Assembly (NCBI GenBank): GCA_002400905.2
Contig: NVRQ02000161.1
Location: forward strand, 1-45,431
Direction of reading: 5' to 3'
Source of the DNA: Gammaproteobacteria bacterium
GTDB taxonomy: Bacteria; Pseudomonadota; Gammaproteobacteria; GCA-2400775
DNA length: 45,431 nucleotides
Of this stretch, positions 1 through 45,431 are shown piece by piece. Below the pieces are notes generated by a model, which searched no databases, had not been told where the DNA came from, and was given only the letters and a program-made list of their open reading frames with translations. Positions within the stretch are counted from its first letter, which is position 1, and every line of letters starts with the position of its first letter. The position numbers and the translations under genes were made by a program.

Positions 1-217
1 CTTAGTCCTTGTCAAGTGCTGTAACGCCGTGGCGGAACACCACAGTAACGCCCGAAGGGTTGGCCTGTCAGCGTTCATGGCGGCGTTCCACCTCTTGCTA
101 AGGACTAAGGCCATTAGCGGCGAGGCGCGTCTTGCACCCCGAGGGCACGTTGCCCTGAACGCTGACAGGCCAACTGTATCCATCAATATAGCCTTGTTGG
201 AGTACCAGCGAGAGTAG
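1..217. repeat. Composite of inverted-repeat elements (MITE-like debris)
   Basis: CTTAGTCCTT (1-10) pairs with AAGGACTAAG (100-109). GTTGGCCTGTCAGCGTTCA (59-77) pairs with TGAACGCTGACAGGCCAAC (156-174). 180-198 is identical to 36901-36919. Confidence 0.7.
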
Positions 218-220
218 TTT

Positions 221-802
221 ATGACCAATGCCTCAAATAGTGGCGACCACCTTGGTCAACGTCTTGTCTTCGAAGAGAGTCTCCCTCTAAGTTATAAAGT
301 AGTAGAGATGTTGCCGCAAGGTAATGAACATGTGGCACTACAAATTAGTAACGAAGAAACACTTCACGCCATTATGATGGTCGAAGATACTCCAAAAGAG
401 AACTCTGATGATAGCAATGTAGATGCTCAAGATATTCTTCGTTTGGAATATAAGATTAATGTCATGTTTGAATTACTTGTTGGTTTGTATCAACGAGAAG
501 CCGAGCTGCCGCTATCGACTCATATCATACTGCGTTCTGACGCAATACAATGGCATAACACTGATTCGCTTGAGATAGGCAGCAATGTGTTAGTTGATTT
601 GTACATGAGCCGTAAATACCCCAAGCCATTAGTTCTGGCCGGAACCGTGACTTCGGTAAGCACCGAACTACCCTCATTATTGACGATGACATTTGCCGAT
701 GCTGTTAGTGAACGCATTCGTGATTGGATTGATAAATTTATATTTCGCCATCATCGTCGCTCAGTAGCTTTGGCTCGCCGGCAACTGAGTGGCTCGGACT
801 AA
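221..802 (+). CDS. PilZ-domain-like protein, probably flagellar/c-di-GMP related
   Basis: 193 aa ORF; beta-rich C-terminal region (HIILRSDAIQWHNTDSLEIGSNVLVDLYMS...) resembles PilZ-like proteins; located directly upstream of fleQ. Confidence 0.5.
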   Translation: MTNASNSGDHLGQRLVFEESLPLSYKVVEMLPQGNEHVALQISNEETLHAIMMVEDTPKENSDDSNVDAQDILRLEYKINVMFELLVGLYQREAELPLSTHIILRSDAIQWHNTDSLEIGSNVLVDLYMSRKYPKPLVLAGTVTSVSTELPSLLTMTFADAVSERIRDWIDKFIFRHHRRSVALARRQLSGSD

Positions 803-846
803 GCGTTTACTTTAGTAATATAGGCACTCTTGACACCGGGTTGGAT

Positions 847-860
847 GTCAGAATTTTGAC
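847..860. promoter_or_regulatory. Candidate FleQ box (GTCAGAATTTTGAC)
   Basis: GTCA-N6-TGAC palindrome (extended ATGTCA-N6-TGACAT) about 95 bp upstream of fleQ; resembles the Pseudomonas FleQ consensus GTCaNTAAAtTGAC. Confidence 0.4.
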
Positions 861-953
861 ATTCATCGATTTCAGTGGTTAACTAGGGATCTAGGTTTAA
901 GAAGAATACTACAGCCTAGCCACTAGAACGCTGAAATCGGGGGGTATTGAGCG

Positions 954-2375
954 GTGTCTTTATCCAGTGTATTTGTTGTTGAGTCTGATAGTGCTCGTAA
1001 ACAAATGATCAAGCAAACGCTTGAGTTTGTCGGCTGCGACTCTGTTGCAGTGTGTGAAAAAAGTGATTGGCCAGCTGAGTTTAACGCTGCGTCAGCTCAA
1101 GTCATTTTGCTCGGGCCATCTATTGCTGATCATAGTGGCTTTCTCGATAAAGCCAATGATTCTGCTGAAGGTGTACCGGTTATTGTGCTTGCCGATATAG
1201 ACGGTGAGCGTAGCCCTAGTCCTGAAGTTATGCGTCGCGTTCTTACGGTGGTTAGTTTCCCTTTGAAATTTGCCCAGCTTAATGAAGCGTTATTGCAGGC
1301 AGAGTTGTTTCTCGAGAGCAAGCAAAAGCCTAACGGTAAGCGTACGCCCGAGTTATTTCGTAGTTTGGTTGGCAATAGTCGTAAAGTACGTTTGATTCGT
1401 GACCAGATTGACCAGGTTGCTAAGACAGATGCGAACGTGTTGATTCTTGGTGAATCTGGCACTGGAAAAGAAGTTGTTGCGCGTAACTTGCATTACCATT
1501 CTTCTCGTCGTGATGAACCTTTTGTGCCGATCAATTGTGGCGCGATACCCACAGATTTATTAGAGAGTGAGCTTTTCGGGCATGAAAAAGGCGCTTTTAC
1601 TGGCGCAATTAGTGCGCGCCGAGGTCGCTTTGAAGTTGCTGATGGTGGCACCTTATTTTTAGATGAGATTGGCGATATGAGTACGCACATGCAGGTGAAA
1701 TTGCTGCGTGTGTTGCAAGAACGCACCTATGAGCGTATCGGCAGCAATAAAACCATGATGGCTGACGTGCGCATTATCGCCGCGACGCATCGTAATCTTG
1801 AAGAAGCGATTACTGAGGGTCATTTTCGCGAAGATTTATATTATAGGCTTAATGTATTTCCTATTGAAATGCCACCGTTGCGCGAGCGTAAAGATGATAT
1901 CTCGCTATTAATAAATGAAATTATTACACGCTTAGAGCATGAAAAGCGCGGCTCAGTGCGGTTGACACCTGCTACCGTTATAGCGCTGACTGAGTACGCA
2001 TGGCCAGGGAATGTACGCGAATTAGCGAACTTGATCGAACGTATGGTAATTATGCATCCCTTTGGTGTTGTCGATGTGGCTGATCTACCTGAAAAGTACC
2101 GCGTGCATGCTAGCGAGATTTTACTACCCATTGGTGTAAGCTCTTCCGAGCCTGATTCGATTATGCTTGATGGCGATGAAATGCCACGCCTACCGCGTGA
2201 GGGTATTGATTTAAAAACGCACCTTAATATGATGGAGCGTCATCTTATCTTGCAAGCGTTAGAAGATAGCGGTGGTGTTGTCGCGCATGCGGCGAACCGA
2301 CTTAAATTACGGCGTACAACCTTGGTTGAGAAACTGCGTAAGTATGGTCTTCAGCGTGCTGAAGAAACGACATAA
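954..2375 (+). CDS. fleQ: Sigma-54-dependent flagellar master regulator FleQ
   Basis: FleQ-type divergent N-terminal REC, AAA+ domain with GESGTGKE and GAFTGA motifs, C-terminal HTH; directly upstream of fleSR. Confidence 0.9.
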
Positions 2376-2445
2376 ATTTGACGCTACATTTTTTTACCCT
2401 ACCTTTAACGTACTGATAGTTAATAAGAATACTTAGAAGGATACA

Positions 2446-2461
2446 CGGCATACTTCTTGCT
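2446..2461 (+). promoter_or_regulatory. Sigma-54 promoter candidate upstream of fleS
   Basis: CGGCATACTTCTTGCT: GG-N10-GC spacing, matches TGGCAC-N5-TTGCW with 2 mismatches; 52 bp before the fleS start. Confidence 0.65.
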
Positions 2462-2513
2462 CAATAGCTTAAGAAATCTATAAAAGGCTATTGATAATAA
2501 TGAGCAAGATGCG

Positions 2514-3632
2514 ATGCGAGCAGAAGTTTTAGAGCCAGCGCTGGCCCACAGTCAGGCGTATTTACTTGCGACACCGACCTACGCCGATTCGAGTATCTCT
2601 GTCAGCGATGAAGCACCCGTCGCCTATTTGACACGTTTACTCGATGCGTTACCTGCGGGCGTTATTGTTCTCGACGCTAAAGGTTTTGTTGAGCGCAGCA
2701 ATATTGTGGCATGTGACCTGTTGGGTGAGCCGCTAGTTGGGCAGCCGTGGTATGACGTTATTCGTCGCTGTTTTGAAAGCGGGTCGAGTGATTCAGACTA
2801 TTTGCGTATTAAAGGCGGTCGCTATGTCAGCATAGCGACTAAGCCACTTGATGGTTTACCCGGTCAAGTATTGCTCATCTCTGATGTTACCGAAAAATAC
2901 CGTTTACAAGACCGATTGCGTTGTTATAAACGGCTCTCGACAATGGGTGAAGTCGCAGCCTCGCTTGCGCATCAAATTCGCACACCTTTATCCTCAGCAT
3001 TACTCTACGCAACAAATCTACAATCGGTAGATTGCGACAAAAAAACGCGCGAATCGTTTTTAGATAAAGTAGTTTCTCGCCTCAATCATCTGGACAATCT
3101 CGTTAATAGTTTATTGATGTTTGCTGGTAAAGGACGCTTTACCGTCAAGCATATTGCTATTGATACCTTACACAATGAATTAGTAAGTGGTATTGACACG
3201 CAAGTGAATACATCAGCGTGTGATATTAATCATATTAATCACTGCTCGGATGCGGTGGTTATGGGTAATCAAGCAGCCTTATTGAGCGCCATACAAAATA
3301 TTATTATTAATGCAGTACAGGTTTGTACTGATAATGGGAAAATTAATATTGTTTTTGATCACGCTCTGGACACTGCTGGCCGCGATTGTATTCAAATAAA
3401 AATTCAAGACAATGGGCCAGGGATCAATAGCGAGGCGTTGCAAGAAATATTCAAACCTTTTTATACGACAAAAAAAAATGGGACTGGACTGGGCCTTGCT
3501 GTGGTGAATGATGTGATTAAAGCTCATAGCGGTGAAATTAATGTTAGTTCTGAGCTGGGCATAGGCACTGAGTTTATTATTAATTTGCCTTCTGTAAATA
3601 TTAAAAATCAACGTAATGGGAAAAATAGGTGA
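2514..3632 (+). CDS. fleS: PAS-domain sensor histidine kinase FleS
   Basis: PAS-like region, HisKA (SLAHQIRTPLSSALLYATNL) and HATPase (DNGPGINSEALQEIFKPFYTTKKNGTGLGLAVV); between fleQ and fleR. Confidence 0.88.
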   Translation: MRAEVLEPALAHSQAYLLATPTYADSSISVSDEAPVAYLTRLLDALPAGVIVLDAKGFVERSNIVACDLLGEPLVGQPWYDVIRRCFESGSSDSDYLRIKGGRYVSIATKPLDGLPGQVLLISDVTEKYRLQDRLRCYKRLSTMGEVAASLAHQIRTPLSSALLYATNLQSVDCDKKTRESFLDKVVSRLNHLDNLVNSLLMFAGKGRFTVKHIAIDTLHNELVSGIDTQVNTSACDINHINHCSDAVVMGNQAALLSAIQNIIINAVQVCTDNGKINIVFDHALDTAGRDCIQIKIQDNGPGINSEALQEIFKPFYTTKKNGTGLGLAVVNDVIKAHSGEINVSSELGIGTEFIINLPSVNIKNQRNGKNR

Positions 3633-4999
3633 TCGATATGAATCAATCAACCGTACTTGTAGTTGAAGATGATAGTGACTTACGGGAAGCTCTGTGCGAT
3701 ACGCTTAGGTTGGCAGGTTATGAAGTCGAATCAGCTTGGGATGGTCGCTCGGCACTGGAAATTGTCAATCAACGTAAGGATGACCTTGGCTTAATTATTA
3801 GTGACATTCAGATGACACCGATGGATGGCGTATCGTTACTTAAGCGGGTACGACGTGTTTGTGCAGATATCCCCGTTTTGCTTATGACGGCATACGGGAC
3901 TATTGAGCAGGCGGTGTCAACCTTACGTGAAGGTGCAGCGGATTATATGGTGAAGCCGTTTGAAGCTAAAGTGCTCGTGAGTATGGTGAGTCGCTATATT
4001 ATCCAGCATGACGACACGTCAGATTTTATCTGTGCCGCAGTGTCCAGTAAAAAACTTGCTACCTTAGCGCGACGTGTTGCGCTAAGTGATGCGACTGTTT
4101 TAATTAGCGGTGAAAGTGGCACTGGTAAAGAAGTGATAGCGCGTTATATTCATGATAATTCAGCGCGCAATAAAGGTGTATTTGTCGCCATTAACTGTGC
4201 GGCCATCCCCGACAACATGTTAGAAGCGACATTGTTTGGTTATGAAAAGGGCGCTTTTACTGGTGCTTACAATGCCTCGCCAGGGAAGTTCGAGCAAGCG
4301 CAAGGTGGCACGTTATTACTGGATGAAATTTCAGAAATGAACATCTCTTTGCAAGCAAAAATATTAAGAGTTTTACAAGAGCGTGAAGTTGAACGCTTAG
4401 GTGGCAATAAGTTGATAGAGCTTGATGTTCGTGTCTTGGCAACGACAAATAGGAATCTAGCTGCCGAAGTTAAAAGTAATCGCTTCCGTGAAGATTTATT
4501 TTATCGCCTCAATGTATTTCCATTACAAATTGGCGCCTTACGCGAACGTAAGGAGGACATTCTTCCGCTTGCTGTAAGCTTTATTGAGCGTATTGCGATA
4601 CAACAATCACAAGCCATACCTGTGTTAACTAAGTCAGCTGAGGAGCATTTACTTAGTCATCCTTGGCCGGGCAACGTGCGTGAATTAGACAATGTCATTC
4701 AACGTGCAATGATATTGCAGCTTGGCGATGAAATTGAAGAAGACGATTTACAATTGACTTCATTTAATGGCTTTGAGACAAGCATCATGAGCAGTGTTGA
4801 GCAAACCCATGTTGATGCAGACAACTTGGCGCAAGACATGCTGGGGCATGAGCATAATCTCATCCTTGATGCATTGAGTAACGGTAACCGTAAACAAGCA
4901 GCAGAAAAATTGGGTATTAGCCAACGTACATTACGTTATAAATTAGCCAAAATGCGTGATTCTGGCATTGAAGTGCCACGACGCGCAGTATTGGTTTAA
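3629..4999 (+). CDS. fleR: Sigma-54-dependent response regulator FleR
   Basis: REC domain, AAA+ with GESGTGKE and GAFTGA, Fis-type HTH; overlaps the fleS end by 4 bp. Confidence 0.9.
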   Translation: MIDMNQSTVLVVEDDSDLREALCDTLRLAGYEVESAWDGRSALEIVNQRKDDLGLIISDIQMTPMDGVSLLKRVRRVCADIPVLLMTAYGTIEQAVSTLREGAADYMVKPFEAKVLVSMVSRYIIQHDDTSDFICAAVSSKKLATLARRVALSDATVLISGESGTGKEVIARYIHDNSARNKGVFVAINCAAIPDNMLEATLFGYEKGAFTGAYNASPGKFEQAQGGTLLLDEISEMNISLQAKILRVLQEREVERLGGNKLIELDVRVLATTNRNLAAEVKSNRFREDLFYRLNVFPLQIGALRERKEDILPLAVSFIERIAIQQSQAIPVLTKSAEEHLLSHPWPGNVRELDNVIQRAMILQLGDEIEEDDLQLTSFNGFETSIMSSVEQTHVDADNLAQDMLGHEHNLILDALSNGNRKQAAEKLGISQRTLRYKLAKMRDSGIEVPRRAVLV

Positions 5000-5048
5000 T
5001 GATTTATTGCAACGATAATAATAAATTGCATAGAGACAGAGGTGTCTA

Positions 5049-5369
5049 ATGAATAGTATTGAAGTGAACCAGTTATTAGATCAAATGCGCGCAATGACCG
5101 CGCAAGCTCAGGGTGTGCCGGCCGAGACGAATGCCGTTAGCGGTGGTGACAGTTTCTCTTCAATGTTTTCAAATGCCATTAATACAGTGAATGATATACA
5201 GAAACAATCAGGTGCGTTGGCAAGGGGATTTGAACAGGGAAATCCAGATATTGCACTTAGTGACGTCATGGTTGCTTCGCAAAAATCTTCAGTTGCATTT
5301 GAGGCAACTATTCAGGTTAGAAACCGCTTGGTAGAAGCTTACCAAGCAGTAATGAGAATGCCGATATAA
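5049..5369 (+). CDS. fliE: Flagellar hook-basal body protein FliE
   Basis: 106 aa with the typical FliE C-terminus (SDVMVASQKSSVAFEATIQVRNRLVEAYQAVMRMPI). Confidence 0.93.
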   Translation: MNSIEVNQLLDQMRAMTAQAQGVPAETNAVSGGDSFSSMFSNAINTVNDIQKQSGALARGFEQGNPDIALSDVMVASQKSSVAFEATIQVRNRLVEAYQAVMRMPI

Positions 5370-5532
5370 GGAACCTCTGAGCTATTCATGAACTCGTATC
5401 TTGTGCCTAAAATATCCAGTTGCTGCGTTGCAAACCTTCGTAATAGCCTGCTATTACGTGCGATTCGCGCCTTGAATCTGAAGATTTTAGATCACAACCT
5501 ACTTCGTCCAGAATAAATCAGAGGTTCCATAA
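5366..5532. mobile_element. MITE-like element between fliE and fliF
   Basis: TIR GGAACCTCTGA (5370-5380) / TCAGAGGTTCC (5518-5528), 159 bp, flanked by the 4-bp direct repeat ATAA (5366-5369, 5529-5532). Confidence 0.8.
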
Positions 5533-5562
5533 CACATAAAAAAACTGGCGAGAATGAATTAA

Positions 5563-7227
5563 ATGGCACTGATAAATACAGGAAATATAGCGTTACAATC
5601 GCAAGGCTTTAATGCTTTGCCATTCTTGCGTCAAATAGGCCTCATGGTTGGTTTGGCTGCGAGTGTGGCAATCGGCGTTTGGGTTGTAGGTTGGTCGCAA
5701 CAACCAAGTTATCGCGTGTTATATGGCAGTTTGAGTGAGACCGATACTGCTGCAGTATCATCTGAATTGTCTAAGTCAAACATTCCCTATAAAGTATCTG
5801 ATGCAAACGGATCGATTATGGTGCCCGTATCTGACTTGCATAATGCTAGATTAAAACTTGCTGCAGTAGGCTTGCCTAATAGCAGTCATTCAGGTTATGA
5901 AATCCTTGATAAAGAGCAAGGTTTTGGCACCAGCCAATTTATGGAGACTGCACGTTATCAGCGGGCGATAGAAGGTGAGCTATCACGCACTATTGGTGCT
6001 ATGAATAACGTTCAAACCGCGCGCGTTCATCTTGCGACACCTAAGCAATCTGCATTTTTGCGTAATCGTAAAAAGACTACCGCTGCAGTATTTGTCCATC
6101 TTCATCCTGGTCAACAAATTCAAGAGGGTCAAGCTGGCGCGATCGCGCATTTAGTTGCATCAAGCGTACCCAATCTAAACATTGAAAATGTAACGGTTGT
6201 TGATCAGCGTGGTAGGTTGTTAAGTCGTAGTGGTGCGCAAGATATGCAAATGAATTCAACGCAGTTTGATTATCGACGTAAAGTTGAAAGTCATTATATG
6301 CAACGCATTGAAGATATTCTTACACCTATTCTGGGTCTTGGTTCAGTTAAGGCGCAGGTTGTTGCTGATCTTGATTTCACCTTTAGAGAAGAAACGGCAG
6401 AAACCTATAATCCTGAAAACTCGGCGATTCGCAGTGAAGTTGTTAGTGAAGACGAGGTACGTGATGGTAGTAATGAGGTGGGCGGAGTTCCGGGAGCGTT
6501 GTCTAATCAGCCACCTGTCTCAGCTATTGGTGGAAGTGATGAAACGAGCAGATTAAATTTCAGTCGACGTTCGACACGTAATTTTGAACTCGACCATACG
6601 ATTAGCCGCACACGCCAGGCTACTGGTACCGTACAAAAGCTCTCTGCAGCAGTGGTATTGAATGACCGTCAAACCATAGGTGAGGAGGGTGAAACCATCA
6701 GTACTCCATTGAGCGAAGAAGAGGTTCTACGCTTTACTGTATTAGTTAAAGAAGCCATCGGTTTTAATGAAGAACGTGGTGATAAGATTAGCGTTATCAA
6801 TGCCTCATTTAATGTGCCTGAAGCACTAGTTGAGCTTGAAGGCCCACCTGTTTGGGAGCAGGCATGGTTTGCTAGTACTTTAAAGCAAGTCGCGGCAGGT
6901 ATTGGTGTCTTGATATTGATTTTTGGAGTGCTAAAACCGATTTTGAAGGACTTAGTTAACAAAGGCACTGCAACGACTGCGGTTGCATTAGCTGATCAGT
7001 CGGTCGCTCTGGATGGAAATGGTGTGCCGATTGTTATAGATCAAGCAGCCTTGGCAGCGCAGAACTCCGGAACGCCTGCTATAGCAGGACAAAATGGAGT
7101 GCCGATGCTGCAAACCGGTAATGCCTCCTACGATACACATTTACAGCAGGCAAGAATGATGGCTGGGGAAGATCCTAAAGTGGTTGCTCAGGTAGTACGT
7201 AATTGGGTGACTACTGATGGCAAGTGA
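5563..7227 (+). CDS. fliF: Flagellar MS-ring protein FliF
   Basis: FliF/YscJ features (YRVLYGSLSETDTAAVSSELSKSNIPYKV...GYEILDKEQGFGTSQFMETARYQRAIEGELSRTI). Confidence 0.95.
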   Translation: MALINTGNIALQSQGFNALPFLRQIGLMVGLAASVAIGVWVVGWSQQPSYRVLYGSLSETDTAAVSSELSKSNIPYKVSDANGSIMVPVSDLHNARLKLAAVGLPNSSHSGYEILDKEQGFGTSQFMETARYQRAIEGELSRTIGAMNNVQTARVHLATPKQSAFLRNRKKTTAAVFVHLHPGQQIQEGQAGAIAHLVASSVPNLNIENVTVVDQRGRLLSRSGAQDMQMNSTQFDYRRKVESHYMQRIEDILTPILGLGSVKAQVVADLDFTFREETAETYNPENSAIRSEVVSEDEVRDGSNEVGGVPGALSNQPPVSAIGGSDETSRLNFSRRSTRNFELDHTISRTRQATGTVQKLSAAVVLNDRQTIGEEGETISTPLSEEEVLRFTVLVKEAIGFNEERGDKISVINASFNVPEALVELEGPPVWEQAWFASTLKQVAAGIGVLILIFGVLKPILKDLVNKGTATTAVALADQSVALDGNGVPIVIDQAALAAQNSGTPAIAGQNGVPMLQTGNASYDTHLQQARMMAGEDPKVVAQVVRNWVTTDGK

Positions 7228-8242
7228 GAAAGCGCCAGCGGTTGATTTGACATCGGGTACAGCAAAAGCAGCCGTATTGTTGTTGACCTTGGGTGAGGAG
7301 GACGCAGCAGAAATCCTTAAGCACATGGGGCCAAAGGAAGTGCAAAAAGTAGGCGGCGCGATGGCAACGTTGTCCAATATTAGTAAAGAGCAGGTTGATA
7401 CGGTGCTTGAAGAATTCATTACCATAGTGGGTTCTCAAACTTCTTTAGGTGTCGGTGCCGACGATTACATTCGAAAAACTATGATCAATGCACTCGGTGA
7501 AGATAAGGCCGGCGCTTTGATGGATCGTATTCTGTTAGGTGGGTCTGCCAGTGGTCTTGAGCAATTAAAATGGCTTGATTCCCGTGGTATTGCTGAAATG
7601 ATTCGGCTTGAGCATCCACAAATTATCGCTATTGTGCTGTCTTATCTTGAGTCTGATCAAGCTGGGGCAGTATTGCAATTACTTCCTGAAAATGTGCGTT
7701 CTGACCTTATTTTGCGTGTTGCAACACTGGATACCGTTCAGCCTTCAGCGATTCAAGAGCTCAATATTATTATGGAAAAACAGTTTGCTGGTGGTAGCGG
7801 TGTTCAATCTACTGGTTTTGGTGGGTTGAAAGTTGCCGCAGATATTCTTAACTTCCTCGACGGTTCGGTTGAAGAGAAAGTCATGGCAAACATTAAGAAA
7901 ACCGATGAAGATATGGCCACACAGATCGAAGATTTAATGTTTGTATTTGATAATATTAAAGATGTTGATGATCGCGGCATGCAGGCTTTGATGCGTGAGG
8001 TTTCCAGTGATGCATTGGTGCTTGCGTTAAAAGGTTGTGATGCAGAGCTGAAACAACAGTTTATCGGTAATATGTCCAAGCGCGCTGCAGAAATGTTGGT
8101 GGAGGATCTTGAGACACGCGGCCCTGTTAAATTGAGTGAAGTAGAAGGTGCGCAAAAAGAAATTCTAGCTATTGTTCGCCGAATGTCTGAATCAGGTGAA
8201 ATTATCTTAGGTGGTGGTGGTGGTGGTGAAGAATATGTCTAA
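7217..8242 (+). CDS. fliG: Flagellar motor switch protein FliG
   Basis: FliG family sequence (LEHPQIIAIVLSYLESDQAGAVLQLLP; EDLMFVFDNIKDVDDRGMQALMREV). Confidence 0.96.
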   Translation: MASEKAPAVDLTSGTAKAAVLLLTLGEEDAAEILKHMGPKEVQKVGGAMATLSNISKEQVDTVLEEFITIVGSQTSLGVGADDYIRKTMINALGEDKAGALMDRILLGGSASGLEQLKWLDSRGIAEMIRLEHPQIIAIVLSYLESDQAGAVLQLLPENVRSDLILRVATLDTVQPSAIQELNIIMEKQFAGGSGVQSTGFGGLKVAADILNFLDGSVEEKVMANIKKTDEDMATQIEDLMFVFDNIKDVDDRGMQALMREVSSDALVLALKGCDAELKQQFIGNMSKRAAEMLVEDLETRGPVKLSEVEGAQKEILAIVRRMSESGEIILGGGGGGEEYV

Positions 8243-8858
8243 TATACTCAATGAAGACAATGCAGACTGTCAGCCTTGGGCTTTTCCTCAGGTTAACCGG
8301 TCATCAAATTTAGGTGCAAATGCTGGAGTTAGCGGCAAGCGCTCGGATAAGCGTCAGGAGCAAGACGCCTATAAAGCGGGTTTTGCGCGTGGACTTGCAG
8401 ATGGGATGGCATCGTCTCAATCAGAACTTAATCATCGCTTAAGTCGTCTTGATGAAGCAATACTATTTATATCGAAACCGATCGATGCGGTTGAGGAGCA
8501 TGTTGAACAGGAACTAGCAGGGCTTGCAATTGAAATCGCGCGGCAAATTCTTCGACGAGAAATAAAACTGGATTCCGGACATGTCGTTGCCGTTGTGCGT
8601 GAGGCGATCGCGAGCTTGCCGATCAGTACCGAGCCAATGAGCGTGCATCTTAATCCAGTTGATGCATTATGTGTAAAGGAAGCTTTGTCACTTAGTGACA
8701 CAGACCATAGTTACAGAATTATTGAAGATCCTGTGGTATCACGTGGCGGTTGTCGCATTATGTCGGCGACATCACAGATAGATGCCACTATGGAGAAACA
8801 GGTGGCAGCTATTTCTGCACGTATTTTTGGTGGTGAGCGCGATGCAGACAGCAACTAA
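8235..8858 (+). CDS. fliH: Flagellar assembly protein FliH
   Basis: FliH-like ([13 protein letters not shown]...; [21 protein letters not shown]). ATG at 8235 is preferred over the ORF-track start at 8211 because it overlaps the fliG end by only a few bp. Confidence 0.85.
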
Positions 8859-10227
8859 CCCGCACAATCACCGTTGGCAGAAATATTTAGCTTCTCGTCG
8901 CCTATGCGCGCAAGAGCGAGAGCCATTTATCGTTGAAGGTAAATTGATACGAATGGTTGGGTTAACGCTAGAAGCTGTTGGTTGCCAGGCTCCAGTGGGT
9001 GGTCGTTGTATTATTCAAAGCGCCGCGAATCAACATATCGAGGCGGAAGTAGTCGGTTTTTCTGGTGATCGTACCTATCTCATGCCCACGGGAGATATTC
9101 GCGGTTTATTGCCTAACTCACGTGTTATTCCAACAGGTCAAATTTATGATGCTGCGGTGGGTGATGATATGTTGGGACGAGTCATTAGTGGTGTTGGTAA
9201 GCCGCTGGATGGACGTGGGCCAATTAATTCCTCCCACCGCGTACCATTAACGGGAGTTGCAAAAAACCCATTAGAGCGTCAGCCAATTCGTGATGTGCTC
9301 GATGTGGGTGTTAGAGCGATTAATGGGTTATTGACAGTGGGTCGCGGCCAACGATTGGGTTTATTTGCCGGCAGTGGTGTGGGTAAAAGTGTATTGCTCG
9401 GCATGATGACGCGTTATACCAATGCCGATGTGATTGTTGTTGCCTTAGTTGGTGAGCGTGGTAGAGAAGTAAAAGAATTTGTTGATGACACGCTAGGCAA
9501 AGAAGGGTTGGCGCGTTCTATTGTCGTGGCAACCCCCGCTGATGATCCGCCATTATTGCGTATGCACGGAGCGATGTTGGCCACGAGTATTGCTGAGCAT
9601 TACCGTGACCAAGGTAAACATGTCTTATTGTTAATGGATTCACTAACACGTTTTGCTCAGGCACAACGTGAGATTGCATTAGCCATTGGTGAGCCACCCG
9701 CAACGAAAGGGTACCCACCTTCTGCCTTTGCAAAGCTACCTGCCTTGGTGGAGCGGGCAGGCAATGGTGGCATTAAGGGCGGATCAATTACCGGCCTCTA
9801 TACGGTACTGGCTGAAGGTGATGATCAACAAGACCCGATTGTTGATGCTGCGCGAGCTATTCTCGATGGACATATTGTCTTGTCACGAAAAATGGCGGAT
9901 AGCGGTTGTTATCCGGCAATTGATGTTGAAGCCTCAATTAGCCGCACTAAAAAACAAATAACGACTGATAAGCACCAATCTGTGGCGCGACATTTTCGTG
10001 ATCTCTATTCAACTTATCAGCAAAATCGTGATTTGATCAGTGTTGGTGCTTATACCGCTGGTGCAGACCCTCATCTTGACCAGGCGGTATCAGCATACCC
10101 AAATTTAGTTAACTACTTAAAACAAGATATCAATCATCACGTCAGTTTTGAGGATAGTGTGAACCAGCTAAATGGTTTATTCGTCAATCACGCTCAGACT
10201 GACTCAGTGCAAGGAGGCCAGGTATGA
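8842..10227 (+). CDS. fliI: Flagellum-specific ATP synthase FliI
   Basis: T3SS ATPase with Walker A ([14 protein letters not shown]) and typical [20 protein letters not shown]; start taken as the internal ATG (MQTATN...). Confidence 0.95.
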
Positions 10228-10676
10228 CGCGATCCCAACGTTTGCGTCCGGTTGCTACCATGAAGCAAAAGGCGCAGTTAAATTCGGCTCGCATTCTTAG
10301 TGAGAGTTTTAATGAATTAAAGGTTCAAAAAGAACGCTTGGCTGAGCTGACGCATTATCGAGATGACTATTTGAATAAGTTTCGACAACTCTCGCAGACG
10401 GGTGCCGCTATTGAGCGTATTCGTCACTATCAAGAGTTTATTGCACGACTTGATCAATCTATCGATATACAAACACAGAGTGTCATCGACGTTAAGCGGA
10501 AAATTGAGTTGAAGAAGGTTGATTGGAAGCAAGCACGTGCGCGTTCAGATGCTTTTGACAAAGTTGTTGAGCGCTACCACGATGAAGAAAATCAGCTTAA
10601 TGAGAAAAGAAACCAAAAAGAGAATGATGATAGGGCACAGCATAAAGGTGGACACGGTACAGATTTACATCATTAA
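10224..10676 (+). CDS. fliJ: Flagellar export protein FliJ
   Basis: 150 aa coiled-coil protein directly after fliI. Confidence 0.85.
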
Positions 10677-10725
10677 CGTGCACTGTTGCTGATTTATCGT
10701 TTGAGTTTCAATCACGCTGACTCTA

Positions 10726-10741
10726 TGGCATGTAACTTGCC
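10726..10741 (+). promoter_or_regulatory. Sigma-54 promoter candidate upstream of fliK
   Basis: TGGCATGTAACTTGCC, GG-N10-GC spacing, upstream of fliK. Confidence 0.7.
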
Positions 10742-10782
10742 ATTTCCTGTTCAGGAACATTGATCAGGTGATGGGAGAGACC

Positions 10783-12132
10783 ATGTCGGTACAATCAAGT
10801 TTAAATATCGCTGGCGTAGTGACAAACACTAAGGCAAGCATCAACAATGATTTGCCATCAAATGCGAATAAATTAGATGAAGGAAATCAGTTATTTAGCG
10901 GAATTTTAAATAGTGTAAGTGATGAGAACCCTCAATCATTATCTACACCAAGCAACGGTCCATTGGAAGAAGCAGGTGAATTGGTTGGTCCAGAGTTGGT
11001 TGATGTTGGCACAAACACCTTCGCCTCTGCGGCAAATCTTGATGAGCTAGAGGGCAGGCTATTGCCGTTGTTGCCTGGTGCGATATCCAATGTATTGCTT
11101 GATACTCAAAATGATCAAACTGGATTAGCAACGAATGCTACGACATTGGCAAACTCTCCATTATCAGGTTCTAATGTGGTTCTAGAGCAGCTGCGAGGCT
11201 TGCTAGCCGATGCCACCAACTCAGTAGGTGAGTCGAAAGAAGTAACGGAATTGCGTGGGCAATTGAGCTCATTGCTTGATGCAAAACAGTCCAACATAAG
11301 CGGTGCTGTGGACCAAGCATTACGTAATCCTATATTAAGTGAGCTGTCGCAGGCTAGTTTACGTCAAGAAGTGAATGCCTCGCTGGGTAATGCGCGCGGT
11401 GCATTCAACGATTTTTTTGATCGAATTGAAAGAGCGCGTAGTAGTGATTTTTTTGATCTAAACCAATCATTCTTTGATACAGCACAGAAAAAATCCACTG
11501 GTCTCGATGAGATACTAGCAACACTGACAAAAACGGCTCCATCTAGTGCAGTTGATAACACTAGCGCAAATATAAACCCTATTCTCGCTCAAATTAACAG
11601 CCTAGTGAGTGGTAACGTAGCCATCACACAGCCATTATTGGGTGCAGTAGCGGATACTGCTTCATTACTACCAAGTAATCCTACACAAACTCAGGTTGCA
11701 GCACCCTTAAATAGTTCCCAGTGGTCGGAAGAGCTGGGTCAACGTGTGCGCTGGCTAGTGGGCCAAAATATTGGTTCGGCGCAAATACGCCTTAATCCTG
11801 CTGAGCTAGGTCCTGTTGAATTACGTGTAAATGTTTCGGGTGATCAAGTTAGCGTCGCCTTTAATTCACAATTCGGTGTGGTGCGTGAAGCACTTGAAGC
11901 GGCATTACCAAAATTGCGTGAAATGCTAGAAAGCCAGGGTTTAAACCTTGCTGATGCTGATATTAACCAAGGTGATACCGCAGAAAGGCAAAGTGGGAGC
12001 GAAGCTAATACCGCCGGTAATGATGGATCGACCCTGGATGATTCAATAGAAAAAAGTGGGTTGTTGGCGAGTAATGCGGGTGGCGGTATTGTTGAACTGA
12101 GCTCATCTAATTTTGTGGATCAATTCGTGTAG
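10783..12132 (+). CDS. fliK: Flagellar hook-length control protein FliK
   Basis: C-terminal Flg_hook motif (GQNIGSAQIRLNPAELGPVELRVNVSGDQVSVAFNSQFGVVREALEAALPKLREMLESQGLNLADADI). ATG at 10783 has a better RBS (gggaga) than 10768. Confidence 0.88.
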   Translation: MSVQSSLNIAGVVTNTKASINNDLPSNANKLDEGNQLFSGILNSVSDENPQSLSTPSNGPLEEAGELVGPELVDVGTNTFASAANLDELEGRLLPLLPGAISNVLLDTQNDQTGLATNATTLANSPLSGSNVVLEQLRGLLADATNSVGESKEVTELRGQLSSLLDAKQSNISGAVDQALRNPILSELSQASLRQEVNASLGNARGAFNDFFDRIERARSSDFFDLNQSFFDTAQKKSTGLDEILATLTKTAPSSAVDNTSANINPILAQINSLVSGNVAITQPLLGAVADTASLLPSNPTQTQVAAPLNSSQWSEELGQRVRWLVGQNIGSAQIRLNPAELGPVELRVNVSGDQVSVAFNSQFGVVREALEAALPKLREMLESQGLNLADADINQGDTAERQSGSEANTAGNDGSTLDDSIEKSGLLASNAGGGIVELSSSNFVDQFV

Positions 12133-12228
12133 TTAAGAGCATCTCTATTCATTACTTACGGCCTCTGCGTGATCCTCTGCTCGTCTGTCAGCCAGAGACC
12201 ATAAGCAATGAATAGAGATGCTCTTTAG
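12131..12228. repeat. Long perfect/near-perfect hairpin between fliK and fliL
   Basis: AAGAGCATCTCTATTCATTACTTACGGCCTCTG (from about 12135) is the inverted complement of CAGAGACCATAAGCAATGAATAGAGATGCTCTT (about 12193-12225); the left arm touches the fliK stop. Confidence 0.8.
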
Positions 12229-12518
12229 TCGAGCTATTTATTAGTGTTAATAAAAGGGCGCTTGCGTCCTTTTATTTCGTTTTGGCGTCGCGAAGTTTTA
12301 GTGTGGCTAAAATAAATAGTTTGCAACTTATTGCACGTGATCAGCAGTAACCATTCTCCTGGAATGATGTTCGGATCATGCATAGCAACAGTCAATCCAC
12401 CGTCGCTCCATAAACTCATCCTTAGTAAGTACTGTCAATAAGCCGACTCCGCTGGCGTTCAGTTTTCAATCAGGACCATAACTCACTGTTAAATAACAGA
12501 TTATTTGCCCCGTCTCCG

Positions 12519-12534
12519 TGGCATAGCTTTTGCT
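12519..12534 (+). promoter_or_regulatory. Sigma-54 promoter candidate upstream of fliL
   Basis: TGGCATAGCTTTTGCT, GG-N10-GC; one mismatch to TGGCAC-N5-TTGCW; about 42 bp upstream of the fliL ATG. Confidence 0.75.
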
Positions 12535-12575
12535 AAAGCAGTGTCGTACGTATTTATTTGTAAAAGGACACTGAC

Positions 12576-13109
12576 ATGGCGGATGAGCAAGAGAACAAGG
12601 ACGAAGGCAAGAAAAAGGGCGGCGGTATGAAAGTCATGTTGATCGTATTGGTATTGCTGATTGTTGTTGGCGGCAGTGTTGGTGGCGGTCTTTACTTTGG
12701 CGGTTTCTTCGGATCAGGTGATGAAGAGCATGCTGAGGATGGGCATAAAAAAGAAAAAGTGGTGATGGCTAAAATGCCTGCTATTTATGTTGCACTTGAC
12801 CCAGCTTTCGTTGTGAATTTTTCGGATCCAGATGCTAAAGCGCGGTTTCTTCAAATCAATGCATCCGTTTTAACGCGAGACCCATTAGTTGAAGCAGATA
12901 TCACGACGCATATTACGGCGATTCGCAGCAAGTTAAGTCTGTTGTTTAGTACCCAGAAGGAAGCTGAACTAAGGACTGTAGCTGGCCAAGAAAAACTTGC
13001 TGTTGATGCCTTAGCGGTGGTGAGCAAAATCATCTCCGTGGAAACGGGCAAGGCAATAGAAGACGCAGGTGTTGAAGAGTTTCTGGTTACCGGCATGGTA
13101 ATGCAATAA
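12576..13109 (+). CDS. fliL: Flagellar basal body-associated protein FliL
   Basis: Single TM helix followed by a FliL domain; precedes fliM. Confidence 0.9.
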   Translation: MADEQENKDEGKKKGGGMKVMLIVLVLLIVVGGSVGGGLYFGGFFGSGDEEHAEDGHKKEKVVMAKMPAIYVALDPAFVVNFSDPDAKARFLQINASVLTRDPLVEADITTHITAIRSKLSLLFSTQKEAELRTVAGQEKLAVDALAVVSKIISVETGKAIEDAGVEEFLVTGMVMQ

Positions 13110-13145
13110 AACAACCCGCTATAAAACAACAGAGCATATAAAAAA

Positions 13146-14153
13146 GTGGATGATTTACTCTCACAAGACGAAATTGATGCCTTATTAAATGGCGTAGATG
13201 GTGGTGACGTTGATACCGATAACGATGTTGCCGATGACGGATCAGCCAAAGGCTATGACTTTAATAGTCAAGACCGAATTGTTCGTGGGCGTATGCCCAC
13301 ATTGGAAATGATTAACGAGCGGTTTGCACGAAACTTCCGTTTAAGTTTGTTCAATATATTACGTCGCAGTGCTGAGATCGCCGTCAGTGGTGTGCAAATG
13401 CTCAAATTCTCAGAGTATATGCACACCCTATTCGTGCCGACTAGCCTTAACATGACGCGTGTAAGTCCACTTAAAGGGACTGCTTTGATTGTATTCGACC
13501 CAAAGTTGGTTTTTACCGTAGTGGATAACTTTTTTGGTGGCGATGGTCGTTGGCACGCGAAGATTGAAGGACGTGAATTTACAGCTACTGAGTTACGTGT
13601 GCTCAGCATTCTTTTACAAGAAGCGTATAAAAATATTATGGAGGCATGGGGCCCCGTCATGCCGATTAATCTTGAGTTTATAAATCATGAAGTCAATCCA
13701 CAATTTGCCAATATTGTTAGCCCGTCAGAGATTGTAGTGGTCTCAATATTTCATATCGAGCTGGAGGGTGGTGGTGGCGATTTTCACATTACGATGCCTT
13801 ATTCAATGCTTGAACCTATTAGAGAACTGCTTGATGCAGGGATTCAAAGCGATAGTGATGATAAAGATGAGCGTTGGCAACATTCTTTACGTCACGAGCT
13901 ATTAGATGCGCCCGTTGAGCTAATTACGAAGCTATCAGAGTTTGATATTAGCTTGCGAAAGGTTATGAATTTTAAAGAAGGTGATGTTATTCCAATAGAC
14001 GCACCACAAGAAGTGACCGCAACAATTGAAAATATTCCAGTTCTTCGAGGAAGCTATGGCTGGTCTGATGGCAATAATGCCATTCAGGTTAGAGAGAAAA
14101 TGATGACTTCCCCGAAAATGATGACTGTAATCTCAGGAGAACAACATGGCTGA
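13146..14153 (+). CDS. fliM: Flagellar motor switch protein FliM
   Basis: N-terminal LLSQDEIDALLNG CheY-binding peptide; FliM core. Confidence 0.96.
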   Translation: MDDLLSQDEIDALLNGVDGGDVDTDNDVADDGSAKGYDFNSQDRIVRGRMPTLEMINERFARNFRLSLFNILRRSAEIAVSGVQMLKFSEYMHTLFVPTSLNMTRVSPLKGTALIVFDPKLVFTVVDNFFGGDGRWHAKIEGREFTATELRVLSILLQEAYKNIMEAWGPVMPINLEFINHEVNPQFANIVSPSEIVVVSIFHIELEGGGGDFHITMPYSMLEPIRELLDAGIQSDSDDKDERWQHSLRHELLDAPVELITKLSEFDISLRKVMNFKEGDVIPIDAPQEVTATIENIPVLRGSYGWSDGNNAIQVREKMMTSPKMMTVISGEQHG

Positions 14154-14643
14154 TCCAGTCGACGGCGAAGACATTAGTCAAGATGATGTTGACAGTCTGA
14201 TGGGTGATGGTGCTGCTGCTGCACAAACTGTCGATGCTGCGGGAGGAGACTCCGATGCCGATGCGATGGATGCATGGGGCGCCGCCCTTGAAGAACAAGC
14301 AGAAGTAGAAGGAAGCAACGTGGTTCCAGCAGAGCCGGTTGCTTTCGATAATTTAAATTCTAGCAACACCGGTTTTTCAGGCGAAGTTAATTTGGACATG
14401 GTGCTTGATATTCCGGTCACTATGGCAATGGAGCTGGGCCGAACCCAGATTAGTATTCGCAACTTGTTGCAGTTGAATCAAGGCTCTGTTGTAGAACTTG
14501 ATCGCATGGCCGGAGAGCCAATGGATGTCCGTGTCAACGGTACATTGATTGCGCGAGGTGAGGTAGTTGTGGTGAATGAAAAGTTTGGTATTCGCTTAAC
14601 GGATGTGATTAGTGCTGCCGAACGAATTAAAAACTTAAAATAA
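14146..14643 (+). CDS. fliN: Flagellar motor switch protein FliN
   Basis: SpoA domain (LDIPVTMAMELGRTQISIRNLLQLNQGSVVELDRMAGEPMDVRVNGTLIARGEVVVVNEKFGIRLTDV). Confidence 0.96.
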   Translation: MADPVDGEDISQDDVDSLMGDGAAAAQTVDAAGGDSDADAMDAWGAALEEQAEVEGSNVVPAEPVAFDNLNSSNTGFSGEVNLDMVLDIPVTMAMELGRTQISIRNLLQLNQGSVVELDRMAGEPMDVRVNGTLIARGEVVVVNEKFGIRLTDVISAAERIKNLK

Positions 14644-14678
14644 TTACTTAACCTCTATAAGGCAATAGGCAAGCAACT

Positions 14679-15134
14679 ATGTCTAGAATAATAACAATAA
14701 TGAAAAGTTTTCTAGCAATGGTGGTTATGTTTCTGTCATCAAACGTTATTGCAAATGAAGATTCGTTAACACAATCGACGTCAATAAGTAGTAATGAGCC
14801 CTTTGCGATAGCTAATATTATGCAAATGCTGGCGGGGCTCGCATTTGTTGTTATTTTGATTTTGCTCCTGGGATGGTTTTACAAGCGTTTCGGTACCCCT
14901 GGCACTACTAATAATAGTAGTTTCCGCATAATTTCTGGATTATCGCTGGGCCAGCGTGAGCGTGTTGTCATGTTACAGGTTGGTGAACATCAAGTGCTGC
15001 TAGGAGTGGCCCCTGGCCGCGTTGAAAAAATTCATGTCTTTACTGAGCCGGCAATCAAAGAAGCGTCACCTTCTGCTGGTGGCAGTTTTTCAGCTAGTTT
15101 AGCTAAAGTGATTAAACAAAGAGGTCAAGGCTAA
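14679..15134 (+). CDS. fliO: Flagellar biosynthesis protein FliO
   Basis: Small TM protein with FliO-type SGLSLGQRERVVMLQVGEHQVLLGV; between fliN and fliP. Confidence 0.88.
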   Translation: MSRIITIMKSFLAMVVMFLSSNVIANEDSLTQSTSISSNEPFAIANIMQMLAGLAFVVILILLLGWFYKRFGTPGTTNNSSFRIISGLSLGQRERVVMLQVGEHQVLLGVAPGRVEKIHVFTEPAIKEASPSAGGSFSASLAKVIKQRGQG

Positions 15135-15871
15135 TGCGTACCTTGGTAGCGCTCTTGTTAGTTTTATTTCCTTTTGTGTCGTCAGTTGCTGCGCCAGGAC
15201 TTGACGCTATTTCGGTGACTACCGCAGCAAACGGAGACGAAACTTACTCTGTATCACTGCAAATATTATTATTAATGACGCTGCTGAGCTTATTGCCAGC
15301 TGCGCTATTAATGATGACCTCATTTACTCGAATTATTATCGTTCTTGCCTTACTTCGAACAGCCATGGGTACCGCGCAAACGCCAACGACTCAGGTGTTG
15401 ATTGGCGTTGCATTGTTCCTGACGTTTTTCATTATGGCGCCGGTTTTTGAGCAAGTGTATGACGATGCGGTAACACCTTATTTAGCCGAAGAGATGTCTG
15501 TGCCGGATGCTTTACAAGCAGCAAGCAAGCCGTTTCGTAATTTCATGATGGAGCAAGTGCGCGATAGTGATTTACAGCTTTTTTCAGATTTATCAGGCAA
15601 TCAAGAATTTGATTCGCTTGATGATATACCGATGTCACTATTAATGCCCGCGTTTGTCACAAGTGAAATAAAAACAGGATTTCAAATAGGCTTTCTTGTT
15701 TTTATTCCATTTTTGGTGATCGACCTTGTTGTGGCAAGTGCGTTGATGTCGATGGGCATGGTGTTTTTATCGCCAATCATTATTTCGTTGCCATTTAAGA
15801 TTATGTTGTTTGTCCTTGTCGATGGCTGGGTGCTTTTGGTTGGCACGTTGGCATCGAGTTTCTACGTATAA
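15134..15871 (+). CDS. fliP: Flagellar export protein FliP
   Basis: FliP family (SLLPAALLMMTSFTRIIIVLALLRTAMGT...). Confidence 0.95.
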   Translation: MRTLVALLLVLFPFVSSVAAPGLDAISVTTAANGDETYSVSLQILLLMTLLSLLPAALLMMTSFTRIIIVLALLRTAMGTAQTPTTQVLIGVALFLTFFIMAPVFEQVYDDAVTPYLAEEMSVPDALQAASKPFRNFMMEQVRDSDLQLFSDLSGNQEFDSLDDIPMSLLMPAFVTSEIKTGFQIGFLVFIPFLVIDLVVASALMSMGMVFLSPIIISLPFKIMLFVLVDGWVLLVGTLASSFYV

Positions 15872-15882
15872 CGGTATAACGA

Positions 15883-16152
15883 ATGACACCCGAGACAATT
15901 TTAGACATAGGTAGTAGCGCAATTCAGTTAACTATTTTATTGAGTAGTGTCTTACTAATACCTGCATTGATTGTTGGTTTGATGGTCAGTGTGTTTCAAG
16001 CAGCAACGCAAGTCAATGAGATGACGTTGACATTTGTCCCAAAACTGTTCGTTATTTTTGGGTTATTAGTGGTGCTGGGGCCATGGATATTGTTTCAAAT
16101 CACTAATTTTACACGCAACCTAATTTTGGAAATACCTAGCCTGATAGGGTGA
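15883..16152 (+). CDS. fliQ: Flagellar export protein FliQ
   Basis: 89 aa FliQ, two TM helices. Confidence 0.95.
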   Translation: MTPETILDIGSSAIQLTILLSSVLLIPALIVGLMVSVFQAATQVNEMTLTFVPKLFVIFGLLVVLGPWILFQITNFTRNLILEIPSLIG

Positions 16153-16153
16153 G

Positions 16154-16951
16154 TTGCAAATAGGCATGAACTTTAGCGACGAACAAATTATGTTATGGAT
16201 AGGTTCATTTCTATGGCCACTTATTCGAATTGGCGCAATGTTAAGCATTGCTCCGTTGGTTAGCCAAAGGAATATATCAGTTAGGGTCCGCGGTGCACTG
16301 GCTATTCTTTTAGCTATTGCTATTAGTCCAACGGTTACGGCTGATGCCGCAATTGATCCGTTTGGTCTTGATACATGGTTGGTCGTTACTCATCAAATTA
16401 TTATCGGTTTAGCGATGGGTTTGATCTTGCGTTTTGTGTTTTCATCTTTAGAGGTGGCAGGGCATTTAATTGGGATATTGACGGGTTTAGGTTTTGCTCA
16501 GTTTATTGATCCCGGTAGCGGTGTACCTACTCCAGCCGTGGGTCGTTTGTATACAGTGATTGGTTCATTGTTATTTTTGTCGCTGAACGGACATATTGTA
16601 TTGATATTGCTTGTTGCTAAGAGTTTTGAGGTGATGCCAGTTTCACTTGTCGGTCTTAGTACAGATAGTGTATGGCAGCTTCTAGAATGGGCTGCGGTAA
16701 TGTTTACCGGCGGCGTAATTATCGCATTGCCCGCAGTAGCAGCATTGTTGCTTGTTAATGTGGGCTTTGGGGTGATGACGCGTGCGGCGCCACAATTTAA
16801 TATCTTTAGTGTTGGTTTTGCCATCACAATTTCTTTAGGATTTATTGTCGTTATGTTCTCTTTACCCTATACAGGAGAGCAATTTGTTAATTTACTGGAA
16901 GCCGGTTTTGAACAAATAGATCAGCTGGAACTGTCAAGTGGGGCACCCTAG
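16154..16951 (+). CDS. fliR: Flagellar export protein FliR
   Basis: FliR family; start uncertain (TTG 16154 or ATG 16166). Confidence 0.92.
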   Translation: MQIGMNFSDEQIMLWIGSFLWPLIRIGAMLSIAPLVSQRNISVRVRGALAILLAIAISPTVTADAAIDPFGLDTWLVVTHQIIIGLAMGLILRFVFSSLEVAGHLIGILTGLGFAQFIDPGSGVPTPAVGRLYTVIGSLLFLSLNGHIVLILLVAKSFEVMPVSLVGLSTDSVWQLLEWAAVMFTGGVIIALPAVAALLLVNVGFGVMTRAAPQFNIFSVGFAITISLGFIVVMFSLPYTGEQFVNLLEAGFEQIDQLELSSGAP

Positions 16952-18075
16952 TGGCAGAGGAGACAGGCCAGGAAAAAACCGAAGAAGCGACCCCGAAAAA
17001 ACAAAACGAGGCTGCCAAAAAAGGTCAGGTTCCTCGTTCACGGGAGCTAACAACTGTAGCGATGTTGCTGGGCGCGGCAAGTTGTCTTTTGATTATGGGC
17101 AGTTATATTACTGAAACGATATCATCAATATTGATCGGTGGCTGGAATATTCCTCGAGCCTATGCTTTTGACACTATCATGATGACAGAAACATTATATG
17201 ACCAAGTGCAGAGTGGGCTCGTGATGTTGGTTCCTCTGTTTGCTGTAATGGTTGTGATTGCAATTTTGTCTTCTGTCGCAATAGGCGGGATTGGTGTGAG
17301 TTTGGAAGCGCTTCAATTTAAAGCAGAGAAGATGAGCCCCTTAAAAGGTTTGAAGCGCATGTTCGGTGTTCAAGCTCTGATGGAAATGGTTAAAGCGATT
17401 GCCAAAGCATCGTTAGTAGGTTCTGTGTTGGTTTTTCTGCTTTGGCACAATGCTGATTGGATTGTTGGTTTAGCTAATAGAGGTGTCGCGGGTGGATTAG
17501 GCGTAGCGATTGATTTTGTCTTATGGAGCTTTATATTTCTTGCGGCGAGTTTGCTCGTGGTTGTATCGATCGACGTCCCATTTCAGATGTGGAACCATGC
17601 CAAGCAATTGAAGATGACGTTGCAAGAAGTCAAAGATGAAAACAAAGATACCATGGGTAACCCGGAAATGAAGAACCGCTTGCGCCAGCTGCAGATGGAG
17701 GCTTCGAATCAAAGAATGATGTCAGCGGTACCGGACGCGGATGTTATCGTAACCAACCCAACTCATTTTGCCGTTGCCTTACGTTATGACCAAGACAATA
17801 TGGGTTCACCTATTGTCGTAGCAAAAGGTGCAGACCTTATTGCTATGTATATACGCAGGATTGGTGATGCGCATAACATTACGCGTATAGAAGCGCCACC
17901 ATTAGCTCGTTCGCTATTTTATAGTACTGAAATTGATCAACCCATACCGCGTGGACTCTATATGGCCGTTGCACAGCTGTTGGCCTATGTTTATCAATTG
18001 AAACAGAACCCAAGAAACAGGAAAAAAATGGTTCTGCCTGATTTCCCTATTCCAGAAGAACATAAGCGTGACTAA
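16951..18075 (+). CDS. flhB: Flagellar export switch protein FlhB
   Basis: FlhB family with autocleavage site NPTHFAVALRYD. Confidence 0.96.
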   Translation: MAEETGQEKTEEATPKKQNEAAKKGQVPRSRELTTVAMLLGAASCLLIMGSYITETISSILIGGWNIPRAYAFDTIMMTETLYDQVQSGLVMLVPLFAVMVVIAILSSVAIGGIGVSLEALQFKAEKMSPLKGLKRMFGVQALMEMVKAIAKASLVGSVLVFLLWHNADWIVGLANRGVAGGLGVAIDFVLWSFIFLAASLLVVVSIDVPFQMWNHAKQLKMTLQEVKDENKDTMGNPEMKNRLRQLQMEASNQRMMSAVPDADVIVTNPTHFAVALRYDQDNMGSPIVVAKGADLIAMYIRRIGDAHNITRIEAPPLARSLFYSTEIDQPIPRGLYMAVAQLLAYVYQLKQNPRNRKKMVLPDFPIPEEHKRD

Positions 18076-18103
18076 TCAAAAACTATAATTTGAGAATAAC
18101 ACT

Positions 18104-20194
18104 ATGATTGCCAACCCTAACAATATTATTGGATTAAAATCATTTAACGGTGCGGGAGTCGCCGCATTGGTTATTTTGGTTGGGATGTTGGCGATGATTA
18201 TTCTTCCTATGCCACCAATATTGCTCGATTTGCTTTTCACTTTCAGCATTTCGTTTGGAATAGTCATATTGCTTTCTAGTGTTTACACTAAAAGACCGCT
18301 CGATTTTACTGTTTTCCCAACCATTATTCTTATGGCGACTCTATTAAGGTTAGCGCTTAATGTTGCATCAACTCGAGTTGTGTTACTCGAGGGCCATACC
18401 GGAACAGACGCTGCGGGTAATGTGATTAAAGCATTTGGTGAATTTGTTGTTGGTGGCAACTATATCGTTGGTATTATTGTCTTTGCTATTTTGGTTATTA
18501 TTAATTTCGTGGTGGTTACCAAAGGTGCTGGACGTATCTCAGAAGTGAGTGCACGTTTTACGCTGGATTCTATGCCAGGTAAGCAAATGGCCATTGATGC
18601 TGATTTGAATGCCGGAATTATTGATCAAGATGAAGCCAAGGAGAGACGCGAGACGATTGTTCAAGAAGCTGACTTTTATGGTTCTATGGATGGCGCGAGT
18701 AAATTTGTTCGTGGTGATGCAATAGCCGGTATTTTGATTCTGTTTATTAACATCATCGGTGGTTTGTTGATTGGTACGCTTGAGCATGGCCTGGATATTT
18801 CAGAAGCTGCACACAACTATACCTTGTTGACGATCGGTGATGGCTTGGTCGCGCAAATTCCAGCACTAATATTGTCAGTTGCTGCAGCGATCACTGTGAC
18901 GCGAGTTTCCTCCTCTACGCAAAGTATGGGTGATCAGGTTATTAGTCAGTTGTTTGAGTCACCCAAGCCACTAGCGATTACTGCGGCAGTACTTGGCATC
19001 ATGGGTGTCATACCGGGTATGCCAAATGTTGTATTTCTATTGATGGCGACAGGGGCAGGGTATGGCGCTTATATGATTGCCCAACGCGCTGCACAGCCAA
19101 AAATTATTGAAGAAGAAGTGATAGAAGCTCCATCTGCTAATGATACTCAGGAAATTGGTTGGCAAGACGTTGTACCGGTAGATGCTTTAGGACTTGAAGT
19201 AGGTTATCGATTGATACCTTTGGTAGACAAGAATCAAGGTGGTCAACTGCTATCTCGTATTCGAGGTATCCGTAAGAAGCTAACGCAAGATCTCGGGTTT
19301 CTTATCCCACCGATACATATTCGCGACAACCTAGATCTTACTCCCAATGTTTATCGAGTGAGTTTGTTGGGCGTGACAGTAGCGGAGTCTGAAATTCACC
19401 CAGATATGGATCTAGCTATTAATCCGGGTCAAGTCTTTGGCACGCTCAATGGAATACAGACTAAAGATCCAGCCTTTGGTCTTGACGCTGTTTGGATAGA
19501 GACGCGTCAGCGCGATGAAGCGCAAACCATGGGCTATACCGTGGTAGATGCCAGCACAGTGGTTGCAACGCATATTACGCAATTGATTCAGTCACATGCC
19601 GATGAGTTGTTGGGTCGAGATGAGGTGCAACAACTGCTTGACACCCTTGAACAGTCGGCGCCGAAACTGGTTGAAGAATTGATACCAGATATATTGCCAA
19701 TCGGTGTTGTATCACGTGTATTAAAGAATTTATTGCAGGAAGCCGTGGCTATTCGTGATGTCCGTACTATTGTCGAAACCTTGGCGGAAAACGGCACCAA
19801 GAGTCAAGACCCCGCCGTTTTAACGGCAATGGTTCGCATCGCACTTGGCCGCTCAATTGTCCAAAGTATCAGTGGGATAAGCCAAGAGCTCGAAGTTATT
19901 ACGCTAGATCCTGCGCTGGAACGGATATTGCAAAACTCCATGCAGGGACCGGATGAGTCCGGTGTAGCACTTGAACCAGGGCTTGCAGACAGAATGCATC
20001 AATCTCTTATCACTATGGCACAGCGGCAGGAAGCGGCAGGCAGTTCATCAGTCGTATTAGTGTCAGCCGCGATAAGAAATTTGATTGCGCGTTTTGTGAA
20101 GCATTCGATACCAAATTTAAAAGTACTGTCATATAACGAAGTACCGGATAACAAACAAATTAAGATCGTGGCGACAGTCGGCGCGAATTCTTAG
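18104..20194 (+). CDS. flhA: Flagellar export protein FlhA
   Basis: FHIPEP family, 696 aa. Confidence 0.96.
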   Translation: MIANPNNIIGLKSFNGAGVAALVILVGMLAMIILPMPPILLDLLFTFSISFGIVILLSSVYTKRPLDFTVFPTIILMATLLRLALNVASTRVVLLEGHTGTDAAGNVIKAFGEFVVGGNYIVGIIVFAILVIINFVVVTKGAGRISEVSARFTLDSMPGKQMAIDADLNAGIIDQDEAKERRETIVQEADFYGSMDGASKFVRGDAIAGILILFINIIGGLLIGTLEHGLDISEAAHNYTLLTIGDGLVAQIPALILSVAAAITVTRVSSSTQSMGDQVISQLFESPKPLAITAAVLGIMGVIPGMPNVVFLLMATGAGYGAYMIAQRAAQPKIIEEEVIEAPSANDTQEIGWQDVVPVDALGLEVGYRLIPLVDKNQGGQLLSRIRGIRKKLTQDLGFLIPPIHIRDNLDLTPNVYRVSLLGVTVAESEIHPDMDLAINPGQVFGTLNGIQTKDPAFGLDAVWIETRQRDEAQTMGYTVVDASTVVATHITQLIQSHADELLGRDEVQQLLDTLEQSAPKLVEELIPDILPIGVVSRVLKNLLQEAVAIRDVRTIVETLAENGTKSQDPAVLTAMVRIALGRSIVQSISGISQELEVITLDPALERILQNSMQGPDESGVALEPGLADRMHQSLITMAQRQEAAGSSSVVLVSAAIRNLIARFVKHSIPNLKVLSYNEVPDNKQIKIVATVGANS

Positions 20195-20212
20195 TTACTA
20201 GGATAATAATAA

Positions 20213-21481
20213 ATGAAGGTGAAACGGTTTTTTGCTGAAGATACTCGAACTGCTATGCGCGAAGTGCGCGAAGCATTTGGATCAGATGCTGTCATTTTAG
20301 CGAACCGTGAAGCCGACGGTGGTATAGAACTCATTGCTGCGATTGATTATGACGAGAATGCATTATCTGATTCAGTCAATAAGGCTGAGCAGCAGATAGC
20401 ACAAAAACCTGCCACTTCATTTTCACAGCATCGAGCTAAAAAATCTGTTGCATCAAGCAATAAGATTTCGGTGCAAGAGCCAATTCAAGCTAAGCAGACT
20501 TCAGCGTCGGTAAAGAGTGGGGCCGCATTAACGTGGTTACAGGAACCAGCACTCGAAAAAATGCAAGAAGAGCTATCGTCTCTGCGTCATGTGGTTGAAG
20601 ATCAACTGTCAGGTTTGGCCTGGGGTGATTTTGAAAGGCGACATCCGCTGCGTACTGAGTTATTAAAACGTTTAATGAGTTTAGGGCTTAATGCCAGTAT
20701 TTGCCAAGAGATATCAAACAATATCGATGATAGTGACGATGTAGAACATAACTGGCGTCAAGCTCTTGGGCACCTTGCATCAAAGGTTCATGTTTCCGAT
20801 GATGATGTTTTGAAAAATGGTGGTGTGATTGCGATGGTGGGGCCGACGGGTGTTGGTAAAACGACCAGTATTGCCAAGATTGCCGCGCGTTACGTGCTGC
20901 GCCATGGCCCTAAAAGTGTTGCTCTAGTGACTGCGGATAATTACCGTGTTGGTGCCTATGAGCAACTCCGTATATATAGTCGAATTCTTGATGTTCCACT
21001 GCACTTACTTAGCAAAGAAGACAAGCTTGAAAGTGTCTTGGATAAATTAATTGATAAGAAATTAGTGCTCATTGATACGGCAGGAGTGAGTCCTCGTGAT
21101 ATTGAATTAAGGCAACGTATACAGCCTTTAATCAATAATCGAGAGCTATTTGATACGTACTTGGTCTTATCGGCAAATTCGCAATTATCGAGTATGGAAA
21201 AATGTTTTGATGCCTTTTCTGAACTTAAGCCCAGCGCATGTGTGCTGACGAAAACAGATGAAGCTGAAAATTTAGGTGCTGCATTGGGTTCGTTAATTCG
21301 TTCGAAAGTGCCACTTGCCTATGTTTGTGACGGTCAACGTGTACCCGAAGATTTGCATTTGGCAAGGCCGCATAGCCTGGTTAATGAGGCGGTGGCGCTG
21401 GTTCAAGATAATAATCAGACTTTCGATTGGGAAGCGCTAGCGCTCGTACTTGGAGGGAGTTCAACTAATGCTTACAACTAG
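20213..21481 (+). CDS. flhF: SRP-type GTPase FlhF
   Basis: MKVKRFFAEDTRTAMREVREAFGSDAVILANR; G-motifs GPTGVGKTTSIAKIAARY. Confidence 0.95.
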   Translation: MKVKRFFAEDTRTAMREVREAFGSDAVILANREADGGIELIAAIDYDENALSDSVNKAEQQIAQKPATSFSQHRAKKSVASSNKISVQEPIQAKQTSASVKSGAALTWLQEPALEKMQEELSSLRHVVEDQLSGLAWGDFERRHPLRTELLKRLMSLGLNASICQEISNNIDDSDDVEHNWRQALGHLASKVHVSDDDVLKNGGVIAMVGPTGVGKTTSIAKIAARYVLRHGPKSVALVTADNYRVGAYEQLRIYSRILDVPLHLLSKEDKLESVLDKLIDKKLVLIDTAGVSPRDIELRQRIQPLINNRELFDTYLVLSANSQLSSMEKCFDAFSELKPSACVLTKTDEAENLGAALGSLIRSKVPLAYVCDGQRVPEDLHLARPHSLVNEAVALVQDNNQTFDWEALALVLGGSSTNAYN

Positions 21482-22352
21482 TTCACCTTATGATCAAGCA
21501 CATGGCTTGAGACGGATGCATTCGAGTTCCCCTGTTCGTGTTATCGCCATTACTGGTGGTAAAGGCGGTGTCGGTAAAACGAATATTTCAATCAATTTAG
21601 GTGTGGCAATGTCACAACAAGGCAAGCGTGTTTTACTTCTTGATGCTGATTTAGGGCTGGCTAATGTTGACGTGCTGCTAGGCCTGCACCCGAGGAAAAA
21701 CCTTTCTCATGTTATTAGTGGTGAATGTACGTTAGACGAGGTCATTGTTACCGCACAAGGTGGCCTGAAGATAGTACCAGGTGCCTCGGGTCTTCAGGCA
21801 ATGGCTGATTTATCCAGTGCGGAACGTGGTGGGCTGGTCAACGCATTCAGTGAGCTTAATACCGATCTTGATGTGATGTTAATTGATACGGCTGCTGGAA
21901 TATCAGACTCAGTGTTAAATTTTGTCCGTGCAGCGCAAGAAGTTATCATCGTTGTGTGTGATGAACCGGCATCAATTACTGATGCCTACGCCATGATTAA
22001 GACCTTGAGTTGCCAATATGGAATTAACCGTTTTCGCGTGGTTACTAACATGGTTGCCGGGGTGCGGGAAGGGCAAGAACTTTATAAAAAGCTCGCAGCA
22101 GTGACCAATCGCTTTCTCGATGTTGCGCTCGATTTTATGGGTGCAGTTCCGTATGACGAATATTTACGCAAGGCAATACAAAAACAAAAACCATTAGTTG
22201 AAGCTTACCCTAGGAGTAAAGGATCTATGGCATTTAAGAATTTGGTGCAAAAGGCCGATAAATGGCCTGTACCTACTGAAGCTCAAGGTCATTTAGAGTT
22301 TTTTTGGGAACGTTTGATTGGTGATCAATATACTCAAGGGGCCCAGTTATGA
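21468..22352 (+). CDS. fleN: Flagellar number regulator FleN/FlhG (MinD-like ATPase)
   Basis: GGKGGVGKTNISINLGVAMSQQGKRVLLLDADLGLANVDVLLGL; ATG at 21468 preferred over the TTG at 21450. Confidence 0.93.
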   Translation: MLTTSSPYDQAHGLRRMHSSSPVRVIAITGGKGGVGKTNISINLGVAMSQQGKRVLLLDADLGLANVDVLLGLHPRKNLSHVISGECTLDEVIVTAQGGLKIVPGASGLQAMADLSSAERGGLVNAFSELNTDLDVMLIDTAAGISDSVLNFVRAAQEVIIVVCDEPASITDAYAMIKTLSCQYGINRFRVVTNMVAGVREGQELYKKLAAVTNRFLDVALDFMGAVPYDEYLRKAIQKQKPLVEAYPRSKGSMAFKNLVQKADKWPVPTEAQGHLEFFWERLIGDQYTQGAQL

Positions 22353-23086
22353 ATGGTGCAGCAATGTACGCGTCGGTACGACCTAACGGTTCAGAGCAAG
22401 ATGAAGTTATTGCGCAACATGCACCGTTGGTAAAGCGGATTGCCTATCACTTGATGAGTCGATTGCCAGCGAGTGTGCAGGCGGATGATCTCATTCAAGC
22501 CGGAATGATTGGTCTGTTAGAGGCTGCGCGTAACTACGATGCAACTCAGGGTGCAAGCTTTGAAACGTATGCGGGTATTCGTGTCCGTGGTGCCATGCTT
22601 GACGAAATTCGCAAGGGCGATTGGGTGCCACGATCTGTACATCGTAAAGCCAGACAGATGGCTGAGGCAGTGCGGGCAATTGAACATAAGCATGGACGTG
22701 ACGCACGCGATCATGAAATTGCCGAGGCAATGGAACTCGATCTCAATGCTTATTACAAGGTATTGCAAGATGTCAGCGGACATCGCGTGCTGAGTTTTGA
22801 AGACGTTGGCGTTGATGAGGATGCGATGTCTACGTTGACCGCAGATAAATCAACAAATCCTGACGAGGGATTATTGAGAGAGGATTTCAAGCGTTGCTTG
22901 GCAGAAGGAATTTCTGGCTTACCAGAGCGCGAAAGGCTGGTATTAACACTTTATTACGACGAAGAGCTTAATCTTCGAGAGATTGGTGCCGTTATCGGTG
23001 TAAGCGAATCGCGAGTTAGTCAGATTCATAGTCAGGCACTCATTAGGTTGAAGGCAAGAATGGCAAATTGGTTAGGAAAGGACTGA
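22349..23086 (+). CDS. fliA: Flagellar sigma factor 28 (FliA/RpoF)
   Basis: Sigma-28 family (HLMSRLPASVQADDLIQAGMIGLLEAARNYD). Confidence 0.96.
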   Translation: MNGAAMYASVRPNGSEQDEVIAQHAPLVKRIAYHLMSRLPASVQADDLIQAGMIGLLEAARNYDATQGASFETYAGIRVRGAMLDEIRKGDWVPRSVHRKARQMAEAVRAIEHKHGRDARDHEIAEAMELDLNAYYKVLQDVSGHRVLSFEDVGVDEDAMSTLTADKSTNPDEGLLREDFKRCLAEGISGLPERERLVLTLYYDEELNLREIGAVIGVSESRVSQIHSQALIRLKARMANWLGKD

Positions 23087-23130
23087 AGTCATGTCTCGTG
23101 CGGAAAAGAGAATAGTTTGGAGGTTAATCA

Positions 23131-23520
23131 GTGGATAAAAATATGAAGATCTTGATTGTGGATGATTTTTCCACCATGCGTCGAATAATCAAGAATTTAT
23201 TACGCGATTTAGGTTTTAACAACACGGTTGAGGCCGATGATGGTCAAACCGGGCTACCTATTTTACAGGCAGGTGGTATTGATTTCCTTGTTACGGATTG
23301 GAATATGCCGGGTATGCAAGGAATTGATTTGCTCAAAGCAGTCCGTGCCGATCCTAAGTTGGCAAGTATGCCAGTTTTAATGGTAACCGCAGAGCAAAAG
23401 CGCGAACAAATTATTGAAGCTGCCCAGGCGGGCGTTAGTGGCTACATTGTGAAGCCATTTACAGCGGCGACATTGAAGGAGAAGATCGACAAGATTTTCG
23501 AACGTATCGCGGCCGCTTAG
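23131..23520 (+). CDS. cheY: Chemotaxis response regulator CheY
   Basis: [23 protein letters not shown]...VTDWNMPGM...[10 protein letters not shown]...[15 protein letters not shown]. Confidence 0.96.
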
Positions 23521-23545
23521 AACGCACAGAATACAGGGGAGCACC

Positions 23546-24286
23546 ATGAAAAATCAGGCAATAGAAGAAGATATACGTCTATCAAAGGCGCGTGAGCTTG
23601 TCCATTTTCTAGAACAATCAGACGAGGAATCAGCAATACAAATTATTGATGATATTACCAATGTTCGTAATACAGATTTGTTTGATTCGATTGGTCGTCT
23701 CACGCGTGATCTTCATAACGCAATATCTGGTGTTGGTGACGGTGCTGATGTTTCGCAATTAACGTCATTTGAAATTCCGGATGCAAAAGAGCGTCTAAAT
23801 TATGTTGTCAAGATGACCGAACAGGCAGCCGACAAAACATTGAGTGCGATTGAAGATATTCTACCTCGTTGTGATCAACTGCATGATCGTTCAGTCCGAT
23901 TGTCGGCTATTTGGAATCGTTATGCATCGGGTGATATGCCAGAAGAAGAATTTCATTCTATGTCTGATGTGATCAGATCGTTTCTAAATAAATCTGAAGC
24001 TGACTCAGATAAAATACGAATAAAACTAAAAGAAGTCTTGATAGCGCAAGAATATCAGGATATCACCAGCCAAGTTATTGGACGAGTAATCAGGCTTGTT
24101 GAAGATGTTGAAACCAGTTTAATGAAGGTTTTGCGTTTGACCGGCTTAGATGGGGGTGAGACTGAAAAATCTGGTAAGCGTAGCGAAGACGAGTTAGAGG
24201 GGCCGCAGATACCTGGGCATCGGTCTTCAACGGCGGTTAATGGGCAAGATGAAGTCGATGATTTATTATCCAGTCTCGGTTTTTAA
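23546..24286 (+). CDS. cheZ: CheY-P phosphatase CheZ
   Basis: CheZ helical core (QEYQDITSQVIGRVI) and C-terminal QDEVDDLLSSLGF. Confidence 0.94.
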   Translation: MKNQAIEEDIRLSKARELVHFLEQSDEESAIQIIDDITNVRNTDLFDSIGRLTRDLHNAISGVGDGADVSQLTSFEIPDAKERLNYVVKMTEQAADKTLSAIEDILPRCDQLHDRSVRLSAIWNRYASGDMPEEEFHSMSDVIRSFLNKSEADSDKIRIKLKEVLIAQEYQDITSQVIGRVIRLVEDVETSLMKVLRLTGLDGGETEKSGKRSEDELEGPQIPGHRSSTAVNGQDEVDDLLSSLGF

Positions 24287-24299
24287 GGACGAATAAGCG

Positions 24300-26267
24300 A
24301 TGTCTTACGATCTAAATGATGAAATCTTACAAGACTTTCTAATCGAAGCAGATGAGCTAATGGAATTGCTTGCTGAGCAATTAGTCGATTTAGAAAAAAC
24401 ACCTGATGATGCGAATTTATTGGCTGCAATTTTTCGTGCATTCCATACTGTTAAAGGTGGGGCAGGGTTCTTAGCAATCCAGCCACTTATCGATGTTTGT
24501 CATCGTGCAGAGGATGTGTTTAACGTTTTACGCGAAGGTGAGCGTGTTGCTGACACGCACTTGATGGACGTTATATTGCAGGTGATGGATAGCGTTAACG
24601 AGATGTTTGACACGGTCCGTACGGGTGAAGAGCCCGATCCAGCAAGCCCCGATATATTGAAAGCGCTGGAAATACTGGCCAAGCCACCCGCTGTTGAAGC
24701 TGCGTCTCAACCTGTGGCAGTGCCTGAGCCACAGGATATCAGTGAGCCAGTTGCTAGCCAACCTTATGGCAGCAGTAGCGATATGATTACTGATGATGAA
24801 TTTGAATCATTGCTTGATGATCTTCATGGTAGTGAAAAGTCTGCAACGCCTGGCGATGACGTCGCTGCGGCAGCATCAGGCAATAATGACATGATCACAG
24901 AAGATGAATTCGACAGCATGCTGGACGATCTTTACGGTGGTGGTCCGATTGGCGCTACTGCTGCGGCACCTGCTGCCGCAGCAGCGGCTACACCAGCGCC
25001 TGTTGCACAAGAAAAAACTGCTGAGAGCAAAGCGGTTGTTGCCGTTAAAGCAGATGTTAAAGCAGATGCTAAAGCAAAACCACCGACACCAAAAACTGAG
25101 AGTGTCGTCCGCGTCAATACCGAGCGACTTGATGAAATTATGAATATGGTTGGTGAGTTGGTGTTGGTTCGTAACCGCTTACAGACCTTGCAGGGTGAAG
25201 TCGAAAATGAACGCATGGCTAAAGCAGTCAGCGATCTTGATTTGGTGACCTCTGATTTGCAGTCTTCAGTGATGAAGACACGTATGCAGCCGATTAAGAA
25301 AGTATTTGGCCGATTCCCACGTGTTGTTCGTGATCTGGCTCGCAGTTTGGACAAAGAGATAGAGCTAGAATTAGTCGGTGAAGACACCGATATGGACAAA
25401 AATATGGTGGAGGCTTTGGCTGATCCATTAGTTCATTTAGTGCGAAATTCTGTTGACCATGGTGTGGAAACACCGGCAGTCCGCGAGGCGGCTGGCAAAC
25501 CACGTCAAGGTAAGGTTGTGCTGTCAGCGGCACAACAAGGTGATCATATTCTGTTAACCATCGAAGATGATGGTGCAGGCATGGACGCTGAAGTATTGCG
25601 TAATAAAGTCGTTGAAAAAGGCTTGATGGATCAGGATTCAGCGGCGCGATTAGATAAGCGCTCTTGCTACAACCTGATTTTTATGGCTGGGTTTTCGACA
25701 AAAGAACAAATATCTGATGTCTCTGGGCGAGGCGTTGGCATGGATGTGGTTAAAACGAGAATCACCCAGTTAGGTGGTTCAATTGTTATTGATTCAGAAT
25801 TGGGTCGTGGCACGACCATTCGATTGAAATTGCCGTTGACCTTGGCAATTTTACCGACACTGATGATTATGTTACAGGATCAGACGTTTGCCTTGCCATT
25901 AACCGCGGTGGTCGAAATTTTCCATGTCAGTACCAAAGAAATTAGTGTTGTCGATGGTAACCCCGTTATTGTGATACGCGAACAAGCGCTGCCACTACTT
26001 TATGTTGGTAACTGGCTGGTTAAGGATTACGACATTGAAGATATGAATGCTGAAATGGCGCATGTGGTGGTGGTTAATGTAGGTTCACAGCAACTTGGCT
26101 TTGTTGTTGACCAGCTGGTTGGGCAAGAAGAAGTTGTGATTAAACCACTGGGTGCTTTCTTGCATGGAACTAAAGGTATGGCAGGCGCAACGATTACCGG
26201 CAACGGACAGATAGCGTTGATTCTTGATGTGCCAGGTCTAGTTATGCAATACAGACAAATCGCCTAG
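24300..26267 (+). CDS. cheA: Chemotaxis histidine kinase CheA
   Basis: HPt (FRAFHTVKGGAGF), H-kinase dimerisation, HATPase, CheW domain. Confidence 0.95.
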   Translation: MSYDLNDEILQDFLIEADELMELLAEQLVDLEKTPDDANLLAAIFRAFHTVKGGAGFLAIQPLIDVCHRAEDVFNVLREGERVADTHLMDVILQVMDSVNEMFDTVRTGEEPDPASPDILKALEILAKPPAVEAASQPVAVPEPQDISEPVASQPYGSSSDMITDDEFESLLDDLHGSEKSATPGDDVAAAASGNNDMITEDEFDSMLDDLYGGGPIGATAAAPAAAAAATPAPVAQEKTAESKAVVAVKADVKADAKAKPPTPKTESVVRVNTERLDEIMNMVGELVLVRNRLQTLQGEVENERMAKAVSDLDLVTSDLQSSVMKTRMQPIKKVFGRFPRVVRDLARSLDKEIELELVGEDTDMDKNMVEALADPLVHLVRNSVDHGVETPAVREAAGKPRQGKVVLSAAQQGDHILLTIEDDGAGMDAEVLRNKVVEKGLMDQDSAARLDKRSCYNLIFMAGFSTKEQISDVSGRGVGMDVVKTRITQLGGSIVIDSELGRGTTIRLKLPLTLAILPTLMIMLQDQTFALPLTAVVEIFHVSTKEISVVDGNPVIVIREQALPLLYVGNWLVKDYDIEDMNAEMAHVVVVNVGSQQLGFVVDQLVGQEEVVIKPLGAFLHGTKGMAGATITGNGQIALILDVPGLVMQYRQIA

Positions 26268-26428
26268 CAGGCTGTTGAAAACAGTCTCATGTGGCACGAT
26301 ACGGCGTTAAAATTCGCCTCAAAATGCTCATTTACTCATGTAAACTGCGCTTTCAACGTGCCCTTGGGGTATGAGCCAAATTTTGCCTTGTCTCGCACTC
26401 GCCTGAGACTTTTTCAACAGCCTGCTAG
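26264..26428. mobile_element. MITE-like element between cheA and cheB
   Basis: About 25-bp TIRs CTAGCAGGCTGTTGAAAACAGTCTCA / TGAGACTTTTTCAACAGCCTGCTAG; ends in CTAG on both sides; the left CTAG contains the cheA stop codon. Confidence 0.85.
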
Positions 26429-26440
26429 AGGGTTTTACAG

Positions 26441-27517
26441 ATGAGTGTTCGGGTGCTGGTAGTCGACGACTCTAGATTTTATCGTCGTCGCGTATCCGAA
26501 ATATTAAATTCTGATGCTAATTTTGACGTTATCGGCACCGCAAAAGATGGTGCCGAAGCGGTCGAGTTAACGAGAACTCTGCGCCCCGATGTGATTACCA
26601 TGGATGTTGAGATGCCGGTGATGGATGGCATCACGGCGACTCGACGTATTATGGAATCCACACCCACGCCAATTCTAATGTTTTCAGGACAAACAACCAC
26701 TGGTGCTAGAGCAACATTAGATGCCTTGGACGCGGGTGCTGTTGACTATATTCCTAAGCGTTTTGATGGCATTGTTGAGCATAATGATAACGCGATTGCG
26801 ACACTATGTCGTCGAATACACCAGCTTAAATCGTTAAGAGGAAGCTTTGACAAGTTTACGGCTCAACGTAAAATTTCCGGGACGCATGTAGAGCTTCAAG
26901 CGCGCACGGCGCTAGTGCGGCATGTCGACAATAACGCATTCAATATTCGACATTACCGGATACTGGTGATTGGCACTTCCACAGGAGGCCCGGTTGCCTT
27001 ACAGTCGATATTGACTCAGTTGCCTGCGGATTTCCCTGTTCCTGTTTTACTAGTACAACATATGCCAGGTAATTTTACGCCAGCCTTTGCGCAAAGGCTG
27101 AATCAACTTTGCAAGATAACAGTTAAAGAAGCTGAGAAGGGTGAAATATTGGAGCCGAGTACCGTGTATGTGGCGCCAGGGGGTTATCAAACTAGAGTTA
27201 TGGGGTCGATGGGTGCGATGCGACTTCTCATAGAGCCTTCACAGATGGGGCAAATATATAAACCTTGTATTGATATAACCTACGACTCGTTGTCAAAAAT
27301 GGAGGCTAAAAGAGTTTTAGCTGTCATTCTTACAGGTATGGGCTCAGATGGGACGGAGGGATCAAAATCCTTAAAGTCGGCTGGTGCAACAATTTGGGCG
27401 CAGGACGCAGCTAGTAGCCTGGTCGCGAGCATGCCTGATTCGGTTGCTGGCGCAGGTGTCGTAGACCGAATACTTTCATTGGATGAAATTACCTCGGTCC
27501 TGGCAGAGTCGAGATAA
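26441..27517 (+). CDS. cheB: Chemotaxis methylesterase CheB
   Basis: REC domain plus CheB methylesterase (GTSTGGPVALQSILTQLPADFPVPVLLVQHMP). Confidence 0.95.
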   Translation: MSVRVLVVDDSRFYRRRVSEILNSDANFDVIGTAKDGAEAVELTRTLRPDVITMDVEMPVMDGITATRRIMESTPTPILMFSGQTTTGARATLDALDAGAVDYIPKRFDGIVEHNDNAIATLCRRIHQLKSLRGSFDKFTAQRKISGTHVELQARTALVRHVDNNAFNIRHYRILVIGTSTGGPVALQSILTQLPADFPVPVLLVQHMPGNFTPAFAQRLNQLCKITVKEAEKGEILEPSTVYVAPGGYQTRVMGSMGAMRLLIEPSQMGQIYKPCIDITYDSLSKMEAKRVLAVILTGMGSDGTEGSKSLKSAGATIWAQDAASSLVASMPDSVAGAGVVDRILSLDEITSVLAESR

Positions 27518-27520
27518 CGG

Positions 27521-28261
27521 ATGGATTTTCTGAGCCTACTGGGCATCACTGTTGCGTTAGTCGCTATTCTTGGCGGTAACATTCTTGAAGGTGGACACAC
27601 CTCATCGTTGGTGCAAGCCACTGCATTTGTGATCGTTATTGGCGGTACCGTCGGTGCCATCATGTTGCAAGTACCTGTTCGGGTCTTTGCCCGTTCCCTC
27701 TATATCGTGCGTTGGGTTTTCATACCACCTAAGGTTAATTTTGAAGAATACATAGGCAAGATTGTCAATTGGAGCAATGTTGCGCGACGTGAGGGACTGC
27801 TTGGGCTTGAAGTTATTGTTGAGGATGAGCAAGAAGATTTTGCTCGCAAGGGTCTGCAGCTGCTAGTAGACGGTAGTGAGCCGGAGTCGATTCGGGCAAT
27901 TTTAGATGTCGATATTATGGTTAAGGAAGATTTTGATCTGCAAGCGTCTAAGGTTTATGAAGGTATGGGTGGTTATGCACCAACCGTTGGTATTCTTGGC
28001 GCGGTTATGGGCTTGATTCACGTCATGAATAATCTTGCGGATCCATCAAAGCTGGGTCCTGGTATCGCAGTTGCTTTTGTTGCGACTATTTATGGCGTCG
28101 GTTTTGCCAACCTCTTTTTCTTACCGATTGCCGCCAAATTAAAGTCCTCTATCCATCACCAGAGTCGCCTTCGAGAAATGGTTCTTGAAGGTATTGTGGC
28201 GATTGCAGAAGGCGAAAATCCCAGGAATATTGAAACCAAATTGCAAGGCTATTTGATTTAG
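27521..28261 (+). CDS. motC: Flagellar stator MotA/PomA-type protein (MotC)
   Basis: MotA family, position after cheB as in Pseudomonas. Confidence 0.92.
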   Translation: MDFLSLLGITVALVAILGGNILEGGHTSSLVQATAFVIVIGGTVGAIMLQVPVRVFARSLYIVRWVFIPPKVNFEEYIGKIVNWSNVARREGLLGLEVIVEDEQEDFARKGLQLLVDGSEPESIRAILDVDIMVKEDFDLQASKVYEGMGGYAPTVGILGAVMGLIHVMNNLADPSKLGPGIAVAFVATIYGVGFANLFFLPIAAKLKSSIHHQSRLREMVLEGIVAIAEGENPRNIETKLQGYLI

Positions 28262-28270
28262 GCACCGGCG

Positions 28271-29086
28271 ATGAGATCAAACAGACGACAAAGACAGGAG
28301 GAACACGTCAATCATGAGCGATGGTTGGTGTCCTATGCGGATTTTATTACCTTGTTATTCGCTTTTTTTGTCGTGCTGTATTCAGTGTCATCAGTTAACG
28401 AGGGAAAGTATCGAGTCTTGTCTGATGCCTTGGCAGCCGCATTTCGTGCGCCAGCGAGTAGCGTTAATCCCGTAAACGTTGGTAGCGGTCACCAGGCAGC
28501 GCCTTTCGACCCAGCTAACCAAACCATGATTCAGTTACCGCGAATGCCGCTCGCACATTTCATTCCTGAGAAAGAGGAACAGATTGATATCGATAAAATC
28601 GCTGAAAGCGTCGAAAGCGCATTAGAAGAATTGATCAAGCAAGAGCTAGTGAGTGTAAAACAAGAGGGTTTATCGCTTGAGATCGAATTGAAGTCACGAA
28701 TTTTGTTTCCAAGCGGTAGTGCGGTGTTAGCAAACAGTGCAGAACCCATCCTGATACAGCTGGCCGATATTATTCGCAGCTTTGATTACCCAGTAAGAGT
28801 AGAAGGTTATACCGATAATGTGCCCATTAGTACACGGCAGTTCCCTTCAAACTGGGAGCTATCTGCTGGGCGTGCATCAAGTGTGGTGAGATTAATATCG
28901 GCTGCGGGAATTGACCCGCTACAGCTGACGGCGTCGGGTTATGGCCAATTTAGGCCCATAGCAAGTAATGATACGGAAGAAGGGCGCGCGGATAACCGTC
29001 GTGTTGTGCTAGTCGTTGATGCCGGCGCGACCGTCGAGCCAGACAGTGCAACACTCAATCACTTTGGAATACCGGGAAGTTTGTAG
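28271..29086 (+). CDS. motD: Flagellar stator MotB-type protein (MotD)
   Basis: WLVSYADFITLLFAFFVVLYS plug/TM and OmpA-like domain. Confidence 0.92.
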   Translation: MRSNRRQRQEEHVNHERWLVSYADFITLLFAFFVVLYSVSSVNEGKYRVLSDALAAAFRAPASSVNPVNVGSGHQAAPFDPANQTMIQLPRMPLAHFIPEKEEQIDIDKIAESVESALEELIKQELVSVKQEGLSLEIELKSRILFPSGSAVLANSAEPILIQLADIIRSFDYPVRVEGYTDNVPISTRQFPSNWELSAGRASSVVRLISAAGIDPLQLTASGYGQFRPIASNDTEEGRADNRRVVLVVDAGATVEPDSATLNHFGIPGSL

Positions 29087-29119
29087 TGTGGACGTCGCAA
29101 TGTATTTGAGGGCAGTGAA

Positions 29120-29908
29120 ATGAAAGTATGGGCGGTATCTAATCAAAAGGGTGGCGTCGGTAAAACCACTACCGTTGCCACCTTAGCAGGAATATTGGCG
29201 TCACGTGGTAAGCGTGTTTTGATGCTGGATCTTGACCCACATGGATCGCTAACGAGTTATTTTGGTGGCGATCCAGATTTATCGAGTGCCAGTATTTATA
29301 ACTTATTTCAGCATGGGCCTGAATGTGCCGATACATTGGTGCAGGAAACAGGAATAGAGGGTCTACACCTAATACACGCGGCGACAGCAATGGCAACGCT
29401 GGATCGTCAGGTCGGTGCTAGCGGTGGCAAAGGTTTAGTTATTAGCCAAGGTTTGGCGCAGTTATACGAGCAATATGATTATGCGTTGCTCGATTGTCCA
29501 CCAATACTTGGTGTGTTGATGGTTAATGCGCTTGCAGCGTGCGAGCATTTATTTATTCCTGTGCAGACTGAATTCCTTGCGTTGAAAGGATTAGAACGTA
29601 TGTTGAAGACACTAACAATGGTGGTTAAGGCTAAGCAAATGACATTAGCCTATACAATATTGCCAACAATGTTTGATAGACGTACGCGTGCATCGATCAA
29701 AAGCTTGCGCTCGTTGCGCGAAAACTATGCTGACACGATTTCACCGCATGTTATTCCTGTGGACACGCAATTTCGTGATGCCAGTCAAGCGGGCAAACCT
29801 TTGTCGATGATCAATCCGAGTGCGCGTGGTGCTGTGGCCTATACTCATATTTTGGAAGAGATGATACCCATTGATGATTCGCTACGACAACGAGCCTTCG
29901 CATCATGA
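29120..29908 (+). CDS. ParA-family ATPase, ParC-like chemotaxis localisation protein
   Basis: SNQKGGVGKTTTVATLAGILASRGKRVLMLDLDPHGSLTSYF; located in the che cluster before a CheW-like protein. Confidence 0.85.
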   Translation: MKVWAVSNQKGGVGKTTTVATLAGILASRGKRVLMLDLDPHGSLTSYFGGDPDLSSASIYNLFQHGPECADTLVQETGIEGLHLIHAATAMATLDRQVGASGGKGLVISQGLAQLYEQYDYALLDCPPILGVLMVNALAACEHLFIPVQTEFLALKGLERMLKTLTMVVKAKQMTLAYTILPTMFDRRTRASIKSLRSLRENYADTISPHVIPVDTQFRDASQAGKPLSMINPSARGAVAYTHILEEMIPIDDSLRQRAFAS

Positions 29909-30783
29909 GTTCAAGAAATAGCACTTTAGCTCAAGGGCAAATAGTGGACGCTAGTTCCGCGTTGAATGATTATTTTGATGTGTTGCTGCAGGAAGTGACG
30001 GAGAGTCAACCGTCAGTGGAAGGACGTCGTGTCAGTGAAGAGGTTAATAGCGCGGCGGTAGCTAGCGCTCAGCAAGAGGGTTCAAAATTTGTCATTGAAG
30101 AGGAGAGCTCATCGCATACCGACGAAAGGTCAAGCGAATCCGCAGTTGAAAAAAGCGTAGTAACCGAGTTAGTTGAAGTTTGTGATCAGTCACAACCAGA
30201 ATGTGTTGAAGCAGCGTCAGCTGAAGAACTGAATGATCAATTGGATGGCGCCGAAGTTGACGAAGGGGCTACTGAATCTGAGGGTGATAACGCAGAATAT
30301 TATGTTGAAGGTGCGCCAGATTGGGCGCGCAGGCCTTTCCAGGCATTAGAGTTTAGTATCGCAAAATTGAAGCTGGTAATCCCCTTGGTACATCTTTTCG
30401 GAATTCTCGACTGGGATCAGGCTGCTCTGACCTCTATGCCAGGTCACAGCAAACATTTTATTGGTGTTTGGCCCAATCACGGTATTAATTCAAAAATTGT
30501 CGATGTCGCCGAAATGATGGTGCCGCAACGTTACCAGCACAAGATAGAACCATGGCAAAAACGCCTGACCAAAGTTGTGCTAATCGACGACTCTGTTTGG
30601 GGGTTGGCGTGCGATGAAATTATGGGTGTTGTCACCCTAGATCCACGGGAGGTTCGTTGGCGTTGTGATCGCACGCATCGTCCATGGCTTGCTGGCACAT
30701 TAATCGAACATATGTCGGCACTGGTTGATGGTGACCAATTTGCAGTATCACTGTTACAGGGTGAGGAGAGCGTTACTGCATAG
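29905..30783 (+). CDS. CheW-domain protein, ParP-like
   Basis: Long acidic N-terminus plus CheW-like C-terminal domain; translationally coupled to the ParA-like gene. Confidence 0.8.
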   Translation: MSSRNSTLAQGQIVDASSALNDYFDVLLQEVTESQPSVEGRRVSEEVNSAAVASAQQEGSKFVIEEESSSHTDERSSESAVEKSVVTELVEVCDQSQPECVEAASAEELNDQLDGAEVDEGATESEGDNAEYYVEGAPDWARRPFQALEFSIAKLKLVIPLVHLFGILDWDQAALTSMPGHSKHFIGVWPNHGINSKIVDVAEMMVPQRYQHKIEPWQKRLTKVVLIDDSVWGLACDEIMGVVTLDPREVRWRCDRTHRPWLAGTLIEHMSALVDGDQFAVSLLQGEESVTA

Positions 30784-30799
30784 TGGCATATTTTCTGCT
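30784..30799 (+). promoter_or_regulatory. Sigma-54 promoter candidate upstream of cheW
   Basis: TGGCATATTTTCTGCT, GG-N10-GC spacing, 90 bp before cheW. Confidence 0.4.
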
Positions 30800-30888
30800 T
30801 ACATAGAGTTTAAGCAGGAAAAGCGCCGATTTTTTGACAATTATCCGCCTGCAGCATTGGCAGCAGGGTAGCGTAAAGGAGTAAGAAA

Positions 30889-31392
30889 ATGGCAGAAGTG
30901 GCGTACGATGAGTACCAAGATCCTATTAACCAGGATATACAAGATCCGTTGTTGCAATGGGTGACTTTTCGCTTAGACGAAGAAAAGTACGGCATTAATG
31001 TGATGGCCGTACAAGAAGTGCTCAAAGTGACTGAAATAACTCAAGTTCCTGGAGCGCCAGATTTCGTGCTTGGCATTATTAACTTGCGTGGCAATGTTGT
31101 TACCGTGATTGATGCGAGGACACGATTTAAACTCGGTCATCGTGAGCGAGATGATAATTCACGTATTATCATTATCGAATCCTCAGACCAAGAGGTTGGT
31201 ATTCTCGTTGACAGTGTTGCTGAGGTTGTTTACATGCGTGACTCTGAAATTGAGCCAGCGCCAGCGGTTGGCAGTGATGATAGTTCGAAGTTTATCCAGG
31301 GTGTGAATAGTTCTGGTTCGGAATTGTTGATTTTGGTTGAACTTGATAAATTATTATCTGAACATGAGTGGGCAGAGGTTGCCGCTTTGTAA
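30889..31392 (+). CDS. cheW: Chemotaxis coupling protein CheW
   Basis: CheW family (VTFRLDEEKYGINVMAVQEVLKVTEITQVPGAPDFVLGIINLRGNVVTVID). Confidence 0.95.
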   Translation: MAEVAYDEYQDPINQDIQDPLLQWVTFRLDEEKYGINVMAVQEVLKVTEITQVPGAPDFVLGIINLRGNVVTVIDARTRFKLGHRERDDNSRIIIIESSDQEVGILVDSVAEVVYMRDSEIEPAPAVGSDDSSKFIQGVNSSGSELLILVELDKLLSEHEWAEVAAL

Positions 31393-31411
31393 GCGGTAAT
31401 GGAGGTGAGCT

Positions 31412-31573
31412 ATGATTGAAGTGCGTGATATTCCGCCGATTAATCCGGTTGTGCCGAAAAAATCAGTCATAAAAAAACAGCAGCAACAGCAATCAAATGG
31501 TCGCAAAAAAAAATCAGAAGAGAAACAAAAACGTGACCGCTATGGTCGTGGTCATATTGATGAGTTTGCTTAA
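31412..31573 (+). CDS. Small highly basic protein (53 aa) between cheW and the DUF2802 gene
   Basis: MIEVRDIPPINPVVPKKSVIKKQQQQQSNGRKKKSEEKQKRDRYGRGHIDEFA*, RBS ggaggtgag; below the ORF-track length cutoff. Confidence 0.65.
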   Translation: MIEVRDIPPINPVVPKKSVIKKQQQQQSNGRKKKSEEKQKRDRYGRGHIDEFA

Positions 31574-31580
31574 TTAAGAG

Positions 31581-32003
31581 TTGGATTTGATTGCCATGTC
31601 ACTATATATGTTTGTTATTGCCGCATGTCTTGGGTTAAGCGTAGCGCTGGCGTATGGTTACTATCAGCTTAATTTACGCTTAAAAAGTGCTCATCAGGTC
31701 ATTCTTGGCTTACAAAATGATGTGTCCGCACTGTGTGCAGGGGCAGTAGGCGTCAGCAAACATCTAGATAAAATTGAAGATCAATCGCGCTATTTGTCTG
31801 ATAGACAAGACCAAATTAATGTTAGTGTCAGCGATGACCGCCCGTACATTCAAGCTATGCGTATGGCTGAAAAAGGTATGGATGCTGAAGAATTAATGAG
31901 TACGTGTGACTTGTCTCGAGAAGAGGCGGGTTTGATCCACGCATTGCACGCAGGGCACAAAGATAGCAAAGAAATCGTTGGTCTTGATATTAGCTTTGAA
32001 TGA
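31581..32003 (+). CDS. DUF2802-family protein with N-terminal TM
   Basis: TM helix, coiled coil, and C-terminal YIQAMRMAEKGMDAEELMSTCDLSREEAGLIHALH; the position after cheW matches Pseudomonas-type loci. Confidence 0.75.
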   Translation: MDLIAMSLYMFVIAACLGLSVALAYGYYQLNLRLKSAHQVILGLQNDVSALCAGAVGVSKHLDKIEDQSRYLSDRQDQINVSVSDDRPYIQAMRMAEKGMDAEELMSTCDLSREEAGLIHALHAGHKDSKEIVGLDISFE

Positions 32004-32018
32004 TACGCTTATATTGAT

Positions 32019-32065
32019 CTAGTGTAGTGTCCTGAATCACCATTCTATTCAGGACACTACGCTAG
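32019..32065. repeat. CTAG-bounded hairpin element
   Basis: GTAGTGTCCTGAAT (32024-32037) / ATTCAGGACACTAC (32047-32060), flanked by CTAG on each side. Confidence 0.75.
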
Positions 32066-32195
32066 GAGCCTGTCGGACTTAGGATGATTCTGCTGCGGCG
32101 GCAGGAAATCGGCCAATTTTTCCGATCTTTTTCATTGAGTTGGCCCACTATCACCCTCGCCTCGCTATGAACACTTGAATCCGACAGGCTCCTAG
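32062..32195. mobile_element. MITE-like element, TIR CTAGGAGCCTGTCGGA
   Basis: CTAGGAGCCTGTCGGACTTAGG (32062-32083) and inverted CTTGAATCCGACAGGCTCCTAG ending at 32195; CTAG at both ends. Confidence 0.82.
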
Positions 32196-32200
32196 CATCG

Positions 32201-34054
32201 CTATTTATCAGCTATGGGCAAGGGTAGTGGCTTACCGATAAAATAACCCTGAACGTAATCAACACCGTAACTAGTGAGCAGATCAAGTGTTTCTTGGTCT
32301 TCAACAAATTCTGCAATCACTTCTTTTTTGAGTGATCGACCCACCTCAATCATTGATTTGACGAGTGACTGATCAACGGGATCGTTGACCAAATTACGAA
32401 TAAAGGCACCGTCGATCTTTAATTGATCGACAGGGAACTGTTTCACATAGCTAAATGAACTGAATCCTGCACCAAAGTCATCGAGAGCAAAGCGACAACC
32501 TAGTTCTCGTAGTTTAACCACCATGTCACGTGTTTGTTCTACATTGGCTACCGCAGCGGTTTCGGTGATTTCAAATAACAAGCGATGCGGGTCAATTTTG
32601 TGCTCACGAATTTTTTCACGTATCAGTCCGTATAGTGTGGGGTCTTGGAATGCATGACCTGACAGATTGACGTGCAAGGAGAGTTCGCTTTGGCTATTTG
32701 GCAGCCCGGCAATTGTCTTAATGACATTGCTTACCATATAGCGGTCTATTTCGTGTATCAGGCCCATTCTTTCGGCAACGGGGATGAAATCACCTGGGCC
32801 AATGATATTGCCGCTGTCATCAATCATGCGTATGAGCGCTTCGTAATGGCGTATTTTACCACTGGCAACATGCTGAACTGGCTGGAATGCAAGTCGGAAT
32901 AAATCGTGTTTCAGTGCCTTTCTGATAATGGGCACCCAGTGCGCAGCGCTGCGCAGAATATGCATTTCGGAATCTTTTTCGTTAAATACGTGAACCATAT
33001 TACGGCCATGTGCTTTGGCTACAAAACACGCTTGGTCTGCACGCACAAGTGCTTCACTCGCGGTACATTTACTGCCAGGTGATATCAGGGATATGCCAAT
33101 GCTGGCGCCGATATGATAGGTGCGGCCTTCTGTTTTAAAGAATAACCCGTTAAGCGTATTATGCAGTGTTTGAGCGAATTCTAGTGCGCGTGTTTCGTCG
33201 GTGTCACTGGCCAATACAACATATTCATCTGAACTGATTCGAGCCAGCAAATCATTTTTACGAATATATTTGCGTAGCGTGTTGGCGACAAGAATTAATA
33301 CTCTATCGCCAGCAGCATGTCCTTCAAGATCATTGACGACTTTAAATTGATCTAGATCAATATAGAATATTGATGAATAACGTTTGTTGTAATTGGATTG
33401 TATTACTGCCAATTCGATTGCTTGTTCTAAGCGACGGCGATTGCATAAGCCGGTTAGGTCATCATGGCTGACCAAATATTGCAGCCTCGCTTCCATAATT
33501 TTACGTTCGGCAAGCTCGGTCTCCAGTTCATACTCTCTGGACTTTCTTAGATCACGTTCGCGTTTCAAGCTAAGAGCCGAAATAACACGCGGGACTAATT
33601 CCATGCGTCGAAACGGTTTAAACATAATGTCAGATGCACCGCACTCAAGGCTGGTAATGGCGGTATCGTCTTGCCACATATTGTTAGCCGTAAGCATAAT
33701 GATAGGAATATCGACCCATTCGCTATGTTGGCGAATCGTGCGACAGACCTCATAGCCGTCCATGTCTGGCATCATGACATCGAGTAAAATTAAGTCGATA
33801 TCACTGACATCATCATGAATACTTTTTTGCAAGACATGAATAGCTTCTGTTCCATTGTTAGCGGTAACAATATTGGAGAAGCCACTCTTACGCAGCATGG
33901 TTTTGGCTAGATGTACATTGTGCTCAGTATCGTCAACAATGAGAATGCGCATATCACGAAGATGTTCGAAGGTACTAGCAAGGTTTGACGGTTGCTTCGT
34001 CGTGTTACCAGGAGGGGTATAAACTCCTTCGGTTTGCTGCGTTGATTGTGCCAT
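32201..34054 (-). CDS. REC-GGDEF-EAL response regulator (likely c-di-GMP phosphodiesterase)
   Basis: N-terminal REC; degenerate GGDEF (RISSDEYVV); EAL domain with EAL, LFEITETA, LDDFGAGFSSF, VQGYFIGKPLP. Confidence 0.9.
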   Translation of the reverse strand: MAQSTQQTEGVYTPPGNTTKQPSNLASTFEHLRDMRILIVDDTEHNVHLAKTMLRKSGFSNIVTANNGTEAIHVLQKSIHDDVSDIDLILLDVMMPDMDGYEVCRTIRQHSEWVDIPIIMLTANNMWQDDTAITSLECGASDIMFKPFRRMELVPRVISALSLKRERDLRKSREYELETELAERKIMEARLQYLVSHDDLTGLCNRRRLEQAIELAVIQSNYNKRYSSIFYIDLDQFKVVNDLEGHAAGDRVLILVANTLRKYIRKNDLLARISSDEYVVLASDTDETRALEFAQTLHNTLNGLFFKTEGRTYHIGASIGISLISPGSKCTASEALVRADQACFVAKAHGRNMVHVFNEKDSEMHILRSAAHWVPIIRKALKHDLFRLAFQPVQHVASGKIRHYEALIRMIDDSGNIIGPGDFIPVAERMGLIHEIDRYMVSNVIKTIAGLPNSQSELSLHVNLSGHAFQDPTLYGLIREKIREHKIDPHRLLFEITETAAVANVEQTRDMVVKLRELGCRFALDDFGAGFSSFSYVKQFPVDQLKIDGAFIRNLVNDPVDQSLVKSMIEVGRSLKKEVIAEFVEDQETLDLLTSYGVDYVQGYFIGKPLPLPIADK

Positions 34055-34186
34055 GAATAATTAACTACCCCATCGGGCACATGTATCTCGTTATAGTGGT
34101 GGCATAAGCCGTCGAGTCGAATATGTAGCGTTAATTTCCCTGCTATCCCCTAATAAGCGGACAGTATATTTAGCGGCGTAAAGACC

Positions 34187-34480
34187 TTAATCTTTAGAGG
34201 TTATTGTAGCGTTAATAGAAGGTGTTTGACCTGAGATTGTGTAAGCAAAAGCAAGGATTTCAGCGACAATCACGAATAGATCTTCAGGTATCGATTCTCC
34301 CAATTGAATCTGAGACAGTATTTGCGCCAGTGCGGGGTCTTCGTGGATAGGAATACCGTATTGTCGGGCTAGCTCGATGATGTTCTCGCCCCCTTGTCCA
34401 CTGTCTTTTGCTGTGACTTGCGGTGCTGCTAAGCCATCGTATTTTAGTGCTACGGCAATGGTATCGCTAAATTCATTCAT
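34187..34480 (-). CDS. Stand-alone FlhB C-terminal-domain homologue
   Basis: AVALKYDGLAAPQVTAKDSGQGGENIIELARQYGIPIHEDPALAQILSQIQLGESIPEDLFVIVAEILAFAY aligns to FlhB after the NPTH site; no TM domain. Confidence 0.9.
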   Translation of the reverse strand: MNEFSDTIAVALKYDGLAAPQVTAKDSGQGGENIIELARQYGIPIHEDPALAQILSQIQLGESIPEDLFVIVAEILAFAYTISGQTPSINATITSKD

Positions 34481-34492
34481 GGTTGGTGTACC

Positions 34493-35926
34493 TTAAACAT
34501 GAGTGTCCAAAAGCTTGTTTAGCCTATGGGGTTGTAATAAATCAGCGATTTCACCTTGACGCGCTGGCTGTGTATTGACGTCGAAACCGAGTTTGCGCAG
34601 ACGCTTATCGAGTAGCTTAATATTATCTTGTAATAGCGTTAACCCTGACGTGGTTTCTGCGGTAAAGCGTAAGTTAATTGATTTGCCTTTTAGCCGAATA
34701 TCACTGCGTACTGTACCGTGACTGCCTAATTCGAAATTGAACTCTAATTGCCAGGCGCCATCTTCATCGTCTTTTCCCCCTGGGTTTTCTTTGTTAATAC
34801 GAAACTGCAATGCACCATTTCGATCACTGTCTGCATAGGGAATTTCCACATGCCAAACTTGATTTGCTTCGTTACTTTGTGCAAGTGAAGACAGTTGATT
34901 TAGTTGAATGCGAGAGAGTAATGATTCGCTCGTTTTAAGTAATTGTTGCAGGGGTTGCAATTGCAATAAACGAGCAACTTCGATGCGTGTTTGCGCCTCC
35001 GTTGACTTCGCTAGTGCTGGACTTGACTTGGTCTTGGTAATAATTTCGACGAGTTTACTTTCAAGGCGTGCGGCTAATTGAGGTGACAGCTTGCTATCTC
35101 GTATCAGTGCTTGACGCACTGTTGCTACCAGTTGCAGTAAAGCGGGTTTAATATCTTTTGCTAAGGTGCTTAGGTTCAATGGGAGCTGTGTTGCTGATAG
35201 TCTTGATTCAAAAAACGTACCGGAATTCAGCGTAGATTGTTTGACTTGCAGTGGTTGCCGTAACTGGCTTAGCAAAGGGATAGAGTCTCGCACTTTTTGG
35301 GCCGCTGCCTTTAGCGCTAATTCTAAGCTAGGTTTTATCTTCGCGGTTGTGTTATCAGTGCTGACATTGCCAGCGCTAAGCACGCTGACAGCACCCGGTA
35401 TCGGTAGTTTAGACACTGCATTGATGTTCTGAATAAGTATGGGTAGTAGCACAGTTGTCGGTGCTTGATGGCCGATGATCGCGCGTATCGCTTGATTGAT
35501 AGGTTGACTCACCGAACTTAATGATGAAGCCGGACTAGGCTGATTTAATGGGAGAGGGGGTGTGACTGATGCACCCCGCGTATCGATATGTCGAGAGCGG
35601 ATGTTTACAGCAGTGGTATTATTTGTTGGCGTAAGTGATGGTGGTGTTAAAATACGCAACTCTGGTTTGGCACCAACTTGGTCGACACGTAGAGTCAGTA
35701 GCTGTCCGGGTGTGAAAGGAAACTGATGATCAGTTTTGATACGCGTGGGGCCAATTTCAATAAAGCGCTGCTGTGTCCTCTCGTCAGTAGCAACTCTTGC
35801 TCTGAGTAATTGCCCTATCTCCCAAGCCTTAACAAGTTCACTGCTGGCGCGTGCTCCAAGAGTACTACTTTTGGTGCGTGCTAGAATCTGTGCTGTCAAT
35901 TGCGTTAATGGGTCAATTGCCATCAC
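34493..35926 (-). CDS. FliK C-terminal-domain-like protein (second hook-length control homologue)
   Basis: C-terminal region LEFNFELGSHGTVRSDIRLKGKSINLRFTAETTSGLTLLQDNIKLLDKRLRKLGFDVNTQPAR; adjacent to the FlhB-CTD gene. Confidence 0.8.
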   Translation of the reverse strand: MMAIDPLTQLTAQILARTKSSTLGARASSELVKAWEIGQLLRARVATDERTQQRFIEIGPTRIKTDHQFPFTPGQLLTLRVDQVGAKPELRILTPPSLTPTNNTTAVNIRSRHIDTRGASVTPPLPLNQPSPASSLSSVSQPINQAIRAIIGHQAPTTVLLPILIQNINAVSKLPIPGAVSVLSAGNVSTDNTTAKIKPSLELALKAAAQKVRDSIPLLSQLRQPLQVKQSTLNSGTFFESRLSATQLPLNLSTLAKDIKPALLQLVATVRQALIRDSKLSPQLAARLESKLVEIITKTKSSPALAKSTEAQTRIEVARLLQLQPLQQLLKTSESLLSRIQLNQLSSLAQSNEANQVWHVEIPYADSDRNGALQFRINKENPGGKDDEDGAWQLEFNFELGSHGTVRSDIRLKGKSINLRFTAETTSGLTLLQDNIKLLDKRLRKLGFDVNTQPARQGEIADLLQPHRLNKLLDTHV

Positions 35927-36011
35927 ATTCCTTAAGTCTTAGCCAGCTAAAGTCGCTGTAGTGTTATCAGCTCCATATAGTAATATCGGACATTTACGAT
36001 TCAACTGAACT

Positions 36012-36896
36012 ATGAAAAGAGAACCGCTTTGGTATATTCGGCGCGAGGGAGTAGTCACTGGGCCATTTCCAGTTGGGCTCATCGAGCGCTATGCCGTTCT
36101 TGGTCGGGTTGGTGCTACGACAGAATTAAGTGCTGATAATGTGCATTGGGCCATATGTGTTGATTGGCCAGAGTGGGTTGCGTATATCGAAGATTTTAAA
36201 TTAAAGCACGATAGTGAAGAGCATAGGGAGGCACTGCGTCGTTGGGAAGATGAGCGCGATGGTTACGATAGACGCATGGGTGCGCCCACTAATGTCGCAT
36301 CCGATCAGCGCAACCGCTGCGATCGTCGCGACATCGAAGCCGGTGAAGAGATCGAGATAAGACAGCATCGCAATCAGCGGTACGGGGTTATCCGTCGTTA
36401 TTCGCTCAGTGCAGTGGCTATATTAATACTTGCCGTGATTACGTTCATCGGGTTTTATTTGGTGTTATATAAGCCAGCCGCCACGCAAGAGCCTGCGGAT
36501 TGTTCTGTGTTGCCGGCCGAGGGTATAAATTGGAGTTATTGTGATTTGCAAAACCGTCGATTGCAGAATATTAGTTTACGTCGCAGCAATTTACAGAGCA
36601 GTAATATGACTGGAGCGAGATTGGATGATGCAGATCTATCAGAGGCGGAGATGTCATTTTCAGTGTTAACGTTAGCACGTATTCAACATTCAAACTTTTC
36701 GGGGTCGAGAATGATAGGAGTTAGTTTTCGTAACTCATTGATTGAAAATGTGAATTTTAAGAATTCAGACCTTACCTATGCTGATTTCACCAATGCTGAG
36801 TTGAGTAATGTAGAGTTTGGTGGTGCGCGTCTTGATCATGCTATCTGGGTTGATCAGCGCCGCTGCGCGGCCAATTCAATTGGTGTATGTCGCTAG
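36012..36896 (+). CDS. GYF-like domain plus TM plus pentapeptide-repeat protein
   Basis: N-terminal WYIRREGVVTGPFPVGLIERYAVLGRV (GYF_2-like); TM about aa 135-157; C-terminal pentapeptide repeats (NLQSSNMTGARLDDADLSEAEM...NVNFKNSDLTYADFTNAELSNVEFGGARL). Confidence 0.75.
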   Translation: MKREPLWYIRREGVVTGPFPVGLIERYAVLGRVGATTELSADNVHWAICVDWPEWVAYIEDFKLKHDSEEHREALRRWEDERDGYDRRMGAPTNVASDQRNRCDRRDIEAGEEIEIRQHRNQRYGVIRRYSLSAVAILILAVITFIGFYLVLYKPAATQEPADCSVLPAEGINWSYCDLQNRRLQNISLRRSNLQSSNMTGARLDDADLSEAEMSFSVLTLARIQHSNFSGSRMIGVSFRNSLIENVNFKNSDLTYADFTNAELSNVEFGGARLDHAIWVDQRRCAANSIGVCR

Positions 36897-36929
36897 TACT
36901 CCATCAATATAGCCTTGTTCGAGTGCTAG
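36893..36929. repeat. Short CTAG-bounded palindromic repeat
   Basis: CTAGTACTC...GAGTGCTAG enclosing CCATCAATATAGCCTTGTT, a 19-bp core also at 180-198. Confidence 0.7.
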
Positions 36930-37042
36930 TTATTGCATGGTGTTTAAAGAATAGTTTGAAGAATTACTAAAGTATCTACGATATTAATCGAAATACACTA
37001 TACTGGACGCAAGTAACGCGTAGACGCTAACTGGGAACATGG

Positions 37043-37438
37043 ATGATGTTGGTAGCAACCAAAAGTATACTCGTTGTTGATGATGATGAAGACTGTCGCA
37101 TCATCGCTCAACGTATCTTATCTCGCGCAGGATACACAGTAGACACCGCCTGTGATGGGGCTGAGGGACTAGAGAAAGCGCAAAGTAAACGGTTTGATTT
37201 AATTCTTCTTGATGTCATGATGCCAAAACTCGATGGTTTTGAAGTCTGCGCGCGTATACGCAAAGACAAACCGAATGCTGATACACCTGTGGTAATGGTT
37301 ACTGCGCTCGATTCAATTAGTGATCAAGCTAAGGCGTCGGAGTCAGGTGCGCAGTGGATAGTTAATAAGCCTTATGATTCGCACTACTTGCTATCGGTAG
37401 CCAATCATCGTGTCAATCAGTTAGACCCCGGGGTGTAG
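37043..37438 (+). CDS. Single-domain response regulator
   Basis: ILVVDDDEDCRIIAQRILSRAGY...LILLDVMMPKLDGFEVCARIR. Confidence 0.9.
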   Translation: MMLVATKSILVVDDDEDCRIIAQRILSRAGYTVDTACDGAEGLEKAQSKRFDLILLDVMMPKLDGFEVCARIRKDKPNADTPVVMVTALDSISDQAKASESGAQWIVNKPYDSHYLLSVANHRVNQLDPGV

Positions 37439-37441
37439 TTC

Positions 37442-37843
37442 TTGCTGCTGGGTCAAAAGCGAATACTGGTTATCGATGACGATGAGCCAAGCAGAACGCT
37501 GGCTCAGCGTATTCTTACACGTGGTGGTTTTGATGTGGATACTGCTGCGAATGGTGAAGAAGCGCTAGAGAAGGCGATTACGTTTAAGTACGATCTGATC
37601 GTACTCGATGTCATGATGCCGAAAATGGACGGCTTTGAAGTATGTGCACGTCTGCAGCAAAATAGTCTGACCGCAGATTTACCGGTGGTTATGCTCACCG
37701 CGTTAGATTCACTTGATGATGTTGCAAAAGCAACCGAGGCAGGAGCCAAATGGTTTGTGACCAAGCCATTCGATTCAAAATATCTGTTGCGGCGTATCCG
37801 TCAGATTATATTTTATCAGGATAACCCGCATTCCCAGAGCTAA
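37442..37843 (+). CDS. Single-domain response regulator, tandem paralogue
   Basis: ILVIDDDEPSRTLAQRILTRGGF...LIVLDVMMPKMDGFEVCARLQ; 2-bp gap after the previous RR; TTG start. Confidence 0.88.
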   Translation: MLLGQKRILVIDDDEPSRTLAQRILTRGGFDVDTAANGEEALEKAITFKYDLIVLDVMMPKMDGFEVCARLQQNSLTADLPVVMLTALDSLDDVAKATEAGAKWFVTKPFDSKYLLRRIRQIIFYQDNPHSQS

Positions 37844-37859
37844 AGCGTATCGAGTGCAG

Positions 37860-37998
37860 GTCGTCCCCATTTCATAACTTATAATGGCCCTACTGTTCAC
37901 CCTGCAGCGTTGCTCGTTGTCGCCATAGGCCCACTATGACTCCGTCTCGCGCCTTACACCCCGAGGCGCACGTGGCTTGGTAAAAAATGGGACGCATT
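37860..37998. repeat. Inverted-repeat intergenic element
   Basis: Left GTCGTCCCCATTTCAT vs right AAAATGGGACGCAT (imperfect inverted repeat); internal CTCGCGCCTTACACCCCGAGGCGCACGT resembles 121-150. Confidence 0.5.
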
Positions 37999-38148
37999 CT
38001 ACTGTTACAAAATGAGTGTCTACCTACACTAGTTTTTGCCGTTCTTAAGGTCACCTCTGCTTCCAAGGCGCGCGGTTATTCCAATTAGCTGGTATGCCAC
38101 AATCTGGTATGATAGTGGCACTATAATAACTGTTCGCGATTCAAACAC

Positions 38149-38652
38149 GTGTCACTCTATTCCGTTGATAAGCTCATTAGTGAAGCCAGGAAGCTCGCAG
38201 CTGAGTATCGCCGTACCACTGGTGGCCCTCTACCTGGCATTAGCGGTGAAATTGCGCGTCACGATGCGATGCGGTTACTTGATCTAACTCCAGCAGGAAA
38301 TGGCCTTAGTTACGATGCCATAGGTAATGGCTCGCGTAAGGGTAAGCGCATACAAATTAAAGCGCGTGTTATTCAAGACGATAACCAAAGAGGCTTGCGC
38401 TTAGGCCAAATTAAAATTGAGCAAGAATGGGATACAGTCGTATTAGTATTGTTAAATAGCGATTATCAGCCATTCGAAGTATATGAAGTTGAGCGTGAAG
38501 AAGTCATAGAGGCGAGTGCAGAAGCCTCTCAAAACCGAAGTAAACGTGGCGCCATAACATTGGCGCGTTTTAAGGCAATCTCTACGCTAGTTTGGACTCT
38601 TGATCATGGTTCGATCGACGAAGGGATTTGGGTTAACGACGATAGCCATTAA
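38149..38652 (+). CDS. DUF6998-like conserved protein
   Basis: GEIARHDAMRLLDLTPAGNGLSYDAIGNGSRKGKRIQIKARV...LRLGQIKIEQEWDTVVLVLLNSDYQPFEVYEVERE; GTG start. Confidence 0.6.
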   Translation: MSLYSVDKLISEARKLAAEYRRTTGGPLPGISGEIARHDAMRLLDLTPAGNGLSYDAIGNGSRKGKRIQIKARVIQDDNQRGLRLGQIKIEQEWDTVVLVLLNSDYQPFEVYEVEREEVIEASAEASQNRSKRGAITLARFKAISTLVWTLDHGSIDEGIWVNDDSH

Positions 38653-38676
38653 TATCAATTTATTCTTTCTAATATC

Positions 38677-39351
38677 ATGAGTCGCATTCTTTCCATAAAT
38701 AGCGCGAGTGATTTTTGCTCAGTGACTATTTTTGATGCCGCAGGCATTACGACACGTTCGGCTCCAACAGAGCGCGGGCATGGTGATGCGGTATTAGAGA
38801 TGGTTGATCAAGTCTTGAAAGAAACCGGTTATAGCAAAAACTCCATTGACGCATTGGCCTTTGCCTGCGGGCCAGGTGCTTTTACTAGTCTGCGCATTGG
38901 CGCAGGAATTACGCAAGGCCTGGCTGTTGGAATCGACCGGCCTATAGTTCCTGTTTCATCGCTTGCGGCTTTAGCTCATGGTGTTTATCGCAACTATCAA
39001 CGTCAGCAGACCTTGGTTGCGATTGATGCACGAATGGATCAGGTTTATTTCGCCGCCTATGAAACATCCGCATTGGGCGAGAGTAAACTCCTGTCAGAAG
39101 TGCGTGTGTGCGATCCAGCAGAGCTAGTTTGGGCAAGCGGGCCATGGGCTACCGTTGGTGTTGGCTGGGAGGTTTATGCAGATGAGATTAAAGTTGATGA
39201 GGCACTGAAATATGTGGGTGTCGGCGCAGAAGACTGCGCAATCGATGTCGCCTATTTAGCCCAAAAGGTGGTCAATGAAGGTAAGGCATTATCCGCCGAA
39301 TTCGCTTTACCCGTCTACGTGCGTGATCGCGTTGTGCATAGGGCGAGCTAG
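38677..39351 (+). CDS. tsaB: tRNA threonylcarbamoyladenosine biosynthesis protein TsaB
   Basis: MSRILSINSASDFCSVTIFD...AFACGPGAFTSLRIGAGITQGLA. Confidence 0.94.
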   Translation: MSRILSINSASDFCSVTIFDAAGITTRSAPTERGHGDAVLEMVDQVLKETGYSKNSIDALAFACGPGAFTSLRIGAGITQGLAVGIDRPIVPVSSLAALAHGVYRNYQRQQTLVAIDARMDQVYFAAYETSALGESKLLSEVRVCDPAELVWASGPWATVGVGWEVYADEIKVDEALKYVGVGAEDCAIDVAYLAQKVVNEGKALSAEFALPVYVRDRVVHRAS

Positions 39352-39369
39352 GAGCCTGTCGGACTTAGG
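39348..39369. mobile_element. Solo TIR of the CTAGGAGCCTGTCGGACTTAGG MITE family
   Basis: 22 bp identical to 32062-32083; no matching right end seen; its CTAG contains the tsaB stop codon. Confidence 0.75.
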
Positions 39370-39917
39370 CAATCGTAGCGAGGGAAAGCCCTGTGATGTT
39401 GTAACAAGCCCGAAAGTCTCTCGGCAATCCGCGCATAACCTTTTGCATTGGGGTGTACTGCATTTAATCTTAGCGCAGGTTGAGATTTAACTTTAGCAAT
39501 AATGTATGTTCGTAAACGAGACTCAATTCATCAGCAAGCTCTCGGTAAAACTCCGGCACTGAAAGAAATATCCCCGGTGTAGGGGTTGCCATTAACACCA
39601 CATCAATATTTCGTTGCTTGGCCAAATTAATCATATTGGCAATATTTACTCGGGTTTGTGCAAGCGTGTCAGTCCATCGGCACTCATTTCTCCAGGAGCG
39701 CCAGCATTAATCACCTTGCGATTGATGCTGGCGCGAGCTTTTGGCTGGGTAACTTTTTTCAGGGTAGGTGTCAGAGCCAAACGTTAAGCTATCACCAAAG
39801 GCGAGTACGGTGTCGTTAGTATCGAGCGTATTGAGTGGGTTCAGAGCATGCTGTGAGGAAAAGACACAGTGCAGCCAGCAAGGCACTGGTGATCAGACGA
39901 TAGTGAGTGAGTCTCAC
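39370..39917 (-). pseudogene. tesA: Decayed tesA-like GDSL esterase/lysophospholipase
   Basis: Reverse-strand fragments in different frames: signal-like VRLTHYRLITSALLAALCLFLTACSEP; NDTVLAFGDSLTFGS; RVNIANMINLAKQRNIDVVLMATPTPGIFLSVPEFYRELADEL; VHPNAKGYARIAERLSGLL. The segment around the GGND block is missing. Confidence 0.85.
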
Positions 39918-39931
39918 GCGTACGAAAGTGA

Positions 39932-40123
39932 TTATCGTAGTTGTTCTTTTTCTTCTAAACTAATTTGCCTGGCTTCGCTTTCAAGCATCACGGGAATGCC
40001 ATCGCGAACAGGGTAGGCTAGAGCGCTCGCCTTGCAAATCAGCTCATTCTTACTTTTGTCATAAATTACGGGTGCCTTGCTGATGGGGCAGACAAGAATA
40101 TCGAGTAATTTTTTATCAATCAT
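39932..40123 (-). CDS. Trm112/YcaR-like protein
   Basis: [55 protein letters not shown]. Confidence 0.9.
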
Positions 40124-40230
40124 GGTGAAGTCACTTAATCAAAAACGTAAAGGCTTAAATTGGTAGCACTATTATACGCTAAAAGTAGGCTAAGCAATGT
40201 CGAGGTAAAGAGGTGAAAATGAAATGCGGT

Positions 40231-40270
40231 AATAACGGCTGGGGATAGCAGGTTATTCCCAGCCGTTATT
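40231..40270 (-). terminator. Hairpin downstream of mscL
   Basis: AATAACGGCTGGG / CCCAGCCGTTATT, 13-bp arms, 3' of mscL on the minus strand. Confidence 0.65.
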
Positions 40271-40288
40271 GCTTGCTCTAAAGGGTTA

Positions 40289-40708
40289 TTATCGTTTAAG
40301 TGAATCGCGAATCTCTTGTAGTAACAAGACTTCATCGCTAGGTTTTTCAGGTTCAGCAGGAGCTTTTACTTCTGCTTTCTTCATAGAGTTCATGCCCTTA
40401 ATAGCCATAAAGATAGCGAAAGCAATAATAATGAAATCAAGCATGGTTTGAATAAAATTACCGTAGTTAATGGTCGGTGCGCCAGCTTCTTGCGCTAATG
40501 CGAGTGACGTATAGCCAGTGTCACTTAAATTGATAAAGAGCTGAGTAAAATCGACACCGCCTAACAACTTACCAATAGGAGGCATTAAAATATCACTAAC
40601 AAACGAGCTGATAATTTTACCAAAAGCCCCGCCGATAATAATACCAACAGCCATATCTACCACATTGCCACGCATTGCAAAATCTTTGAACTCTGACATC
40701 ATGCCCAT
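40289..40708 (-). CDS. mscL: Large-conductance mechanosensitive channel MscL
   Basis: [42 protein letters not shown]. Confidence 0.97.
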
Positions 40709-40850
40709 CGTTATACTCTCCTAATTATATTTTAGATTGATTTTGTTGTTGTTTTTAAGATGGAGACTTTATTTGTTGCCGAATCATATAATTACTGCAC
40801 GCACAAAACAATGGCAAACTAATAACCATATTTTATAATGGTTAATCATT

Positions 40851-41045
40851 GCTGTCCCGTTAACTTTTTCCCGTCATTCCGGCGCAGGCCGGAATCCAGA
40901 ATGTCGTTGAAACCACTGGATTCCGGCTTGCGCCGGAATGACGGAGGGGTATTATTGGTTTTCATGTCTCTAGTACCTCAAAACACTCTAATCGCTAAGC
41001 ATTGCACCTGTTGAACAGCGATATATTTCAAGTTAACGGGACAGC
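40851..41045. mobile_element. Inverted-repeat element with 16-bp TIRs
   Basis: GCTGTCCCGTTAACTT (40851-40866) / AAGTTAACGGGACAGC (41030-41045). Confidence 0.75.
40871..40944. repeat. CCGTCATTCCGGCG palindromic repeat nested in the preceding element
   Basis: CCGTCATTCCGGCGCAGGCCGGAATCCAG / CTGGATTCCGGCTTGCGCCGGAATGACGG. Confidence 0.8.
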
Positions 41046-41114
41046 ACTGATGGTTAATAACAATAATTAAGTGTCCAAACAGAGCGTTGAATAGTACCTA
41101 TTTAAGATGAATCG

Positions 41115-41855
41115 ATGATGAATAAACCAATAAAAATCATACATATCACTGACTTACACTTAGCTGATCATGCAGAGGATCAATTATTCGGTATGGATTG
41201 TGATGAATCGCTGAAACACGTTATTACACTATTTAGAGATGATGACTACGATGCGTTATTGATAACTGGCGACATTGCCCACTTAGGTGCGCGTAGCGCC
41301 TATGAACGCTTACGCCTTGCTCTCTCAGAGATAGCGGTGCCAGTTTATTTGTTGCCCGGAAATCATGATGACGTAACGGTTATGAATGACGTGTTTGGTG
41401 GGCTAGAAAAACACGTTATGCTTGGCGACTGGCAATTGATCTTATTGGACTCCAATGAAGGTAATCGCCACTTCGGCCAACTTTCAGATGACGAGCTAAA
41501 TCATCTCGAGGGGCGATTACAAGAGAGCCACGCCAAATATAGCTTGGTTGCATTACACCACCCACCCGTAGAGATAGCGAGCGCATGGATGGATGCCATG
41601 CAATTGAAGAATAAAGAAGCATTTTTCGCTATCATAGAGCGCTATAGCTCGCCCCAAGCAATAGTCTGGGGTCATATTCATCAGGAATTTGACCAGCAAC
41701 GCCAAGGCGTACGACTATTGTCGTCGCCCTCTACGTGCAGTCAGTTCTTACCGCGCAGTGAGCAGCATCAAAAGGATATCTTAGGGCCAGGTTACCGATG
41801 GCTAGAGTTACATACCAACGGTCGTATTGATACCGGCGTGGTTCGTGTTGATTGA
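41115..41855 (+). CDS. CpdA-like 3',5'-cyclic-AMP phosphodiesterase (metallophosphoesterase)
   Basis: IIHITDLHLADHAEDQLFGMD...LLITGDIAHLG...LLPGNHDD...VWGHIHQEFD. Confidence 0.88.
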   Translation: MMNKPIKIIHITDLHLADHAEDQLFGMDCDESLKHVITLFRDDDYDALLITGDIAHLGARSAYERLRLALSEIAVPVYLLPGNHDDVTVMNDVFGGLEKHVMLGDWQLILLDSNEGNRHFGQLSDDELNHLEGRLQESHAKYSLVALHHPPVEIASAWMDAMQLKNKEAFFAIIERYSSPQAIVWGHIHQEFDQQRQGVRLLSSPSTCSQFLPRSEQHQKDILGPGYRWLELHTNGRIDTGVVRVD

Positions 41856-41888
41856 TAGCTCGATAAACTATTTTGGAGAACATTTTTA

Positions 41889-42317
41889 GTGAAGTATTTT
41901 AAACGTAGTGTATTACCCAGTTTGGCCTTGATAGTAGCCGTCAGTAGTCATGCTTTTGCCGTTGAGTTTGAGGCGGGGGAATGGGAAACCGAGGTGCGTA
42001 TTGAATTCAATGGCGCCATATTTCCTGTGCCGTTCACATCAAAAAAATGCCTTAGCCCTGAAGACCCCATCCCCAATACAACGACTAATAACGATAATTG
42101 TAACATCAGTGACGTGACTGACAGTCATGACAGCCTTAACTGGACGCTACATTGCGATGACAAAAAAGGCACAATCCATGGCATAGGCGGCGTTACGTTT
42201 AATAAGTCTGGTTTTACTGGCAGCATGGACATGGAAATTCGCGATGATAAAGGCGAGTTAAAAAATAAACATCGCGCCCTCATGAGTGGTATTCGTAAAG
42301 GGCCATGTAAAGAATAG
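41889..42317 (+). CDS. DUF3617-like secreted protein
   Basis: Signal peptide; FEAGEWETEVRIEFNGAIFPVPFTSKKCLSPED. Confidence 0.65.
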   Translation: MKYFKRSVLPSLALIVAVSSHAFAVEFEAGEWETEVRIEFNGAIFPVPFTSKKCLSPEDPIPNTTTNNDNCNISDVTDSHDSLNWTLHCDDKKGTIHGIGGVTFNKSGFTGSMDMEIRDDKGELKNKHRALMSGIRKGPCKE

Positions 42318-42355
42318 CCTAGACTGTTAATGTCGATCATTAAAGAGCATAAAAC

Positions 42356-42994
42356 ATGACGCAAGTGAGCAGCCAACTGATCATCATTGTCGCGAGCTGG
42401 ATAGTCTATTTTTACATTCATTCCTTCACCGCATCAACCCGTCTAAAACACGTTAATGCAAAGCAAATCGGTTTAAGTACGGTGCACTATCGGCTGCTTT
42501 ATGTCATTTTATCAACCGTATTGTTACTGCCCATTGTCTATTTAATTTGGCAAGACTCAACACCAATGCTTTGGCAGCACGAAGGTGCGGTAAAAGTTAT
42601 ATTAGATGCTATAGCATTGCTAGCAGTGATTGGTTTTATCGTTGTCGCCCGTAGTTATAATATGATCAGCTTTTTAGGGCTCAGCGCAGAGGACTCAAAA
42701 CACCGATTCAGCGTGTCATGGTTGCATCGATTCGTGCGCCACCCCTGGTATTTTTTTGGCTTACTCATAATCTGGACGCGGGATATGAGCGCGCTCTGGT
42801 TAGTCAGTTGTATTTGTATTACCGTATATCTAATCGTAGGCTCGCGCTTAGAAGACAATAAGCTAGTCGCAGAATTCGGTGACGTGTACCGCTATTATCA
42901 GAATAAGATACCTGGCTTAATAATGATGCCAGGGCGTTATTTGAGCGCCGCAGATAGGCAAGAAATAGAGCGGCTTAACACCAATAGCGATTAG
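42356..42994 (+). CDS. Membrane protein, isoprenylcysteine methyltransferase/NnrU-like family
   Basis: Multiple TM helices; C-terminal HRFVRHPWYFFGLLIIWTRDMSALWLVSCICITVYLIVGSRLEDNKLVAEFGDVYRYYQNKIPGLI. Confidence 0.65.
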   Translation: MTQVSSQLIIIVASWIVYFYIHSFTASTRLKHVNAKQIGLSTVHYRLLYVILSTVLLLPIVYLIWQDSTPMLWQHEGAVKVILDAIALLAVIGFIVVARSYNMISFLGLSAEDSKHRFSVSWLHRFVRHPWYFFGLLIIWTRDMSALWLVSCICITVYLIVGSRLEDNKLVAEFGDVYRYYQNKIPGLIMMPGRYLSAADRQEIERLNTNSD

Positions 42995-43027
42995 CGAGTA
43001 TTAATCAAAGCATTAGGGAGGAGAGTG

Positions 43028-43372
43028 ATGACAGAGTGTTTATTTTGTAAATTAATTAGCGGTGATATCCCGGCAGATATCGTTTATCAAGATGGTGACG
43101 TCTTTGCCTTTCGAGATATTAGCCCACAAGCACCGACGCATATTCTCGTCATACCTAAACACCATATTGCCACCATTAACGATGTTGACGAATCACATCA
43201 AGCCTTATTGGGTAAATTAGTGTTAACGGCTAAAAACATTGCCAAAGAGCAAGGCGTGGCTGATGACGGTTATCGCCTAGTGATGAACTGCAATCAAGAT
43301 GGCGGGCAAGCCGTTTATCATATTCACCTACATATATTAGGGGGTCGCTCACTCACCTGGCCGCCTGGTTAA
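43028..43372 (+). CDS. HIT-family nucleotide-binding protein (HinT-like)
   Basis: ECLFCKLISGDIPADIVYQD...QAVYHIHLHILGGRSLTWPPG. Confidence 0.95.
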   Translation: MTECLFCKLISGDIPADIVYQDGDVFAFRDISPQAPTHILVIPKHHIATINDVDESHQALLGKLVLTAKNIAKEQGVADDGYRLVMNCNQDGGQAVYHIHLHILGGRSLTWPPG

Positions 43373-43396
43373 AAGTTCGAAAGTATTGGAATCAAC

Positions 43397-43873
43397 ATGA
43401 ATCAAGAACAAAAACTTGTCTTAGCAACATTAGTCCGAGAGCAACGCTGGGCTGGCCTTGCCACCGTGGGTAACGACGGTGAACCCTTAGCCGCAATGGT
43501 TGCGTATGCCCACGCGATTGATTTTTCCGCCTTTTATATTCACGTCAGCACACTATCGCAACATACGCGACACATGATCGAGCAGCCAAAGGTCTCATTG
43601 ATTATCGCCCAGCCAGACACGGGAGAGGGCGACCCACAAACCTTACCACGCGTCAGCATCAGCGGTGAGGTTGAAGTGATTGAACGTGATAGCACACCGT
43701 ATGAGTCGATTAAGCAAACCTATTTAGAGCGGTTACCCGCATCGGAACAGTTATTTGGGTTCGGTGATTTTGTGTTGTTTCAATTACATCCGCAATCATT
43801 ACGATTTGTTGGCGGGTTTGCGCAAGCGCATAGTGCTACGATTAAGACGTTGTTGGAGTGTGCGGAGCTTTAG
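43397..43873 (+). CDS. HugZ/pyridoxamine 5'-phosphate oxidase-fold protein
   Basis: LVREQRWAGLATVGNDGEPLAAMVAYA...LSQHTRHMIEQPKVSLII. Confidence 0.75.
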   Translation: MNQEQKLVLATLVREQRWAGLATVGNDGEPLAAMVAYAHAIDFSAFYIHVSTLSQHTRHMIEQPKVSLIIAQPDTGEGDPQTLPRVSISGEVEVIERDSTPYESIKQTYLERLPASEQLFGFGDFVLFQLHPQSLRFVGGFAQAHSATIKTLLECAEL

Positions 43874-44271
43874 GTTTCGCCCTATGGGGGCGAGTTACTT
43901 TTGGGGTCAAAAGCACCAAAAACCCGGCTTCCACGCAGCCCTAAAGGATTTCCTTCGGTTACGCCTGGAAGGTCGCGAAAAACCATGCTAACACCCGAAG
44001 AGTGAGAGTTGGCGTACATTATTTTTTATTCTTATAGTTGTAAAACAACAGCAGCGGTGTATCAGATTATTTGTAATTGACCAGAGCATGAACATACTGG
44101 TTAGAAATCATAGTGTTAGCATGAAACTAAGGAAGAGGCGCATATTGCGACAACAGCAATAAGGTGATACAAAGCTGCTATGTATTTTTAACGTGATTAA
44201 TCACAGAAAAGGAGATAAACCGTTGATATCATGGGAAGATCAGGCATTTTATAATGCCCTGCGCGGAATGA

Positions 44272-44305
44272 TAAACAGCAGTAGTGTGATACACAGCTGC
44301 TGTAG
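44272..44305. repeat. Hairpin, one of three related AACAGCA...GTGATACA...AGCTGCT sequences
   Basis: AACAGCAGTAGTGTGATACACAGCTGCTGT; related sequences near 44045 and 44153. Confidence 0.5.
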
Positions 44306-44314
44306 AATAAACTG

Positions 44315-45000
44315 TTAGAGCCTCAAGGATAGAAAGTGAATAAGCTGATAGAACAATTTATTGCCAATTTAAGCGCAGGAGATATTTGGACTGGCTTCTT
44401 AATGCTGGCAATCTTCTATGTTTTAAAAAAAGAGCCCTTTAAGATATTTACCCATTTCAATGATCAGAAAATTAGAGATATCGATCAAGCAAAGTCACTA
44501 TTAGAAAGCGAAAAGTTAGGTAAGGAATCGAATGAATTACTGCGCGAGCATCTTGAGAGTTATGCTTTCAAAAGATACTATGGAATAACCGCAAATAGAG
44601 ATATGCGTACTGCTTTACTGAAGTTCTATCAAAAGCACCAAAACACAGTAGGCTGGCATGATCTAAAGCGGGCTGATTCATATATAAAACCGGATGGGTC
44701 GTCCATAAAAGTTGTGTTGTCGCTGGGTAGCCATATAGGGCGCTGGGCAGTAACTAGCTTAAGCTGGTTTATAGGCCTATATGCACTATTAATTATAGTT
44801 ATTGCTTTTATATCCAAGACCGACAATCAGGTTCAGTTCTTTGCTCTTACATTTTTATCAGTGGCTCTCTTAGTCGCGGCGATGTTGTTTAGTTCAATGA
44901 ATTGGCCGTATTATAGCGCTATCAAAATCCGTGATTGTGCCAATACAGCTCTAACAAAAAAATCAAGCCGACGCTGAAAAGCGCGCAGCTTATTTAGGCG
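44315..45000 (+). mobile_element. Integron-type gene cassette
   Basis: Starts at G^TTAGAGCC (44314/44315), ends at G^TTAGCTTCC (45000/45001). The R'' box GCTCTAAC is the reverse complement of its own GTTAGAGC start, as expected for a circularisable cassette. Confidence 0.75.
44336..44977 (+). CDS. Cassette-borne membrane protein of unknown function
   Basis: 213 aa, N-terminal TM and two C-terminal TM helices; GTG start; last codons and the TGA lie inside the attC-like site. Confidence 0.75.
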   Translation: MNKLIEQFIANLSAGDIWTGFLMLAIFYVLKKEPFKIFTHFNDQKIRDIDQAKSLLESEKLGKESNELLREHLESYAFKRYYGITANRDMRTALLKFYQKHQNTVGWHDLKRADSYIKPDGSSIKVVLSLGSHIGRWAVTSLSWFIGLYALLIIVIAFISKTDNQVQFFALTFLSVALLVAAMLFSSMNWPYYSAIKIRDCANTALTKKSSRR

Positions 45001-45006
45001 TTAGCT
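44948..45006 (+). other. attC-like recombination site
   Basis: GCTCTAAC-AAAAAAA-TCAAGCCGACGC-TGAAAA-GCGCGCAGCTTA-TTTAGGC-GTTAGC: R''-L''-loop-L'-R' architecture very close to classical 59-base elements. Confidence 0.8.
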
Positions 45007-45025
45007 TCCAAAAGCCGGAATCATA

Positions 45026-45349
45026 GTGGCCAGTAAAATTAGCGAAATCACCAGAAGAGATATCCTAGACTCTATTTTTCTAGAGCAGATCAACATGTAC
45101 GGTCGCCTTGGAGAAACTGAATTTCTCTCGCGAGTTTGGGATCTTGATTCTATGCCATCAACTGATGCCAGGTTTAGTAATGCAACCGGGGATATTTGGC
45201 AACACACCGTAAACAACGAAGACTGGGAACCTGGATGGGTCTTCTCGGATGCTAGGTTTAACCTAATGCGGGGAGATGATGAAACATTCCTAAGATTTCT
45301 TTCGCTGACCGCCAAGGAGAGCGAAGCGAAGGCGGTTAGTCGCCGATAG
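45026..45349 (+). pseudogene. Truncated AbiJ-NTD3-like protein
   Basis: ISEITRRDILDSIFLEQINMYGRLGETEFLSRVWDLDSMPSTDARFSNATGDIWQHTVNNEDWEPGWVFSDARFNLMRGDDETFLRFLS, then unrelated LTAKESEAKAVSRR*. Confidence 0.7.
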
Positions 45350-45424
45350 GCAACGCTGATTTATTTTTTCGTAATTGTGAGCGATAGCGAGCGATGGAGA
45401 AGAAAATAAACAGCTTTAGTTGCC
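45346..45424. mobile_element. MITE-like inverted repeat at the right window edge
   Basis: GGCAACGCTGATTTATTTTTTC vs GAAGAAAATAAACAGCTTTAGTTGCC (imperfect inverted repeat); left end resembles the fliE-fliF element end GGAACCTCTGATTTATTC. Confidence 0.55.
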
Positions 45425-45431
45425 GTAGAGC

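Follow-up and report, generated by a model that had tools for sequence, protein, structure and literature searches.

The window analysed here is a contig of 45,431 nucleotides (C70), and close to its 3' end lies what looks like an integron gene cassette with no integrase gene in sight; the question is how such a cassette came to be there. An integron is usually described as one attI site beside one integrase gene (intI), and cassette clusters that have no integrase are read as debris. The genome searched is a metagenome-assembled genome (MAG), 2.16 Mb spread over 180 contigs, with 90% completeness and a contamination value of 0. Contigs are given as C numbers (those of this genome, unless stated otherwise) and genomes as G numbers.

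The window reads GTTAGAGC at 44314-44321, and cassette 1 extends from 44315 to 45000 on the forward strand (686 bp). Its ends were set by the circular-cassette rule, by which the R'' box of the attC complements the cassette's own 5' end, and the R'' box GCTCTAAC (44948-44955) does so over 8/8 contiguous nucleotides. The first cassettes of C57, C108, C34, C167, C14 and G003:C20 follow the same rule over 8-10 contiguous nucleotides each. When the cassette starts were swapped between these seven loci (the window included) as a control, the match was 4-6 nucleotides in 65 of 68 tests and at least 7 in only 3. The 3' junction is GGCG^TTAGC, cut after G45000 and straddled by GGCGTTAGC, and the attC, delimited with a covariance model and a fold (44948-45006, forward strand), takes in the first bases of cassette 2. 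The covariance model was built on 16 attC sites, none of them the window site, from congeners and other genomes, and gave a single match in the whole 45-kb window (44949-45006, 27.1 bits, E 9e-5); the bottom strand of the circular form of cassette 1 forms the complete R/L hairpin (z -2.7). With an ORF and an attC, R'' complementarity, a covariance match and a bottom-strand fold, this is a genuine mobile integron gene cassette. An earlier note, made from the sequence alone, had described a complete cassette with attC at 44311-45010, an R'' box exactly complementary to the 5' end and a 213-aa ORF ending inside the attC; all of this is confirmed, and the covariance search and the fold are among the checks it had proposed.

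The ORF (44336-44977, forward strand) has a GTG start and a stop inside the attC, and encodes a predicted membrane protein of 213 aa. The earlier note recognised no family for it, and at the family level this still stands, as profile matches were sub-threshold only (SLATT_5 in Pfam, RTasSLATT in PADLOC); that it could be a SLATT-like membrane effector is a guess. An AlphaFold model (mean pLDDT 68.7, from a 2-sequence alignment) had no significant match in the PDB, and no match to the protein was found in plasmids, phages or viral contigs. A search of 369 genomes of the class adds a single clear homologue (37%, E 5e-45), which lies in another gammaproteobacterium in an array with 17 attC matches in 12 kb. 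As this homologue itself sits in a cassette array, the family travels on cassettes. The array (G149:C21, 1-12000) is a long one, in which the homologue lies among small membrane-protein cassettes.

Cassette 1 is followed by the start of cassette 2 (45001-45302, forward strand), whose gene begins at 45026, encodes AbiJ_NTD3 (E 8e-36) and is truncated. It is broken, together with the contig, by the end of a dispersed repeat of ~370 bp (45303-45431). This repeat (CGCTGACCGCCAAGG...GACACAATCG) occurs many times over the genome, on some twelve contigs (C3, C28, C1, C30, C153, C55 and others). An Rfam scan of the locus returned nothing beyond a chance snoRNA match.

For the setting of the cassette the earlier note had offered two options, an integrase-free cluster (CALIN) or the edge of an array. 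These are incomplete: the array does go on past the attC with cassette 2, but its left side is an orphan attI, a diverged copy of an attI module without intI. The copy (44042-44314, forward strand) ends at the G of the G^TT crossover. These 273 bp directly left of the cassette junction are an attI homologue, ~80% identical to the attI of C57, and the stretch 44041-44318 matches the intI-adjacent attI region on that contig at 81% identity over 278 bp. The attI core AATAAACTG^TTA (44306-44317, forward strand), with its crossover between 44314 and 44315, has no other match in the window (0.03 expected) and is common to the modules that keep their right end, and the window site is homologous to the intI-proximal one and shares its G^TT crossover. 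A leader ORF (44223-44318, forward strand) has a TTG start after the Shine-Dalgarno AAAAGGAGAT and runs for 31 codons to a TAG stop formed by the cassette junction. The alignment of modules places the left half-site of a palindromic motif at 44048-44064 (reverse strand; degenerate in the window) and the central palindrome at 44164-44188, its right arm degenerate in this copy; the right half-site, GATACACAGCTGCTGT, was located by motif search at 44288-44303 (forward strand). Among the copies that align well, that of the window diverges most (79-82%), and its central palindrome is degenerate, so that it may now be inactive, a slow or dead site. A comparison with related genomes, as the earlier note had proposed, showed no module after the HugZ orthologues (71-79%) of this locus in any of the four congeners.

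The window contains no intI, in keeping with the earlier note's statement that none lies upstream, and only one integron integrase in the MAG exceeded the curated cut-off (C57:1664-2599, 426 bits vs a cut-off of 265). A LexA-like box, CTGTATATTTATACAT, lies upstream of this gene, and the attI of C57 is the region between that box and the C57 cassettes. The genes after the C57 intI we take, from their sequences, to encode LexA and then an ImuA-like protein. About eight attI modules were found in the MAG, one with intI (C57) and seven without, beside unrelated genes. Further copies lie on C108, C167, C172 and C34, and two were joined by exact overlaps from contigs that end inside modules (C100+C91, 129 bp; C71+C14, 64 bp). 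Mutual identity among the copies is 68-94%, and their left flanks differ. Wherever the right end of a module is preserved, it reads ...AATAARCTGTTA and leads into a different cassette; first or second cassettes that are phage-defence-like include matches to PDC-S67 (C108) and UzuA (C34) in addition to AbiJ_NTD3 in the window. The C91/C100 module is a degenerate copy, truncated on the left in C100 and with a broken leader and an R'' match of 7/8 in C91. Module DNA had no match in plasmids, and the motif-core pattern had none in viral contigs.

At the orphan locus of C172, the attC of the first cassette holds a group II intron with reverse transcriptase/maturase and catalytic RNA domains (about 90-1950), which cuts R'' at CTCATAA. 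IIC-attC introns insert likewise, cutting the R'' of an attC.

A set of this kind could be produced if the MAG were an assembly or binning artefact, in which strains with one integron each had been mixed. In its favour, the assembly is fragmented, with contig ends inside modules on C14, C71, C91 and C100; against it stand the contamination value of 0, the position of the window module on a 45-kb contig whose HugZ has congener orthologues, the differing left flanks and the degree of divergence between copies, and the presence of orphan modules in three congeners as well. We regard an artefact as very improbable. It is established that IntI can also insert cassettes at attG sites, ordinary genomic positions for which a short core suffices (Loot 2024, as cited in PMC12444791), and the distance of the window cassette from intI would suit this. 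Such insertion predicts unrelated left flanks, however, whereas ~275 bp are shared by eight loci, the intI-adjacent attI among them, and the target in the window is not an ordinary one but has attI homology; attG insertion is a very improbable account of this locus.

A more serious rival is that each orphan once had its own intI, which was later deleted to leave the attI and a short array. CALINs have been proposed to be degraded integrons (PMC9024848), and the genus, in which five genomes were compared, offers two cases that would fit. The intI of G001 (G001:C7, 154-1143), whose product is 90% identical to the C57 IntI, is interrupted by an in-frame TAG, and at G003:C20 a LexA box has been kept beside a truncated transposase with no intI. 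Against decay, a common left edge, AAAACAACAGC, which lies upstream of the expected start of intI, recurs in six orphan copies, five of them from this genome and one from G001, with flanks that are otherwise unrelated. In this genome only the left-truncated C100 copy does not start its homology at that edge. Repeated deletion is unlikely, as all of the deletions would need to have hit the same base. Nor did tblastn with IntI find any remnant in up to 3 kb to the left of each orphan (~400 bp for C172 and C34). We consider decay unlikely, though it is the least improbable of the rival explanations. On C172, C34 and C167 the left edge is preceded by ~100 bp of additional shared sequence; this was considered as a separate insertion site and rejected, as it was never full-length at any module-free site.

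Intact modules are ~275 bp long with the attI core AATAARCTG^TTA. Their leader ORF, with its Shine-Dalgarno, TTG start and 31 codons to the junction, is in frame in 8/9 readable copies, and that of C14 lacks 18 nt without loss of frame. Of 21 pairs compared, 20 have dN<dS, and both other frames have stops. This is moderate evidence that the leader is translated, and only moderate because the sequences are short and related. The TTAG at the cassette start makes a TAG stop at the junction in the window, C57 and C108; elsewhere the leader ends in the 5' region of the first cassette, and in C34 it overlaps the ATG of that cassette as ATGA. A sigma-70 scan of the module did no better than shuffles, so that Pc could not be located, and the RNA fold of the leader was not significant (z -1.35). 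A palindromic motif, GTGATACAMAGCNGCTGTGTATCAC, stands at the module centre with half-sites at both ends, and the 16-mer GATACAMAGCNGCTGT occurs 11 times in the genome, always inside modules (0 for the reversed control). The half-site/palindrome/half-site layout of GTGATACACAGC-N-GCTGTGTATCAC occurs in each module (window 44048-44303) and nowhere else in the genome.

Another rival is that the module is a non-autonomous, MITE-like transposable element with an accidental capture core, beside one copy of which intI happens to lie. Its sharp edges, the inverted half-sites near both ends, a motif confined to modules and the REP-like repeats nearby would all agree with this. Yet in both G000 and G001 one copy occupies the place of attI next to intI, the modules contain a leader ORF and terminate precisely at the crossover, and neither a matching transposase nor a target duplication was identified. 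As an identity for the module it is very improbable; MITE-like transposition could be the mechanism by which the modules spread rather than an alternative to what they are. The sharp edges and the REP-like repeats that are often adjacent bear on this spread. Movement of the modules as cassettes, which would place a GTT at the left edge, was rejected since the left edges have no common GTT.

We favour the reading, at a probability of roughly two in three, that the window holds an orphan attI satellite, a duplicated module of ~275 bp with at least two cassettes, filled by the C57 IntI acting in trans; this is to be read with two of the eight modules joined from contig ends in a fragmented MAG, and with an in-frame TAG in the IntI of the congener G001. 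DNA damage would release expression of the C57 integrase through the SOS response, and the enzyme would then recombine the bottom strands of cassette attC sites into any attI module. The strong Shine-Dalgarno and the leader ORF of the module would lead ribosomes onto the first cassette in the manner of ORF-11 in attI1, and, as the leader runs through the crossover and stops at or just after it (G^TTAG giving TAG), each module, in which we infer promoter as well as leader function, would help to express its first gene. A wider reading, that of a distributed integron in which one SOS-controlled integrase serves dispersed, self-contained attI-plus-leader expression modules that spread along the chromosome as discrete units and make many first-position loci, is put forward tentatively, at somewhat less than even odds.

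Several known systems share parts of this arrangement. Sedentary chromosomal integrons also combine an IntI with a LexA box, an attI core, attC cassettes and a leader ORF overlapping attI, but in the window intI does not adjoin attI, as it would in a complete integron, and the genome has about eight attI copies for one intI. CALINs (PMC9024848, PMC12444791) likewise have cassettes with no nearby intI; the window differs in its recognisable attI module at the 5' end and, with one attC visible before the contig ends, lies below the IntegronFinder 2 default of at least two attC sites. The leader resembles ORF-11 of the class 1 attI1 (PMC8876359) in being a short ORF with a Shine-Dalgarno that crosses the crossover and takes its TAG stop from the cassette, but it has 31 codons vs 11, a TTG start, an unrelated sequence and dispersed copies. 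Delta-attI-type cassettes of class 1 and 2 also carry attI sequence away from intI, and the delta-attI2/attI2 core (AATAAAATGTT; AATAAAATGTTRRRY) resembles the module core AATAAACTGTT, AATAARCTG^TTA (PMC12901181). There, however, a fragment of attI takes the place of attC at the cassette's 3' end, whereas here entire modules precede ordinary cassettes, on their 5' side, at chromosomal loci and the window cassette has an ordinary attC of its own. Cassettes inserted at attG sites, as summarised from Loot 2024, also stand at chromosomal places remote from intI, but the target in the window is a shared 275-bp attI homologue and not a short degenerate core. The literature searched, which gave partial coverage, contained CALINs at several loci, attG insertion and delta-attI cassettes, and no case of dispersed whole attI modules in one genome.

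IntegronFinder detects attI only in class 1 (PMC9024848), so orphan attI sites would escape notice. Should attI modules multiply and be filled in trans, some CALINs would have been seeded rather than have decayed, and a single integrase could run many first-position expression sites. Under a distributed integron, new cassettes, several of them phage-defence-like, could take the first position, and be expressed, at many loci.

Orphan modules were also found in three congeners. G001 has two module copies, broken at contig ends; G003 (52% complete) has one module with two cassettes, and intI was not found in it; and G004:C147 carries a diverged module with the same layout and without intI. No module was found outside the genus in 51 genomes searched. 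In G004, most attC-bearing contigs break off at a contig edge, and a repeated cassette that also occurs in the C57 array is shared by several of them. They may thus come from a single array, or a small number of arrays, split during assembly, and were not counted as evidence of dispersal. A second type of attI-like module, around GATAACCCGA, was seen at G004:C10 (around position 3975 of the stretch) and G003:C45 (around 2300); its AATAAGCTGTTA core is interrupted at G003:C45 and kept at G004:C10, where it stands with no intI.
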